Assembly: GCF_023161665.1 (NCBI RefSeq)
Contig: NZ_JALNTW010000007.1
Span: 1 to 64,000, forward strand
DNA from: Shewanella sp. 1CM18E
GTDB lineage: Bacteria > Pseudomonadota > Gammaproteobacteria > Enterobacterales > Shewanellaceae
Length of the DNA stretch: 64,000 bases
Reading direction: 5' to 3'
The notes under the pieces are model-generated. The model did not search any database and was not told the DNA's origin. It saw nothing but the letters and a program-made list of their open reading frames with translations. Positions 1-64,000 of the stretch are shown here, piece by piece (within the stretch, counting starts at the first letter, position 1; each line of letters opens with the position of its first letter). The position numbers and the translations under genes were made by a program.

Positions 1-476
1 CACACTTTACCTGAATTAAAATCTCAGTCAATAATAAATTAAATGATTTTATTCAACTGGTTAAAACGCGATCTAACAAGGCGATATATAGCCAATTGCC
101 GCTCGAATAACGCACTAGTTACACTGAATGGGAGAAAAAGGCCTTAGCGAAAATTTTTCCAGTATTAACGATAATCCGGACTAACCGAGCTTTCCGCTAC
201 TTACTCTGGCGAAAAATTCTATTGAGCCTTATGAAATTAGTTTGAACAATTTTTAATATGCTAAATATCAATCTGAGAATCAAATTACAACAGCGTTAGA
301 TTTTTATAAGCGGGACTATTTTTAGGTAACCTTTTTCACCGCGCCCTGCAAATCTAATTTTCTTTTACACTAGCTTTTAACACTAGCCTCTAGCAATAGA
401 CGGTTAAGCATGGCTCAATAGATAACCTGAGTTCGGCAAGGTATCTATCGAGCCTATATGATACAAACTTGAATAC
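1..476. other. Gene-free stretch
   Basis: No open frame of useful length, RNA gene or clear repeat is visible. Short protein-like segments interrupted by stops occur around 120-330, so this may be decayed coding DNA, but no family can be named. It lies downstream of the minus-strand tRNA operon and its relics. Confidence 0.4.
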
Positions 477-504
477 AAAAACGCCCCGCATATGCGGAGG
501 CTTT
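477..504 (-). terminator. Rho-independent terminator, outermost tRNA-Leu relic
   Basis: On the minus strand a GC-rich stem (GCCTCCGCAT / ATGCGGGGC) is followed by a short T-run. A near-identical hairpin sits at 747-775, so it is one half of a tandem duplication of terminator plus tRNA-Leu relic. Confidence 0.6.
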
Positions 505-509
505 CGTGA

Positions 510-582
510 TGGTACCCGTGGCCTGATTTCAACTGGCACGCACTATTTCAATAACGAGTGCGAGGGATTTACGTTAACTCAA
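510..582 (-). pseudogene. Decayed tRNA-Leu 3' portion (relic A)
   Basis: The segment matches the CCA end, acceptor strand and T-arm of the intact tRNA-Leu at 930-1015 (TGGTACCCGTGGCC, then AACTGGCACG and GAGGGATTT), but the anticodon arm and 5' half are lost. It is part of a tandem array of four tRNA-Leu-derived units spaced about 130-150 bp. It cannot fold into a full tRNA. Confidence 0.75.
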
Positions 583-593
583 ATTTAAAACGT

Positions 594-619
594 AAAAAAA
601 CCAGCTCGATGGCTGGTTT
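594..619 (-). terminator. Rho-independent terminator between tRNA-Leu relics
   Basis: Minus-strand hairpin CCAGCC-ATCG-AGCTGG followed by seven T. It is a near copy of the hairpin at 882-907 that ends the intact tRNA operon. Confidence 0.75.
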
Positions 620-641
620 GATTGTATCTTCTAGATGAAGA

Positions 642-730
642 TGTTACCTGTGGCAGATTTGAACTTATTTGAACTTGGATGCCTTATTTAACGAGGTCGA
701 TCTTATTAAAAGTAATCCTGCGTACTTTTG
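642..730 (-). pseudogene. Decayed tRNA-Leu (relic B)
   Basis: Starts with a mutated CCA/acceptor segment (TGTTACCTGTGGCAGATTTGAAC) and keeps fragments of the T-arm, variable-arm and anticodon-stem regions of tRNA-Leu-UAA with many substitutions and small insertions. It is the most diverged of the three relics and is not expected to be functional. Confidence 0.6.
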
Positions 731-746
731 TCATAGGCGTAAATAC

Positions 747-775
747 AAAAAAGCCCCCGCTTATGCGGAGGCTTT
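747..775 (-). terminator. Rho-independent terminator between tRNA-Leu relics
   Basis: Minus-strand stem GCCTCCGCATAAGCGGGGGC followed by six T. It is the second copy of the hairpin at 477-504 and shows that a terminator-tRNA block of roughly 270-290 bp was duplicated in tandem. Confidence 0.75.
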
Positions 776-780
776 AATGA

Positions 781-864
781 TGGTACCCGTGGCCCGACTT
801 GTACTAACACACTTATTTCAGCGAGGCAGATCTTATTAAAAATAATCCCTTGTAGCTTACCGCA
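781..864 (-). pseudogene. Decayed tRNA-Leu (relic C)
   Basis: Keeps TGGTACCCGTGGCC, a mutated T-arm, the variable-arm segment TTTCAGCGAGG and AATCCCTTGT, but the anticodon loop is disrupted and the 5' acceptor strand is missing. It is the closest relic to the intact copy at 930-1015. Confidence 0.75.
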
Positions 865-881
865 ACTCAAATTTCAGACGT

Positions 882-907
882 AAAAAAACCAGCACGATGG
901 CTGGTTT
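882..907 (-). terminator. Terminator of the tRNA-Gly-Cys-Leu operon
   Basis: Minus-strand hairpin CCAGCC-ATCG-TGCTGG followed by seven T, 22 bp downstream of the tRNA-Leu 3' end. It is a classic intrinsic terminator for the tRNA transcript. Confidence 0.85.
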
Positions 908-929
908 GATTACATCTACTAGTTGAAGA

Positions 930-1015
930 TGGTACCCGTGGCCAGACTTGAACTGGCACGCTTATTCAGCGAGGGATTTTAAATCCCTTGTGTCTACCGA
1001 TTCCACCACACGGGC
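930..1015 (-). tRNA. tRNA-Leu (anticodon UAA)
   Basis: An 86-nt type II tRNA with encoded CCA. The gene begins GCCCGTGTGGTGGAATCGG, carries anticodon TAA flanked by a GGGAT/ATCCC stem, a long variable arm and the T-loop GTTCAAGTC. It is the last gene of the Gly-Cys-Leu operon and the only intact member of a four-copy tRNA-Leu array. Confidence 0.97.
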
Positions 1016-1136
1016 AAACTCTTTGATTTTGATGATACGCATTGTCGGTATCAATACTGCTTACTCACTTGTTATTTAAACTAAAGAGTAAACTCACCAA
1101 ATTCTTGTTCTTTTCATCATAACTCTTAAAGAGTTA

Positions 1137-1210
1137 TGGAGGCGCGACCCGGAGTCGAACCGAGATCGACGGATTTGCAATCCGCAGCATAGCCATTCTG
1201 CCATCGCGCC
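1137..1210 (-). tRNA. tRNA-Cys (anticodon GCA)
   Basis: A 74-nt gene with encoded CCA. The acceptor stem is GGCGCG/CGCGCC, the anticodon stem GCGGATT-GCA-AATCCG carries GCA, and the T-loop is GGTTCGACTCC. It lies 12 bp downstream of tRNA-Gly in the same operon, as in the glyW-cysT-leuZ operon of enterics. Confidence 0.97.
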
Positions 1211-1222
1211 ATCTTATTAAAT

Positions 1223-1298
1223 TGGAGCGACATATCGGGTTCGAACCGATGACCTATACCTTGGCAAGGTATCGCTCTACCAACTGAGCTAATGTCGC
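1223..1298 (-). tRNA. tRNA-Gly (anticodon GCC)
   Basis: A 76-nt gene with encoded CCA. It begins GCGACATTAGCTCAGTTGG, has anticodon GCC in ACCTTGCCAAGGT and T-loop GGTTCGAACCC. It is the first gene of the minus-strand tRNA operon. Confidence 0.97.
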
Positions 1299-1360
1299 AT
1301 TTCAATCTAATCGGTATTCAAGTTGATGCGTAATTCGCTTCCCCTTGACTACGGAATGGC

Positions 1361-1388
1361 ATTCTACCGATTTACCCATCATAGTCAA
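1361..1388 (-). promoter_or_regulatory. Sigma70-type promoter of the tRNA operon
   Basis: On the minus strand TTGACT and TAGAAT are separated by 16 bp and lie about 60 bp upstream of the tRNA-Gly 5' end. The placement suits a short leader removed by RNase processing. Found by eye only. Confidence 0.6.
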
Positions 1389-1673
1389 TCGCAGAAAAAC
1401 ATTTTTATGACTGTTTGATGTTAAATTCATCAAAAACAATAATATTGGCTTACTTTGCTTATATCTTGTTCTAATCTGGTGCTCATTTAGGCTAGCTTTC
1501 CTTATAGAACGTTTTAAACCCCCGATTACAGCATGAATAACTGTAACCCAAAATGCCACAAGTTAAGCTATCTCAACGTCCTCAACGTCACAGCCTTATT
1601 TTTATATATTGATACTTTAGCTTTGTTCGCGATTGAAGGCTGTTTTGTGGCTGCCCTTACCTATTTATCAACA

Positions 1674-1706
1674 TAAAAAAACGCCTCTTGATTTAAGAGG
1701 CGTTTA
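1674..1706 (-). terminator. Terminator downstream of the extended gap gene
   Basis: Minus-strand hairpin ACGCCTCTTAAATCAAGAGGCGT followed by seven T, about 35 bp after the gap stop codon. Confidence 0.85.
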
Positions 1707-1741
1707 GCGTAATTGTTTACCTACTGCAATTACCTAAGCAA

Positions 1742-3178
1742 TTAGCCAATAGGTAATGATTGGTAGTTTAGGTTAAGCATTTTCTGCATAACACCAACAA
1801 CCTGACAGCTATATCCGAACTCGTTGTCATACCAAACATAAAGAATAGTACGGTTACCTTCAGCAATAGTTGCTTGTGAATCAAGTACACCCGCGTAACG
1901 AGAACCAACTAAGTCGCTAGATACAATTTCAGTAGAGTCAGTGTAATCAATCTGGTTTTGCAGATCTGACTGAAGCGCCATATCTTTTAGGTATTCGTTC
2001 ATCTCGTGTTTATTGGTTTCACCATTTAGGTTTAGGCTGATAATAGCCATAGACACATTTGGTGTAGGCACACGGATTGCGTTACCTGTTAGCTTACCTT
2101 CAAGTACTGGTAATGCTTTTGATACAGCTTTTGCTGCGCCAGTCTCAGTAATAACCATGTTCAATGGTGCACTGCGACCACGACGGTCAGCACTATGGTA
2201 GTTATCAATTAGGTTCTGGTCATTGGTATATGAGTGAATTGTTTCTACGTGACCGTTGACGATACCGTACTTATCATTAACTGCCTTTAGAATTGGCGTG
2301 ATAGCGTTTGTAGTGCAGCTTGCTGCAGAGACAATTTTATCTTCGTCTAAAATGTCAGACTCGTTTACACCGTAAACAACGTTCTTAATCGCGCCTTTAG
2401 CTGGTGCAGTAAGTAGTACTTTGCTTGCACCTGGTGATTTAAGGTGTAGACCTAAACCATCTTCGTCTTTCCAAATACCCGTGTTATCTACAACAAGCGC
2501 ATTTGAAATGCCAAACTTAGTGTAATCGACTTCATCAGGAGAATTGGCGTAGATCACCTGGATATAAGTACCGTTTGCGATAATTGCATTGTTTTCTTCA
2601 TCAACTTCAACAGAGCCGTTGAATGGACCATGGACAGAGTCACGACGCAATAAACTTGCACGTTTTTCTAAATCACCTTTGCGGCCACCGCGTAATACAA
2701 TCGCGCGCAGTCTTAATTTGTTGCTTACGCCTGTTCTTTCAATAAGAAGGCGAGCTAAAAGACGTCCAATACGGCCAAAACCGTATAACACTACATCTCT
2801 TGCTTCTTCGGTATCTTCATGGCTGATTGCATCAGCAAGCTCACGGCTCATATAAGCTTCGATTTGGCTTGCATCTTGGTATTCGCGCCAGTAATTAACA
2901 GCTAATTTGCCGATATCGACTTTACACTGTTTTACCGCTAACTTACTCAAAGCCTCTACAAATGGGAAGCTTTCACGTAATCTCAGTTTTTCACCAACAT
3001 GGCGACGCACTAAACGGTGCGATTTAATGATTTCGATAGTAGAAGCATTTAGCAGAGGCTTGCCATAGACGACGACTTCTACACCTTGGTTACGGTATAA
3101 TTTACCAAGTAACGGCTGCATTGCTTCAGCCATTTCGAAACGTTCTTGCCAACTTTGTAGGTGTTTATCAGCGCTCAT
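1742..3178 (-). CDS. gap: Glyceraldehyde-3-phosphate dehydrogenase with N-terminal extension
   Basis: Catalyses NAD(P)-linked, phosphate-dependent oxidation of glyceraldehyde 3-phosphate, or the reverse in gluconeogenesis. The 478-aa protein has about 125 extra N-terminal residues before the Rossmann fingerprint GFGRIGR (133-139); the catalytic Cys288 lies in ASCTTN, and a C-terminal WYDNEFGYS follows, as in ordinary GAPDH. I chose the ATG at 3178, which has an AAGGAT ribosome site; the upstream in-frame 39 residues look like leader sequence. Long GAPDH forms like this are known in Vibrio and Shewanella next to a DUF2989 gene. A HexR-like palindrome lies in the divergent control region. The role of the extension is unknown. 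It is a second GAPDH beside gapA at 4441. Confidence 0.93.
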   Translation of the reverse strand: MSADKHLQSWQERFEMAEAMQPLLGKLYRNQGVEVVVYGKPLLNASTIEIIKSHRLVRRHVGEKLRLRESFPFVEALSKLAVKQCKVDIGKLAVNYWREYQDASQIEAYMSRELADAISHEDTEEARDVVLYGFGRIGRLLARLLIERTGVSNKLRLRAIVLRGGRKGDLEKRASLLRRDSVHGPFNGSVEVDEENNAIIANGTYIQVIYANSPDEVDYTKFGISNALVVDNTGIWKDEDGLGLHLKSPGASKVLLTAPAKGAIKNVVYGVNESDILDEDKIVSAASCTTNAITPILKAVNDKYGIVNGHVETIHSYTNDQNLIDNYHSADRRGRSAPLNMVITETGAAKAVSKALPVLEGKLTGNAIRVPTPNVSMAIISLNLNGETNKHEMNEYLKDMALQSDLQNQIDYTDSTEIVSSDLVGSRYAGVLDSQATIAEGNRTILYVWYDNEFGYSCQVVGVMQKMLNLNYQSLPIG

Positions 3179-3343
3179 TAACAGATCCTTTATCTCACTT
3201 TTCTGATTTAAATACAGAAATGTTTGAGTAACAAAAAGAAAAGACCAATAATCTAACGTTATGTAGGGTGTCTTTCCCCGTTTGGTCGGCGCCATTGTAA
3301 TGAAAAGTTTGCTGTCAGGCTAGTCAGAAATTTTCTGTAACGA

Positions 3344-3358
3344 TGTAATTTTATTAGA
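3344..3358. promoter_or_regulatory. HexR-like operator between divergent gap and DUF2989 genes
   Basis: TGTAATTTTATTAGA matches the HexR consensus TGTAATWWWATTACA (known for Shewanella and relatives) at 14 of 15 positions. It sits 23 bp upstream of the DUF2989 start and within the gap upstream region. HexR is a KDPG-responsive RpiR-family regulator of central carbon metabolism. The assignment is motif-based inference. Confidence 0.6.
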
Positions 3359-3381
3359 GAAAATCGCGTCAGGAGTCATGT

Positions 3382-4233
3382 TTGAATAAAAATTTTGTAA
3401 TGTTTACATCATTTTTAGGATTTGTCGGTTTTTTTGGCCTTTTAGGCTGCGAAGGCCCTTCAAATACTCAGGTTATTTGTAACAAAAATCCTGAACTTTG
3501 TGCCGATTTGCATAAAGATAGTTGGTGTAGATTTGAAAAAGGCGACTTAATACGCAATCGCTATAAGCTAAAAACGACTCCAACACCTTCCGGCAAGTTA
3601 ATATTTGACCAGCTGGTGTATTTGGAAGATTACAATAAGTGTGTCGAACTCGCCGCGGGTGTTCAGCACATCTTACATCCAGAGCGTACTAATGACAGAG
3701 CAAGAGCTTTTGGCCTTAGTTCACAGTCATTATTTGAACTTCAGCAAACCACGAAAAATAGTCAAGATCCTCACCTCGCCTATTATCATTGGTCACGCTT
3801 TAATGATGTCAACGCCGGCGATGTATTGTTTGCAGCAGAAAAAGCGGGTCTGATTAACGATGTTGAACTATTAGCGCAACTTGCAGCTTATTACCTTAGA
3901 ACTAATCCAGAAAAGGCCAAGTCTCTTTATGCGCAAGTGCTTAATGGCAGTAATAAAGAAAACTTCCAGCCTGATTGGCTACTGGCACTTGCCACACTCT
4001 ACCGTAACGAAAACAACCCAGAAGTTGAATACTGGCTATCCATGACCAATATAGTGATAACCGATGCGAAATACACACAGTCGCATATGTTAGCGTTACT
4101 AAAGGGTAATAAAGCATTACAGTTAAATCTTGATAAAGACGCGAATGAGCTTGCTCAGTTATTGGTTTCTGGAAATTATCAGCAAAGTAAGCTAAAAATG
4201 TTGCTGGATAAAGAAACAAACCACGCAGGATAA
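3382..4233 (+). CDS. DUF2989 family lipoprotein
   Basis: A 283-aa secreted protein of unknown function. Residues 1-22 form a hydrophobic signal with a lipobox-like LLGC at 20-23, so an outer-membrane or periplasmic lipoprotein is likely; the rest is soluble, Cys-containing near the N terminus (CNKNPELC) and helical with TPR/Sel1-like spacing after residue 110. The start is TTG, 6 nt after a strong AGGAG; the ATG just upstream is followed at once by a stop. I recognise the family as DUF2989, which in Vibrio and Shewanella lies between two GAPDH genes as here, but why it keeps this place is unknown. A HexR-like site lies directly upstream. Confidence 0.8.
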   Translation: MNKNFVMFTSFLGFVGFFGLLGCEGPSNTQVICNKNPELCADLHKDSWCRFEKGDLIRNRYKLKTTPTPSGKLIFDQLVYLEDYNKCVELAAGVQHILHPERTNDRARAFGLSSQSLFELQQTTKNSQDPHLAYYHWSRFNDVNAGDVLFAAEKAGLINDVELLAQLAAYYLRTNPEKAKSLYAQVLNGSNKENFQPDWLLALATLYRNENNPEVEYWLSMTNIVITDAKYTQSHMLALLKGNKALQLNLDKDANELAQLLVSGNYQQSKLKMLLDKETNHAG

Positions 4234-4370
4234 ATTAAAACTGTTTTACCCAAATATTTGGTAAGCAGTAGTTGTTTTATGAAAATTGCGAATATTTGCG
4301 TAAATTCGCGATATGTGTAAAAAAATTACTTAATTTATTGCAGTAAATAGGCTTTTATCACCGATAAAAC

Positions 4371-4398
4371 TTGACGAAGGCTGTCAATTTGGTAATTT
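4371..4398 (+). promoter_or_regulatory. Predicted gapA promoter
   Basis: TTGACG and TAATTT are separated by 16 bp, about 45 bp upstream of the gapA ATG. The -10 element is overlapped by the HexR-like palindrome at 4391-4405. Confidence 0.45.
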
Positions 4399-4405
4399 TA
4401 CTACC
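4391..4405. promoter_or_regulatory. HexR-like operator overlapping the gapA promoter
   Basis: GGTAATTTTACTACC, read on the minus strand as GGTAGTAAAATTACC, matches TGTARTWWWATTACA at 13 of 15 positions, and only the outermost bases differ. The position over the -10 suggests repression, though HexR can also activate. Confidence 0.5.
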
Positions 4406-4440
4406 AGATTCTATTTAAACATTTACCAGAGGGATATGAG

Positions 4441-5451
4441 ATGACTATCCGAGTTGCAATTAACGGCTATGGCCGTATCGGCCGCAATGTTCTACGTGCT
4501 CTATATGAAAGCGAAAAGAACTATCCTATCAAGATTGTTGCACTTAACGATTTAGGTGACGCATCAATCAATGCACACTTAACCAAATATGACTCTGTAC
4601 ATGGCCGCTTCAACGCTAAAGTTGAACACGCTGATGACGCAATTTTTGTTAATGAAGATAAAATCCTAACCTTCCAAGAGCGTGATCCTTCTAAATTACC
4701 TTGGAAAGAGCTAGAAGTTGATATCGTATTTGAATGTACTGGTATTTTCACTTCTAAAGAATCTGTGCAATCGCATTTAGACGCAGGTGCTAAGAAAGTT
4801 ATTATTTCTGCTCCTGGTAAAAATGTTGATGCAACCATTGTATACGGTGTAAACAACGATCTAATCACTAGTGACATGACTGTTATCTCTAACGCGTCTT
4901 GTACTACTAACTGTCTAGCGCCTTTCGCTAAGCCACTAAACGATGAAATCGGTATCGAATCTGGTCTTATGACCACGATCCACGCATACACTAACGATCA
5001 GCGTTTATCTGACGTATACCACACTGACCTACGCCGCGCTCGCGCAGCTGCAATGTCAATGATCCCAACTCAAACTGGTGCAGCTGCTGCTGTTGGTTTA
5101 GTTGTTCCTGAGTTAGCGGGTAAATTTGACGGTTTAGCAGTTCGCGTTCCAACAGTAAACGTTTCTCTCGTGGATTTATCGTTTGTTGCGGCACGTGACA
5201 CTAGCGTTGAAGAAATTAACGCTATTATCGAAAAAGCAGCATCTGTTGCGCCACTAAGCGAAGTGTTAGCTGTAAACCACGAGCCTCTAGTATCTATCGA
5301 TTTTAACCACAATGCCTTCTCTTCTAACTTCGACGCGACACAAACTCGTGTAAATGGTCGTCTAGTTAAAGTGATGGCTTGGTATGACAACGAATGGGGC
5401 TTCAGTAACCGTATGCTTGATAACGCGGTTGCATTAATGAACGCTAAGTAA
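4441..5451 (+). CDS. gapA: Type I glyceraldehyde-3-phosphate dehydrogenase
   Basis: A cytosolic glycolytic/gluconeogenic enzyme of normal length (336 aa). The NAD fold starts with [14 protein letters not shown] (8-21), an NDL segment (36-38) fits NAD binding, the catalytic Cys154 is in [12 protein letters not shown], and the C-terminal [11 protein letters not shown] closes the catalytic domain. The ATG follows GAGGGATATGAG. It is collinear with the upstream DUF2989 gene but separated by 207 bp with its own promoter, and an intrinsic terminator follows. Epd (erythrose-4-phosphate dehydrogenase) is the main alternative, but the ND at the NAD-specificity site and the overall fit favour GAPDH. 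Confidence 0.95.
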
Positions 5452-5467
5452 TTAGCACCATTTGTAG

Positions 5468-5493
5468 AAGCCCAGTTTATACTGGGCTTTTTT
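5468..5493 (+). terminator. Terminator of gapA
   Basis: Hairpin AGCCCAGTTTATACTGGGCT followed by a T-run 17 bp after the gapA stop; it may also work for the converging minus-strand gene. Confidence 0.9.
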
Positions 5494-5511
5494 GTGGATG
5501 TGCTTTAATGA

Positions 5512-6981
5512 TTATTGTGCAGTTTTAACTATTTCAAACTCACAACGGTTACGTCCCTGCTGTTTTGCTTTATACATCAGCAGATCTGCTTGCTGCATTA
5601 ATGTAGAGCTACCTACACATAAAGCTTCACTATGTACCCCACCAAGACTGACGCTAATCGCTATTTCGCCAATATCAGTTTGAAATTTCGTTGCTGAAAT
5701 ATGGTTTTGAATTTGCGTCGCTAAACATTTAGCTTGACTAAGGCTAAGGCCAACATCAAATATACTAAACTCCTCGCCACCAATACGGCCAAACGTCGCG
5801 CGACTATTTAATACGCTGTTTACTCGATAAACCACGGCTTGTAATACTTGATCGCCTATATGGTGTCCATACTCATCATTTACAGCTTTAAATTTATCGA
5901 CGTCAAATATCAGCAAGGTAAGACTGCCTTTTTTAGAGGGCATTTGTTGTTCCAATTCATTCATATAGAAACGACGATTAGCAATTCCGGTTAACGGATC
6001 ACTGCCAGCAAGCAGTTTTAGCTCTTCATTGGCTTTATTTAGTTCGCGGGTTCTATGTGAAACTGTGCGTTTTAGCTGAAAAACGTAGAAAGACACCATG
6101 CTTAGCGCTGTCAGCACCATCAAAGGTAATAGGTAATTTGGATAAACAGTCTCTACATGTAGCCATTTACGTTGGACTCTATCAAAAGTTGCACTATCAA
6201 CTTTGTTAAAACCAGACTTTATAAAGTCCAATAGATGCGAGTTACCTTTTGCAACCGCGGGCTTTACCGATGCTGTGTATAGATGTTGAATGGGCGAAAA
6301 TGCATTTTGTTGTTTTGCTGTGTAAAGGTAAAAATTAGCAACTTGAAAGTCAGCAATAAACACATTGATTTTATTTTTGAGTGCGGCACTAACCATTTGT
6401 TCATTGTTGTCAAAGCGTTCGAGCTTGGCATCTGGGTACGCAGCTTGGATAAAAGTATCTTCATAACTGCCTTTTATTACGCCTAGAGTTTCTGTTTCTA
6501 TGATAGTGCTTACATCAAGGTTTAGAAGCGACTTATTTACAAAAAGCTGGCCATCTAGTTTGGCTAAATTATTACCAAAATCAAAAAACGCAGACCGCTG
6601 GCTAGACCATAATAAACCGGCGTGAACATCGGCTTTGCCCTGTCTCACTAGATCAATAGATTCTTCCCAATCTGTGAGTAAAAAGGTAATTTGAATATGG
6701 TTTGCGTTACCGAATTCATTCCACAAATCGATAAGCAACCCACTAGGCTGTCCGTTATCATCGATATATGAAAAAGGCTTCCACGCCTTAGAGTTAGCCA
6801 CAACCAAAGACAGCGAGGTATTGGAAAGATTTGAATTAGATTCATCTGCCTGGGCAAATGTACTGATAGAGATTAAGATGAAACTGCACAAAAAGCTTAA
6901 ATTAATCATTAAGCGGATGCATTGATTAGGACCCGTAAAGCTAACATTAAAACTATGTTGATCTTCGCTAATTGAAGCCAC
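5512..6981 (-). CDS. Periplasmic SBP_bac_3 sensor diguanylate cyclase
   Basis: A predicted inner-membrane enzyme making cyclic di-GMP. A hydrophobic signal (25-44) precedes a family-3 solute-binding-like periplasmic domain (about 56-275), a transmembrane segment (284-302), a short coiled linker and a GGDEF domain with DxDxFKxxND (360-369) and active-site GGEEF (401-405). The RxxD inhibitory site before GGEEF is absent, so product inhibition at the I-site is not expected. Sensor domains of this type bind amino acids or small organic ligands in relatives; the ligand here is unknown. Start: GTG at 6981 with an AAGGA 10 nt upstream; the ATG at 6909 gives a neater signal peptide but lacks a ribosome site. 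It converges on gapA. Confidence 0.88.
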   Translation of the reverse strand: MASISEDQHSFNVSFTGPNQCIRLMINLSFLCSFILISISTFAQADESNSNLSNTSLSLVVANSKAWKPFSYIDDNGQPSGLLIDLWNEFGNANHIQITFLLTDWEESIDLVRQGKADVHAGLLWSSQRSAFFDFGNNLAKLDGQLFVNKSLLNLDVSTIIETETLGVIKGSYEDTFIQAAYPDAKLERFDNNEQMVSAALKNKINVFIADFQVANFYLYTAKQQNAFSPIQHLYTASVKPAVAKGNSHLLDFIKSGFNKVDSATFDRVQRKWLHVETVYPNYLLPLMVLTALSMVSFYVFQLKRTVSHRTRELNKANEELKLLAGSDPLTGIANRRFYMNELEQQMPSKKGSLTLLIFDVDKFKAVNDEYGHHIGDQVLQAVVYRVNSVLNSRATFGRIGGEEFSIFDVGLSLSQAKCLATQIQNHISATKFQTDIGEIAISVSLGGVHSEALCVGSSTLMQQADLLMYKAKQQGRNRCEFEIVKTAQ

Positions 6982-7150
6982 GAAATACAGATCCTTTGTG
7001 AATTCGTTGAATGGCTAAAAATACCATTATTCACAAAACTGAGCCATCGAAAGCCACGATTTGCAGTTCGGTTCAACCAAAGGTATTAATTTAAATTAAA
7101 AAGTTGACAGTACAAAGTATAGAAGTTTTTACGGTCAATTCTGAGTATCA

Positions 7151-7426
7151 TTAACTGCGCTTGATCCTCACAACTTTAAAGATATCCATTTCAAATCCAG
7201 CAATACCCTGTTTATCTGCGTAATATGTCATATTGACGCTAGCCCCTGACAAGCTTTTATATTTTTTGGTTCGTTTAAAGGTAAATGGCGTATCGCAGTT
7301 ATCTATCATAATGGTATGAAGCACCCAATCATCTTTCATTCTTTGGGTATGTGAGCAGACTTTGACTCCTTCAGAATGGATCAGTTGGTCGTGTTTAACT
7401 AACATTTTATCGACGTTGCTTTTCAC
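7151..7426 (-). CDS. Small conserved protein of unknown function
   Basis: A 91-aa soluble protein without signal, membrane segment or known motif; mixed alpha/beta with a basic C terminus (VVRIKRS) and two Cys (VCSH, DNCD). The GTG at 7426 was chosen because GGAGGG lies 4-5 nt upstream; the longer frame starting at 7471 has no such site. The composition looks coding, and I have the impression of similar uncharacterised proteins in Vibrio and Shewanella, but no function can be given. It stands alone between the diguanylate cyclase and the rimK-like gene. Confidence 0.65.
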   Translation of the reverse strand: MKSNVDKMLVKHDQLIHSEGVKVCSHTQRMKDDWVLHTIMIDNCDTPFTFKRTKKYKSLSGASVNMTYYADKQGIAGFEMDIFKVVRIKRS

Positions 7427-7532
7427 TCTTCCCTCCAAGGCACCAAAAAAACTAAGCCTTAAAAATAGCACATCAGCGCTTTTGAGTAAAAATGATCACT
7501 CGTAATTATGCTCGACCGATATTTTCGGCATA

Positions 7533-7572
7533 AAAAAAGCGCTTGGTTATGAATAAGACCAAGCGCTTTTTA
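7533..7572 (-). terminator. Terminator of the RimK-fusion gene
   Basis: Hairpin AAAAAGCGCTTGGTC / GACCAAGCGCTTTTT with A- and T-runs on both sides, 24 bp after the rimK-like stop. It works in the minus direction and possibly in both. Confidence 0.9.
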
Positions 7573-7595
7573 TTTATAGAAGTTACCTATTAGGT

Positions 7596-8975
7596 TTAAG
7601 CTTCAGCTGTCCAGCCTAATTTCTTTTCAATTGATTCGATCATCGCGCCCGCAATGTCGATACCAGTAGCTGACTCGATACCTTCTAATCCAGGAGAAGA
7701 GTTGATCTCGAGTAACAATGGACCACGGCTTGAACGAATAATGTCGACACCAGCAACACGTAAACCCATAGTTTTTGCAGCTTTTATCGCCAACTGTCTT
7801 TCAGCAGCACTTACAGACACAATAGATGCGCTACCGCCCATGTGAATGTTTGCTCTAAACTCACCAGGAGCCGCTGTACGCTCGATTGAGGCAACAACCT
7901 TACCGTCAATCACAAAACAGCGTAAGTCTTTACCTTGGGCTTCTTTAATGAACTCTTGCACAAGTAGGTTAACGCGTAATGATTTAAATGCGTTAATAAC
8001 ACTTTCAGCAGCTTTAGTTGTCTCTGCAAGAACAACACCTTTACCTTGAGTACCTTCAAGTAACTTAACGATAAGTGGCGCGCCGCCAACCATATCAATT
8101 AGATCTTTAGTATCAACAGGTGAGTTAGCAAAACCACTTGTTGGAATATCAAGGTTGTTCTTTTGCAATAACTGTAAAGAGAACAATTTATCTCTTGAGC
8201 GAGTGATTGCATCAGAAGTGTTTAACGCTTCAATGTTTAGGCTTTCAAAGTGACGTGTTAACGCACAGCCGTAGAAAGTCATACTTGGTCGAATACGTGG
8301 GATTACCGCATCAACGTCGTTCAACACGGTACCGCCACGGTAATGAACTTCCGGAGAAGACGCATCTAACTTTAAGTAACACTGGCTGATATTTAAAAAT
8401 ACCATTTCATGGCCACGCTGTTCACCGGCTTCGATGATACGTTGGTTACTGTATAAGTCTGGGTTACTTGCTAGTAGACCGATCTTAAGACCGCTCTTCT
8501 TCGCTTTTTTAACGCCATATAGAGCTTCAACTTCATTATCGTTTTGCTCACCTAAACAGAAAGACTCTGATGGATCGACTAAGGTCTTGTTGCTCATCGC
8601 TTCACGACCAAGAAGCATACGGTATCCCATGCTATCGCGATTAGTCAGCGTAAGTTCAACTTCCCAAGCATGACCACCTAATTGAATAACAGAGGCAATC
8701 ACATAACGCTTTTCAGACTCACCGTTTGAGCTCTTAACACTACGGCGGTCAACAACCTTGCTTTCACATTTTAGAATGATCTTGCGACTGTTTTGTATCG
8801 GGTGAAGTTCAAATGAAACCCATGGCTCCCCTTCTCTTTTAAAAGGACGGATATTGACGGCATGGATTGATGATGTTCTGGCGCCAGAGTCTACTCTAGC
8901 TTTAATTGCAGGAACACCAAGAGCAGGGAATGCACACCACTCTTCACTTCCGATAATAAACTTATTGTCGCTCAT
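7596..8975 (-). CDS. rimK: RimK-type glutamate ligase fused to N-terminal RimB/retropepsin-like domain
   Basis: A 459-aa two-domain protein. Residues 1-145 form a PF05618-type 'ATP-dependent zinc protease' domain, now seen as retropepsin-like, with the Asp motif VDSGARTS (28-35). Residues about 163-455 form an ATP-grasp ligase of the RimK type (GGAPLIVKLLEGTQGKGV; metal-binding LLEINSSPGL), which adds glutamates to the C terminus of ribosomal protein S6. In Pseudomonas RimB (protease-like) and RimK are separate proteins of one operon; here they are one chain, so the fusion supports a shared substrate. A GGAAG site precedes the ATG. Whether S6 of this organism ends in Glu cannot be seen here. 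Confidence 0.9.
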   Translation of the reverse strand: MSDNKFIIGSEEWCAFPALGVPAIKARVDSGARTSSIHAVNIRPFKREGEPWVSFELHPIQNSRKIILKCESKVVDRRSVKSSNGESEKRYVIASVIQLGGHAWEVELTLTNRDSMGYRMLLGREAMSNKTLVDPSESFCLGEQNDNEVEALYGVKKAKKSGLKIGLLASNPDLYSNQRIIEAGEQRGHEMVFLNISQCYLKLDASSPEVHYRGGTVLNDVDAVIPRIRPSMTFYGCALTRHFESLNIEALNTSDAITRSRDKLFSLQLLQKNNLDIPTSGFANSPVDTKDLIDMVGGAPLIVKLLEGTQGKGVVLAETTKAAESVINAFKSLRVNLLVQEFIKEAQGKDLRCFVIDGKVVASIERTAAPGEFRANIHMGGSASIVSVSAAERQLAIKAAKTMGLRVAGVDIIRSSRGPLLLEINSSPGLEGIESATGIDIAGAMIESIEKKLGWTAEA

Positions 8976-9289
8976 TACAATTCTTCCAGTTAAGTTAAAT
9001 TAAGGAGCGCGAAAGTACTCCTTTTTTCAGCAGATGCAAACTAAATTTTAGTTATTTTCTACAAACGGATAGGATTTTGCCTAAAATCCTGAAAACTGAG
9101 ACCTCTGTCGCCATTTTTTAGACGTATAAACGTCTGACAGCACAATGAAAACAGCTTGAGATTTAGCCTACCAAAAATATTGAAACTACAAAAGTTTGCG
9201 CAAAAATAAGCCAAACATTCAAGGTAAAAGTCTATTTGGTAGTGCTAAGTGTTGTTTAACAAAAATCAGGTCTAATAATACTAGTACAG
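8976..9289. other. Gene-free stretch with two perfect hairpins
   Basis: Upstream region of the rimK-like gene. It holds AGGATTTT-GCCT-AAAATCCT (9071-9090) and AGACGT-ATAA-ACGTCT (9120-9135). Neither has a T-run in the right direction to be an SDR-gene terminator, so operator roles are as likely. No coding frame was found. Confidence 0.5.
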
Positions 9290-9985
9290 TTACCAAGGGA
9301 TCGTCTTACCTTGATAGTCGATAAAGTTGCCGCTTTGTTCAAAAGATAGCCTATCTATGACTTGCATCATTCCTTGTACCGATGTTTCTGTATCAACAAG
9401 GGCATGAGGTCCGCCCATGTCTGTTAATACCCACCCAGGATGCAAAGCAACCGATTTTACGCCATCAGCGGCTAAATCAATTGATAAACTTTTCACCACG
9501 GAGTTTAACGCAGCTTTAGAGGAACGGTAGTAATATCCACCACCGCTGCCATTATCCGCCATGCTCCCGACTTTAGATGAGATGAATGCTAACGTGCAAC
9601 CTTGTGCAAGATTGAGTTGTGGATAAAGTAAGTTAGTGATAAACAAAGGCCCGAGTGTATTTATCTCTAATACTTTGCGCCACTCCACAAGATTTACCTC
9701 ACCAAAACTAACACCTTTAGGGCCATAGTAACCTGCGTTATGAATAACAAGATCAAATGATTCTTCGGGCAGGTTTAGTGAATCGAGACTAATTTCATCA
9801 AGCTTATTTAAATCCAACTTAACAATGCTAAGCTTTTGATAAATAGTTTTAAGTGATACTAGCTCATTGGCTTCATTTGGCGTTCGGCAGCAGGCTGTTA
9901 CTTGCCATCTGGCCGCTAAATAGGCTTTTACAAAAGCAAGACCAATGCCTCTATTGGCCCCGGTAATTAAAAGGTGGTTTGTCAA
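9290..9985 (-). CDS. Short-chain dehydrogenase/reductase, C-factor-like
   Basis: A 231-aa classical SDR. The cofactor motif TGANRGIG is at 8-15, NAG at 83-85, catalytic Ser136 and YRSSK at 153-157. The C terminus (ALHPGWVLTDMGG) is typical of C-factor/YciK-like SDRs acting on unknown carbonyl substrates. It is monocistronic and borders a 700-bp gene-free stretch. The substrate cannot be inferred. Confidence 0.88.
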   Translation of the reverse strand: MTNHLLITGANRGIGLAFVKAYLAARWQVTACCRTPNEANELVSLKTIYQKLSIVKLDLNKLDEISLDSLNLPEESFDLVIHNAGYYGPKGVSFGEVNLVEWRKVLEINTLGPLFITNLLYPQLNLAQGCTLAFISSKVGSMADNGSGGGYYYRSSKAALNSVVKSLSIDLAADGVKSVALHPGWVLTDMGGPHALVDTETSVQGMMQVIDRLSFEQSGNFIDYQGKTIPW

Positions 9986-10688
9986 AACTAAACTCCTTTT
10001 TTACTCGAACATCAATTGATATCAAGTCCGTTTCGATTCTACTAACAAGATATAGCGCTAGACTTTATCTTATTTAAATTAATGTTACCTAGGTTTACTG
10101 TTACAAGATTTTTAACTTTGCCAATATCTTATGAAGTGTGTTGGGAAACGTAGGAATATGACGCCAAGTTCTAGCACATACCCTCATTCAATTAATAGAT
10201 TGAGACCCTGTTTCGACTATGTTGGTTAAGAGCTCAAACAGAGTGATAAAACATTAGTTGCAACCTAATAAGTTTCTGATATTGCAAGCATAAAAAACTT
10301 GGTAACATCCTTGCGTTCAATACCTATAACCGAAACATAAACCACTTAGTAGTTTTAATGAATAGATTGTATTCATTTATAAAACTTTTTAAGAAAGGAC
10401 TGAGCGCTAAAACTGATTGAGACTTGCGCCATTTCACTTGCTGAATTTTGATGTTGGCTTCAAATGAAAACATTAATTAAGATAAAGCGCATATTTAACG
10501 ATAGCCCAAATGAACTGGATCATATGATAAAACAAAACAGTGCTTAAATGGTGTTGAAAACGGTGCAGGGAAAACCATAGTGTGGAAAACTCCGTAAACT
10601 GTATTTGGTTGATTTGCTTTTTATATCCTATATAGTAAGCAGCTATCGGTAGGTAATAAAAATAATTTTGTAAGGCATTGTTATCGCG
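9986..10688. other. Gene-free stretch
   Basis: 703 bp of AT-rich DNA between divergent genes. No frame over 60 codons, RNA gene, terminator or strong repeat was seen. It marks the left edge of a gene-poor region running to about 16 kb. Confidence 0.5.
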
Positions 10689-11738
10689 ATGAAAAAATTC
10701 GACATGGACGCCACAATCACAGATATAATTGGGTCAGGTATTTGTCGTAGGTCCGAGAAAATCCAAACGCTTTGGTCTGGATACGGAGAAATATCTCGTT
10801 ATATCTGGGAGCCAAAACCAAGCTCATCGCCCTCTTCCACTCAATCATTCATCGTTAAAACGATTGCTCCTCCAGCGAACATTAATCATCCACGCGGTTG
10901 GGCTAATGAAATTTCTCATAAACGCAAACTACGCTCCTATGAAGTAGAGGCGAACTTTTATCGAAATTGGGCTCAGCAGTGTGATACTCACTGCCCCGTA
11001 CCAAAGCTTCTTGGAGAATATGGTTTTAGTGTGGCCACACAGGAGAGACCTCCCTCTAAAAATACCAAATTGATAATAATGAGTGATCTAGATGCTGATG
11101 GATTTTCTAACAGAGCTGATACATTATCCGTCAAACAGACCAAGGTTGTTTTAAGTTGGCTTGCGCATTTTCATGCAAAGTTTATCGAATGTGACGATAC
11201 CAAGGAACAGCATGATTTGTGGCCTATTGGTAGCTATTGGCATCTCGATACCAGAAAACAAGAATTCGATGCGATGCCTGATTCAGATTTAAAACTTTTA
11301 GCGATTAAAATCGATAAGTTACTGAATAGATGTAAGTATAAAACAATTATTCATGGTGACGCTAAGGTTGCTAACTTCTGTTTTAGTCGCGATTACACCC
11401 GTGTAGCTGCGGTCGACTTCCAGTATGTTGGCAGTGGCATTGGCGTTAAAGATGTTATTTATCTACTTGGTAGCTGTTTAACTGAAAATCAATTAGTGAA
11501 TAATTTTGACACGTTAATGAATGAATATTTTAATTTTCTCACCCTGGCGATTCAGTTATATCATCCGGATCTCAACACAAATAATGTTGTAGATGAATGG
11601 CGTGGGCTTGTTGATATAGCATGGGCAGACTTCGAAAGGTTCTTGGTTGGCTGGGCGCCATCGCACCCCAAAAGAAATTGTTTTAGCCAAACCATTACCA
11701 ACAGGGCATTAGCCCAAATAGCAGATAACCATCTTTAA
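10689..11738 (+). CDS. APH/CHK-like phosphotransferase (substrate unknown)
   Basis: A 349-aa protein with the protein-kinase-like fold of aminoglycoside phosphotransferases and EcKinase/DUF1679 proteins. Visible are a likely ATP Lys57 (FIVKT), Glu86 in the helix SYEVE, the catalytic loop HGDAKVANF (222-230) and the metal-binding Asp243 in AVDFQYVG. Such enzymes phosphorylate hydroxyls of small molecules; nothing here shows that this one acts on an antibiotic. The start has only a weak AAGG 12 nt upstream, so M6 is also possible. It stands alone in gene-poor DNA, which suggests an accessory gene. Confidence 0.75.
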   Translation: MKKFDMDATITDIIGSGICRRSEKIQTLWSGYGEISRYIWEPKPSSSPSSTQSFIVKTIAPPANINHPRGWANEISHKRKLRSYEVEANFYRNWAQQCDTHCPVPKLLGEYGFSVATQERPPSKNTKLIIMSDLDADGFSNRADTLSVKQTKVVLSWLAHFHAKFIECDDTKEQHDLWPIGSYWHLDTRKQEFDAMPDSDLKLLAIKIDKLLNRCKYKTIIHGDAKVANFCFSRDYTRVAAVDFQYVGSGIGVKDVIYLLGSCLTENQLVNNFDTLMNEYFNFLTLAIQLYHPDLNTNNVVDEWRGLVDIAWADFERFLVGWAPSHPKRNCFSQTITNRALAQIADNHL

Positions 11739-11967
11739 ACCTGAGTGGCTTTCATTCAATTCAGCCTAAAGAAAGTCATACAATCTATACGATTAAAAGA
11801 GTTGTATTATTTGATTCGCTAGTATAAACAATTGATTTCCCAGCATAGCTTTAACAAGTTCGCTAACTTAGGTAATCAAATGCTTAACTTAACCCTTATT
11901 TAGCTTTATAAGGCGCATTAAGCCAAAAAAGTTTAAAATAAAATCATTACTATCTGTTAGATAACAC

Positions 11968-11986
11968 GTAAACCTTTATTGTTTAC
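11968..11986 (-). terminator. Weak hairpin after the RHH gene
   Basis: GTAAAC-CTTTATT-GTTTAC, 10 bp beyond the stop of the minus-strand RHH gene, with no strong T-run. It may be a weak terminator. Confidence 0.3.
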
Positions 11987-11995
11987 ATAGTAACG

Positions 11996-12559
11996 TTATG
12001 AGTCGTACATATCAGCAGCATAACCGGCTTGATCACTTAACAAGCTATCGATAGCTTGGTCAAAAGTATCGATTTGGTTAATGGCCATATACTCCTTTAA
12101 ACGGATTACTAAATCATTACTGATCTCAATGTGGGATTTTTTCTTTCTCTTTTTTATTTGAGAAAGCTCCTTCCTCACCATTCGCCAACCATAGTCGCTA
12201 AAATATAAATTCAATAGTTTGTTGGTATCGTTAAGTTCTGTTGCAACTGGTGAGCTGTGTTTTCTTTTTTTATTTAAAACTGAAAGGCTTTCACTTAGGC
12301 TAATGTAAAGCTGACTACGCTGCTCTTCACTTGGCAAATCCACAAACCAATCACGTCTAACTGAAATTTCAGTCAATGGGATCAATCGATAAATTAATGG
12401 TAACGCCAAAACCAATTCTTCAGTTTCGAGCAGTTTCAGCTTTCGCCCAGCCTTTGGCGCTGATAAATGGTAACACCAGTTATTATCGAACTCCTTGCAA
12501 GTAGCGTTTTCATTATTTAATTGTGCAAGTTCTACATCTGAAGTATCTACCTGGTCCAT
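11996..12559 (-). CDS. Putative ribbon-helix-helix DNA-binding protein, MatP-like C terminus
   Basis: A 187-aa soluble protein. Residues 136-176 read as a basic patch (KKRKKKS), a short beta strand HIEIS and two helices (NDLVIRLKEYMAINQI, TFDQAIDSLLSD), closely resembling the ribbon-helix-helix end of MatP, which organises the chromosome terminus; the N-terminal half is not recognisable. This is by-eye similarity. The 13-bp palindrome ATGGTTACACCAT lies 28 bp upstream of the start and four relatives follow within 1.3 kb, so the protein is the obvious candidate to bind them and to regulate itself. No strong ribosome site was seen. Alternatives: plasmid-type partition or antitoxin-like RHH regulator. 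Confidence 0.55.
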   Translation of the reverse strand: MDQVDTSDVELAQLNNENATCKEFDNNWCYHLSAPKAGRKLKLLETEELVLALPLIYRLIPLTEISVRRDWFVDLPSEEQRSQLYISLSESLSVLNKKRKHSSPVATELNDTNKLLNLYFSDYGWRMVRKELSQIKKRKKKSHIEISNDLVIRLKEYMAINQIDTFDQAIDSLLSDQAGYAADMYDS

Positions 12560-12587
12560 TAGCGTGTTCTACTCTTATTTTGTTTAA

Positions 12588-12600
12588 ATGGTTACACCAT
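12588..12600. promoter_or_regulatory. Palindrome 1 of 5 (ATGGTTACACCAT)
   Basis: Arms ATGGT/ACCAT around three bases, 28 bp upstream of the RHH gene start, in the position of an autoregulatory operator. First of five related sites. Confidence 0.6.
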
Positions 12601-12705
12601 ATATATTCGGTATTATTTCAAAATTAAATTGAATAGTCTAGCTAAGCGTTTAAAAGTTAACAGTTTTAATTGAAAAGGGATTTTTCGAATTTTCACTTAT
12701 ATAAA

Positions 12706-12718
12706 ATGGTTTAACCAT
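12706..12718. promoter_or_regulatory. Palindrome 2 of 5 (ATGGTTTAACCAT)
   Basis: The core is embedded in a perfect 17-bp palindrome, AAATGGTT-T-AACCATTT (12704-12720), the most symmetrical copy. Confidence 0.6.
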
Positions 12719-13130
12719 TTATCTAGCTACACGATCAAATACTGATACCGCTAACCAATTCACACGCTAATTTCATATTGTGGTTTATAACTATCAGAGT
12801 CAAATTTCCTGATTACTTTGGAACAAGTTAAAGCTTTTTAAGATAGCGAGTTCTTATATAAAAGTAATTTTTGATGACGTCATCCTTCGCTGTGGATGTT
12901 TGGGTGCTTACTAATACGCTAAGTTTGATAAACTGCTAATGTCTAAACCGGTTCTCAGCTCTCAGTTCTTTTCTGTATGCCCATTTTAATCCTAGCTTTC
13001 ACAATTGATTTAGCTCTGGATTTACCCTGCCCTTTTTTAGAGTTTTGACCTTCTTAGATTTAATTATTAGTCTTTAAAGATCTAGATAGAACATCACACT
13101 CAGTCAGGTTATTGCGGACCGACCTTTACC

Positions 13131-13143
13131 ATGGTTAAACCAT
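13131..13143. promoter_or_regulatory. Palindrome 3 of 5 (ATGGTTAAACCAT)
   Basis: Perfect ATGGTT/AACCAT arms about one central base, followed by AGTTAAATAGTTTAA. Isolated in non-coding DNA. Confidence 0.6.
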
Positions 13144-13670
13144 AGTTAAATAGTTTAATTTTATAAGTACCAATGACACCAACTAGGAAAATAAACTGTG
13201 ATACTTTAAGTACGAATATCAAGCACATTTATACAATAATGTTTGTAACAACAGTAATGACTCGCACTAAGGCTAGCAAATTATTATTGCAGGAATTGCG
13301 ATTACCAATTAGCTTGTGATCTATACAGTAACTTTATCCATTGAGTTAACGTAAAACGCTGTTCAACATTATTACTCTAAACATTTTGAAATAACTTTTT
13401 TGTTAAATTGATATGTACGCGGGCCATAATATTTTGGGTGTAAGTTCTTACTTAACAACTATGTCTAGTGCTATAACAGTCTTAATACGATAGTTTTAAA
13501 TAGACTAAAAATGCGCTTGGATTATCCAATGCAAACGATGATCATCAAAGTTAAATTAACACTCATAAAACTCAATCGCGCTAGGGTTTTATTTGACAGC
13601 TGCTCTTATAGTAGAGATATGCTTCCTTCGCTAAAGTTTGCATGAAAAACGTCCAACCACCCACTTTAAA

Positions 13671-13683
13671 ATGGTATAACCAT
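13671..13683. promoter_or_regulatory. Palindrome 4 of 5 (ATGGTATAACCAT)
   Basis: Identical to palindrome 5; flanked by TTTAAA and AATTAAATT. Confidence 0.6.
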
Positions 13684-13819
13684 AATTAAATTATTTGCAG
13701 TTAATGCGAGTATTACCCTGAATATCCTCATAGTAACGCATTTAAAAATAATTTAAACGTCAAAATTCCGATGAAAAAATAAGCAAATTCTTTTCATCGA
13801 CTCTAAAGTACAGATTAGT

Positions 13820-13832
13820 ATGGTATAACCAT
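13820..13832. promoter_or_regulatory. Palindrome 5 of 5 (ATGGTATAACCAT)
   Basis: Identical to palindrome 4, 149 bp away, and the copy closest to the recombinase gene. Confidence 0.6.
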
Positions 13833-14061
13833 TTTACTTTGATTGTTGTTTGAGACTCAATCTTATTCCCAATTAGGAGGAATAACCAACTAAACAATTC
13901 CCAAATTTGTCGATAAAACCATCTCACTTTAAAGATTTAAATGAAGACTGATTTGGTTCAATAAATCCGACAAGCCAAATTTTTAATCGGCAGCGCGTCT
14001 AGCAACTCATATTTTGTATGAATATCACTCGAAAAGAGTCGTATTTATTAAATAGCGGCCT

Positions 14062-14093
14062 CTACCAGTGATAATGACGGTTATCACTGGTAG
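14062..14093. repeat. Perfect 13-bp-stem hairpin upstream of the recombinase
   Basis: CTACCAGTGATAA and TTATCACTGGTAG flank the six-base loop TGACGG. There is no T-run, so it is not a terminator. It could be a recombination site, an operator or a structured RNA element, about 350 bp before the recombinase start. Confidence 0.55.
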
Positions 14094-14446
14094 GAATAGG
14101 CCATTTTAAGTAAAATATCGGCTAGCGATAAGCAACTTACCGCCGAGTTTTACTAAAAATTTGGGGATTTTGCCCGTCAAAAAATAACCATCCTATATAA
14201 GAGTGGCTATTCGAATAAGCTCAGATCGTAAAAAACCAATTATCTGTAGATTTATCGCGTTCTTGTTCAGTGTTAAAAACGCCAAGTCTTAGTTTAAGTG
14301 GCAAGATCTAACGAAAGTATTCAGTGCTATTTTCAATGTATATGCAGGTAGCTTGATTGTCCTAAACGACTGAAATAGGCCATTTAACTTTGTTTCACAC
14401 ATTGGTGAAAAGCTAGTAGAGCAAAATTGTAAATAGAAAAGGCAAT

Positions 14447-15499
14447 ATGAACGAACTGACTCAATTTAATAGTGCATTAGTCATGAAGCAAGAATCAACA
14501 CATGACGCTAATGAAAAGTTTTTCCAAGAAAATCAGTTACCCGTATCTATTCTTGATGATTACAAAAGTGCTGCCAGTGAAACTCAATATGAGATCTCGG
14601 CAAATACGCGTCGAGCCTACCAATCTAGTTTTGCTATTTTTAAGAACTATTGTGACCAACATAACCTGAGTGCCCTACCCGCTGATCCTCGAAGTGTTAT
14701 TTCTTTCATCGGTCATCAAAAAGAGATTTATCAAGAGAAAAACGGCCACCAGCTTTCAAAGCAAACAATCAACTCGCGATTAGCAGCGATAAGATTTTTC
14801 CATATTCAAGCGGCGCATCATTCACCGACTGAACACCCGTTAGTGGTCAGGGTGATGCGTGGTCTAATGCGTAATCAATATCGACATACATCTGATTATG
14901 ATCAGCAGCCGATCACTTATGATGAATTAGAAATGTTGCTCGCGATAATCGATCAGCAACCACAAGAGCTAACCCGATTAAGAGATAAAGCAATTTTACA
15001 GTTAGGTTTGCAAGGTGGCTTTAGACGTTCAGAGTTAGCAGAAGTAAAAATTGAACATATTAGTTTTCTAAGGGATAAGTTAAAAGTTCGGGTTCCCTAC
15101 TCAAAAAGTAATCAACAAGGTCAGCGCGAATGGAAAGATCTTCCCAAGCATGAACTTTTTTCAGCCTATGATGCGGTACAACTTTGGTTAGATGCGACCA
15201 AATTAAAGCAAGGACATCTTTTTAGATCCCTTAGTCGCGATGGTAATTCCATTCGCGATTATCAAATTACTCAAGCTAGAAACGGTAAGGGATTTTTGAA
15301 AGGCGACGATATTTATCAATTGATTAAAAAGTATTGTGACAAAGCTGGGTTAAACTCCCGATTTTTTGGAGCCCATAGTTTACGAAGTGGCTGTGTTACC
15401 CAGCTACATGAAAATGATAAAGACCACTTATATATCATGGCAAGAACTGGCCATACTGATCCACGTTCCTTACGTCACTACTTAAAACCAAAAGACTAA
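14447..15499 (+). CDS. Tyrosine recombinase/integrase
   Basis: A 350-aa site-specific recombinase with an N-terminal SAM-like core-binding domain (about 48-145) and a C-terminal catalytic domain with the full active set: R193 in GFRRSEL, K220 in YSKSN, H310 and R313 in HSLRSG, H336 in GHTD and nucleophile Y345 in RHYLKP. It belongs to the stand-alone integrase group with a short C terminus rather than XerC/XerD. No phage, plasmid or integron-cassette genes are adjacent. The start has an AAAAGG seven nt upstream. Its substrate sites are unknown; the hairpin and palindromes upstream are candidates. Confidence 0.9.
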   Translation: MNELTQFNSALVMKQESTHDANEKFFQENQLPVSILDDYKSAASETQYEISANTRRAYQSSFAIFKNYCDQHNLSALPADPRSVISFIGHQKEIYQEKNGHQLSKQTINSRLAAIRFFHIQAAHHSPTEHPLVVRVMRGLMRNQYRHTSDYDQQPITYDELEMLLAIIDQQPQELTRLRDKAILQLGLQGGFRRSELAEVKIEHISFLRDKLKVRVPYSKSNQQGQREWKDLPKHELFSAYDAVQLWLDATKLKQGHLFRSLSRDGNSIRDYQITQARNGKGFLKGDDIYQLIKKYCDKAGLNSRFFGAHSLRSGCVTQLHENDKDHLYIMARTGHTDPRSLRHYLKPKD

Positions 15500-15644
15500 A
15501 TCATTAATATTAATGATTTAGTTATGCGCGGCCTCAGCCGATGATTACAAAAAACGAAAAAAACATAACTTTATTCGCGTGCATGTTTGTCTTACCAGCT
15601 AGATTAATGCTTACATTAGTGATGCAAATAAGTCTTGCCATAGC

Positions 15645-16418
15645 TTAAAAGGGACAAGGACTATTTCCAAAAAAACGTTCGCCAGTAATGGGATGGTCAA
15701 ACTCTAATCGCGTAGCATGTAGCATTAGTCGAGGTGCAAGTTGATAAGAATAAGCGTCACCATATAAGTCACAACCAATAATTGGATGACCAATACTGTG
15801 AGCGTGGATCCTAAGTTGGTGAGTACGGCCAGTTTCAGGGATCAACTCAACCCGGCTTATAGTTGCTAACTTGTTATCCCCTAGCCTTTTTTCATAATGA
15901 TTTTCTGGTAGATTATTCAATTTATTTTCAGAATTTTGGTTAGCATAAACCTCTTCACCAATTAGCCGATAAATGGATTTGGCAGGTTTTCCCTCCAAAG
16001 GACAGATCTTCATCTTCGGAAAATTAGGCTTATCTTTAGCAATTGGGGCCTCGATAACTCCTTGTTGTTTTATAAGTTTACCTAGCAAGAGTGCGGTATA
16101 ACTTTTATCAACGCTTCGCTGGCTGAACTGTTTACTCAATAACGCATTGATCTGTTTATTTAAGGCAATCACCATGATCCCCGAGGTCCCCAGATCTAAC
16201 CTATGCACTAAAGTGCAACTAGGAAAGATTTTTACCAGGCGGTGATGAACAGAATCTATGTTTGCTGGGTGCTTACCTGAGAGTGACAACAGACCAGAAG
16301 GCTTATTGATTAATAAAATATGTTCATCTTGGAACAAGATTTTTATTTCTTCAAAGCAAGAAGGCGCAATAAAGTCATCTGCCACTGAAGGAAAATAGGA
16401 TTGATTAGAGATAGACAC
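15645..16418 (-). CDS. rluA: RluA-family pseudouridine synthase
   Basis: A 257-aa enzyme isomerising uridine to pseudouridine in structured RNA. It matches the RluA pattern: LLINKPSGLLSLSGKHP, the catalytic HRLDLGTSG (Asp in the middle), the insertion EGKPAKSIY, GRTHQLRIHAHSIGHPIIGCDLYG, and LMLHATRLEFDHPI. RluA proper modifies 23S U746 and tRNA U32. It differs by a longer, Asn-rich loop near residues 170-195. Other RluA-group members cannot be excluded. It is monocistronic. Confidence 0.88.
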   Translation of the reverse strand: MSISNQSYFPSVADDFIAPSCFEEIKILFQDEHILLINKPSGLLSLSGKHPANIDSVHHRLVKIFPSCTLVHRLDLGTSGIMVIALNKQINALLSKQFSQRSVDKSYTALLLGKLIKQQGVIEAPIAKDKPNFPKMKICPLEGKPAKSIYRLIGEEVYANQNSENKLNNLPENHYEKRLGDNKLATISRVELIPETGRTHQLRIHAHSIGHPIIGCDLYGDAYSYQLAPRLMLHATRLEFDHPITGERFFGNSPCPF

Positions 16419-16828
16419 GAATACAAGCTCAAGCGAATAAGACTGCGTATCATACCTGAAATTGGTAATTTCAACGAGTCACAGCAAAGATAAACTAATG
16501 GGATAATGATGAAAAGTTCACTTAATAATTTCCACACAACGACTGAGATTATAGCTTTCAGATTAATTAAAACGGGGATTATCACACTCAACTAGACCTG
16601 TCTTGTTCGACTGGTGCTATTCATTGATATTGCATAAAAACTTAGAAATAAAAATGTAATCCCGAGATATTTCTAATCAAACTGCATACCTAGTTTAAAG
16701 TATGAATAAATAGGTGGAGGAAATTCAAGTTGTATAATAACAATTACAATGGATAACGTACTTCCGTGTACGCTCCATGGGGGCAAATCTTGAAACTAGA
16801 AATGAAAAGTCACAAGAAATTTTAATGC
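16419..16828. other. Gene-free stretch
   Basis: 410 bp between two minus-strand genes. There are short inverted repeats (CGTAC...GTACG near 16760) but no supported gene; an 82-codon minus frame running into the rluA gene lacks coding character. Confidence 0.4.
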
Positions 16829-17869
16829 TTAAAAATCAATTCTAAAACCAATGCTGGCGATAGTGTCATCAAAGTCAGAGTATTGCTTAACATCAAACTG
16901 ACCAATTTCGGTATGCACACGAGTTGACTTTGATAAGCGATATTCTGCACCAACAGCCCAAGTAGACACTTCTGGAACTTCAGTTGCTGCAGCACCTAAC
17001 TTGTCATAAATACGATTGGCAATGACACCAGTACCCGAGTCATCTTGTCCGTATTGCGCTTTTAAGGTCAATTTATCTATTTGATATTTAGCGCTAATGA
17101 TAAAGCCATCGCCATCACGTTGCTGCCAATTATCTTTATTTGGATTTACGATTTCAGAAGTTTGGTACATAGTACCAAGCATCAGGTTGTTATATTTGTA
17201 TTGTGCAACAAGACGAGTACCTTTGATGTCTTCAACACCATCGGTATAAGCAGCAGCTAAATATAAGTCTCCGGTTTTGAATAACTTATCGCCATAGGTT
17301 AATGCAACTTGATAGTTACCATTATCACGACGAACATCATCTTCACCATAGTAGTTATCTTCTAGAATGTAGCTAGCACCGAATTGCAGCTTATTCCATT
17401 TTACTGTTTTATATTCTAGCGAGTCGCCCCAACGCTTATCGCCAGCAAACAAACGGTCATGCTTTAACGAATACATGTCCATCGCATCAGATGTACCTTT
17501 AGCCATCTTAAATACTGGATCGATTCGACCTGCCGCAAGTTGACCTACAGTTGAATGCTTTATCCCTAAAAATGTTGGTCGTGCAGAAAAAGGATTATTG
17601 TTCTTACCTTCGCTAGCTCCGTTAACACCCACTTCGATTTGGTAAAAAACGGTAAAATCTTGATTAAGTGCTGCGTTGCCTTTAACACCTAGACGACTCC
17701 AGTTATTTTCTAGAATCGTGCCGCTCTTACCACTATGAGTTGCACTGCCACTATCTGAATTGGTAACTGAGTAATCAATACGACCATAAAACTTATAAGC
17801 ATCAGCCATAACACTTGGTGAGGCCATAATTGCAGCAGCAAGCAAAGTTAGTTTAACTGTTTTCATCAT
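16829..17869 (-). CDS. Outer-membrane general porin
   Basis: A 346-aa trimeric-type porin of the Gram-negative porin family. A signal peptide (MKTVKLTLLAAAIMASPSVMA) precedes YKFYGRIDYSV, the typical first strand, and the protein ends IASIGFRIDF with the C-terminal Phe used by the BAM complex. The segment VFYQIEVGVNG and the alternating amphipathic strands fit a 16-strand barrel. It lies 80 bp downstream of the flavinylated lipoprotein gene on the same strand, with an inverted repeat between them, so it is probably part of the same redox operon and may admit the substrate. Confidence 0.9.
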   Translation of the reverse strand: MMKTVKLTLLAAAIMASPSVMADAYKFYGRIDYSVTNSDSGSATHSGKSGTILENNWSRLGVKGNAALNQDFTVFYQIEVGVNGASEGKNNNPFSARPTFLGIKHSTVGQLAAGRIDPVFKMAKGTSDAMDMYSLKHDRLFAGDKRWGDSLEYKTVKWNKLQFGASYILEDNYYGEDDVRRDNGNYQVALTYGDKLFKTGDLYLAAAYTDGVEDIKGTRLVAQYKYNNLMLGTMYQTSEIVNPNKDNWQQRDGDGFIISAKYQIDKLTLKAQYGQDDSGTGVIANRIYDKLGAAATEVPEVSTWAVGAEYRLSKSTRVHTEIGQFDVKQYSDFDDTIASIGFRIDF

Positions 17870-17902
17870 CTATTCTCTTAATATATAAAACTTAAAAGTA
17901 AG

Positions 17903-17936
17903 ACGACTCCCTAATACTTCGACATCTGGGAGTCGT
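17903..17936. repeat. 9-bp inverted repeat between lipoprotein and porin genes
   Basis: ACGACTCCC and GGGAGTCGT flank a 16-base loop in the 80-bp gap. There is no T-run in the direction of transcription, so an mRNA processing or stability hairpin that tunes porin expression is more likely than a terminator. Confidence 0.45.
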
Positions 17937-17949
17937 GCATTAGGGCTAT

Positions 17950-19293
17950 TTATTGTTTTTTATGTTCTAGGATCATGCCGTCCTGGCGCATTTCTTTATA
18001 CAAAACCTCAGCTAAATTTAGGTAGTTATCCCAAGAGTTTGAGCGTTTTGTAAAACCTGTTGCGGCGTAACTGCCAGTGTCGCCAGTTGCAGGTAGATCA
18101 TCAATCATGAAAAGTGAGCCACCTTGTTGAAGGTGCGCATTTAGCCCATCGATCATCACGTTAAAACCGATACGAGCTGGCTCTACATAATTAATAGATT
18201 CGTACTTTGATTGACGATAGAATTTCTTTTGTGATGCATCTTTAATTTGAGCCTTTTCATCAGCGAAGATTTCATCATAATGCGCTTTGGTGATTTGCTT
18301 AGTGTCGGTATCAACAACAATACGTAGCATCGCGGTTACACCGGTCCACTTGCCTTTAGCATCCATTAACTTTTCAGCTTGTTGATAGAATCTTTGATTG
18401 CTACCTTCTCCATTAATTTTTGCATGGATCTTTGCAGTTAATGGAACCATCGATTGTTGAATGCTGTTTGATGCACCAGCCACAACATCAATACCTAAAT
18501 ACTTAAGGCGATTTGGCTCTTTAAGCTTGTTGCCTAACTTAGCGTCGTATTCTGGATTTAGGTCAAAAGTTAACTTGTCCTGCTCAACCATTAACTTTTC
18601 CATGGTTAACGCTGACTGAACCCAGGCCGTTCCCTTTTTCTTACCCATTGAAAAATTGTATTCAGACATACGCTTAGGCACGTTTTGGTATAAACGCGTG
18701 TAATAATTTGGACGACCGCTTTCGTTAAACTCAGCAAAAATCACGTTTTTAGCATTGTTAAGTTCAGTAACTATTGCGACACTGCCCATGTGGCCTTGGC
18801 GGAAGCGCGCTTCTTCGTAGTAGTAGTCGCCTTTGATTAAGCCTAGATCCGGTTGAATAGACCACTTAAGTTTAAAGTTATCGTCAGCACTTTCTTCTTT
18901 AGCACCAACCGCAACGTATTCTGGTTGACTACCATTTGCTCTTGGTAAAGAGTTAATAGCTTCTAAAATACCGTTTGAAGAATAGGTTGCGCCAGATACC
19001 GCATCAATTCCCTCATGGCCATTTTTTGCAACGACCTGAGACAATAAACGCTCTGCGTTTAAATACAGTGATTCTGTTTCGTTATGAGATTTGGTTTTTA
19101 TATCTACGATATGACCATTTTCAACTTCAACGGTTAAGGTGATCAGGCCTTTCTTGCCCTTAGCTGACACATCGTGAGTACCATCAGCATACTTGCCCTG
19201 CTCCATTGTTGTTGAACAACCAGCCAGAGTCATGGTGGCAAAAAGTACAGCGCCACTAATTATGGATTTATTGAATGTTTTTAAGCTTTTCAT
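17950..19293 (-). CDS. FMN-binding (flavinylated) lipoprotein
   Basis: A 447-aa secreted redox protein. The lipobox LAGC gives a modified Cys26. Residues 32-115 form an FMN-binding domain (PF04205-like: GTHDVSAKGKKGLITLTV) ending in the ApbE target motif SGATYSS (100-106), where Thr103 should carry covalent FMN. A second, related half follows and has a degenerate copy AGASNS (272-277) without the acceptor pattern, and TAMLRIVVDTDTKQI at about 333 suggests repeated folds. It is divergent from apbE, which would flavinylate it, and upstream of a porin. No cytochrome or dehydrogenase domain is present, so the electron partner is unknown. It may act in periplasmic or outer-membrane electron transfer. 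Confidence 0.85.
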   Translation of the reverse strand: MKSLKTFNKSIISGAVLFATMTLAGCSTTMEQGKYADGTHDVSAKGKKGLITLTVEVENGHIVDIKTKSHNETESLYLNAERLLSQVVAKNGHEGIDAVSGATYSSNGILEAINSLPRANGSQPEYVAVGAKEESADDNFKLKWSIQPDLGLIKGDYYYEEARFRQGHMGSVAIVTELNNAKNVIFAEFNESGRPNYYTRLYQNVPKRMSEYNFSMGKKKGTAWVQSALTMEKLMVEQDKLTFDLNPEYDAKLGNKLKEPNRLKYLGIDVVAGASNSIQQSMVPLTAKIHAKINGEGSNQRFYQQAEKLMDAKGKWTGVTAMLRIVVDTDTKQITKAHYDEIFADEKAQIKDASQKKFYRQSKYESINYVEPARIGFNVMIDGLNAHLQQGGSLFMIDDLPATGDTGSYAATGFTKRSNSWDNYLNLAEVLYKEMRQDGMILEHKKQ

Positions 19294-19355
19294 TTTGTCA
19301 GCCTTAATGGGTTATTTCATTAAGGCCAGAATATAAGGATTAAATTTCTCCACAA

Positions 19356-19371
19356 TTGCGGAAATCCGCAA
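19356..19371. promoter_or_regulatory. Predicted response-regulator operator 1
   Basis: TTGCGGA-AA-TCCGCAA is a perfect palindrome in the divergent region between the flavinylated lipoprotein and apbE. A near copy lies upstream of the sensor kinase gene at 20835-20850. The TtrR-like regulator encoded next to it is the natural candidate binder. Confidence 0.6.
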
Positions 19372-19466
19372 CTGGCATATCTAAGTTGCAGTTTTTTGAC
19401 TTGGTTAACAATTATTAATACCGCAGATTATAATTTTAGATAATTATGTTATTCATCTAACCCATA

Positions 19467-20675
19467 ATGTCATTGTTAACTTTTATTATGAAGCTTACCT
19501 CCATATTCATTTTAGTATCTAGTTTGTCTTGTGGGTTTATCTACAACGCTCAGGCTTTAGAAAATAAAGATTTACCTGTAGCACCAGACTTTGAAGTTAT
19601 CAAAGTCGATACCAATGGGCAGCCGTACCAATGTAACAGCAATGCTATAGTTAGCACTAAGAATGGTGTATCTAATTTAACAACGCTGAAGTACTTTGGT
19701 ACATCGATTACGATTGATATCTATGACAATAATATTGATAACCTTGATAAGGTATTTTGCAATAGCTTAAATGTTATTCAGGAATATCACTACTTAGCAT
19801 CTAATTATAGTACTTACCCTCATGTTACAAATATAAAGTCGATTAATAATGCGCCAGAAAAATTACATCATATCGACCCTAAGTTAACCGAGCTAATTGA
19901 AGCAAGTATAGATTGGCATGCCAAGTCTGATGGTTATTTTAATATCGCACTTTCCCCTGTTATTGATATTTGGCGTAGTTATCGAGCTCAGTGCAAGGGG
20001 CAACGCAAGCTAGATGATAAGTGCGAAATTCCAACTAAAACTGAATTAAGCTCAGTCAAGCATTTAATAAATATAGATAATATAAAGTTAGATACAGTTA
20101 ACAACACCATACAAATGCAAGCAGGAATGAGTATCGATTTAGGCGGTGTGGCTAAAGGCTGGATGGCTGAAATGGTATATCGTCAGCTAAAAGCTGATGG
20201 TATTAACAACTTTATGATCAACGCTGGCGGCAATATTCGCCATTTTGGAGTACACCCTGAAGGCCGAAATTTTACAACAGCTATCGAAGATCCAATCTGC
20301 AAGAAGTTTAATAACTCTTTAAGCCAATGTTTAGATTTTAATGGCCAATACCATGAAGTAGTGACAGGACGAGATATAAGCTTGGTCTCTAGTGGTAATT
20401 ACTTACGCTATTATCGAGTACAAGGAAAAGAATATCACCATATAATCAATCCAAAAACGCTTTTTCCGAAAGCAACTGGTGTTGCAACAACGGTTGTAAT
20501 GAATAGCAACCATATTTATGCAGATATTATTTCTACAATGCTATTTTTAATGCCACTCGAAAGCGCCGTTAAATATGTTAACGAACATGATGAAGTTGAA
20601 GCTATTTGGTATTTGAATGATGATGGTGACAAAGTCATTAGTAATAACTTCAATAAATATAAACTTGAACTGTAA
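19467..20675 (+). CDS. apbE: ApbE: FAD:protein FMN transferase
   Basis: Transfers FMN from FAD to a Thr in extracytoplasmic FMN-binding domains. The 402-aa protein has a signal peptide (best from Met8, ending AQA), and the ApbE blocks DGYFNIALSPVIDIW (155-169), IDLGGVAKGWMAE (223-235), NAGGNIRHFG (252-261) and HHIINPKT, which form the Mg and FAD site. It is somewhat longer than E. coli ApbE because of Cys-containing insertions near residues 175-190 and 275-290. No good ribosome site is seen at ATG 19467 or ATG 19488. The divergent neighbour with SGATYSS is its obvious substrate. Confidence 0.92.
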   Translation: MSLLTFIMKLTSIFILVSSLSCGFIYNAQALENKDLPVAPDFEVIKVDTNGQPYQCNSNAIVSTKNGVSNLTTLKYFGTSITIDIYDNNIDNLDKVFCNSLNVIQEYHYLASNYSTYPHVTNIKSINNAPEKLHHIDPKLTELIEASIDWHAKSDGYFNIALSPVIDIWRSYRAQCKGQRKLDDKCEIPTKTELSSVKHLINIDNIKLDTVNNTIQMQAGMSIDLGGVAKGWMAEMVYRQLKADGINNFMINAGGNIRHFGVHPEGRNFTTAIEDPICKKFNNSLSQCLDFNGQYHEVVTGRDISLVSSGNYLRYYRVQGKEYHHIINPKTLFPKATGVATTVVMNSNHIYADIISTMLFLMPLESAVKYVNEHDEVEAIWYLNDDGDKVISNNFNKYKLEL

Positions 20676-20707
20676 ATGCCTTATTATTTTTATATTTAAC
20701 TTTCCAC

Positions 20708-20735
20708 CACGGCTGATTAATACAAATCAGCCGTG
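20708..20735 (+). terminator. Hairpin after apbE
   Basis: CACGGCTGATT and AATCAGCCGTG form an 11-bp stem 33 bp after the apbE stop; the following run is weak (GAAATATAAAA), so it may be a poor terminator. Confidence 0.5.
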
Positions 20736-20834
20736 AAATATAAAACAAAATTATATCTATCACGATTAACAGCAAGTAATAAGAAATATAAAATCTGCTG
20801 TAAGATTATAATTAACATTAAATATTTATCCTGT

Positions 20835-20850
20835 AGCGGTTTTCCGCAAC
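20835..20850. promoter_or_regulatory. Predicted response-regulator operator 2
   Basis: TAGCGGTTTTCCGCAA; on the other strand TTGCGGAAAACCGCTA, 14 of 16 positions equal to the palindrome at 19356-19371. It lies about 100 bp upstream of the sensor kinase, so the two-component genes are probably autoregulated. Confidence 0.55.
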
Positions 20851-20951
20851 ACTTTCAATTTTGTGACTCGCTTCACTTAGCACGCTGTTTATTTCTACAA
20901 ACTTCTATAATGAAGTCATAATACACAGGTATTTTCTCGATAAAGCCACAA

Positions 20952-22724
20952 ATGATAAAAACTTATCCTAAATCTATCGCTATCGCATGCCTTTCGTTAT
21001 TTGCATTCAATAGCTACGCCTTAGCTCAGAGCGATCCTATTCGAGTGGGCGTATTGGCTTTTACCCATACAGACAGCGTAACTCAGCGCTGGCTTCCTAC
21101 AGTTGCTAGAATAGAAAAAGATCTTAATAGACCATTTGAGTTAGTTGCATTAACGCCAAGCGAATTAGACTCTAGCGTCGCTGAAGGAAAACTCGATTTT
21201 TTAATCACCAATGCTTTGACAGGTGTAAGCTATAAAAAGGATTTTGGCACCACGAGTTTGCTGACATTAGTCCCGCAAGGAAATAACGAGCCAACACGCT
21301 CGGTTGGCTCTGCGCTTATCACACGCGTTGATGAGCAAGTAAACAGTTTTACCGATCTAAAATCATTAACCGCAGTTTCTACTGACAAACAAGCTTTTGG
21401 TGGCTTTCAAATCATGGCCGGTGAAATGGCGCACAATCAGCTCAACCCATTTAAAGATTTTAAGAGTCTTGAATTTGTCGGTTTTCCACAACAAAAATTA
21501 TTACAACTGGTTATTAGTGGCAAAGCTGATATGGCGATTTTACCAACATGTGTATTAGAGCAAGCACTAAGCAGTGGATATATTCCAGCTAATAGCCTCA
21601 AGGTAGTACTCACTAAACCGACTACGAGTTTTCACTGCCAAACTTCTAGTGAATTATACCCCTATTATTCATTTTCTAAGTTAGGCAAAACCGACCACCG
21701 CCTAGCCACTGAGGTTATTAAGTCACTGTTAAATATAAAACCTAGCGACCAAGCTGCGGTAATTGGCCGTTATGAAGCCTGGTCTGCTACCGTAAATGAT
21801 AGCCATGTATTTACACTGTTAAAGCAATTACAACAGTGGCCTTTTGTGACCAATTGGACCTCTATATTCAGAAGCGCCATGCCTTGGGCAATCGTCATTT
21901 CAATTTTGCTGTTTTTCGGCTACGTCCACCACCTACGCGTGAAAAGAATGGTGGTTATTCGTACTCGCGATCTACAGCAAGAAATCACTCAACATACACA
22001 AACCCAAAAAGCATTACTTGAGCAAACCAAGCAGTTTTATAAAGCTCAACGTGTTTTGTTAACCGGGGAAATGGCTTCAGGCATTGCTCACGAGTTAAAT
22101 CAGCCTTTAGCTGGGATCCGCTATCTCACTCAAGGATGCATTTACCGTTTATCTGACGAGCAAACAGAGCTTAAAGAAGCGATGAACAAGGCAATACAAC
22201 AAGTAGATAGAGCCCAGTCAACGATAAAGCGCTTTAGGCATTTTTGTCAGCAACCTAGTGTTATGACTGAGTGCAACTTAAACCTAGTGTTAGAAGAAAC
22301 ACTTAGTTTGATGGCACCCGAGTTTCTTAGAATGCATTTGACGCCCAAGCTTGTCAGTGAGCCGGTGGATTTAATTGCCGACCCTAGCCTGTTACAGCAA
22401 GTATTTGTCAATATCATCCGTAATGCATTAGATGCTATGGCTGACGCAGAACAACCTTATCTTGCAATAAGTCTGATAAAGCATCCTCACAAGGTCACTA
22501 TCGCTTTTGAAGACCATGGTACTGGTTTAAGTGAAACCGCGTTAGAAAGGCTCTTTTTTCCGTTTGAAACCTCAAAAGAGAATGGCTTAGGTCTCGGCAT
22601 GATAATTTGTAAACGGATTATTGAAGAGCATGATGGTGAAATCTACGCAGTAAACAACCTAGATGAACACCAGCAGGTTACAGGGTTAACCATCTCTATT
22701 TCTTTACCGATCAAGGAGTCTTAA
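20952..22724 (+). CDS. TtrS-like sensor histidine kinase
   Basis: A 590-aa inner-membrane kinase. A signal (1-25) leads into a periplasmic PhnD/TtrS-type binding domain (about 30-295), one membrane segment (309-327), a coiled region, a HisKA domain with phospho-acceptor His380 in GIAHELNQPLAG, and an HATPase domain (NIIRNALDAM; GLGLGMIICKRI). TtrS senses tetrathionate in Salmonella, but the ligand pocket here cannot be read and the neighbours are a flavoprotein cluster, not tetrathionate reductase, so another electron acceptor is likely. The response-regulator gene starts 1 nt after its stop. Confidence 0.9.
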   Translation: MIKTYPKSIAIACLSLFAFNSYALAQSDPIRVGVLAFTHTDSVTQRWLPTVARIEKDLNRPFELVALTPSELDSSVAEGKLDFLITNALTGVSYKKDFGTTSLLTLVPQGNNEPTRSVGSALITRVDEQVNSFTDLKSLTAVSTDKQAFGGFQIMAGEMAHNQLNPFKDFKSLEFVGFPQQKLLQLVISGKADMAILPTCVLEQALSSGYIPANSLKVVLTKPTTSFHCQTSSELYPYYSFSKLGKTDHRLATEVIKSLLNIKPSDQAAVIGRYEAWSATVNDSHVFTLLKQLQQWPFVTNWTSIFRSAMPWAIVISILLFFGYVHHLRVKRMVVIRTRDLQQEITQHTQTQKALLEQTKQFYKAQRVLLTGEMASGIAHELNQPLAGIRYLTQGCIYRLSDEQTELKEAMNKAIQQVDRAQSTIKRFRHFCQQPSVMTECNLNLVLEETLSLMAPEFLRMHLTPKLVSEPVDLIADPSLLQQVFVNIIRNALDAMADAEQPYLAISLIKHPHKVTIAFEDHGTGLSETALERLFFPFETSKENGLGLGMIICKRIIEEHDGEIYAVNNLDEHQQVTGLTISISLPIKES

Positions 22725-22725
22725 A

Positions 22726-23325
22726 TTGACCCAACTGTATCTTGTTGATGACGATCAAGCAGTGCTAGATTCTTTAACTTGGATGTTAAACGGCCTCGGC
22801 TATCAACCTCAAGGTTTTTTATCTGCCGATAATTTTTTAAAGCAGGTTGATATTCATAGCGAAGGTATTGCAATACTTGATGTGCAAATGCCAGGTATGG
22901 ACGGTAGCGCTCTACTCAGTCATTTGACTAAGTCACAAAGCCCTATCGCAGTGATCATGTTAAGCGGTCACGGCAATATCGCCATGGCAGTACAAGCGAT
23001 TCAAAAAGGTGCGTTAGATTTTTTAGAAAAGCCGGTTGATGGTGACAAACTAGTCAATTTACTTGAACAAGCAAACTTGCAAACCAAACTTAATGTACAG
23101 CGCAAAACCGAGCGAGATCTCCTCAGTTGCAAATTGGCTACGCTAACAGCCAGAGAACTTGAGGTGATGGAGAAAGTACTTGAAGGCAAGCTTAATAAAG
23201 TGATTGCTGCAGAGCTGAATATTGCCCAAAGAACATTAGAGTTACACCGTCAAAAAGTGATGCAAAAGATGCAGGTCAGCAACGTAGCTGAACTTGCCTT
23301 TTTAATGGGTAAAAATGTCGAATAA
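22726..23325 (+). CDS. FixJ/TtrR-like response regulator
   Basis: A 199-aa transcription regulator. The receiver domain has the acidic DDD at 8-10, phospho-acceptor Asp52 in LDVQMPGMDG and Lys about 102 (EKPVDG). The C-terminal LuxR-type helix-turn-helix is LTARELEVMEKVLEGKLNKVIA... through residues 140-195. It starts with TTG; the AAGGAG ribosome site lies inside the kinase 3' end, indicating translational coupling. It should act on the two related TTGCGGAAA palindromes upstream of this operon and of the flavinylated lipoprotein/apbE pair. Confidence 0.92.
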   Translation: MTQLYLVDDDQAVLDSLTWMLNGLGYQPQGFLSADNFLKQVDIHSEGIAILDVQMPGMDGSALLSHLTKSQSPIAVIMLSGHGNIAMAVQAIQKGALDFLEKPVDGDKLVNLLEQANLQTKLNVQRKTERDLLSCKLATLTARELEVMEKVLEGKLNKVIAAELNIAQRTLELHRQKVMQKMQVSNVAELAFLMGKNVE

Positions 23326-23385
23326 AAAGCAGTGCCTACTTTAATAATGCAATCGATTTGTGTATAAAAAATACATTTGAGGCCG

Positions 23386-23449
23386 AGATTTAGTGCTTTA
23401 GTTTTAATAACTTAGATTTAGTCGCTTAGATTTAGTAGCTTAGTTTTAA
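23386..23449. repeat. Imperfect tandem repeat, about 14-bp unit
   Basis: Degenerate direct copies of AGATTTAGTMGCTT with TAGTTTTA variants in a short intergenic stretch after the response regulator. No gene is involved. Confidence 0.6.
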
Positions 23450-23521
23450 AGGGCGAATTTGAGAACTAAATTCAAAAACAGTAAATCAAACCGACCAATT
23501 TAAATAAGCACATACGTTAAA

Positions 23522-23884
23522 TTAAGCAATACGACTGCCTGGGCTACGAACTAAGTTGGCCCAGGAAGCACAAAACTCCCAACCTTTATCCTTGCATACT
23601 AAACCCGCTTTATAACGACTCTTCGCGTAAGTAGCATCACTTAGGTTAATGGGCTGCACCTCATGGCTTAATTGGGCTATATGCGTATCTTGGTGTTCTG
23701 AGGTCGATGCTTGCAGCCAGCTATAAATGCCGGCGATAAGTGCAAACGACATAGTCAATGTAGGCAAAATTAAGCGATAAAAACTCGGCTTTGCGTGATT
23801 TGGTTCAGCCAACCGCATGTTAAGGCTTACAAATATTTTGCCTTGCATCCATTCGTTGAGCATTTTCGCAGTCATTGACGGCAT
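23522..23884 (-). CDS. Single-span membrane protein of unknown function
   Basis: A 120-aa protein with a basic cytoplasmic N terminus, one hydrophobic segment (about residues 39-57, LILPTLTMSFALIAGIYSW) and a periplasmic C-terminal part with two Cys (LVCKDKGWEFCASW) that could pair. The ATG at 23884 was chosen for its AAGGA seven nt upstream; the frame opens 20 codons earlier without one. No family recognised. It lies alone, convergent to the response-regulator operon. Confidence 0.6.
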   Translation of the reverse strand: MPSMTAKMLNEWMQGKIFVSLNMRLAEPNHAKPSFYRLILPTLTMSFALIAGIYSWLQASTSEHQDTHIAQLSHEVQPINLSDATYAKSRYKAGLVCKDKGWEFCASWANLVRSPGSRIA

Positions 23885-24056
23885 TAAACATCCTTTTATT
23901 CGCCTAATTAACAACCATAATAGCGTAAATTCGAGCGAACTCAACTTGTTACACTAATTGATAATGTTATCGTGCCTCCTAGGTGAACCAATAACTTAGC
24001 TTTGTATAAAGAAGGATGGCTCCCTCATATACATTTTATTTGGTTTTTAAGGGCGA

Positions 24057-24812
24057 CTAGTCGTTTTTCAGCGCCTTTAGCATTGCATCATTATACACAG
24101 AGGTTAATTGCTCTATTGCGCCAGCTTCTCGCACATTACGGCTCCGGCCTTTCAATGAAGATTCAACAAACAAGGCAAACCATGCTTCAAGCGCTGCACC
24201 GTTGTGTGGCTCTCCTGCAGCGCTCAAGGCAAGTGCTGCAACCTCTGCTGTACCAAGTTGAAAATCACGTGCACCTTTTCTTAATGCATAAGAAGCGGTG
24301 GTTTCAGGTGAAAAGGAAAACAACGGCAAATGGTGTAGATATTCGCTTTTTCTAAACATTTTAATGGCTTCACGCCAACTGCCATCTAAGATAATAAAAA
24401 GCGGCTTTTTTCCACCAAGACAATCATCTTTTGAAACCTTGTTAAATACCGCTTGGCCATCAACAGCATATTCAGCCGGAAAAATCACAAAAGGCTGATA
24501 CTGTGGATCGTTAATAATTGACAGCATCTTTCGGTTTGGATCGTTTCTTGACCAAATAAAAGCATGGGTATCAGGCACTAGATCAGCAATAAGTCTGCCG
24601 CTGTTGCTTGGCTTTAACACTTCATCGTCATACATCACCAATAAAAACGCCAGTTCACTATTAACTTGCTTACGCTTACTGCAGGTACAAAGGTGTTCTG
24701 CTAATAAGCAAGATTGACAACGAATGACGTTTTTACCTCTTGCCGTAAAAGGCCTAGAGGAAATCGCTTTTCTGTATTCATACAAGTTATGTACTGCATG
24801 TTTTGGCAACAT
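24057..24812 (-). CDS. tapT: DTW-domain tRNA-uridine aminocarboxypropyltransferase
   Basis: A 251-aa enzyme of the YfiP/TapT family that transfers the 3-amino-3-carboxypropyl group of S-adenosylmethionine to uridine (acp3U47 in E. coli tRNA). An N-terminal zinc knuckle is visible (CQSCLLAEHLCTC, 32-44), and the DTW-type signature is ILDGSWREA, followed by a C-terminal ALRKGARDFQLGTAEVAALAL. The extra 30 N-terminal residues before the knuckle are longer than usual. It is monocistronic. Confidence 0.85.
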   Translation of the reverse strand: MLPKHAVHNLYEYRKAISSRPFTARGKNVIRCQSCLLAEHLCTCSKRKQVNSELAFLLVMYDDEVLKPSNSGRLIADLVPDTHAFIWSRNDPNRKMLSIINDPQYQPFVIFPAEYAVDGQAVFNKVSKDDCLGGKKPLFIILDGSWREAIKMFRKSEYLHHLPLFSFSPETTASYALRKGARDFQLGTAEVAALALSAAGEPHNGAALEAWFALFVESSLKGRSRNVREAGAIEQLTSVYNDAMLKALKND

Positions 24813-24896
24813 CTTTGGGAACCTAAATTTTAATGCTTAAGTAAAACATTAACCTATAGCAAATTAAATTTGCCCGGCTATCGTTAGTGTTTGTAA

Positions 24897-24926
24897 AGCA
24901 AAAAGCCTGCACGAGGGCAGGCTTTA
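24897..24926 (-). terminator. Terminator of pssA
   Basis: Minus-strand hairpin GCCTGCCCTCGTGCAGGC followed by five T, about 18 bp after the pssA stop. Confidence 0.85.
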
Positions 24927-24943
24927 AATTGTAAACATTAAAG

Positions 24944-26257
24944 CTACAAGATCCGGCGAAGCAAAAAGTCTGCTTTTAAACGTTTAATCCGTTTCATCAA
25001 TTTACGAACCGGAGCTGGATAATTGTGTAATGTTTCTATTTGGCTGTAATGGAACAAGCGCTCTGTGTGCTCAAGAATATGTTCTTGTTCATCTTCAAAT
25101 GGCTTCTTCCAGCACTCGCTCTCATCTTGCAATAATAAACCATTTTCTAGATCAAGCGCCCAAGCTCTAGGGTTTAAGTTACTACCAGTAATTAAGTGCT
25201 TTTTACCGTCAGCGCTTATACCTTTGAGGTGGAAACTGTTACGGCCATCTTTCCATAAATGAATATTCAATTGTCCGTTTTCAATCGCCCATTGTTGACG
25301 TTTAGCAAACTTACGCAATGATTGCTCATACATATATGGCAAAGCACCAATGGTGGAAAACTCTTCTTCTGGCGGAATATAGAAATCATTGGAGGTCTTA
25401 TCGCCCACTACTATATCTATTTTCTTGCCTTTACGAAGATGTTTAGCCAATGCCCGAACTAAAATATATGGCGGGTTAAAATAAGGCGTACAAATAAACA
25501 GCGCGTCTTCAGACCCTTCAACTAAAGAAACGATAACCTTATTTAACTTGTTCTTTTTACGGCCAAGACCTACGAGCGGTGTCACACGATTGCCAATCTT
25601 GGTTTGGCTGTATGTGTATTCAGCTTTAGACAATCTATGCTTAAGGCTGCTCACTTCCGCTTTTGACGGTAAGTGTTCCGATTCTTTTGGCTGAGTTAAC
25701 GAACTCACCGCTACATCATGAGCCAAATACTTTTGGATCATCTCGCGCATACTACGTGCAAGTTCAGCAGACTCAAGTACATGGTAACGGTCGAAACGGT
25801 ATCTATCCGCTTGGTGTAAGTAGATATTATTGATGCTAGCGCCGCTATAAATCACTGCATCATCAATGATAAAGCCTTTAAGGTGTAACACGCCCATAAA
25901 CTCACGAGACTTTACAGGAACACCTAAAATATCAATTGGGTACTCAGCTTCTTCATTGACCTTGCGATACATGAAGTAGTTACCGCTATCACCTTTGTGA
26001 CCGATTAGGCCTCGGCGAGCACGGTGGAAATCAACAAGCACTTTAATATCAAGCTCTGGATTGCGTTGTTTAGCATCCATTAACGCCGCTAAGATCTCTC
26101 TGCCCGCTTCATCATCTTCTAAATAAAGTGCTGCGATATAAATCGAGTGCGTCGCATTTGTGATTCGAGATAACAATTCAGTTTTTAACGCTTTTGGCGT
26201 TAACAGCCATGAAAGCGAGTCTGGTTGTAGCGGTATGCCACCTAGCTTATTCAGCAA
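24944..26257 (-). CDS. pssA: CDP-diacylglycerol-serine O-phosphatidyltransferase
   Basis: A 437-aa membrane-associated phosphatidylserine synthase of the phospholipase D superfamily, making the precursor of phosphatidylethanolamine. Two HKD motifs are complete: HLKGFIIDD (His125, Lys127, Asp132) and FHLKGISADGKK in the C-terminal half, each followed by a SGASINN/TGSNLNP segment. Length is close to E. coli PssA (about 450). The DUF1904 gene ends 11 bp upstream, so the two are probably cotranscribed. Confidence 0.93.
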   Translation of the reverse strand: MLNKLGGIPLQPDSLSWLLTPKALKTELLSRITNATHSIYIAALYLEDDEAGREILAALMDAKQRNPELDIKVLVDFHRARRGLIGHKGDSGNYFMYRKVNEEAEYPIDILGVPVKSREFMGVLHLKGFIIDDAVIYSGASINNIYLHQADRYRFDRYHVLESAELARSMREMIQKYLAHDVAVSSLTQPKESEHLPSKAEVSSLKHRLSKAEYTYSQTKIGNRVTPLVGLGRKKNKLNKVIVSLVEGSEDALFICTPYFNPPYILVRALAKHLRKGKKIDIVVGDKTSNDFYIPPEEEFSTIGALPYMYEQSLRKFAKRQQWAIENGQLNIHLWKDGRNSFHLKGISADGKKHLITGSNLNPRAWALDLENGLLLQDESECWKKPFEDEQEHILEHTERLFHYSQIETLHNYPAPVRKLMKRIKRLKADFLLRRIL

Positions 26258-26268
26258 GGCTTCTCTCC

Positions 26269-26601
26269 TTAATAGTGCTGACCATCTTTATAATATGTGC
26301 TCGGTGCTAACTGCCTAAACATAATAATGACTTGTTTAGCATTCGGATAAGCTTTTAATACAGCTTCACGAATAACCTTTTCGGCACGATGGTGTGTTTC
26401 AGGATCTTTGGGAAACCATAATACTTCGACTTGTGCAATATCGTCGATTTTGACACCGTGACGATATTGGCTAGTGCTGATCCAGTCGAGTATAAAAGAG
26501 TCTGGTTTTGCCTGACAAACGTCAGCTAATGCCTCGAGTAAACTCTCACTGAGTTTCGCGACTACTAACTCCGGTAATCCGCTGACTCTTATATGTGGCA
26601 T
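26269..26601 (-). CDS. DUF1904 family protein
   Basis: A 110-aa protein beginning MPHIRVSGLPE, with the start and size of a tautomerase-like fold (PF08921). The segment QVEVLWFPKDPETHHRAEKVIREAV is the most distinctive part. No catalytic role is known. An AGGAGGATC ribosome site precedes its ATG, and pssA starts 11 bp after the stop. Confidence 0.8.
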   Translation of the reverse strand: MPHIRVSGLPELVVAKLSESLLEALADVCQAKPDSFILDWISTSQYRHGVKIDDIAQVEVLWFPKDPETHHRAEKVIREAVLKAYPNAKQVIIMFRQLAPSTYYKDGQHY

Positions 26602-26856
26602 TAAAGATCCTCCTAGATAAGGGCATAGAAATTACCGATTTAAGCGCCTTTGGGCAAGGTTTTTCTATCAATATCGCTCTCTAGCGCTAGTTTTAGCTGG
26701 GTTCTTGCGCTGTTAGGCAGTTATTTGTCCATATACTAAGGCAAATAACACCGGTAAATTTTGTGATCTAGCGCTAATTGTTTACCCTAACTTGCAAAGA
26801 TCACCGCGCTGTTGTTTGCTAATATAAGAGTTTATTTTTACGAGTGTGAGACATTC

Positions 26857-27036
26857 ATGAATTTCAAAATACTCCTGACTCTTGCCGCTGTCTTATTGAG
26901 TGCTTGGGCTATTTTTCACTTTAAAACTCAGCTTGGCATTTTTGTTGTGCCACTATTTTTTGGTTTAGTATTTTTTGTCACTTTACGCCTATACAGACTA
27001 ATGGAAAAAGACGAGCCTAGCGATAATCGCGACTAA
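26857..27036 (+). CDS. Small inner-membrane protein
   Basis: A 59-aa peptide with two hydrophobic helices (about 3-19 and 25-43) and a charged tail RLYRLMEKDEPSDNRD. The ATG at 26857 follows GTGAGACATTC; the longer frame begins in unlikely sequence. Function unknown. It precedes dacB with a short gap, so cotranscription is likely. Confidence 0.6.
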   Translation: MNFKILLTLAAVLLSAWAIFHFKTQLGIFVVPLFFGLVFFVTLRLYRLMEKDEPSDNRD

Positions 27037-27098
27037 GGTTTGTGCAACGATTATTACGCCCTACTCTAGATAACATAAATATAAACAAGGACGAACTT

Positions 27099-28508
27099 TT
27101 GGGAATACGCTCAATCACTCCACGTATTTTTTCCGCCCTACTCGCAGTTTGTCTTGCTCCATCAATATCGGCTAATGAATATTTAACCAATATGATGGCG
27201 GCGATAGCACCTAAAACCTCTCAAACCGCCGTTATCCTAAGCACTGAACTAGACGGCACTTTTCGAGTAAATGATCAGCAACTGTTTACTCCTGCAAGTA
27301 CAATGAAGCTTTTAACCGCGGTAGCTGCGACACAAGCTTTAGGTGAAAACTACACGTTCAAAACCCAAATAGACTCCTACGTGAGTATTGCCAACAATCG
27401 AATTGAAGGTGATCTGTTTATCCGCTTTGATGGCGACCCGACACTGTCATCTCGTGATTTAAATCGACTTTTAAAACAACTTAAAAGCCAAGGTTTAGAT
27501 CATATCGATGGCAATGTTTATCTCGTTGGTAATCAACAAGAAGCAGTAAAAGCACCAGGTTGGGTTTGGGATGACTTAGGGATTTGCTACGCGGCGCCAG
27601 TTTCACGTTACGTCATTAATAATAATTGTATTAAGGCCAAACTAGAGCCAAGACTGGCAGATGATTTAGGTAAGCTGTCTTACGACAAGAGTCAACCGGT
27701 TACCATTACTAGTACGGCTGTTTTTGACAAAACCGCTACTAAAGAGTTTTGCGAGTTAGCGCTTAATAGAAGCGATGATAATCAATTTAGCCTATCAGGC
27801 TGCTTCCCAAGCAAAAAGCCGCTTAAACTGGCTATTGCTATTTCAGATCCTGCGCTTTACGCGCAAAACATCATTAGCGAGCTGCTTGAACTCAACCAGA
27901 TCTCGATTAAGGGTGAGGTGTTGCTGACAAACAAAAGGCCTGCCAATACCCTACTAATAGGCGAGCACCAATCTAAACCGCTCAATAGTCTAGTGGGTAG
28001 TATGTTATTGCATTCAGATAATCTGATAGCAGATAGCCTGTTAAAACGGATGGGCCAAGTGAAGTATGGCGTTGCAGGATCATTTACTAACGGCAGTAAA
28101 GCGATGATATCCATATTAACTGAGCTTGGTATAGATCTCGAGTCTGCCAATATTGTTGATGGTTCCGGTTTGTCACGCTATAACCTGTTAAGCGCAAATC
28201 AGCTTTACCAGGTATTACAGCTTATTGAATCTGAAAAGCGATTTAATCACCTTATCGAGCTACTGCCTATTGCAGGTGAAACTGGTACGCTGCAATACCG
28301 TAAAGGATATCGTTCAGCGCCACTTAAAGGCCATATTTTTGCAAAAACAGGCTCTATGCTTGGTGCAGTTAATCTAGCAGGCTTTATTAAGGACAAGGAT
28401 GCTGACTACCGTCCGTTTGTGATCTTAGAAAACGGCCATAGCCCAGCAGTGAAACAAAATGAGGTAGCACCATTTAGCGTACTACTTTTGCAAGCTATCG
28501 TTAATTAA
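27099..28508 (+). CDS. dacB: D-alanyl-D-alanine carboxypeptidase/endopeptidase (PBP4)
   Basis: A periplasmic penicillin-binding protein of class C that trims or cleaves peptidoglycan cross-links. I favour the TTG start at 27099, which has AAGGA seven nt upstream and opens a good signal peptide (ending SISA); an in-frame GTG at 27042 adds 19 unlikely residues. The three active-site motifs are STMK (67-70), SDN (in LLHSDNLIAD) and KTG (in FAKTGSML), with the long insertion domain expected of DacB between the first two. Mature length about 445 aa is normal. Confidence 0.9.
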   Translation: MGIRSITPRIFSALLAVCLAPSISANEYLTNMMAAIAPKTSQTAVILSTELDGTFRVNDQQLFTPASTMKLLTAVAATQALGENYTFKTQIDSYVSIANNRIEGDLFIRFDGDPTLSSRDLNRLLKQLKSQGLDHIDGNVYLVGNQQEAVKAPGWVWDDLGICYAAPVSRYVINNNCIKAKLEPRLADDLGKLSYDKSQPVTITSTAVFDKTATKEFCELALNRSDDNQFSLSGCFPSKKPLKLAIAISDPALYAQNIISELLELNQISIKGEVLLTNKRPANTLLIGEHQSKPLNSLVGSMLLHSDNLIADSLLKRMGQVKYGVAGSFTNGSKAMISILTELGIDLESANIVDGSGLSRYNLLSANQLYQVLQLIESEKRFNHLIELLPIAGETGTLQYRKGYRSAPLKGHIFAKTGSMLGAVNLAGFIKDKDADYRPFVILENGHSPAVKQNEVAPFSVLLLQAIVN

Positions 28509-28548
28509 TGTCACTAAAACTCAGGTTAGCCATTCGCTATTTATCCGA

Positions 28549-28580
28549 CATAAAAAACGCCACTTAATGTGGCGTTTTTC
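28549..28580 (+). terminator. Terminator after dacB
   Basis: AAAAACGCCACTTAATGTGGCGTTTTT hairpin, bidirectional in form and also serving the converging acyl-CoA dehydrogenase gene. Confidence 0.9.
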
Positions 28581-28634
28581 GTTTGTGCAGATGCATAGTG
28601 AGCTAAGACTTTAAGCCTCTTGCAAATTCTAATC

Positions 28635-30395
28635 TTAGAATAAGTTTGCATCCATTTGCATAATAGAGCTGTCACCTTTGCTTACTTGAGATAAATGATA
28701 CTCAGCTTTAGCAAGTAACTTATCCATATAAAAACGGTTAAGCTGAGCTTTTTGCAGTGCAAACATAGGATCGTCATGGTCTTGAGCCGCATCAGCCATT
28801 GCCAACCAGAAACAACCATAAAGTGTGTAACCAAAGGCATCAAGATAATCAACCGCACATGCGTTTATCAACGCAGGTTGCTTCAGCTTATTATCATTAA
28901 CATCGCTTGCAACTTCTAGCAACTGCTCTAATAAAGCCAAAACCTTAGCTTTATCTGCATCATCAACCTTGCTATAGCGATTAATATTTGTAACTTGCTC
29001 AGCAACTAATTCGTGCAGTGCAGTCAGATTGTCTCCGGTAACCTTACGGCCTAAGAAGTCAATGGCTTGAATACCGTTAGTGCCTTCATATATTTGCGCA
29101 ATACGAGTATCACGAACTAACTGTTCAATCCCGGTTTCTCGAATATAACCGTGACCGCCAAATACCTGCTGCGCCATAATAGCGGCGTCTAAGCCGCGAT
29201 CACTTAAAAATGCTTTTGACACGGGTGTTAATAAACCCACATAGCGCGCCGCTTTAGCTTTCACATCTGCATCATCAGCGTATTTGGCTAAATCAAGTTG
29301 TTGTCCTGTATACACAGACAGCGCGCGACCCGCTTCAGTTAAGGTTCGAATAGTTAACAGCATTCTTCTCACATCGCCGTGAACCAGGATAGGATCGCTT
29401 GTAGCACCGGTTGGCGAGCCACCTGCTGCCACGCCTTGTATACGCTCTTTAGCATAATCAGCAGCCATTTGATAAGCGGCTTGTGACGTGCCTAAGCCTT
29501 GTATACCAATCGCTAAGCGCTCGTAGTTCATCATAGTAAACATACACACTAAACCGCGATTTGGTTTGCCTATCAGGTAACCCTCAGCCTCATCGAAGTT
29601 CATTACGCATGTAGCTGAACCTTTCAGACCCATTTTGTGTTCAATTGAGCCAACAGTAACACCATTTGCTTCGCCTAAGCTGTTATCGTCATTTACCTTA
29701 ATCTTAGGGACTAAGAATAGTGAAATGCCACTGGTATTGGGCAATTTAGCCAGCACTAAGTGAATAACGTTTTCAGTGAGATCGTGATCGCCACCAGTAA
29801 TAAAGATTTTACTGCCAGTAATGTTGTAGCTGCCATTGTCGTTAGGCACAGCTTTAGTACGAATGTTACGTAAGTCTGAACCTGCTTGTGGCTCAGTCAT
29901 ATCCATCGCACCAGACCATTCACCGCTATAAAGCATTGGCAAGTATTGCTGCTTTATCTCTTCAGTACCGTGGGCGTGAATTGCTAACGCAGCGCCAGCG
30001 GTTAATGAGCCATATAAAGTAAAAGCATTACATGCACTATATGCCATCTCATCAACGAGTACGCCTAGCATTTTAGGCATACCCATACCACCAAGATCAG
30101 GATCGCCACACAAGCCAACCCAGCCACCTTCAGCATACTGGTTGTATACCTCTTTATAACCGTCAGGTGTGATCACAGTATCAGCTTCGAGACGAACACC
30201 TTGCTCATCACCATTGCGGTTTATAGGATGGATCAGCTCACGGCATATTTTATCTGCTTCATCTAAAATAGCCGCTGCAGTATCTATATCTACCGATTCT
30301 GCCATTGCAGGCATTTCAGACCATGTTTTAGGGGCGTCAAATACTTTTTCAAGTAGAAAGCGCATCTCAGCTAACGGGGCGTTATACGGGTTCAT
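28635..30395 (-). CDS. Acyl-CoA dehydrogenase, long form with extra C-terminal domain
   Basis: A 586-aa FAD enzyme that introduces the alpha-beta double bond of acyl-CoA. Visible are the ACAD signatures TEPQAGSD (about 165) and GGHGYIRETGIEQLVRD, and the glutamate of YEGTNGIQAID, the catalytic base. Length and C-terminal ACAD_C domain resemble AcdA/FadE5 and DmdC (methylmercaptopropionyl-CoA dehydrogenase) rather than classic FadE. Substrate chain length is not evident. A PsrA-like palindrome lies 22 bp upstream of the start, fitting control by fatty-acid degradation signals. Confidence 0.9.
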   Translation of the reverse strand: MNPYNAPLAEMRFLLEKVFDAPKTWSEMPAMAESVDIDTAAAILDEADKICRELIHPINRNGDEQGVRLEADTVITPDGYKEVYNQYAEGGWVGLCGDPDLGGMGMPKMLGVLVDEMAYSACNAFTLYGSLTAGAALAIHAHGTEEIKQQYLPMLYSGEWSGAMDMTEPQAGSDLRNIRTKAVPNDNGSYNITGSKIFITGGDHDLTENVIHLVLAKLPNTSGISLFLVPKIKVNDDNSLGEANGVTVGSIEHKMGLKGSATCVMNFDEAEGYLIGKPNRGLVCMFTMMNYERLAIGIQGLGTSQAAYQMAADYAKERIQGVAAGGSPTGATSDPILVHGDVRRMLLTIRTLTEAGRALSVYTGQQLDLAKYADDADVKAKAARYVGLLTPVSKAFLSDRGLDAAIMAQQVFGGHGYIRETGIEQLVRDTRIAQIYEGTNGIQAIDFLGRKVTGDNLTALHELVAEQVTNINRYSKVDDADKAKVLALLEQLLEVASDVNDNKLKQPALINACAVDYLDAFGYTLYGCFWLAMADAAQDHDDPMFALQKAQLNRFYMDKLLAKAEYHLSQVSKGDSSIMQMDANLF

Positions 30396-30416
30396 ACAGG
30401 ACTCTTAAACAATAGA

Positions 30417-30434
30417 TTAAAACAGTTGTTTCAA
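30417..30434. promoter_or_regulatory. PsrA-like operator
   Basis: TTAAAACAGTTGTTTCAA is a near-perfect inverted repeat containing AAAC-N4-GTTT, the core known for the fatty-acid regulator PsrA. It lies just upstream of the acyl-CoA dehydrogenase start. Motif-based inference. Confidence 0.5.
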
Positions 30435-30521
30435 TTTATCAGAAGTTACTTCAAAAGACACCCCCTATAGAGCAAAACTTTTAACACTATTTACTTAAGT
30501 CGCGCCCTAGAACGCGCCTTA

Positions 30522-30790
30522 TACCAATGAGTATAAACATTTGGTCACTCAGCGAGAGTTTAGCGGTTCTCAGGCAAGTTCATGAAGTGCTCCTCGGTAA
30601 CGGATCTTGCGTTACTCTGCCTCCTAATCCGTATAGTGGTGCTTTAAGAACATTCACCACATCTGACCTAAAGGATGGAGGAAATGGCTTATGTATCTCT
30701 GGAACAAGTTTGCAGCGGGTCAAGTGCATATTAAACTAGGTTTAAGCTACTTCTGCGTTGAATAGCTTTATAAGCGTATAACCATTATTA
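30522..30790. mobile_element. Decayed MITE with replaced centre
   Basis: The left end TACCAATGAGTATAA and about 45 following bases match the intact element at 52427-52690; an internal segment, ACTTCTGCGTTGAATAGC onward (about 30749-30790), matches the same element near its right third. Between them about 165 bp are unrelated, and the right terminal repeat is lost. It is non-coding. Confidence 0.7.
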
Positions 30791-30866
30791 ACTTCATATC
30801 GCGATCGTTTCTACACAAGTAAAAGATCCATTTGCTGAAGAAGGTGCTTTAGGGCTAAAAATAAAA

Positions 30867-30895
30867 AAGCCGCACTGAACATGTCAGTGCGGCTT
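30867..30895 (-). terminator. Terminator of the DUF2058 gene
   Basis: Stem AGCCGCACTGA / TCAGTGCGGCT followed on the minus strand by a T-run, 24 bp after the stop. Confidence 0.9.
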
Positions 30896-30918
30896 GCAAT
30901 TTTAAAGTGGCTAGATAT

Positions 30919-31461
30919 TTACCACATTAGATCATCAGGAATGACGTAATCAGCGTACGGATCATCTTCCTCAACGACCTGAGTATTATCTTCTTGAGTC
31001 CAAAGGTATCCAATCCAGGCTGGCACAAGTAGGTTTATACGCTCAGCTAGCTTGTGTGGTACTAAATAGCTTTGCTCTTCATGACGGACAATACCTAAAT
31101 GACCATTAAGCAGCTCACTTTGCATTTTATCGTCGACATAAATCGAATAGATCTTATTCTCGAAGGTAAAGTTGAACTTAATTTCTGCGTCTTTGGGTGC
31201 AGTAATTGCAAACTTTTTAAACTCAGTAACAAGACCCCGTACTAAGCCTTTTTCAGATGCTTCTGCAAAACGCTGTTCATTTAGCTGTTTGTCTTTATCA
31301 ATCTGTGCTTGCTTCTTAGCGGCAATTTCTTGCTTTAACGCTTCAGAGCCATCATCAACTTTAGCTTTTCTATCACGACGCTTTTGCGTTTTAGTGTCTT
31401 TTACTTTCTGTTTACTGACTAAGCCTGCTTTTAACAGCTGCTCTTGAAATGGGTTTGCCAT
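30919..31461 (-). CDS. DUF2058 nucleoprotein
   Basis: A 180-aa basic protein of the YaiL/DUF2058 family, described as nucleic-acid associated, precise role unknown. The N-terminal quarter is highly charged coiled coil with a KQKRRDRKAKV-like stretch; the rest is a compact domain ending acidic (EEDDPYADYVIPDDLMW). The 2,4-dienoyl-CoA-reductase-like gene lies just upstream and on the same strand. Confidence 0.85.
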   Translation of the reverse strand: MANPFQEQLLKAGLVSKQKVKDTKTQKRRDRKAKVDDGSEALKQEIAAKKQAQIDKDKQLNEQRFAEASEKGLVRGLVTEFKKFAITAPKDAEIKFNFTFENKIYSIYVDDKMQSELLNGHLGIVRHEEQSYLVPHKLAERINLLVPAWIGYLWTQEDNTQVVEEDDPYADYVIPDDLMW

Positions 31462-31493
31462 ACTTAATTCTCTAATTTTCCAATTTATCTACT

Positions 31494-32306
31494 TTAGCTT
31501 TTTCGCTGCGTTGCTAATTGGCCTATTTCAGCCATTGCTGCACCAGCGCCGCCAAGTGACCAACCACCGTCAACCGGTAAGACTGTACCGGTAATGTAAG
31601 ATGCCATATCAGATGCTAAAAATAGCGCGGCATTGGCGATATCATCGCAGTCGCCATTACGTTTTAACGGTACACTTTCAGCGACACGAGCTTGTAATTC
31701 TGCACTAGGCGCAAGTCTATCAAAACCCTCAGTACCTGCAATAGGTCCTGGCACTATTGAGTTGATCCGGATCCCTATTCTGCCCCACTCAATTGCTAAG
31801 GTCTTTGTGAGCATATCCACACCTGCTTTTGCTGCACAAACATGAACCTGCATTGGCATGGGGACGTAAGCTTGAGGAGCTGAAATTTGAATGATTGCTC
31901 CGCCGCGCTCTTTAATCAATGGATAAGCCTGCTTTAGCACCTGAAAGCTACCAAGTAAGTCGATATCCATTACTGACTTAAAGCCATTTTCAGAAAGGTT
32001 TTCAGCTGATGATGGGAAATTACCTGCAGCGCCACTGACTAAAACATCTATGTGGGCAAAGGTGTTTTTAATGCTTAAAAAACCTTGTTTTAATGCATCT
32101 AAGTCTCTTACATCAAAACAAACACCAAAGTGGTTTCCACTCGAGTTAGCTAGTTGAAGCTCTGCTACTGCGGCGTTGACTTTATCTTCACTACGGCTGG
32201 CGACGGCAACGTTGGCACCCGCTTGGGAGAAACGCTTTGCAATACCTAAGTTAATCCCACTGGTACCACCGACTACAACAACATTCTTTCCTTGATAGCT
32301 AAACAT
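31494..32306 (-). CDS. SDR similar to peroxisomal 2,4-dienoyl-CoA reductase
   Basis: A 270-aa SDR with cofactor loop GGTSGINLGIA (13-23) and GAAGNF in place of NAG. The usual catalytic Tyr of YxxxK is missing: the segment reads QVHVCAAKAGVD, just as in dienoyl-CoA reductase 2 of eukaryotic peroxisomes, where another Asp serves. PGPIAGTEGFDRLAP also fits that group. It probably reduces enoyl/dienoyl-CoA intermediates of unsaturated fatty-acid oxidation. It would complement the flavoprotein FadH at 53750. Lies 32 bp upstream of DUF2058, probably one transcript. Confidence 0.8.
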   Translation of the reverse strand: MFSYQGKNVVVVGGTSGINLGIAKRFSQAGANVAVASRSEDKVNAAVAELQLANSSGNHFGVCFDVRDLDALKQGFLSIKNTFAHIDVLVSGAAGNFPSSAENLSENGFKSVMDIDLLGSFQVLKQAYPLIKERGGAIIQISAPQAYVPMPMQVHVCAAKAGVDMLTKTLAIEWGRIGIRINSIVPGPIAGTEGFDRLAPSAELQARVAESVPLKRNGDCDDIANAALFLASDMASYITGTVLPVDGGWSLGGAGAAMAEIGQLATQRKS

Positions 32307-32434
32307 AGTAACAATTATCCTTATAGGTTAGAGCTGATTAAGACTGACATCTAAAACAGCCAGTCGTAAACTAACAATCTTGAACTAACAATCTTTAAAA
32401 TTTGTTTAGCTCTAACCTACTTGGCAAAAATGTA

Positions 32435-33130
32435 TTAAGCAATCGTTTGGTGAATTGCTTGAAGTGCTTTTAATGGATCGGCAGCTTTAGTGATAGGACG
32501 ACCGATAACTAGATAGTCAGAGCCTGCCGCTAGCGCTTGAGGTGGCGTCATCACGCGATGTTGATCGCCATTATCGCTACCAACAGGGCGAATGCCTGGG
32601 GTAATTAACTTAAAATCTTGACCAAACTGAGCTTTTAGCAAGCTTGACTCATGTGCAGAACAAACCACACCATCAAGACCAGCCTGTTTAGTTAATGCTG
32701 CTAAACGTAAAACATGCTCAGAAGCTGGTACGTTGATCCCTAATAGCTTTAGCTCATCATCGCTCATTGACGTTAACACTGTTACAGCAATCAACAGTGG
32801 CGCTTTATCACCATATGGCTCCAGTGCGCGTTTAGCGGCTTCCATCATAGCTAAACCACCAGTGGCATGAATGTTAGTCATCCATACACCCAATTCAGCT
32901 GCAGCAGCTACGGCTTTAGCGACTGTGTTAGGGATATCATGAAACTTTAAATCTAGAAATAATTCAAATCCGCGGCTATGAATGTCTGTTACGAGCTGCG
33001 GTCCAAATAAGGTAAACATCTCTTTGCCGACTTTAAGACGACACATGTTCGGATCTAATTGATCGATAAGCTGCAAAGCATCATTTTTATTATCATAGTC
33101 TAGGGCAACTAAAATAGGCTTGTCAGTCAT
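32435..33130 (-). CDS. pyrF: Orotidine 5'-phosphate decarboxylase
   Basis: The final step of de novo UMP synthesis. 231 aa, usual length. Catalytic [10 protein letters not shown] (Asp/Lys/Asp), substrate-phosphate loop [18 protein letters not shown] and IGRPITKA identify it. It follows lapB by 57 bp, the E. coli arrangement (lapA-lapB-pyrF). Confidence 0.97.
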
Positions 33131-33187
33131 TGTTTCTCCAATCGCTTTGCGGGGTAATATAAGGTTTTTTAATATAGCGGTTTACGG

Positions 33188-34348
33188 TTATTCTCCGTCT
33201 AAACCTCTAATTCTTTTTATGCTGCCCCACTGCTTGCAGGAGGGGCAATGCCAATACAGCCTGTGTGATGGGAAACCGCACTCTCGACAGCGGTAACCAG
33301 GTCTGTATTTAATTTGTTGCTCTACTAATTGCTCAAGCATGGTTAAGCTTTTTTTCGCTTGCCCTTCTTCAGCTTGTAGCAGATGCATTTTCATTAAATG
33401 CTGGAAGCTCTTCATGGTTGGGTGCCTAATAAGGCCTTCCATTATTAGTTTTTCAGCATCTTTGATATCGCCTTGATCAATCATATGTTGGGCAAGCGTA
33501 ATAGTGACGCTAGCACCTGCACCTTTTTCAATAGCTTGACGCAGTAATTCTTGATAACCAATACAATCGTTAGACAGCAAATACGCTTGTTTTGCAGTCG
33601 CTAAAATATCGGTAAACAAGTCGACATCTGTAGCTAATAGTTTTTCTATTGTTTGTTTACAAGATTTAAAATCTTCTTGCTTGAGATATTGCTCTGCAAG
33701 CGTGAGTAACGCACGCCCGCACTGGTTATCTTGTTTGATCGCCGCTTGTAGGTGTTTTAATTTAAGCGAAACGTCTTCGGTTTCATTAGCCAATTCACAA
33801 TAAAAATGCGCCGTCTCATGTTTGAGTTCGCTTTGGCGTTTACGCTTAAGTTTTTTAATAATATCGATGGCTTTTTGCCAGTCTTTAGTAACCTGATAAA
33901 TCGCAATAAGCTGAGTTTCAGCCTCTTCGCTGTGATCTTCTTGGCTGACTAAATTGATAAATATTTCTTCCGCGCGATCGTAAAAACCAGCTGCCAGATA
34001 GTCTTTACCCAACTCCATCATGGCAATATCTCTTTGCTCAGTGGTTAGGCTTGGTCTAGCAATAAGGTTTTGATGGATACGGATTGAGCGGTCAACTTCG
34101 CCACGTTTGCGAAATAACGATCCTAAGGAAAGATGGGTGTCAATCGTATCATCATCGACATCTAACATAGAGATAAAAAGATCGACGGCTTTATCGGATT
34201 CGTTAGATAGTAGAAAGTTAAGCCCTGTGAAATAATCACGGCTCAACTGTTTACGTTGATTAGTTTGTTTTTGCCTGACACTTCTGCGGCCCATATACCA
34301 ACCATAACCGGCTGCTATTGGAAGAAGCAGAAAGAGGATCTCTAACAT
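33188..34348 (-). CDS. lapB: Lipopolysaccharide assembly protein B
   Basis: A 386-aa inner-membrane-anchored TPR protein that with FtsH controls LpxC turnover and so LPS synthesis. An N-terminal membrane helix (MLEILFLLLPIAAGYGWYMG) is followed by tetratricopeptide repeats (about 40-345) and a C-terminal rubredoxin-like zinc site CRECGF...CPSCKQWG. One base separates it from the upstream lapA. Confidence 0.96.
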   Translation of the reverse strand: MLEILFLLLPIAAGYGWYMGRRSVRQKQTNQRKQLSRDYFTGLNFLLSNESDKAVDLFISMLDVDDDTIDTHLSLGSLFRKRGEVDRSIRIHQNLIARPSLTTEQRDIAMMELGKDYLAAGFYDRAEEIFINLVSQEDHSEEAETQLIAIYQVTKDWQKAIDIIKKLKRKRQSELKHETAHFYCELANETEDVSLKLKHLQAAIKQDNQCGRALLTLAEQYLKQEDFKSCKQTIEKLLATDVDLFTDILATAKQAYLLSNDCIGYQELLRQAIEKGAGASVTITLAQHMIDQGDIKDAEKLIMEGLIRHPTMKSFQHLMKMHLLQAEEGQAKKSLTMLEQLVEQQIKYRPGYRCRECGFPSHRLYWHCPSCKQWGSIKRIRGLDGE

Positions 34349-34349
34349 A

Positions 34350-34694
34350 TTAAGCGTCTACTTCTTTTTCGTTACTTTGCTTAGTCATTAAGGCTTTAGA
34401 TGGTTCGTCAGTAACCGCAGTCTCATCAAGCTTAGCTTCTGTTAATGCCAATCTCTTTTTGGTACGGCGTAATGCCAATTTTAATCCTGCAATATGGTAC
34501 ATAGCGAATATCCAGCTCACTAAGAAACCACCTAGAAAAACAGTCGCTAATACCACTGGAAGTCTGAACTCCCCTTGAGCAACAAAGTAGCTAATCGTAA
34601 CTACCTGCTCATTTCGGGCTCCGAATATGAGTGCCAAAATAAAAAATGCAGCGACAAAAAAGGCAATGATAAATGACTTCACGTTAAGCTCCAT
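34350..34694 (-). CDS. lapA: Lipopolysaccharide assembly protein A
   Basis: A 114-aa inner-membrane protein with two transmembrane segments (about 5-27 and 42-65) and a cytoplasmic coiled tail, the LapA/YciS layout (E. coli about 102 aa). It is the first gene of lapA-lapB-pyrF and is separated from ihfB by a terminator. Confidence 0.9.
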   Translation of the reverse strand: MELNVKSFIIAFFVAAFFILALIFGARNEQVVTISYFVAQGEFRLPVVLATVFLGGFLVSWIFAMYHIAGLKLALRRTKKRLALTEAKLDETAVTDEPSKALMTKQSNEKEVDA

Positions 34695-34764
34695 TGAACG
34701 CGTGGGTAAGCTTTGATTATCTAAGAAAATGAGTGAACTAGCTAGCTATACCTAAGTTTTAGAT

Positions 34765-34794
34765 ATAAAAAAGCCTCCTAATGGAGGCTTTTAA
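34765..34794 (-). terminator. Terminator of the rpsA-ihfB unit
   Basis: AAGCCTCCTAATGGAGGCTT hairpin with a minus-strand T-run, 11 bp after the ihfB stop. Confidence 0.9.
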
Positions 34795-34805
34795 TACAAT
34801 GTAAA

Positions 34806-35093
34806 TTACGCGTTAACAGCGTCAACACGTTCGCGCAGTTCTTTGCCTGGCTTAAAGTGCGGTACGTACTTGCCTTCCAATTCAACTGATGTACCAGTCT
34901 TTGGGTTACGGCCAGTGCGTGGTGCACGATAATGAAGTGAGAAACTACCAAATCCACGGATCTCGATACGATCTCCAGTTTCTAATGTCTCGGCCATTTG
35001 CTCTAACATTTCTTTGATAGCGGCTTCCACTTCTTTCGCAGACAGCTGCGACTGCCTAGTGGCAAGTTTTTCGATTAGCTCGGATTTAGTCAT
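34806..35093 (-). CDS. ihfB: Integration host factor beta subunit
   Basis: A 95-aa nucleoid protein; with IHF-alpha it bends DNA sharply at specific sites. The sequence [11 protein letters not shown] at the start, [21 protein letters not shown] (arm with intercalating Pro) and [11 protein letters not shown] at the end are diagnostic. The ATG at 35093 is preceded by AGAGGG; the longer frame from 35129 adds 12 spurious residues. It follows rpsA by 73 bp as in E. coli. Confidence 0.97.
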
Positions 35094-35166
35094 CCTATAC
35101 CCTCTATTTATCAAGCCAAACACAGTCACCTTTTAGGGGCGCAAGCACCCCTGAACTTCAAGGCGA

Positions 35167-36834
35167 TTATTTACGAGCTGCTTTGAACGCTTCAGCCATT
35201 GCGCTGCTCATAGCAACGTCATCTTGCTTGTTCAAGCTAGCCATTGCTTCTTTCTCTTCAGCTTCATCCTTAGCACGGATAGATAGGCTGATGGTGCGGT
35301 TCTTACGATCTACACCCATGAACTTAGATTCAACTTTGTCACCTACAGAGTAAACTGTAGATGCATCTTCGATGCGCTCACGAGAGATATCTGAAACGCG
35401 AAGGTAACCTTCAACAGTCTCAGCTAGTTCAATTGTAACACCTTTTGCGTCAACTGCAGTAACAACACCATTTACTACAACACCTTTCTTCTTGTCAGCA
35501 AGGTATGCATTGAATGGATCGTCTTCAGTTTGCTTAACGCCTAAGCTGATACGCTCACGCTCTGGGTCTACTGAAAGAACTACAGCGTGGATTTCGTCGC
35601 CTTTCTTGTATTCAGCAACTGCGTCTTCGCCAGTACCGTTCCAAGAAATGTCAGAAAGGTGAACTAGACCGTCGATGCCGCCGTCAAGACCGATGAAGAT
35701 ACCGAAGTCAGTGATTGACTTGATCTTACCAGAAACCTTGTCGCCCTTGTTGAAACGCTCTGCGAAGTCATCCCATGGGTTAGTCTTACATTGCTTAAGA
35801 CCTAGAGAAATACGACGACGCTCTTCATCGATGTCTAGAACTAGAACTTCAACTTCATCACCTAGGTTAACAACCTTAGATGGGTGGATGTTCTTGTTAG
35901 TCCAATCCATTTCAGAAACGTGAACAAGACCTTCAACGCCTTCTTCGATTTCAACGAAACAACCGTAGTCAGTTAGGTTAGTTACGCGACCAGTTAAACG
36001 TGTGTTTTCTGGGTAGCGCTTGCTGATTTCTAACCATGGATCTTCGCCAAGTTGCTTAAGACCTAGTGATACGCGTGTACGCTCACGGTCATACTTAAGA
36101 ACTTTAACGTTGATTTCGTCACCAACATTAACGATTTCAGATGGGTGCTTAACACGCTTCCAAGCCATATCAGTGATATGTAGAAGACCGTCAACACCAC
36201 CAAGATCAACGAATGCACCGTAGTCAGTAAGGTTCTTAACGATACCTTTAACTGATTGACCTTCTTGAAGGTTCTCAAGAAGAGCATCACGCTCTGCGCT
36301 GCTTTCAGATTCGATAACTGCACGACGAGAAACAACAACGTTGTTACGCTTCTGGTCAAGCTTGATAACTTTGAATTCTAATTCTTTGTTTTCTAGGTGA
36401 GCTGTGTCGCGAACTGGGCGAACGTCAACTAGAGAACCTGGTAGGAATGCACGGATACCGTTTAATTCAACAGTGAAACCGCCTTTAACCTTACCATTGA
36501 TGATACCGATTACAGTTTCAGCATCTTCGTACGCTTTTTCTAGAACGATCCAAGCTTCGTGACGCTTAGCTTTCTCACGAGAAAGTTGAGTTTCACCGAA
36601 ACCATCTTCAACAGAGTCAAGAGCTACGTCAACTTCGTCGCCAACTGCGATTTCTAGAGCGCCTTGAGCGTTCTTGAACTGTTCAGCTGGGATTGGGCTT
36701 TCAGACTTAAGACCTGCGTCAACTAGTACCATACCGTTTTCGATGGCTACAACTACACCACGTACGATAGAACCAGGACGGAATTCAAGTTCATTAAGGG
36801 ATTGTTCAAATAGATCAGCAAAAGATTCAGTCAT
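35167..36834 (-). CDS. rpsA: 30S ribosomal protein S1
   Basis: 555 aa, usual length. Six S1 RNA-binding repeats are visible (for example [83 protein letters not shown] by position), binding mRNA to the ribosome. The leader carries a hairpin exposing an AGGA loop, compatible with S1 autoregulation. The cmk gene is 97 bp upstream. Confidence 0.98.
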
Positions 36835-36858
36835 GTTTAAGTTACTTTCTTTAATAAA

Positions 36859-36880
36859 CCACGGACCATCCTGGACGTGG
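36859..36880 (-). promoter_or_regulatory. rpsA leader hairpin
   Basis: On the minus strand CCACG-TCCAGGATGGTC-CGTGG folds into a stem with GGA in the loop, about 25 nt upstream of the rpsA start. GGA-loop hairpins in the rpsA leader are used for S1 autogenous control in E. coli; the role here is inferred. Confidence 0.4.
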
Positions 36881-36931
36881 AGTCAGATTAATAATTCGTC
36901 TCATCCTTGAAACGAATAGTTAAGTACCTGC

Positions 36932-37624
36932 TTACGCCTGTACTTGGAGCTTTTTGTGAATATGTGCTATCGCGATTTCAAGCACATCTTCAATATTTAT
37001 ATTAGTCGTATCGATAACTAAAGCGTCTTCGGCAGGCACCAAAGGAGCGACACTACGATTCATATCGCGGTCGTCACGCTCTTTAATCTCAGACAAAAGT
37101 TGATCGATATTAACATCGAAGCCCTTGTCCTGCAACTGATTATAGCGTCTTTGGGCTCTTTCTTCCGCCGATGCGGTTAAATAAAGTTTTGCCGGTGTGG
37201 TTGGAAATACAACCGTGCCCATATCGCGTCCATCAGCAATCAAACCAGGTGCTTCGGCAAAAGCACGCTGACGACGTAATAAGGCTTCTCTCACACGAGG
37301 AAATGCTGCCACCTTAGAGGCCGCATTTGAGCATTCTTGGCTACGTATCGTTAATGATACATCTTCGCCTTCTAGTACAACTTTAATCCCTTTGCCTTCA
37401 CTGCTTGTAATAAATTGCACATCTAAATGCGCTGCAAGTAAAGTTAATGATTCTTCATTATCTAGCTCTACATTATGGTGAATAGCAGCTAAGGCTAATA
37501 CACGGTAGATCGCACCACTGTCTAATAACTTGTAGCCTAAACGCTCAGCAAGTAATTGACTAATAGTACCTTTTCCCGCACCGCTTGGGCCGTCAACAGT
37601 GACAACAGGCGCCCTTTCTGACAT
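36932..37624 (-). CDS. cmk: Cytidylate kinase
   Basis: Phosphorylates CMP and dCMP. The 230-aa form starts at the ATG at 37624, which has GGAGG five nt upstream; the longer frame from 37702 adds 26 residues without homology. The P-loop is GPSGAGKGT, followed by [20 protein letters not shown] and a late RDDRD lid motif. It is in the usual aroA-cmk-rpsA order. Confidence 0.96.
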
Positions 37625-37746
37625 AAAATCCTCCACAAGAAATTCCATCTTCCTTGATATAACCGAAAAATGAGCGCGCGCATTATAAACCATGTAACGC
37701 AAGAAAGCGGCAAAAACTTCAAATAAACGGGAACTTGGTTCAGTAA

Positions 37747-37777
37747 TTCGTCAGGTTGTTAGACCCAACCTGACGAA
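37747..37777. repeat. Perfect 12-bp inverted repeat between aroA and cmk
   Basis: TTCGTCAGGTTG and CAACCTGACGAA with a 7-base loop. There is no T-run on either side, so it is not a typical terminator; it may be an mRNA stability element or attenuating structure between two cotranscribed genes. Confidence 0.6.
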
Positions 37778-37798
37778 GATGACACGCGAATAAAAGAT

Positions 37799-39085
37799 TT
37801 AGGCTGGTTGCGACAGTGCACTAAATTGATTGAAATAATCGGGGAAAGTCTTAGAAGTGCACTCAGGTTCATTAATCGTAATACCGCAATCTGCAAAGGC
37901 CATCATTGAGAAGCACATCGCCATGCGGTGGTCATTGTAGGTGTCAATCGCCGCAGTATTGAGGACTTCAGGTGGCGTAACGCTAATGTAGTCATGACCT
38001 TCATCAACAATTGCACCGACTTTTCTAAGTTCTGTTGCCATTGCAGCTAAGCGGTCAGTCTCTTTAATACGCCAGTTATAGATATTACGAATGTGGGTGG
38101 TGCCAGTTGCAAATAGTGCCGCTGTTGCAATGGTCATTGCTGCGTCGGGGATATGGTTCATATCTAAATCAACTGCGGTTAACTTGGCTTTACGAGCAAT
38201 AATGTAATCATCGCCCCACTCTATCTCGGCGCCCATTTGTTCAAGTACATCGGCAAATTTCACATCACCTTGGATAGAAAGCTTACCAACGCCAGTTACT
38301 TTAACTTCACCGCCTTGAATGGCACCTGCCGCAAGAAAGTAAGAAGCAGATGATGCATCACCTTCTACAAGGACTTTGCCCGGAGAAACATAACTTTGAC
38401 CTGCTTTAATGACAAAAGACTGATAATCGTTATTTTGAACCTTTACACCAAATTGGTTCATTAACGCCAAAGTAATATCAATATAAGGCTTAGAAACCAA
38501 CTCACCTTTGATTTTTATATTCACATCGCCTTGAGCAAGTGGCGCAACCATCAATAAAGCGGTGAGAAATTGACTAGACAAATCTCCTGCAATTTCAACA
38601 TCACCACCACTGAGACCCGTAGAAGTAATACTTAATGGAGGAAACCCCTCATTTTTAAGGTAAGTGACCTCTGCACCTAGTTGGCGCAGTGCATCGACTA
38701 AATCGCCAATTGGTCTTTCTTCCATGCGCGGTTCACCTGTTAACGTGAATTCGCCTTGGCCTAACGTTAGCGCCGCGCATAATGGACGCATTGCGGTACC
38801 CGCATTACCCAAAAATAAAGTCTGCGGCTCGAGGGCATTTAGTGGCCCTGCAAGTCCATCTAACTCACATACCGTATTATTTTCTGATAAACGATAATTT
38901 ACACCTAGCTGCTTTAATGACGCTAACATGTAGCGGATGTCATCAGAATCCAGCAGGTTGGTTAGTGTCGTGGTACCTTTTGCAAGGGTTGCCAATAATA
39001 ACGCTCGATTTGAAATACTTTTCGAACCAGGGATATTGATGGTTCCAGATACTTTACTTATTGGCTCTATGCGTAATTGATTCAT
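37799..39085 (-). CDS. aroA: 3-phosphoshikimate 1-carboxyvinyltransferase (EPSP synthase)
   Basis: A 428-aa chorismate-pathway enzyme. The N-terminal [27 protein letters not shown] loop (class I, with Gly at position 96 type, [11 protein letters not shown]) and a C-terminal [10 protein letters not shown] complete both signatures. Length is normal. Class I forms of this kind are usually glyphosate-sensitive. Confidence 0.97.
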
Positions 39086-39521
39086 TGCGTACTTCTTATT
39101 ATGTCTGCAGGAGTCAAACTCGCCCGCGGGTTAACAGTAGATGTTCATGCTCGATGACTTGGCTAATTTGATGCTTTGAGCGTCAAACGTTAGATCACCA
39201 CGACAAAGTGATCGTCATTTCGCGTTTGTTTGAACTTCGTAGTAATAAAATTACTCATTGACGCGCAGGATTCAACACTTTTTTACTAAAACAGGCCTTT
39301 AATACACAAATTATGCTCAAGTTACGAAAATAACCAGTTCCGCCTTATGCATTGGTGAAGGTATTTCTAATGGCTTAGCGAGGTGGAATGATTCATTTCC
39401 AAAAAAATTCACAAGGAATATCCTCTGCAATGCTGTTCTTTATACGCTTTTTTACGTTACTCTAACTCAATAAAGATAAACGGCTAAACTATAGCCGAAT
39501 ACAAAAAAGGTAAATGGAGCC
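39086..39521. other. Gene-free divergent control region
   Basis: 436 bp between aroA and the aminotransferase gene. Contains a weak hairpin (GATCAC...GTGATC near 39190) and, just before the aminotransferase, CGGCTAAACTATAGCCG. No operator was recognised with confidence. Confidence 0.4.
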
Positions 39522-40715
39522 ATGTTCAACAAATTGACCGCTATGCCTGCCGATCCCATCCTAGGGTTGCTTACAAAATACCGCGAAGATCCTCATTCTC
39601 AAAAAGTTGACCTTGGTGTTGGCGTTTATAAAGATGAGTCAGGACATACGCCGATTCTCTCTTGTGTTAAGAAAGCAGAAAAATTTAGATTAGACACAGA
39701 GTCAACCAAAGTTTACATCGGGCCTACTGGTTCAGCTGATTTTAATAGATTAATGTCTGAGCTTGCATTTAGTCCTCAGCACCCTGCACTGCTAGCGAAT
39801 AGAGTACGCACTGTATCAACCCCTGGTGGAACAGGTGCATTAAGAGTCGCAGCTGATTTCATTAAACGTTGTAACCCTAACGCAACGCTTTGGGTGAGCG
39901 ACCCAACTTGGGCTAATCACACAGGGTTATTTGAAGCGGCAGGTATTAACGTTAAAACCTACCCTTATTATGATTACGACAGTAAATCATTAAAGTTTGA
40001 TGAAATGAAAGCTGCGCTAGCTTCAATCAGTGCAGATGACGTTGTATTACTGCACGCTTGTTGTCACAACCCGAGTGGAATGGACTTAACCAATGAACAA
40101 TGGGACGAAATCATTGCCATAACTGCTGCCCAAGGTTTTACGCCGTTAATAGACATGGCCTATCAAGGTTTTGGTGATGGCGTAGATGAAGACGCTTATG
40201 GCGTTCGCAATATGGCTGCTGCTGTAGAAACCATGATTTTATGTAGCTCATGCTCGAAAAACTTCGGTTTGTATCGTGAACGTATCGGCGCCTGTACCAT
40301 TATTGGTAAAGATGAAGCTCGTGCAGATATCGCATTTTCAGTATTGTTATATGTTGTACGTTGTATTTACTCTATGCCGCCAGCCCATGGCGCCGCTATT
40401 GTTGAAACCATTTTAGGCTCAGAAACATTAAAGCAAGAATGGTTAGCGGAGCTAAAAGAGATGCGAGAACGCATTAACGGCAACCGTGCCATGCTAGTAG
40501 CTAAACTTAAAGAAAAAGGTGTTCAGCAGAATTTTGACTTCATAGCTGAGCAAAAAGGCATGTTCTCATTCCTTGGAATAACCCCTACACAAGTTGCAGA
40601 GCTACAAGAGCATTATAGTGTGTATATGGTTGACTCTAGTCGAATTAGTATCGCAGGTATCGGCAATGGCAATGTTGATTATCTAGCAGAGTCTATCGCT
40701 AAAGTTATTTGTTAA
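39522..40715 (+). CDS. Aspartate/aromatic aminotransferase (PLP class I)
   Basis: A 397-aa pyridoxal-phosphate enzyme. The PLP Lys lies in SSCSKNFGLYRERIG, with HNPSGMD and DMAYQGFGDG upstream and the substrate Arg in the C terminus (SSRISIAGI). It is AspC/TyrB-like, and such enzymes in this order work on both aspartate and aromatic acids; which gene name applies cannot be decided here. It lies between aroA and serC, suiting aromatic and serine biosynthesis. Confidence 0.93.
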   Translation: MFNKLTAMPADPILGLLTKYREDPHSQKVDLGVGVYKDESGHTPILSCVKKAEKFRLDTESTKVYIGPTGSADFNRLMSELAFSPQHPALLANRVRTVSTPGGTGALRVAADFIKRCNPNATLWVSDPTWANHTGLFEAAGINVKTYPYYDYDSKSLKFDEMKAALASISADDVVLLHACCHNPSGMDLTNEQWDEIIAITAAQGFTPLIDMAYQGFGDGVDEDAYGVRNMAAAVETMILCSSCSKNFGLYRERIGACTIIGKDEARADIAFSVLLYVVRCIYSMPPAHGAAIVETILGSETLKQEWLAELKEMRERINGNRAMLVAKLKEKGVQQNFDFIAEQKGMFSFLGITPTQVAELQEHYSVYMVDSSRISIAGIGNGNVDYLAESIAKVIC

Positions 40716-40746
40716 CTACGCTTCAAAACAGCCTATTTGAGTAAAT

Positions 40747-40778
40747 AAAAAGCCGATACATCAAGTATCGGCTTTTTT
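40747..40778. terminator. Bidirectional terminator between aminotransferase and serC
   Basis: AAAAAGCCGATACATCAAGTATCGGCTTTTT, with A- and T-runs flanking, between convergent genes. Confidence 0.9.
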
Positions 40779-40819
40779 ATCAGCTTCTTTTTGCGATAAG
40801 CCTTTAAGACTCAAAAAGC

Positions 40820-41911
40820 TTAGGCGTTTTTAGCAGCAAACTCGGTCATAAATGTAACCAGCGCATCAACACCTTCTAACGGCATAGCGTTATAAATACT
40901 TGCACGCATACCACCAACCATACGGTGGCCTTTTAACGCCACTAACCCCGCGGCTTGAGCTTCTGCCAAGAACTTGCCATCAAGTTCTGAATTGGTCAGT
41001 TGAAACGTCACATTCATGCGGCTTCGATTTTGAGCAGCAACGCCGCTAACATAAAAATCTAATTCATCAATGCATGCATAAAGGCGCTTTGCTTTCTCGA
41101 TGTTGCGCTGTTCCATTTCTGCCACACCGCCAACACTTTTCAGCCAGCTAAACACTTCAGCGGCTAAATACCAAGCGAATGTTGGTGGCGTGTTGTACAT
41201 AGAGTCATTTTTAACCGCAAGACGGTAGTCCATAATCGAAGATTGCGGTAAACATGGCAAAGCCAATAAATCATCACGTACAATTACGATACTTAAACCT
41301 GAAGGACCAATGTTTTTTTGTGCCCCGGCGTAGATTAAACCAAATTGGCTTACGTCTATTTGACGCGACAAAATATTGGAAGACATATCGGCGATAACAG
41401 GCCAAGGGCTGTTTAAGTTGTCAAAAATTTCAATGCCATCAACCGTCTCGTTTGGACAGTAATGCACATAGCGATAGTCTTTATCGATTTGGCTCAGTTC
41501 AGGAATAGTAACTTGGCGCTTACCTGCTATGGTTTCAACGATGTTAATCGTGTCGATGTTATCCTTACCAGCTAATTTTTCAGCTTCTTCAACTGCAGCT
41601 TGGGACCAACTTCCATCAACTAAGTACAAAGCTTTACCATTATCACCGAGAAAGTTATTTACAACGGCAGAAAATTGGCCTCGACCGCCACCATGCATAA
41701 ACAAAACATGATAATTGTCAGGAATTTCCATCAACTGACGTAAATTCGATTCAGCTTCCTCGGTTAGCGCGATAAACTCTTTACTGCGATGACTAATTTC
41801 CATCACGGAAACACCTTGGTCATTCCAGTTTAATAATTCTTGCTGAGCCTTTTGCATTACAGCTTGGGGCAACATCGCAGGGCCGGCACAGAAATTAAAA
41901 ATCGCGCTCAC
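40820..41911 (-). CDS. serC: Phosphoserine aminotransferase
   Basis: A 363-aa PLP enzyme for serine (and pyridoxine) biosynthesis. Start [21 protein letters not shown], and the PLP Lys in [15 protein letters not shown] are all present; the C terminus [14 protein letters not shown] is diagnostic. Confidence 0.97.
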
Positions 41912-42263
41912 ATTATTGTCCTTCTATTGTTATTAGTAGAAACACTAGGTTCTTATACTCTGTTTAGCAGTATATCCTAACTTCGCAGCTGTAAAAATAA
42001 AAAAATCAACCGAATGTTCTTAGACATCATCATGGTTAATAACATCTTTTTTATTTTTATATTAGCGATTGTTTTTGTTAAAATCCTGAAGTCTACGGCA
42101 TATGTAATACTTAAAACATATGTTCAGAATACTTGTTTAATTGAATCAATGATGGTTCGATTAAAGTAAAACAAATGACAGCAGATCTAAAATGGATTTG
42201 TTGCTACGCGCAAAGCGTAAAATACTCTAAACAGACCGTTTTAACGGCACATTGGATCTGTAC
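41912..42263. other. Gene-free divergent region
   Basis: 352 bp upstream of both serC and the hydrolase gene. It has two CATATG palindromes 14 bp apart near 42100 and is AT-rich; no known operator was recognised. Confidence 0.4.
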
Positions 42264-43415
42264 ATGTTTTTAAAACCTATGTTTGTGATCGGCGCATTAT
42301 CAATTAGCACTTGTTTATCCATTCATTCTGCCTTTGCTTCGCCTTATAAGCCCCTTGCCGACAACTTCAAACAGCAATTTCATCGCGAATTAAAAAACAA
42401 CAAAGTGCCCGGCGGCGCATTTGTTATTGTTGATGCTGATCAAGTGATTAAACTAAGTAGTTACGGTAAGCGCAGCAAAGGTAGCAGTAAAAATATTAAT
42501 GCTGATACTGTTTTTAGACTAGCTTCGGTTTCCAAGACATTTGCAGGAACCTTAGCGTCAATGTTAGTTGAAGAAAATAAGCTAGATTGGCAACAACCAA
42601 TTGTAAGATACTTACCAGAGTTTACGTTAGCAACAGAACGCCCCGCTAAGAGCATCAACCTTGGACATATTATTGGCCATAGCACGGGTTTAATGCCAAA
42701 CAGCTATGACAATCTAATTAATAGCAACGTAAAAATGGCAAAGATCATTGACAAATTTGACGAGCTTACACCTATCTGTAAACCAGGGGTTTGTTATGGC
42801 TATCAAAACGTTGCGTTTTCTTTTATTCAAACAGCCATTGAAAAGCAATCGCAGCAGAGTTATCCGCAGCTACTTGAAGAGCGGATCTTCGCCCCTCTGA
42901 ACATGAACACAGCCTCGATTGGTTATGATGCTTTTCAGCAAACTAAAAATCGTGCTGAGCCCCATGTAAAAACTAAACATGGATTTAAACAAGTTAAAGT
43001 AAAACCTAACTACTATCAATTGGGCCCTGCCGCCGGTGTCAATGCCAGTATCAGAGACATGTCTAAATGGCTTATAGCAAACTTAGGCCAACACCCTGAC
43101 GTATTGCCGCTGAGTGTCATTAGCGATGTCACGACACCTGGGGTTAAAACCACTAGAGAGTTGCGCCGCCGAGACTGGCGTCCGTATTTAGATAGTGCTC
43201 ATTATGGCAAAGGCTGGCGAGTGTACGAGTTTAACGGCAGGCCGTTAATCTATCATGCTGGTTGGGTTGCGGGTTACGTTGCTGAGATCTCTTATTCACC
43301 TGAGCTAAACATCGGTATGGCAATGCTACTCAATGGCGAGTCTAGAGTGATAGCTGAACTCAGCGCTAAATTTTGGCGTGATACATTTAAGCATGCAGAT
43401 AAGCTGGGCCAATAA
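42264..43415 (+). CDS. Beta-lactamase-fold serine hydrolase (class C / DD-peptidase-like)
   Basis: A 383-aa periplasmic protein from the ATG at 42264 with GGAT upstream; signal peptide ends AFA. Motifs: SVSK (nucleophile Ser88, Lys91), YQN (YGYQNVAFS) and HAG (YHAGWVAGY) in the KTG position. This family contains class C beta-lactamases, esterases and D-aminopeptidases. The third motif HxG rather than KTG argues against an ordinary AmpC. No ampR neighbour is present. Natural substrate unknown. Confidence 0.85.
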   Translation: MFLKPMFVIGALSISTCLSIHSAFASPYKPLADNFKQQFHRELKNNKVPGGAFVIVDADQVIKLSSYGKRSKGSSKNINADTVFRLASVSKTFAGTLASMLVEENKLDWQQPIVRYLPEFTLATERPAKSINLGHIIGHSTGLMPNSYDNLINSNVKMAKIIDKFDELTPICKPGVCYGYQNVAFSFIQTAIEKQSQQSYPQLLEERIFAPLNMNTASIGYDAFQQTKNRAEPHVKTKHGFKQVKVKPNYYQLGPAAGVNASIRDMSKWLIANLGQHPDVLPLSVISDVTTPGVKTTRELRRRDWRPYLDSAHYGKGWRVYEFNGRPLIYHAGWVAGYVAEISYSPELNIGMAMLLNGESRVIAELSAKFWRDTFKHADKLGQ

Positions 43416-43436
43416 TTCCACCATATTCTCGGTAAT

Positions 43437-43468
43437 AAAAAAGGATGCCATTTGGCATCCTTTTTTAT
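43437..43468. terminator. Bidirectional terminator between hydrolase gene and gyrA
   Basis: AAAAAAGGATGCCATTTGGCATCCTTTTTT perfect stem between convergent genes. Confidence 0.92.
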
Positions 43469-43497
43469 GTACTGGTTAATCAGTAAGTTAGTTACGA

Positions 43498-46215
43498 TTA
43501 ATCTTCAGTTTTAGGCGTTTCTTCGTTGTTAGCTTCTGTGCTATCAACATCAGTCGCTGCAACTGTAGCTGCAGTTTCTGCACCTTCAGTAATAATTGGA
43601 TTACCATCAGCATCTAATTCAGCTTCAGGAACCTGAATTTCATCGATACGTTGTAGTCCAACGACTTTCTCGTCTTCTGCGGTACGAATAATTGTCACAC
43701 CTTGAGTGTTACGGCCAATCGTTGATACACCTTCAGCAGGAGTACGAACTAGCGTGCCCTTGTTGCTGATAAGCATGATTTCGTCGTTTGAACCAACTTG
43801 AACAGCACCAACTACCGCGCCGTTACGCTCACTCACTTTAATTGATACCACACCTTTAGTACCACGGCTCTTCGCTGGGTACTCAGAAAGTTCTGTACGC
43901 TTACCGTAACCGTTTTCAGTCACGGTCAGGATTGCGCCTTCACCTTTAGGAACGATTAGCGAAACAACTGTTTGACCATCTTCTAGCTTGATACCACGAA
44001 CACCAGTAGCTGTACGTCCCATTGCGCGAAGTGCAATCACTTCTTCGCCAGTTTCAGGATCAATCTTAACTTCACCTGTTTCTGAGCTACGTGCTTTCTC
44101 GTTAAAGCGGACAACTTTACCTTCATTAGAGAACAGCATGATGTCGTCGTTACCATCGGTAATATCAACACCAATCAACTGATCGCCATCTTTCAGGTTA
44201 ACCGCAATAATACCGTTTGCACGTGGGTTGCTATACGCAGTTAGTGCTGTTTTCTTAACCGTACCGTGTGATGTTGCCATGATAATGTACTTATCTTCAG
44301 CATATTCACGTACAGGAAGAATCGCAGTAATACGCTCACCTTCTGCAAGAGGTAACAAGTTAACAATTGGACGACCACGAGCTGTGCGGCTAGCCAATGG
44401 TAACTGGTACACTTTAAGCCAGTACATCTTACCGAAGTCAGAGAAACACAAAATGGTATCGTGAGTATTCGCAACCAGTAGTTTTTCAACGAAATCTTCG
44501 TCTTTAACTTTAGTCGCTGCTTTACCTTTACCACCACGACGCTGCGCTTGGTAATCACTTAATGCTTGGTACTTAGCGTAACCTAGGTGCGACAATGTCA
44601 CTACAACGTCTTCTTCGTTGATCAGATCTTCAAGACTCATATCAACTTCGTTGGCGTTAATAACTGTACGACGCTCGTCACCGAAATTAGCTAGAACTTC
44701 TTCAAGTTCTTCTTTAATTACTTCCATCAAACGCTGTGGGCTGCCCAAGATGTGGAGTAGTTCAGCAATGATTTGTAGAAGTTCTTCGTATTCTGCAATG
44801 ATCTTATCGTGTTCTAAACCGGTTAAACGGTGTAGACGAAGTTCAAGAATTGCTTGTGCTTGCTGCTCAGTTAAGAAGTACTGCCCGTCACGAATACCGT
44901 ATTCTGGCTCTAACCACTCAGGACGCGCTGCGTCATCACCTGCTTTTTCAAGCATGCCTTTAACGTGGCCGAGTTCCCAACCTTGTGCAACAAGTTTAAC
45001 TTTTGCTTCAGCTGGGGTTGGAGAAGCTTTAATCAATGCAATAATTGGATCGATGTTAGCCAGTGCCACTGCTAATGCTTCAAGAATATGCGCACGTTCG
45101 CGAGCTTTACGTAGTTCAAATACGGTACGGCGAGTCACAACTTCACGACGGTGAAGAATAAAGCACTCTAGCATCTCTTTTAGGTTAAATAGTTTTGGCT
45201 GACCGTTAGTCAGAGCAACCATGTTAATACCAAAAGAACACTGCATTTGCGTTTGAGCATATAAATTGTTTAGAACAACTTCACCCACTTCGCCGCGCTT
45301 AATCTCGACCACGATACGCATACCGTCTTTATCAGACTCGTCGCGCAGGCCGCTAATACCTTCGATCTTTTTATCTTTAACAAGCTCAGCGATTTTTTCA
45401 ATCAAACGCGCCTTGTTAACTTGATATGGAATTTCGTGAACAATAATACGCTCACGGCCATTTTCTTCCTCGATCTCAGCGCGAGCACGCATTACAGCGC
45501 GACCACGGCCCGTCTTGTAAGCGTCAATAATGCCTTTACGGCCATTGATGATTGCTGCTGTTGGGAAGTCAGGACCTGGAATGTGTTCCATTAACTGTTC
45601 AATAGAAAGCGCTGGTTCTTCAATCAACGCTAAACAACCAGCAATCACTTCGCTTAAATTGTGCGGAGGAATGTTAGTTGCCATACCAACAGCGATACCT
45701 GACGAGCCATTCACTAAAAGTGCTGGAATACGGGTCGGTAATACTGCAGGAATAAATTCAGTACCATCATAGTTAGGTACAAAATCTACTGTTTCTTTTT
45801 CTAAGTCAGCAAGTAATTGATGCGCCACCTTGTCCATACGGATTTCGGTATAACGCATTGCCGCTGCCGCGTCGCCGTCAACAGAACCAAAGTTTCCTTG
45901 ACCGTCGATTAATGGATAGCGCATTGAGAATGGCTGAGCCAAACGAACAATAGTGTCATATACAGCAGTATCACCATGTGGGTGATATTTACCGATTACG
46001 TCACCAACAACACGAGCAGACTTTTTATAAGGCTTGTTCCAGTCGTTTTTTAATTCGCTCATGGCGAATAGTACGCGGCGGTGAACCGGCTTTAGACCGT
46101 CACGAACGTCCGGTAGCGCACGGCCAACGATTACGCTCATCGCGTAATCTAAGTATGAATTTTTTAATTCGTCTTCAATATTAATTGGTGTTATAGATGA
46201 AGCCAGATCAGTCAT
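43498..46215 (-). CDS. gyrA: DNA gyrase subunit A
   Basis: A 905-aa subunit carrying the DNA-cleaving Tyr122 (AAAMRYTE). The N-terminal winged-helix/tower region is followed by a six-blade beta-pinwheel with GyrA box (QRRGGKG). The quinolone pocket has Thr83 and Asp87 (GDTAVYD); Thr83 is found in wild-type P. aeruginosa, so it is natural variation rather than a resistance change. The C-terminal tail is acidic ([11 protein letters not shown]...EETPKTED). It is divergent from ubiG. Confidence 0.98.
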
Positions 46216-46506
46216 AAACTGCTCGATCCCCTGAAATTTAGCGAGCTATTCCTATTTCCTAGAATAGCGAAGCTTGAAAACGTGATTTGGCATTCTAACA
46301 CAGTTATTTGATGGCGCTAGACCCAAATATCGATTCATTTTAAATAAGCTAAAAAAGCCAAATCACTTGATTAAAATCAAGGCATAGGCGCATTAATTGT
46401 CCACTTTGTTCAATAAGTAACAAACGGCTACATAACTGCTTTGTTTCTTAGCGCTAATCATTATAATGTGGCCAAAAGACGGATTTGTCGCTCAGAGGTA
46501 ATTTAC

Positions 46507-47217
46507 GTGCAAACACAGAATAATGTTGATCCACAAGAGATCGCCAAGTTTGAGAAAATGGCCGCTACATGGTGGGACCCGAATGGCGAATTTAAACCGC
46601 TACATAACCTAAATCCACTGCGCCTTAACTATATTGACCAAACCGCAGGTGGAATATTTGGCAAACAAGTTTTAGACGTAGGCTGCGGTGGCGGTATTTT
46701 GTCAGAAAGCATGGCAAAGATTGGCGCGAATGTCACTGGCCTTGATATGGGCGATGAACCACTTGATGTGGCAAGACTTCATGCACTGGAAGCCGGTGTA
46801 ACGATTGACTACGTCAAAAACACCGCAGAAGCACATCGTGACGAACATCGCGGCCAATACGATGTCGTTACTTGCATGGAAATGCTTGAACACGTACCCG
46901 ATCCAAGTTCTGTCATTCAAGCTTGTGCCGATATGGTTAAGCCTGGCGGTTATGTATTCTTTTCAACTATTAACCGCAATATTCGTGCTTATATAGAAAC
47001 CATATTAGGCGCAGAATACATGTTAAAGATGTTACCGGTTGGCACGCATGATCATAACAAGTTTATTCGTCCGTCAGAGTTGATTGGACTTGCCGATCAA
47101 GCAGAGCTTATCTGTAAAGATGCTATTGGTATCACTTATAATCCTATTACTGACATTTTTAAATATACTAAAAGCTTAGAAGTTAACTACATGATAGCCA
47201 CGGTTAAAAATGACTAA
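46507..47217 (+). CDS. ubiG: Ubiquinone biosynthesis O-methyltransferase
   Basis: A 236-aa S-adenosylmethionine enzyme doing both O-methylations of ubiquinone synthesis. The GTG at 46507 with AGAGG upstream fits the E. coli N terminus; an in-frame TTG at 46441 is less likely. SAM motif [13 protein letters not shown] (about 56-68) and the family block [33 protein letters not shown] are present. It overlaps the next gene by 8 bp, a translationally coupled pair. Confidence 0.95.
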
Positions 47218-47878
47218 GGTTATTGCTAGCCAAGTAAAAGGTGTGCTGTTTGATCTAGACGGCACCCTTGCTGATACCGCCCCGGATATGATTGCAGCGC
47301 TTAATATGACTCTACAAGCGAATGGCTATCCGCAAGTTACATTTGAGGCGCTACGTGCAAGCGCGTCTCATGGCAGCATTGCCATGATTAAAACTGCCCT
47401 TCCCGATGTAAAGGATGAGCAGCTACCGGATTTGCAACAATCATTATTTGACCATTACCAGCAAATTAACGGTGATAATAGCCAGTTATTCTCAGGACTA
47501 GAACTGTTACTTGAACGGTTAACTCAGCAAGCAATTCCCTATGGAGTTATCACAAACAAGCCCGCAAGATTTAGTCGGCCATTACTTAATAAACTTGAAT
47601 TGACCGCGAATATGCCTGCGATTGTAAGTGGTGACACGACCTTGCATTCCAAACCACATACTGCACCTATGTTTTTAGGCGCACAGCAGCTTGATATCGC
47701 TCCTGAGCATATTCTGTATCTTGGTGATGCCGAACGTGATTTAGTTGCCGCTAAGGCTGCTGGCATGCTTTCTGGTCTAGCGCTATGGGGTTATATAAGC
47801 TCTACTGATACACCTGATACTTGGCCTGCTGATATTTGTTTTACGACTGGCCACGAACTCGCTGACTTTTTTAAATAA
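47210..47878 (+). CDS. gph: HAD phosphatase, phosphoglycolate phosphatase/MupP-like
   Basis: A 222-aa HAD-IA hydrolase. Motif [13 protein letters not shown], motif II TNKP, Lys in SKPHTAP, and motif [10 protein letters not shown] are complete. In Pseudomonas the gene after ubiG encodes MupP, a MurNAc-6-phosphate phosphatase of cell-wall recycling; in enterics the family member is Gph. The neighbour favours MupP, but the sequence alone cannot decide. Overlaps ubiG by 8 bp. Confidence 0.88.
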
Positions 47879-48004
47879 AGCAGCAACTAATAGCGTTAAT
47901 GTTAAGCAAATTAAGACTACTGTACTTGTTGTTTTTAATGAGACTTAGCACACATTTACAACAACAGTTTTGAAGCCTGTCATTTATCATACAAACGGAT
48001 TAGA

Positions 48005-48056
48005 AAAGATCGTTTCGGATCGCTCAACTAAACTGCGATCTAAACGATCTTTTTAT
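48005..48056 (+). terminator. Terminator of ubiG-gph
   Basis: Long nested stem AGATCGTTT...GATCGC/GCGATC...AAACGATCT followed by TTTTATTT. Confidence 0.88.
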
Positions 48057-48143
48057 TTGATTAAATAATCCTCACCAACGAGGAAATCAAATCAAAACAA
48101 GCTTTAACGGTTAGCCATTACTAACAGGCTCGATTATCCTCAA

Positions 48144-48153
48144 GATATCCACA
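48144..48153. promoter_or_regulatory. DnaA-box-like site upstream of nrdA
   Basis: GATATCCACA resembles TTATCCACA with two changes; E. coli nrdA is DnaA-regulated, so a similar role is possible. Weak evidence. Confidence 0.3.
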
Positions 48154-48222
48154 ACTTGTCCCCTAAATTCCCACTTGCAAAAAACTGATAACCTCACTAT
48201 CTTGTAGCTATTAAATCTAAAA

Positions 48223-48269
48223 ACACCATATATTGTGTGTGAGAGACTTAAACAGGCACTATTTAGTCG
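48223..48269. promoter_or_regulatory. NrdR box (with a degenerate second box)
   Basis: ACACCATATATTGTGT at 48223-48238 matches the NrdR box (ACACWATATNKWGTGT) almost fully. A second, weaker site AGGCACTATTTAGTCG (48254-48269) is 31 bp away, three helix turns, the usual tandem spacing. NrdR represses ribonucleotide reductase genes when dATP is high. Confidence 0.7.
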
Positions 48270-48389
48270 TTTGTGTCAACAAAAAGGAACTCTCCGTTTT
48301 TACGGTTAAAACTGTTTGTTTACAGGGAAACGTACGGTGAACCTGAACAGGTCACTTTCATAAATATAAAAACCAAGGTCTAATCTTTA

Positions 48390-50678
48390 ATGAATAGCAA
48401 TATGACAGTCACAAAACGTAGTGGCGAACGTGAGACGATCGATCTCGACAAAATCCATCGCGTTATTGAATGGGCGGCAAAGGGGCTAAACAATGTCTCC
48501 GTTTCAGAAGTTGAGCTACGTTCTCACCTGCAATTTTTTGATGGCATTGCCACTGAAGCCATCCATGAGACTATCATTAAAGCCGCTGCAGACTTAATTT
48601 CTCCTGAATCACCAGATTACCAGTTTTTGTCTGCGCGCCTTGCTGTTTTCCATTTACGTAAAAAAGCTTTCGGCCAATTTGAGCCGCCTAAGCTTTACGA
48701 TCATGTAGTGAAATTAGTAGAGCTTGGTAAGTACGACCAACACATTCTAGAAGACTACACCGAAGAAGAGATCGATATTTTAGATAGTTATATCGATCAT
48801 TGGCGTGATATGAACTTCTCTTACGCTGCAGTTAAGCAGTTAGAGGGTAAATATCTTGTTCAAAATCGCGTAAGTCACGAAATTTATGAAAGCGCGCAAT
48901 TCCTGTATATCTTAGTTGCGGCTTGTCTGTTTGCTAAGTATCCAAAAGACACGCGTCTTCAGTATGTTAAAGACTTCTACGATGCGACATCGACATTTAA
49001 GATCTCACTACCTACTCCAATCATGGCAGGTGTGCGTACGCCTACGCGTCAGTTCAGCTCATGTGTATTGATTGAGTGTGGTGACAGCTTAGATTCGATT
49101 AATGCGACATCATCATCAATCGTAAAATACGTATCACAGCGTGCCGGCATTGGTGTCAATGCCGGTCGTATTCGCGCACTAGGTAGCCCTATTCGTGGCG
49201 GTGAAGCATTCCATACGGGTTGTTTGCCATTTTATAAGTACTTCCAAACGGCGGTTAAGTCTTGTTCACAAGGCGGCGTTCGTGGCGGTGCTGCGACTCT
49301 TTTCTACCCAATGTGGCATCTTGAAGTTGAATCGCTATTAGTACTTAAGAATAACCGTGGTGTAGATGACAACCGTATTCGTCACTTAGATTACGGCGTA
49401 CAAATCAACAAGGTTATGTACCAGCGCTTGATCCAAGGCGGCATGATTAGCTTGTTCAGCCCATCAGACGTACCAGGTATGTATGATGCATTCTTCGAAG
49501 ATCAGGAAGAGTTTGAACGTCTATATCTTAAGTATGAAGCTGACCCTAGCATCCGTAAAAAGCAGATCAAAGCGGTTGAGTTATTCTCGTTAATGATGCA
49601 AGAGCGCGCTTCTACAGGTCGTATCTATATTCAAAACGTTGATCACTGTAATACTCACAGCCCATTTGATTCTAAGGTTGCACCAGTTCGCCAGTCTAAC
49701 TTGTGTCTTGAGATTGCGTTGCCAACTAAGCCGTTAAACAACATTAACGATCCGGATGGCGAAATTGCACTTTGTACGCTATCAGCGCTTAACTTAGGTG
49801 CAATTAAAAAGCTAGAAGAACTTGAGCCATTAGCCGATCTAGCAGTACGTGCGCTTGATAACCTACTTGATTATCAAGACTACCCTATCATCTCTGCTAA
49901 GAAAGCATCGATGAACCGCCGCACGTTAGGTATCGGCGTGATTAACTTTGCTAACTACTTAGCAAAAGAAGGTGTGCGTTACTCAGATGGTTCTGCAAAC
50001 GGCATTACTCATAAAACATTTGAAGCGATTCAGTTCTACCTATTGAAAGCTTCTATGAAACTGGCTCAAGAGCAAGGCGCTTGTCCATCGTTCCATGAGA
50101 CAACTTACGCCAAAGGTATTTTACCAATTGATACCTACAAGCGTGATCTAGACAAGATTTGTGATGAGCCATTACATCTTGACTGGGAAACACTACGTGA
50201 AGAGATCAAAACTCATGGTTTACGTAACTCAACGCTTTCAGCCCTAATGCCATCAGAGACCTCTTCACAGATCTCTAACGCGACTAACGGTATTGAGCCT
50301 CCACGCGGTTTAATCAGTGTTAAAGCGAGTAAAGATGGTCAGCTAAAGCAAGTTGTACCTGATTTTGAAAAATACCAGTATAGCTACGAGTTGTTATGGC
50401 AAATGCCGAATAACGATGGTTACTTGCAATTAGTCGGTCTGATGCAAAAATTCGTCGATCAGTCGATTTCAGCTAATACCAACTACGACCCGACTCGTTT
50501 TGAAGGTGGTCGCGTACCAATGAAGGTGCTGTTAAAAGACTTATTAACCGCTTACAAATATGGTGTGAAGACACTTTACTATCACAATACTCGTGATGGA
50601 GCTTCAGATAGTCATGACGATATCACTGCCATTGAGAAAGAAGATGACAGTTGCGCTGGTGGCGCATGTAAGATCTAA
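48390..50678 (+). CDS. nrdA: Ribonucleoside-diphosphate reductase class Ia, alpha subunit
   Basis: A 762-aa catalytic subunit. An N-terminal ATP-cone (about 1-95, VTKRSGERETIDLDK) gives allosteric activity control. Active-site cysteines are visible in SCVLIECG and SNLCLEI, with the segment RGGAATLFYPMWH, and a C-terminal redox pair in CAGGACKI. Length matches E. coli NrdA. First gene of nrdA-nrdB-ferredoxin, under a predicted NrdR box. Confidence 0.97.
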   Translation: MNSNMTVTKRSGERETIDLDKIHRVIEWAAKGLNNVSVSEVELRSHLQFFDGIATEAIHETIIKAAADLISPESPDYQFLSARLAVFHLRKKAFGQFEPPKLYDHVVKLVELGKYDQHILEDYTEEEIDILDSYIDHWRDMNFSYAAVKQLEGKYLVQNRVSHEIYESAQFLYILVAACLFAKYPKDTRLQYVKDFYDATSTFKISLPTPIMAGVRTPTRQFSSCVLIECGDSLDSINATSSSIVKYVSQRAGIGVNAGRIRALGSPIRGGEAFHTGCLPFYKYFQTAVKSCSQGGVRGGAATLFYPMWHLEVESLLVLKNNRGVDDNRIRHLDYGVQINKVMYQRLIQGGMISLFSPSDVPGMYDAFFEDQEEFERLYLKYEADPSIRKKQIKAVELFSLMMQERASTGRIYIQNVDHCNTHSPFDSKVAPVRQSNLCLEIALPTKPLNNINDPDGEIALCTLSALNLGAIKKLEELEPLADLAVRALDNLLDYQDYPIISAKKASMNRRTLGIGVINFANYLAKEGVRYSDGSANGITHKTFEAIQFYLLKASMKLAQEQGACPSFHETTYAKGILPIDTYKRDLDKICDEPLHLDWETLREEIKTHGLRNSTLSALMPSETSSQISNATNGIEPPRGLISVKASKDGQLKQVVPDFEKYQYSYELLWQMPNNDGYLQLVGLMQKFVDQSISANTNYDPTRFEGGRVPMKVLLKDLLTAYKYGVKTLYYHNTRDGASDSHDDITAIEKEDDSCAGGACKI

Positions 50679-50750
50679 CCCAAGATTTTAATCATTAGTA
50701 TTAAACGTTAATTTAAGGGGGCATAGCCCCCATTATCGGAAGATAGAAAA

Positions 50751-51881
50751 ATGGCCTATTCAACATTTTGTCAAACTCCAAACAACGCAATGCTAGAGCC
50801 TATGTTTCTTGGGCAGTCAGTTAACGTAGCGCGTTATGATCAACAAAAATATGAAGTTTTTGAAAAGCTAATTGAAAAGCAACTTTCGTTCTTTTGGCGT
50901 CCAGAAGAAGTCGACGTTAGCCGAGATAAAATCGATTACGCTGCACTGCCTGAGCATGAAAAACATATCTTCATCTCAAACCTAAAATATCAAACGCTAC
51001 TTGATTCAATTCAAGGCCGTTCACCAAACGTAGCATTCTTACCGCTAGTATCTCTGCCAGAGCTTGAGACTTGGATTGAAACTTGGTCTTTCTCTGAGAC
51101 AATCCACTCGCGTTCTTACACGCATATTATTCGTAATATCGTTAACGATCCGTCTATTGTGTTTGATGATATTGTAGAGAACGAAGAGATCTTAAAGCGT
51201 GCAAGCGATATCGCTAACTATTACGATGACTTGATCAAGTTAAGCCAAGCGTATCACCTACATGGTGAAGGCAATCATGAAATTGAAGGCGAAGTGATTG
51301 AAGTCACTAAGCGCGCGATCAAGAAAGCGCTGTATTTATGTATGGTATCGGTTAACGTACTAGAAGCGATTCGTTTCTACGTCAGCTTTGCTTGTTCATT
51401 TGCTTTTGCTGAGCGTAAAGTGATGGAAGGTAACGCAAAAATCATCCGCCTTATCGCCCGTGATGAAGCATTGCACCTTAACAGCACCCAACATATATTA
51501 AAGATCATGCATGGCGGCAAAGACGATCCTGAAATGGCTGAAATCGCTAAAGAGTGTGAGCAAACAGCAATAGATATCTTTGTTAAAGCTGCAGAGCAAG
51601 AAAAAGAATGGGCGAAATACTTATTCAAAAATGGCTCAATGATTGGTCTAAATGAACACATTCTTTGCCAATACGTTGAATACATCACGAATGAGCGTAT
51701 GAAAGCGGTTAATCTTGCATCTCCTTATGAAGAAAAAAGTAATCCACTACCTTGGATGAAAAACTGGTTAGAAAGTGATTCAGTTCAAGTAGCGCCGCAA
51801 GAAGTAGAAGTATCTTCTTACCTTGTAGGCCAAATTGATTCTTCAATCGACGAAGATGAGTTCTCTGACTTTGACCTTTAA
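50751..51881 (+). CDS. nrdB: Ribonucleoside-diphosphate reductase class Ia, beta subunit
   Basis: A 376-aa di-iron, tyrosyl-radical subunit. Iron ligands lie in [23 protein letters not shown] and [13 protein letters not shown], with the radical Tyr in YYDDL as in E. coli. The C-terminal [10 protein letters not shown] tail docks in NrdA. It starts 72 bp after nrdA and overlaps the ferredoxin gene. Confidence 0.97.
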
Positions 51882-52260
51882 ACCAGTCAACTTTAGTCAA
51901 GCAAGCTTTAAGAAGGCTCCAATTGTGAGCCTTCAAGGCATGCCGGTGTTGCTGTTTAATCAGCAGCACCTAACTTTGCTGGAAGCACTTGAGCAGAAAA
52001 AAGTAAAGATATTCTCTGAATGTCGCAGCGGCTTTTGCGGCCAATGTAAAACCAAAGTCAAAAGCGGTAGTGTTGCTTATATTAAAGAGCCTTTAGTCGA
52101 ACTAGAAGCCGATGAGTGTCTACCCTGCTGCTGCGTACCAGATGGTGACATTGATTTAGCGCTTTCAGCCGAAGGTGCTGAGGTTGTAGTGCGTGTAGCC
52201 AGCCCAAAATCACAAGTCAACAATGACTCTTTAAGCGATAACCCTGCAACTCAAAACTGA
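51856..52260 (+). CDS. yfaE: 2Fe-2S ferredoxin, YfaE-like
   Basis: A 134-aa plant-type ferredoxin that maintains the NrdB cofactor by supplying electrons. Cluster cysteines are in [13 protein letters not shown] and CLPCCC. The ATG at 51856 was chosen; an in-frame TTG at 51835 adds seven residues. It overlaps the 3' end of nrdB by 26 bp, so it is translationally coupled. A Ser/Asn-rich C-terminal tail after residue 112 is longer than in E. coli YfaE. Confidence 0.88.
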
Positions 52261-52279
52261 TTACTGATTACTGATTACT
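52256..52279. repeat. Heptamer tandem repeat (ACTGATT)3.4
   Basis: Exact repeats directly at and after the ferredoxin stop codon. A slippage change would alter only the last residues and tail of the gene. Confidence 0.9.
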
Positions 52280-52426
52280 AGGGTTGCTTTCAGATTTCAA
52301 AAGCAACCTAATCACAAAGTAATCCGTCTGCCTCACTAGCAGCCAATCGATTATCAAATATTTATTAATATACCTTCTTTGCTTTCGCTATTTTTTCTAT
52401 ATTTATAAACAATTACCCTAAGCTTA

Positions 52427-52690
52427 TACCAATCAGTATAAACATTTAGTCACTCAGCGAGAGTTTAGCGGCTCTGAGGCAAGGCAACGAGTGAAGAGCA
52501 TAGTGATTCTACGTTCAAGGTCGTTAAAAAAGCATCAGAATCGCTAAAACTCGCCATTCTGGAGCGTTTTTGGCTGCCTACTTCTGCGTTGATTAGCTTT
52601 ATAAGGGAATAACCATTATTGCAGCTATTCGCCTTGAATTAGTTGGCCAAAAACCTCTCTGAGTTGATCAAATTCTTATACTGATTGGTA
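52427..52690. mobile_element. MITE, 264 bp, with 15-bp perfect inverted repeats
   Basis: Ends TACCAATCAGTATAA and TTATACTGATTGGTA are exact inverted repeats, extended imperfectly for about 37 bp, and are flanked by TTA/TTA, a 3-bp target duplication. No coding frame is inside. A diverged relative with a changed centre lies at 30522-30790. Transposition would need a transposase from elsewhere, not seen in the window. Confidence 0.85.
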
Positions 52691-52722
52691 TTACATATTG
52701 TTCCCCTATATAGAGAATTAAA

Positions 52723-53553
52723 ATGTCATTAAACAAAACTGCATTAATCATCGCCCTTACCTCAGTGTTTACGACTTCTTTAGCAATTGCAGATGAGGGC
52801 AAATCAGTTGTTATCAGCGCTAATGAAGATAACTGGGGGTACCTTAATCCACTTAGAGGTGAAAATAGTCCGGGAGCAGCGGATCTTTGGGGGGACCGCA
52901 CCACAAACAGCGCGACCGGTATGTTAGTAAAGTTTAAAAAAGGTTTTCAATCACCACCGCATATCCACAACATTAGCTATCGCGGTATTGTTATCGAAGG
53001 GCTGATGCATAACGACACGCCCCTAAAAAAGCCAATGTGGATGCCAGCGGGATCATTTTGGACTCAACCTGCAGGTCACGACCACATAACGGCTGCGAAT
53101 GCGATAGACAATCTAATCTATCTAGAAATCGATAGCGGGCCTTATTTAGTCCAGCCATCAAATGAGCATTTTGATAATGGTGAGACTCCCCTAAACCTAA
53201 AGCAGTCAGACATCCATTGGTCTGCCATTAAAAATGCCGACAATACTTCATCACAACAGGTATTAATCACCGACTTATGGGGAAGCAACGACAAGGGTAA
53301 GTTAGGCGGCGTAATGATAAAAATTCCAGCCGGCTATAAAGCCAATATTGCGGTGGATGCAGAAGAGTTTCGAAGCGTGATTATTGAAGGTGATATAAGC
53401 TATCAATCTAATACCGTAACCGATAAAAAGTTAACGCCAGGTAGCTATTTTGCATCTGATGGAAAATTTAATCATCAAGTCACATCATCACAAGGCGCGA
53501 CGCTATACATTCGTACCAATGGAATATTTTCGATAAATGAAACAATAAAGTGA
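52723..53553 (+). CDS. Periplasmic bicupin protein, DUF4437
   Basis: A 276-aa protein with a signal peptide (ending IAIA or AIADEG) and two cupin halves: the first has PPHIHNISYRGIVIEG and WTQPAGHDHITAA, the second a diverged FRSVIIEGD and FNHQVTSSQGA. Metal-binding His residues are present in the first half only. DUF4437 (PF14499) has no assigned function. Its start is 33 bp downstream of the MITE end, so the promoter is probably inside or at the edge of the element. Confidence 0.8.
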   Translation: MSLNKTALIIALTSVFTTSLAIADEGKSVVISANEDNWGYLNPLRGENSPGAADLWGDRTTNSATGMLVKFKKGFQSPPHIHNISYRGIVIEGLMHNDTPLKKPMWMPAGSFWTQPAGHDHITAANAIDNLIYLEIDSGPYLVQPSNEHFDNGETPLNLKQSDIHWSAIKNADNTSSQQVLITDLWGSNDKGKLGGVMIKIPAGYKANIAVDAEEFRSVIIEGDISYQSNTVTDKKLTPGSYFASDGKFNHQVTSSQGATLYIRTNGIFSINETIK

Positions 53554-53619
53554 AAAGGTTGAGTTCAGCTATTAGAGTCATAAACCATTAAACTTGCCAA
53601 AACCTATGTATAAAGAATA

Positions 53620-53654
53620 AAAAAGCCTGCTTAGCAAAGTGCTACGCAGGCTTT
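53620..53654. terminator. Bidirectional terminator
   Basis: AAAGCCTGCTTAGCA / TGCTACGCAGGCTTT with A- and T-runs; lies between convergent cupin and fadH genes. Confidence 0.88.
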
Positions 53655-53749
53655 ATGTTTTTGAGCTTACAAAAATATAAACGTAGAAAAATTCTATTTT
53701 TCTGTTTAGCTAGCTTTTATAAAAGCGCTAAATTACACGTTAATAGCGA

Positions 53750-55765
<2,016 letters not shown>

Positions 55766-55920
55766 TCAAACATCCTTTTTAAACAAGTGATTTAATCCAG
55801 CATACCTTGTGTAAAGAATAAGCTCAACAAAGCTGTTAATAGATTCGTTTACAATTGAGTTTTCCTTTCCAACTAGATTTCAGTTAGCATTGTGATATCT
55901 AAGCGACAAAGGAGTGGCTA

Positions 55921-57762
55921 ATGTCCACTAAACCCTCAATTTTCAAACGGATATTCCTACTCAGTTGGAATATCATTAATGGTTTTAGAAAGCTATTTCT
56001 TAACCTTATTTTCTTTGGTTTGATTGCGATTATCATTGTAAGTTTAGCCAGTGAAGACACCATTCAAGTTGAAGATGGTTCTGCTCTAGTCTTAAACTTG
56101 GCAGGGGTTATAGTTGATCAAAAACGTCAAGTTGACCCGATAGAAGCAGCAATGAAAAGTGGCAACGAGGCCGATGGTAGTGCAGAAATCCTGCTTGCAG
56201 ATGTGATTAGTGTAATTAATAACGCAGCTGCAGACGACAGGATCAGCCAGATTGTACTGGATTTAGCCCTGCTGAATGGTACAGGCATGAGCAAGCTGCA
56301 ATCAATTGGCGACGCACTAGAAGCATTTAAAGCAACAGGCAAAACAGTCGTGGCGAATGGCGATTGGTATGGTCAAAACCAATATTTCCTTGCCAGTTTC
56401 GCAGATAAAATCTACCTAAACCCACAAGGCAGTGTGCAAATTGAAGGCCTAAGTCGTTATCGCCTTTACTTTAAATCAGCCTTTGAAAAATTAAAGATTA
56501 ATGCACATGTTTTCCGAGTAGGCACCTTTAAGTCAGCCGTAGAGCCGTTTATTCGTGATGATATGTCTGATGCTGCAAAAGAAGCAAATCTGACATTACT
56601 CAATGATTTATGGCAAAGCTACGCTGATACCGTTGCAGCAAACCGCGATATCAAAACAAGCAACCTATCACTCAGTGCTGAACAATACCTTGCAGAGCTC
56701 GATAAAACAGATGGTCAATCAGCAGAAATGGCTGTCAATATGAAATGGGTTGATGGCCTTAAATCAGCTGAAGAGTTCAGACTAACTATGGTTAATGCCG
56801 TTGGTAAATCGGCTGATGGAGAGTCTTACAAGCATGTTGATTTTTATGATTACCTATCAGTAACCCAAACTCATCCGGTACTGAGCTTAAATGACAAAGT
56901 CGGTATTGTTGTAGCTAAAGGTAACATCTTAAATGGCTCACAACCAGCTGGACAAATTGGCGGTGAAAGTACTTCTCAGTTACTAAGAAAGGCCCGTTTC
57001 GATGACTCTGTAAAAGCCGTTGTTCTGCGCGTTGATAGCCCAGGCGGTAGTGCGTTTGCGTCAGAGCAAATTAGACAAGAAGTATTAGCGCTAAAAGCTG
57101 CCAATAAACCCGTTATTGTAAGCATGGGCAGCTACGCTGCCTCTGGCGGATACTGGATCTCAGCCAGTGCTGATTATATCTATGCAACTCCAACGACCTT
57201 AACGGGGTCAATTGGAATATTTGGTATGATCACCACTTTTGAAGACTCTCTTGCAAGCATAGGTGTAAATACCGATGGTGTAAGTACTTCTGATTGGGCT
57301 GGCTTTTCAGTGACTAAAGGACTTTCACCGCAAATTAAAGCTGTTATACAACGTCATATCGAACGTGGTTACCATGACTTTATCTCTCTTGTTGCCAATG
57401 AGCGCGACATGACACTTGAGCAAGTAGATAATATTGCTCAAGGGCGTGTCTGGACAGGCCGCAAAGCGCTTGAACTGGGTTTAGTCGATGGTTTGGGCGA
57501 ATTACAGGACGCAGTAACAAAAGCTGCAGAAATGGCCTCTCTTGAACAATATGATACCGACGTCATTGAAAGAGAACTGACACCACAAGAACAATTTGTG
57601 CAAGAGATGTTTGCATCAGCTGCGAGTTATATGCCGCAAACATTAACTCAATCGAGTGCTGTAGATGCCTTAATCAATCAGTGGTCAGCAGTTATCGATG
57701 AGTTTAAATCATTTGATGATCCAAACGGCGTCTATCTTTACTGCGATACTTGCAACTATTAA
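55921..57762 (+). CDS. sppA: Signal peptide peptidase SppA (protease IV), long form
   Basis: A 613-aa inner-membrane serine protease that digests cleaved signal peptides. An N-terminal membrane anchor (27-43) is followed by two duplicated S49 domains; the catalytic Lys204 (GTFKSAV) and Ser408 (AASGGYW) belong to different halves, as in E. coli. Length is normal for the double-domain form. It has a GGAGTGG ribosome site. Confidence 0.95.
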   Translation: MSTKPSIFKRIFLLSWNIINGFRKLFLNLIFFGLIAIIIVSLASEDTIQVEDGSALVLNLAGVIVDQKRQVDPIEAAMKSGNEADGSAEILLADVISVINNAAADDRISQIVLDLALLNGTGMSKLQSIGDALEAFKATGKTVVANGDWYGQNQYFLASFADKIYLNPQGSVQIEGLSRYRLYFKSAFEKLKINAHVFRVGTFKSAVEPFIRDDMSDAAKEANLTLLNDLWQSYADTVAANRDIKTSNLSLSAEQYLAELDKTDGQSAEMAVNMKWVDGLKSAEEFRLTMVNAVGKSADGESYKHVDFYDYLSVTQTHPVLSLNDKVGIVVAKGNILNGSQPAGQIGGESTSQLLRKARFDDSVKAVVLRVDSPGGSAFASEQIRQEVLALKAANKPVIVSMGSYAASGGYWISASADYIYATPTTLTGSIGIFGMITTFEDSLASIGVNTDGVSTSDWAGFSVTKGLSPQIKAVIQRHIERGYHDFISLVANERDMTLEQVDNIAQGRVWTGRKALELGLVDGLGELQDAVTKAAEMASLEQYDTDVIERELTPQEQFVQEMFASAASYMPQTLTQSSAVDALINQWSAVIDEFKSFDDPNGVYLYCDTCNY

Positions 57763-57788
57763 TCCATAGCTTAACCAGCTAGTTTACA

Positions 57789-57814
57789 AGCCCAGCTTAA
57801 CGCTGGGCTTTTTG
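57789..57814 (+). terminator. Terminator of sppA
   Basis: AGCCCAGCTTAACGCTGGGCT followed by TTTTTG, 26 bp after the stop. Confidence 0.9.
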
Positions 57815-57993
57815 TTACGAAAATCATCTTTACGCGTCAGTTATCAGGTAGCCTTACAATTAGCACTATAAATTTCGAGCCATAAACTGCTCACACCAAT
57901 TAATCGCCAAACATTAAATTGTGACCTAACACCAATTGCTCAAGCCTTTCTAGTTAGCTATCAGGCAATTGCTGGCATTATTGATTTTTACCA

Positions 57994-58023
57994 CTGACGT
58001 ACTACCCGCTTTAGGTATATAAT
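57994..58023 (+). promoter_or_regulatory. Predicted ansA promoter
   Basis: CTGACG and a perfect TATAAT are 18 bp apart, followed by a leader of about 135 nt to the ansA ATG. Confidence 0.45.
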
Positions 58024-58165
58024 CCCGCCATTGCGTTTTACCTACGCGGGCAAAATATGAGTAACAAGCAACGATCAGTTTGAGTTCTCTGCTAGAGCAA
58101 TAACCGTGGTAATACCCTACGCGATACTCAAGAATTAACCCCTAGAACTAAAAGACAAAATCAAC

Positions 58166-59182
58166 ATGAAAAAACGTTCAATCTACGTGGCCTACACTGG
58201 CGGTACAATCGGTATGCAAAAAACCGAGCATGGCTTTGCGCCTGTTGCCAATTTTCTTACTGGTTGCGTGCAAGCAATGCCAGAGTTTTATCATGACGAA
58301 ATGCCCGACTTTGTCATTAGTGAGTATTCGCCGTTAATTGATTCTGCGAATATGAAACCAACCGATTGGCAAATGATTGCTGACGACATCAAATCTAAAT
58401 ATGATCAGTACGATGGCTTTGTGATCTTGCATGGTACCGACACCATGGCGTTTACCGCTGCTGCGCTGTCTTTTATGTTACAAGGGCTGCAAAAGCCAGT
58501 TATTGTAACAGGGTCTCAAATCCCATTAGCGCAGCTGCGCTCTGACGGGCAAACAAACCTACTCAACGCCTTATATATTGCAGCTAACTACCCAGTTGCT
58601 GAAGTCTGCTTATTTTTTAATAACAAGTTATTTAGAGGTAACCGCACGACTAAAGCTCATGCAGATGGTTTTAATGCTTTTGCATCGCCAAACTTTCCGT
58701 TGTTGTTGGAAGCCGGCATTAAGATCCGCTGGCATGCTGGGCAACGCGCCAAATTCAACCCAGATGTAAAATTAGAAGTCGCAAAAATCAGTCCACAACC
58801 CATTGGCGTAGTCACGCTGTACCCTGGGATCAGTACCGAAATATTTGCAAATATCCTTTTGCAACCAGTTAAAGCGCTTATCTTATTAACCTTTGGTGTG
58901 GGCAATGCGCCGCAAACTCCTGAGTTACTAAAAACTCTAAAAGATGCCCATGAACGCGGGATTGTGATTGTTAATTTGACCCAGTGCTTACAAGGTCGGG
59001 TTAATATGGATGGTTATGCTACAGGTAATGCGTTAGCAGAAGCTGGTGTAACCAGCGGTTATGATATGACAACAGAAGCAGCGCTGACCAAACTGCATTA
59101 TTTATTATCGACCGATATGACGCCTGATGAAATTCGCGCGGCCATGAAAGTATCAATTGCTGGTGAACTGACGACAGAATAA
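58166..59182 (+). CDS. ansA: L-asparaginase type I (cytoplasmic)
   Basis: A 338-aa amidohydrolase, no signal peptide, which matches the cytosolic AnsA. Nucleophile Thr12 lies in YTGGTIGM, the second site motif HGTDTMAFTAAALSFM is present, and TGSQIPLAQLRSDG follows. A terminator follows, then yeaC on the opposite strand, the usual ansA-yeaC neighbourhood of gammaproteobacteria. Confidence 0.95.
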   Translation: MKKRSIYVAYTGGTIGMQKTEHGFAPVANFLTGCVQAMPEFYHDEMPDFVISEYSPLIDSANMKPTDWQMIADDIKSKYDQYDGFVILHGTDTMAFTAAALSFMLQGLQKPVIVTGSQIPLAQLRSDGQTNLLNALYIAANYPVAEVCLFFNNKLFRGNRTTKAHADGFNAFASPNFPLLLEAGIKIRWHAGQRAKFNPDVKLEVAKISPQPIGVVTLYPGISTEIFANILLQPVKALILLTFGVGNAPQTPELLKTLKDAHERGIVIVNLTQCLQGRVNMDGYATGNALAEAGVTSGYDMTTEAALTKLHYLLSTDMTPDEIRAAMKVSIAGELTTE

Positions 59183-59241
59183 TAATTATAAATTTGATTT
59201 TCACTAACGAGCAAATAGAGCAGAAATAAAAAAGCCGAAAT

Positions 59242-59273
59242 AAAAAGCCCAAGCAGTTTGCTTGGGCTTTTTG
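59242..59273. terminator. Bidirectional terminator between ansA and DUF1315
   Basis: AAAAAGCCCAAGCAGTTTGCTTGGGCTTTTT between convergent genes. Confidence 0.92.
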
Positions 59274-59294
59274 TTTATACAGCATATTTAACGA

Positions 59295-59576
59295 TTAAAG
59301 CTCTTGCTCTTTAAACTCAGCAATCGACTCGCCTTTAAACTGCTTTTTAAGCTCAGACTTTGACAGTTCGTTAACCATGCCTTCACTATTAATCGTAAAG
59401 TGATCAGTTTGCTGTAATCGTCTTGCTTGATAAAGCATAACAACCTGTTGAGTCGACGCACGTTGCTCAGGAGTTAATACCGTGCCGTCTTCCCATTTAC
59501 CCAGCTCTACACCACTAAGCAAACGCTGATAAACCTCATCAGGCATTTCATCTATTACTTTATTTATGTCGGTCAT
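59295..59576 (-). CDS. yeaC: DUF1315 family protein, YeaC-like
   Basis: A 93-aa soluble protein with the conserved block MPDEVYQRLLSGVELGKWEDGTVLTPEQRA of YeaC (DUF1315), no assigned function. It overlaps the upstream gene by an ATGA and is placed next to ansA as in E. coli. Confidence 0.88.
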   Translation of the reverse strand: MTDINKVIDEMPDEVYQRLLSGVELGKWEDGTVLTPEQRASTQQVVMLYQARRLQQTDHFTINSEGMVNELSKSELKKQFKGESIAEFKEQEL

Positions 59577-59890
59577 ACTTTCTTCCGTTTATGCAGCACA
59601 ATTTGCACGCGAGTGATTAAGTAGCCTACAAAACCTAACGAAAATGCGCCTACGGCCAAATAAGAACGAGTTCCCTCTGCAGGTTCACCGCCCCAAAACC
59701 AAGCCACTACGCCACCAATAAACAAAGTTAACGCAAGAAAGCTTTGATTCATTAACTGGTTAGAACGCTTAATATGGCTAATTACTCGAAGGCTCTCATT
59801 GTCGGCAGAAACGCTGGCTCGACAATGGTTACATTCTTTAGCCATACTCGAAATTCGTTTATTGCAACTAGGACAATTAACTAATGCCAT
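59573..59890 (-). CDS. Zinc-ribbon membrane protein
   Basis: A 105-aa protein with an N-terminal zinc ribbon (CPSCNKRISSMAKECNHC, 6-23) and two transmembrane segments (about 49-65 and 77-94). Function unknown; zinc-ribbon domains of this kind are often regulatory. Coupled by a four-base overlap to the downstream DUF1315 gene, which suggests a joint role. Confidence 0.75.
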   Translation of the reverse strand: MALVNCPSCNKRISSMAKECNHCRASVSADNESLRVISHIKRSNQLMNQSFLALTLFIGGVVAWFWGGEPAEGTRSYLAVGAFSLGFVGYLITRVQIVLHKRKKV

Positions 59891-59918
59891 TGGCTACCTC
59901 TTAGCTAGTGTCTATATG

Positions 59919-61046
59919 TTATTTTAGTTTATCAACGACAGCATTCATTGCAATCAATGAAGCTTCACCAAGGTAAATACAGCGCTCTGGCGACCAACCT
60001 GCCATCAGATCTGGCATATTGGCATTGTCTTTAAATGGCATTTCAAGAGTATTTGAAAGGCATCCAAATGTATGAGCAACCCAGTTAGAAGCAACTGTTA
60101 AGTTTGCCTGACCAGGCTCATCTTTGTCGTAACCGAATTTGTCTTGGAAATCTGGGCTCGCCATCAGTAAAGCATCAACAAACGCTTGTTGGCGCGCTGC
60201 ATCTTCTTTAGTAAAGGCAGGTACACCTTCACAACCGGCTAAGAACACATATGGTAAACCTTCATCACCGTGCACATCGTAAAACAAATCGACACCCGTT
60301 TCTTTCATCTTGTTAACCACGTACAGAACTTCTGGGCTCTTCTCTAAAGAAGGTGTTTTCCATTCACGGTTAAGGTTGGTACCGACAGCATTAGTACGTA
60401 AATGTCCACGGGCACTGCCGTCTGGATTCATGTTTGGTACAATATAAAAGTTGGCTTTATCAAGCAGCGCTTTCGCTGTTGGGCAGTCGCTATCAAGCAG
60501 GTTATTCATCAAACCTTCAACTAACCATTCAGCCATCGTCTCACCCGGATGCTGACGCGCGGTGATCCAGATGTTGGCTTTATCTTCATCACCATCGCCA
60601 ATTTTAACTAAGGTCATGTCACGACCATCTAGCGTTAATCCTAAATGTTCAAGGCTTACTTGCGGATGCACTTGAACAGCCGCTAGAAGATCTTGGTGAC
60701 GTTCGTAGCTATAAGGGGCAAAGTAGGCTATTTGAATCGCGTCGCAATCTAGCTCAACTTGAATTGAAAGCTTGCCGTCTACATACTCCGTTGGTAAGCG
60801 GAACCAGTTTTGTCTATCGTAAGTCGCAACAGCTTGATAATCTTCCCAACCTTTTGTGTAAGAAGCTTTATCTGCATTGACTATGTTAAGCGTATATTGG
60901 TTGCCCACTACCCCTTCTAATTTGAAGTTAAACCACTGAAAAAACTCTCCGCCTTCATCAGGACGAATTGCTAATTGAACATCATCTTTGTTATCAAGAT
61001 TAATAACTTCGATGTTTCCACTATCAAAATTGGCGGTAATACGCAT
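59919..61046 (-). CDS. M14 zinc carboxypeptidase, CCP-like
   Basis: A 375-aa enzyme of the cytosolic carboxypeptidase (AGBL/CCP) branch of M14: an N-terminal beta-sandwich (about 1-115) is followed by the peptidase domain with zinc ligands in HPGETMAEW and DVHGDEGLP, NPDGSARGHLRTNAVGTNLNREW, and catalytic Glu in TLEMPFKDN. ATG at 61046 has AAAGGAAG upstream; 32 extra residues from 61142 are unlikely. In eukaryotes this branch removes glutamates from protein tails. With a RimK glutamate ligase at 7596, the cell may add and remove C-terminal glutamates. Confidence 0.85.
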   Translation of the reverse strand: MRITANFDSGNIEVINLDNKDDVQLAIRPDEGGEFFQWFNFKLEGVVGNQYTLNIVNADKASYTKGWEDYQAVATYDRQNWFRLPTEYVDGKLSIQVELDCDAIQIAYFAPYSYERHQDLLAAVQVHPQVSLEHLGLTLDGRDMTLVKIGDGDEDKANIWITARQHPGETMAEWLVEGLMNNLLDSDCPTAKALLDKANFYIVPNMNPDGSARGHLRTNAVGTNLNREWKTPSLEKSPEVLYVVNKMKETGVDLFYDVHGDEGLPYVFLAGCEGVPAFTKEDAARQQAFVDALLMASPDFQDKFGYDKDEPGQANLTVASNWVAHTFGCLSNTLEMPFKDNANMPDLMAGWSPERCIYLGEASLIAMNAVVDKLK

Positions 61047-61317
61047 AACACTTCCTTTTACTTTTGCTTGTGAAGGTTTGGCTATTGAGTTTGAGAACAC
61101 AAACCAGCCACCTGTCTTTCTTTGTGCTATAGAATAAACCAAAATGTGATAAGGAGCAGCCTAAACCCACTAAAAACCGTTAAATATCACAGCCAAGCAC
61201 CGAAATATTAAACAGCAATGGTAAATACAGAGCTTTACCCCTCTCACTAAATTCCCTACAATCGCTGCAATTAGTAAAACAAGGGTTCAATTCCCCTTGC
61301 TGTACCGCATTCGTTAA

Positions 61318-62283
<966 letters not shown>

Positions 62284-62300
62284 TTCTTGATGTAGATTTG

Positions 62301-62331
62301 AAAAAGCCAACTCTATGAGTTGGCTTTTTTA
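62301..62331 (+). terminator. Terminator of trxB
   Basis: AAAAAGCCAACTCTATGAGTTGGCTTTTTT, 18 bp after the stop. Confidence 0.92.
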
Positions 62332-62353
62332 ATCCTGAAGTTCAAGCTAGAAA

Positions 62354-62381
62354 GCAACATGCAACATTCAACATTCAACAT
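62354..62381. repeat. Heptamer tandem repeat (KCAACAT)4
   Basis: Two GCAACAT then two TCAACAT units in a row in the trxB-acetyltransferase intergenic region. Confidence 0.85.
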
Positions 62382-62442
62382 TGCAAAGAAGAGTGGACGT
62401 TCCCACAAAACCAATAAAACCCATTCAGCCTAGCTAATCCTG

Positions 62443-63018
62443 TTAATCAACGGACTTAGCATAGAGAACCACTTCAACATCATCAACCACATCTGGGTGC
62501 TCAAGCTTTCCTTGGTAACGCATACCCAACTTCTTCATAATATTAATAGAAGCGTGATTTTGTTTATCAGCAATAGCAGAAAAATATTCAATGTCTGGCT
62601 GAGTTTTAAGTAAATGTTCAATAACCTTCTGCGCACTCTCGGTAGCAATCCCTTTACCCCAACTTGATTGTTTAAAGCGCCAACCTATTTCTAGATCATT
62701 ATACCTAGGCTTATCAGTGAAAAAGTACATCGGTCTAATTAAGATCCAGCCAACAAAATAAGGTTCAACTTGAACAAAATTATTGGCGCTAAGTTGGCTT
62801 TGTTCGAGAAACACTTTCCATAAGCCCCAGCCCTTTTCTAAATTTCGATAAGCGGCAAAGCGTGGCATGAAAACCGTTTCTATTTCTTCAAGACTTAGTG
62901 CACGTCCACCATTGATGTACTTCATCACCATAGGATCTTGATCTAACTCGAACTGTAATTGGCTGTCACCTAAAGACATAGGTGAAATAATCAGTCTAGA
63001 TGTGGTCAAGGTTGTCAT
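62443..63018 (-). CDS. GNAT acetyltransferase, RimJ/RimL-like
   Basis: A 191-aa protein: TSRLIISPMSLGD at the start, a YFVGWILIRP strand, the acetyl-CoA loop WGKGIATESAQKVIEHLL and NHASINIMKKLGMRYQGKLEHPD. The RimJ/RimL layout favours an N-terminal protein or small-amine acceptor, not determined here. Confidence 0.85.
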   Translation of the reverse strand: MTTLTTSRLIISPMSLGDSQLQFELDQDPMVMKYINGGRALSLEEIETVFMPRFAAYRNLEKGWGLWKVFLEQSQLSANNFVQVEPYFVGWILIRPMYFFTDKPRYNDLEIGWRFKQSSWGKGIATESAQKVIEHLLKTQPDIEYFSAIADKQNHASINIMKKLGMRYQGKLEHPDVVDDVEVVLYAKSVD

Positions 63019-63386
63019 TTAAGGCCTGCTCCAAATCAATCTAATTGCGTTTAGCCGTACCATGATAGCAATAATGTCTATGTCTGATGGCTAAAAATCG
63101 TTATATGTGGCTGTTTATTATTTTTACGTTCATGTACACATTAATACCTAATATTCGTAGCGTTAGAGCCGCAGAGGTTCTTAAGCATTTAAAAAAAAAG
63201 AAACTAATATCAGCTCCCAGAGCCGAGAATAACTATTAGCTTCAAGTTCCCGGCCTACCCTCAGTGCTTTGAATTCTCAGTGAATGAACAGATTATTAAT
63301 GCAATTGCTATAACGAGTAGCACAAAAATTATAGCCATAAAAAAAGGGAGCCCTAAGGCTCCCTTTTTCAAAAGATTCTAAACTAA
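63019..63386. other. Gene-free stretch
   Basis: 368 bp upstream of the acetyltransferase and downstream of rplT. Apart from the rplT terminator, only AT-rich sequence with an A9 tract was seen. Confidence 0.5.
63338..63369 (-). terminator. Terminator of rplT
   Basis: AAAAAGGGAGCCCTAAGGCTCCCTTTTT just after the rplT stop. Confidence 0.92.
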
Positions 63387-63746
63387 TTACTTAGCTAAAG
63401 CGTCTTTTGCTTTTTCTACTAAAGTTGCGAATACAACTTTATCGAAAACAGCGATGTCAGCTAGGATCTTACGGTCGATTTCGATTGATGCTTTTTTCAA
63501 ACCATTAATGAAACGGCTGTAAGATAGGCCATTTTGACGAGATGCCGCATTGATACGTGCAATCCATAGTTGACGGAATTGACGTTTCTTTTGACGACGG
63601 TCACGGTAAGCATATTGACCAGCTTTAGTTACTGCTTGAACAGCAACACGGTAAGTACGGCTACGAGCGCCATAATAACCTTTAGCTAATTTAAGTACTT
63701 TCTTGTGACGAGCACGAGCGGTTACACCACGCTTAACTCTAGGCAT
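63387..63746 (-). CDS. rplT: 50S ribosomal protein L20
   Basis: A 119-aa basic protein needed early in 50S assembly. [16 protein letters not shown] at the start, the basic helix [17 protein letters not shown] and [11 protein letters not shown] are diagnostic. 18 bp after rpmI, the usual infC-rpmI-rplT order (infC lies outside the window). Confidence 0.98.
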
Positions 63747-63764
63747 TGTTCTTTACTCCTCTAA

Positions 63765-63959
63765 TTAAGCGTATGGTAGTTGACGTGCAATTGCTGGCAC
63801 ATCAGACTTAGCTACTAAACATTTAGCACGTAAGTGACGTTTACGCTTAGTGCTCTTCTTGGTCAAAATGTGACGTAAGTGGGCTTGCTTGCGCTTAAAA
63901 CCGTTAGCGGTTTTCTTAAAACGCTTTTGTACACCCTTGTCTGTTTTCATTTTAGGCAT
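63765..63959 (-). CDS. rpmI: 50S ribosomal protein L35
   Basis: A 64-aa protein: [20 protein letters not shown] and [16 protein letters not shown] mark L35. The ATG at 63959 gives the family start; the frame extends to 63983 without homology. Next to rplT. Confidence 0.97.
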
Positions 63960-64000
63960 TGCTAAAACTCCGCATTGGGACAATTAATAAAACGCAAGGC

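Follow-up and report, generated by a model that had tools for sequence, protein, structure and literature searches.

Genes of the locus and their conservation

The analyzed window, a 64,000-nucleotide stretch, comes from a 4.94-Mb genome of a Shewanella close to S. pneumatophori. Positions 16829–23325 of the window (6.5 kb in all) are filled by five ORFs. The reverse strand encodes an outer-membrane porin of 346 aa (16829–17869; Pfam Porin_4, 1.5e-38) and a lipoprotein of 447 aa (17950–19293) with lipobox Cys26, an FMN_bind domain, the motif DAVSGAT (ending at Thr103), and a C-terminal region (approximately residues 139–447) that has no Pfam match; the best-matching named relative of this protein is from S. 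pneumatophori (99% identity). The forward strand encodes an ApbE-type FAD:protein FMN transferase of 402 aa (19467–20675; PF02424, 6e-65) and, as assigned with Pfam and NCBIfam, a TtrS-like sensor histidine kinase of 590 aa with a PhnD-like periplasmic domain (20952–22724), and a FixJ/TtrR-like response regulator of 199 aa with a TTG start (22726–23325). The ORFs and Pfam domains confirm all five components named in the initial annotation (a porin, a flavin lipoprotein, ApbE, and a TtrSR-like pair), with the coordinates unchanged.

The ApbE domain scores 219.8 bits against the Pfam cut-off of 25.6, and the protein aligns with FmnB (7esa) across residues 77–384. The other ApbE of the genome adjoins ORFs read as nqr genes. 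The porin has three paralogues in the same genome (31–41% identity). An anion-selective pore was considered and rejected, as the net charge of porin residues 97–150 (+3) differs too little from that of the three paralogues (-1, 0, and +2).

Scanned with a lipoprotein alignment of four rows, the named genomes yielded 31 loci; L016 and L017 are not counted, since their contigs equal those of L026 and L039 in length. Protein identity across the loci is 43–99%, and the porin (45–99%) is present in every locus that has the complete set. Exceptions to the five-gene set are L028, which begins at a contig end; L043, with the lipoprotein and ApbE genes on a contig that stops 4.6 kb past ApbE; and L046 (titled Mycoplasmatota bacterium zrk6), with the lipoprotein alone. 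A locus from another genus of the same family, L018, has the four other genes and no porin within 19.5 kb, hence the porin may be dispensable.

Three gene orders are observed: the Shewanella order, as at the window; an order with the porin placed between the kinase and ApbE (L036–L038); and a lipoprotein–ApbE pair followed, at some distance, by porin–kinase–regulator (L040–L042, L044). Genes flanking the five are common to at most 16 of the 31 loci, in Shewanella only (antisense ORFs over the five set aside), and the fetched flanks of up to 10 kb showed no sixth sense-strand gene that accompanies the set throughout Shewanella and Ferrimonas. Since 28 of the 31 named loci carry the complete set within those flanks, and flanking genes are shared much less widely, the linkage of the five exceeds chance. 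The neighborhood check called for in the initial annotation thus upholds its claim that these genes form one unit: they stay together, in three orders.

The cluster is an accessory unit. In the order, 12 of 295 sampled genomes have a match to the lipoprotein, near full length in only four (this genome included) and limited to the FMN_bind part in the other eight; the C-terminal region is present in three of 398 sampled genomes of the phylum. No relatives were found in viral contigs, and the matched mobile-element records are one plasmid and four phages at 26–40% identity, of which four are named Enterococcus and the fifth, a phage, matches the FMN_bind part only. Phage or plasmid cargo is rejected.

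Sensor kinase and operator-like sites

The kinase contains Phosphonate-bd (3.7e-26), HisKA, and HATPase_c domains, and the regulator consists of a receiver (Response_reg, 9.5e-25) and a LuxR-type domain (GerE, 1.7e-17). The best NCBIfam models are TtrS for the kinase (303.2 bits against a curated cut-off of 750) and TtrR for the regulator (192.3 bits against 290). Residues 31–204 of the sensor match ArrX structures (E 7.2e-6). Two cysteines of the kinase, Cys200 and Cys229, do not vary among 30 cluster kinases and are also found in a ThsS-like kinase encoded elsewhere in the same genome (27% identity to the cluster kinase); the ThsSR-like pair there adjoins ORFs that appear by eye to encode a molybdoenzyme, an iron–sulfur protein, and a membrane subunit. 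In view of the scores and of this separate ThsSR-like pair, identification of the cluster pair as TtrSR or ThsSR itself is rejected.

The TtrS-type periplasmic domain of the initial annotation corresponds to the PhnD-like domain of a TtrS-like kinase, with a score far under the TtrS cut-off. Since the kinase is TtrS-like and yet well below that cut-off, it may plausibly bind a ligand different from tetrathionate; from the similarities of the sensor, a small oxyanion or a sulfur compound seems the likeliest. The arrangement resembles ThsSR–phsABC and TtrSR–ttr, where a PhnD-like kinase and a FixJ-like regulator lie beside the system they control (PMC5408782); unlike these, the cluster has no molybdoenzyme, and its kinase and regulator fall under the TtrS and TtrR cut-offs. 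In arsenic sensing by AioXSR and ArrXSR, a PhnD-like periplasmic domain also controls an adjacent redox system (PMC5908839), whereas in the cluster this domain is fused to the kinase.

Upstream of the lipoprotein gene lies a perfect palindrome of the type TTGCGG-N4-CCGCAA, TTGCGGAAATCCGCAA (19356–19371), a putative operator through which the regulator would act on the lipoprotein and porin genes and perhaps on ApbE too. A near copy of it, the near-palindrome TAGCGGTTTTCCGCAA (20834–20849), is a putative second operator upstream of the kinase gene, where a CRP-like site, TGTGACTCGCTTCACT (20862–20877), with one mismatch to TGTGA-N6-TCACA, is also read. Both operator-like sites recur across the loci. 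Upstream of the lipoprotein gene, the best site has at most three mismatches (of 12) in 24 of 30 loci and none in 16, the loci being related rather than independent and the shuffle control for this operator preserving base composition only; L028, whose contig begins there, was dropped from this count. The site lies 153–155 bases from the lipobox Cys codon in 16 of the 24 loci, and was missed in five Ferrimonas loci (L040–L044) and in L046. Upstream of the kinase gene, a site with at most three mismatches, often in the form TAGTGGTTTTCCGCAA, is seen in 22 of 29 loci and is absent from the other seven.

Of the regions upstream of the kinase gene, 20 of 29 have a CRP-like site with at most two mismatches, as do 26 of 30 upstream of the lipoprotein gene, compared with about two in each set for shuffled sequences. 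The best FNR-like matches in the upstream regions mostly have at least three mismatches. In the genome, the pattern TWGCGGN4CCGCWA occurs at three places, two of them within the cluster, against two occurrences of the reversed control pattern; no redox gene was noticed in the region of the third. A looser pattern yields six genomic sites, two in the cluster, against four for the reversed control. A wider regulon is not claimed.

The published ThsR operator, TATGTGGTTTACCACAAT, has been described as FixJ-like, with a CRP site in use at the same promoter (PMC5408782); the operator-like sites of the cluster belong to the same FixJ-like class and are likewise accompanied by CRP-like sites. Since the operator-like sites are conserved, often beside CRP-like ones, the kinase–regulator pair very probably controls the lipoprotein and the porin, in agreement with its initial description as a dedicated two-component system. 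The regulator would control its own operon too, with CRP taking part.

The lipoprotein and its C-terminal region

FMN_bind covers residues 46–115 of the lipoprotein (5.3e-14; 53.1 bits against the Pfam cut-off of 22). The lipobox reads LAGC. Of 28 aligned rows, 27 have Ser or Ala directly after the Cys, and the remaining one, L046, does not extend to this position. By the +2 rule, Ser or Ala after the lipobox Cys directs a lipoprotein to the outer membrane, and such sorting is therefore predicted here.

The motif DAVSGATYSS contains DAVSGAT at residues 97–103, which fits the flavinylation rule D-x-x-[S/T]-G-A-[S/T] (PMC12052999). Thr103 is invariant in the 28 aligned rows; the five Ferrimonas loci L040–L044 read SGST in place of SGAT. 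A candidate second site, D269-VVAGAS275, satisfies the rule save for Ala at the fourth place. The proposal that ApbE flavinylates the lipoprotein is consistent with the SGATYSS motif, the FMN_bind domain, and the presence of ApbE, and the covalent FMN itself is predicted from these features. FMN_bind is found at four places in the genome. NqrC and RnfG also combine this domain with an SGAT motif, but the cluster lipoprotein is far under their NCBIfam cut-offs (13.1 bits against 336 for NqrC; 17.2 against 205 for RnfG), and both assignments are rejected. To judge by its sequence, the lipoprotein of the window cannot hold heme c, since its single Cys is the one to be lipidated; among its relatives the number of Cys is one or two, or six in an ORF that is over-extended.

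Residues 139–447, i.e., the last ~300 and two thirds of the lipoprotein, have no Pfam match. Invariant residues here include D269, AGASNS (272–277), DE and FAD around 340–345, and RQSKY (360–364). Relatives of this region are a lipoprotein of Enterococcus faecalis (29% identity) and two proteins of a genome (G986) from the phylum of L046, in which two of 392 sampled genomes matched, that of L046 included. DxxSGAT is present in the Enterococcus protein and in one of the two G986 proteins, on a stretch under the Pfam FMN_bind cut-off; no motif of this type was seen in the second.

The AlphaFold2 model of the full protein (26 rows) is of low confidence (pLDDT 62), as is a separate model of the C-terminal region (25 rows; pLDDT 67, pTM 0.70). 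In the full model, the FMN_bind domain matches 8p2b (Z 10.5, rmsd 2.0, 82 aligned), and the best structural match of the C-terminal region, to aldehyde oxidase over residues 301–439, is weak (Z 6.4, rmsd 3.3, 95 aligned). The C-terminal model gives a weak best match as well, of 3o6u to the third module (Z 5.0, rmsd 3.4, 103 aligned). Foldseek retrieved nothing at E 0.001 or better with either model; the C-terminal profile, compared by sequence, matched no solved chain up to E 10; and comparison of profiles of the lipoprotein modules, built from shallow alignments, found nothing. Both models place strands and then helices in each module; three tandem FMN_bind modules, with a C-terminal region derived from FMN_bind, are at most a candidate architecture for the lipoprotein.

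The C-terminal region could itself be a reductase. More specifically, and tentatively, as we consider this rather doubtful, it may represent a new family of flavin-dependent reductases that use the N-terminally tethered FMN, have no heme or metal of their own, and serve as the terminal enzyme for an unrecognized respiratory acceptor sensed by the kinase. If so, the same reductase region would be present in lipoproteins of Mycoplasmatota-like genomes and Enterococcus, whether these carry an SGAT peptide or lack one.

Electron transfer and its alternatives

None of the five genes encodes a cytochrome, and no molybdoenzyme, heme, or iron–sulfur protein was seen in the conserved unit. The genome has four genes for NapC/NirT-type quinol dehydrogenases that could feed the lipoprotein, and heme is therefore likely upstream of the flavin. 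The heme-free electron flow suggested in the initial annotation thus applies to the cluster itself only; this is the part of the first interpretation that lacks support in its original wording, whereas the conserved unit, the regulation, and the flavinylation motif are retained.

The best explanation, which we rate as somewhat probable, is a ligand-induced, flavin-based module with covalent FMN for periplasmic electron transfer or reduction. It is based on the linkage in 28 of 31 loci, the lack of a recurrent sixth gene, the operator-like and CRP-like sites, the motif, and the 8p2b-like fold. What is observed directly is the presence and linkage of the genes, together with the operator-like sites and the motif; the remainder, including flavinylation, the substrate, and the electron donor, we infer as follows. 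The PhnD-like periplasmic domain of the kinase would bind a small anion, with an oxyanion or a sulfur compound as the likeliest candidates, and the phosphorylated regulator, acting with CRP on the TTGCGG-N4-CCGCAA sites, would switch on the lipoprotein, the porin, and its own operon. The compound would enter through the porin. ApbE would put FMN on Thr103 of the lipoprotein, which the lipobox would direct to the outer membrane, and electrons from the quinol pool would reduce this FMN, probably via a NapC/NirT-type protein and periplasmic cytochromes. The C-terminal region would then bind and reduce the compound, or pass the electrons on. Points against this explanation are SGST and the missing lipoprotein operator in L040–L044, the seven kinase upstream regions devoid of the second operator-like site, the lack of a porin in L018, and the low pLDDT of the models.

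An unlikely alternative is that the unit is a Gram-negative version of extracellular electron transfer of the PplA type, with the lipoprotein carrying electrons to shuttles or to acceptors outside the cell and the sensed compound being a mere cue. PplA sends electrons outward via covalent FMN (PMC12052999), and the relatives of the C-terminal region are lipoproteins with the SGAT motif from Enterococcus and Mycoplasmatota-like genomes; however, a unit that includes a porin and a specific sensor kinase points to a dissolved compound of small size, and the conserved C-terminal region exceeds the needs of a carrier. Listeria PplA and enterococcal Cad (the cAD1 precursor) are similarly flavin lipoproteins with an ApbE motif and a linked apbE gene (ApbE/FmnB) (PMC7074142, PMC12052999), but they are Gram-positive, and Cad has NADH dehydrogenase and quinone genes as neighbors (PMC7074142). 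No type II NADH dehydrogenase or quinone genes were noticed by eye among the ORFs of the 12–28 kb interval or among the recurrent neighbors listed, and the cluster has a porin, a two-component pair, and the C-terminal region without a Pfam match.

Linked sensing and response genes would look alike if the flavin lipoprotein served detoxification or repair, reducing a harmful oxidant or mending oxidized envelope proteins upon sensing by the kinase; a dedicated porin and CRP-like sites better fit use of a compound than defense, making this function improbable. Still less probable is that the lipoprotein provides a redox input to the kinase, being neither an enzyme nor an electron carrier: the tight linkage with the kinase pair and the lack of a known reductase in the unit would agree with such a role, but the conserved operator sets the lipoprotein downstream of the regulator, and the kinase already includes its own ligand domain in the periplasm.

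Among the open-licence papers listed by literature searches, we found no description of such a module; the terms "porin" and "lipoprotein" are absent from the main texts of two papers on flavinylation systems (PMC8238504, PMC10979944). The five-gene set of marine Shewanella and Ferrimonas seems to sense a small molecule and then make a pore and a flavin lipoprotein, which probably passes electrons to that molecule. Where a ligand-specific sensor kinase is encoded next to a redox system, it often indicates the substrate of that system; here, such a sensor, together with operator-like sites, is joined to a flavin lipoprotein. Knowing the ligand would identify the compound, which might prove to be a novel electron acceptor for marine Shewanella, and would assign a first function to a protein region without a Pfam match that distant bacteria also have.

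Lipoprotein homologues and their records

A lipoprotein with 59% identity to that of the window is encoded at L046:9878-11293, in a genome titled Mycoplasmatota bacterium zrk6. ApbE, the porin, and the kinase–regulator pair were not found near this gene; two ApbE genes are present in the genome, both located away from it. Horizontal transfer of this lipoprotein is possible. In G986, a genome sampled from the same phylum, the C-terminal region (residues ~139–447 of the window's protein) is observed in two lipoproteins, L090:1102-2013 and L091:1492-2568; one of these carries a bare DIVSGAT stretch, and no SGAT-type motif was seen in the other.

Locus L038 comes from a record that bears the title Marinobacter nauticus DP3N21-5. 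Both the lipoprotein of this locus and the order of its genes resemble Ferrimonas balearica, and the record is perhaps mislabelled. Lipoprotein homologues are also seen in OR846604, OR846597, and PQ520023, deposited as Enterococcus phages, and these records may contain host DNA.

Conserved cysteines of ApbE

Four cysteines (positions 56, 98, 176, and 186) are invariant in the cluster's ApbE, as seen in 31 sequences comprising the window's protein (19467-20675) and its relatives.

Operator-like palindromes and a ThsSR-like pair elsewhere in the genome

Beyond those in the cluster, the genome of the window (G000) contains four more FixJ-like palindromes, at C39:116648-116663, C39:125693-125708, C22:49245-49260, and C22:449885-449900. 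Reading of translations by eye points to a ThsSR-like kinase and regulator adjoining phsABC-like ORFs on another contig, C40 (L067:3917-10739).
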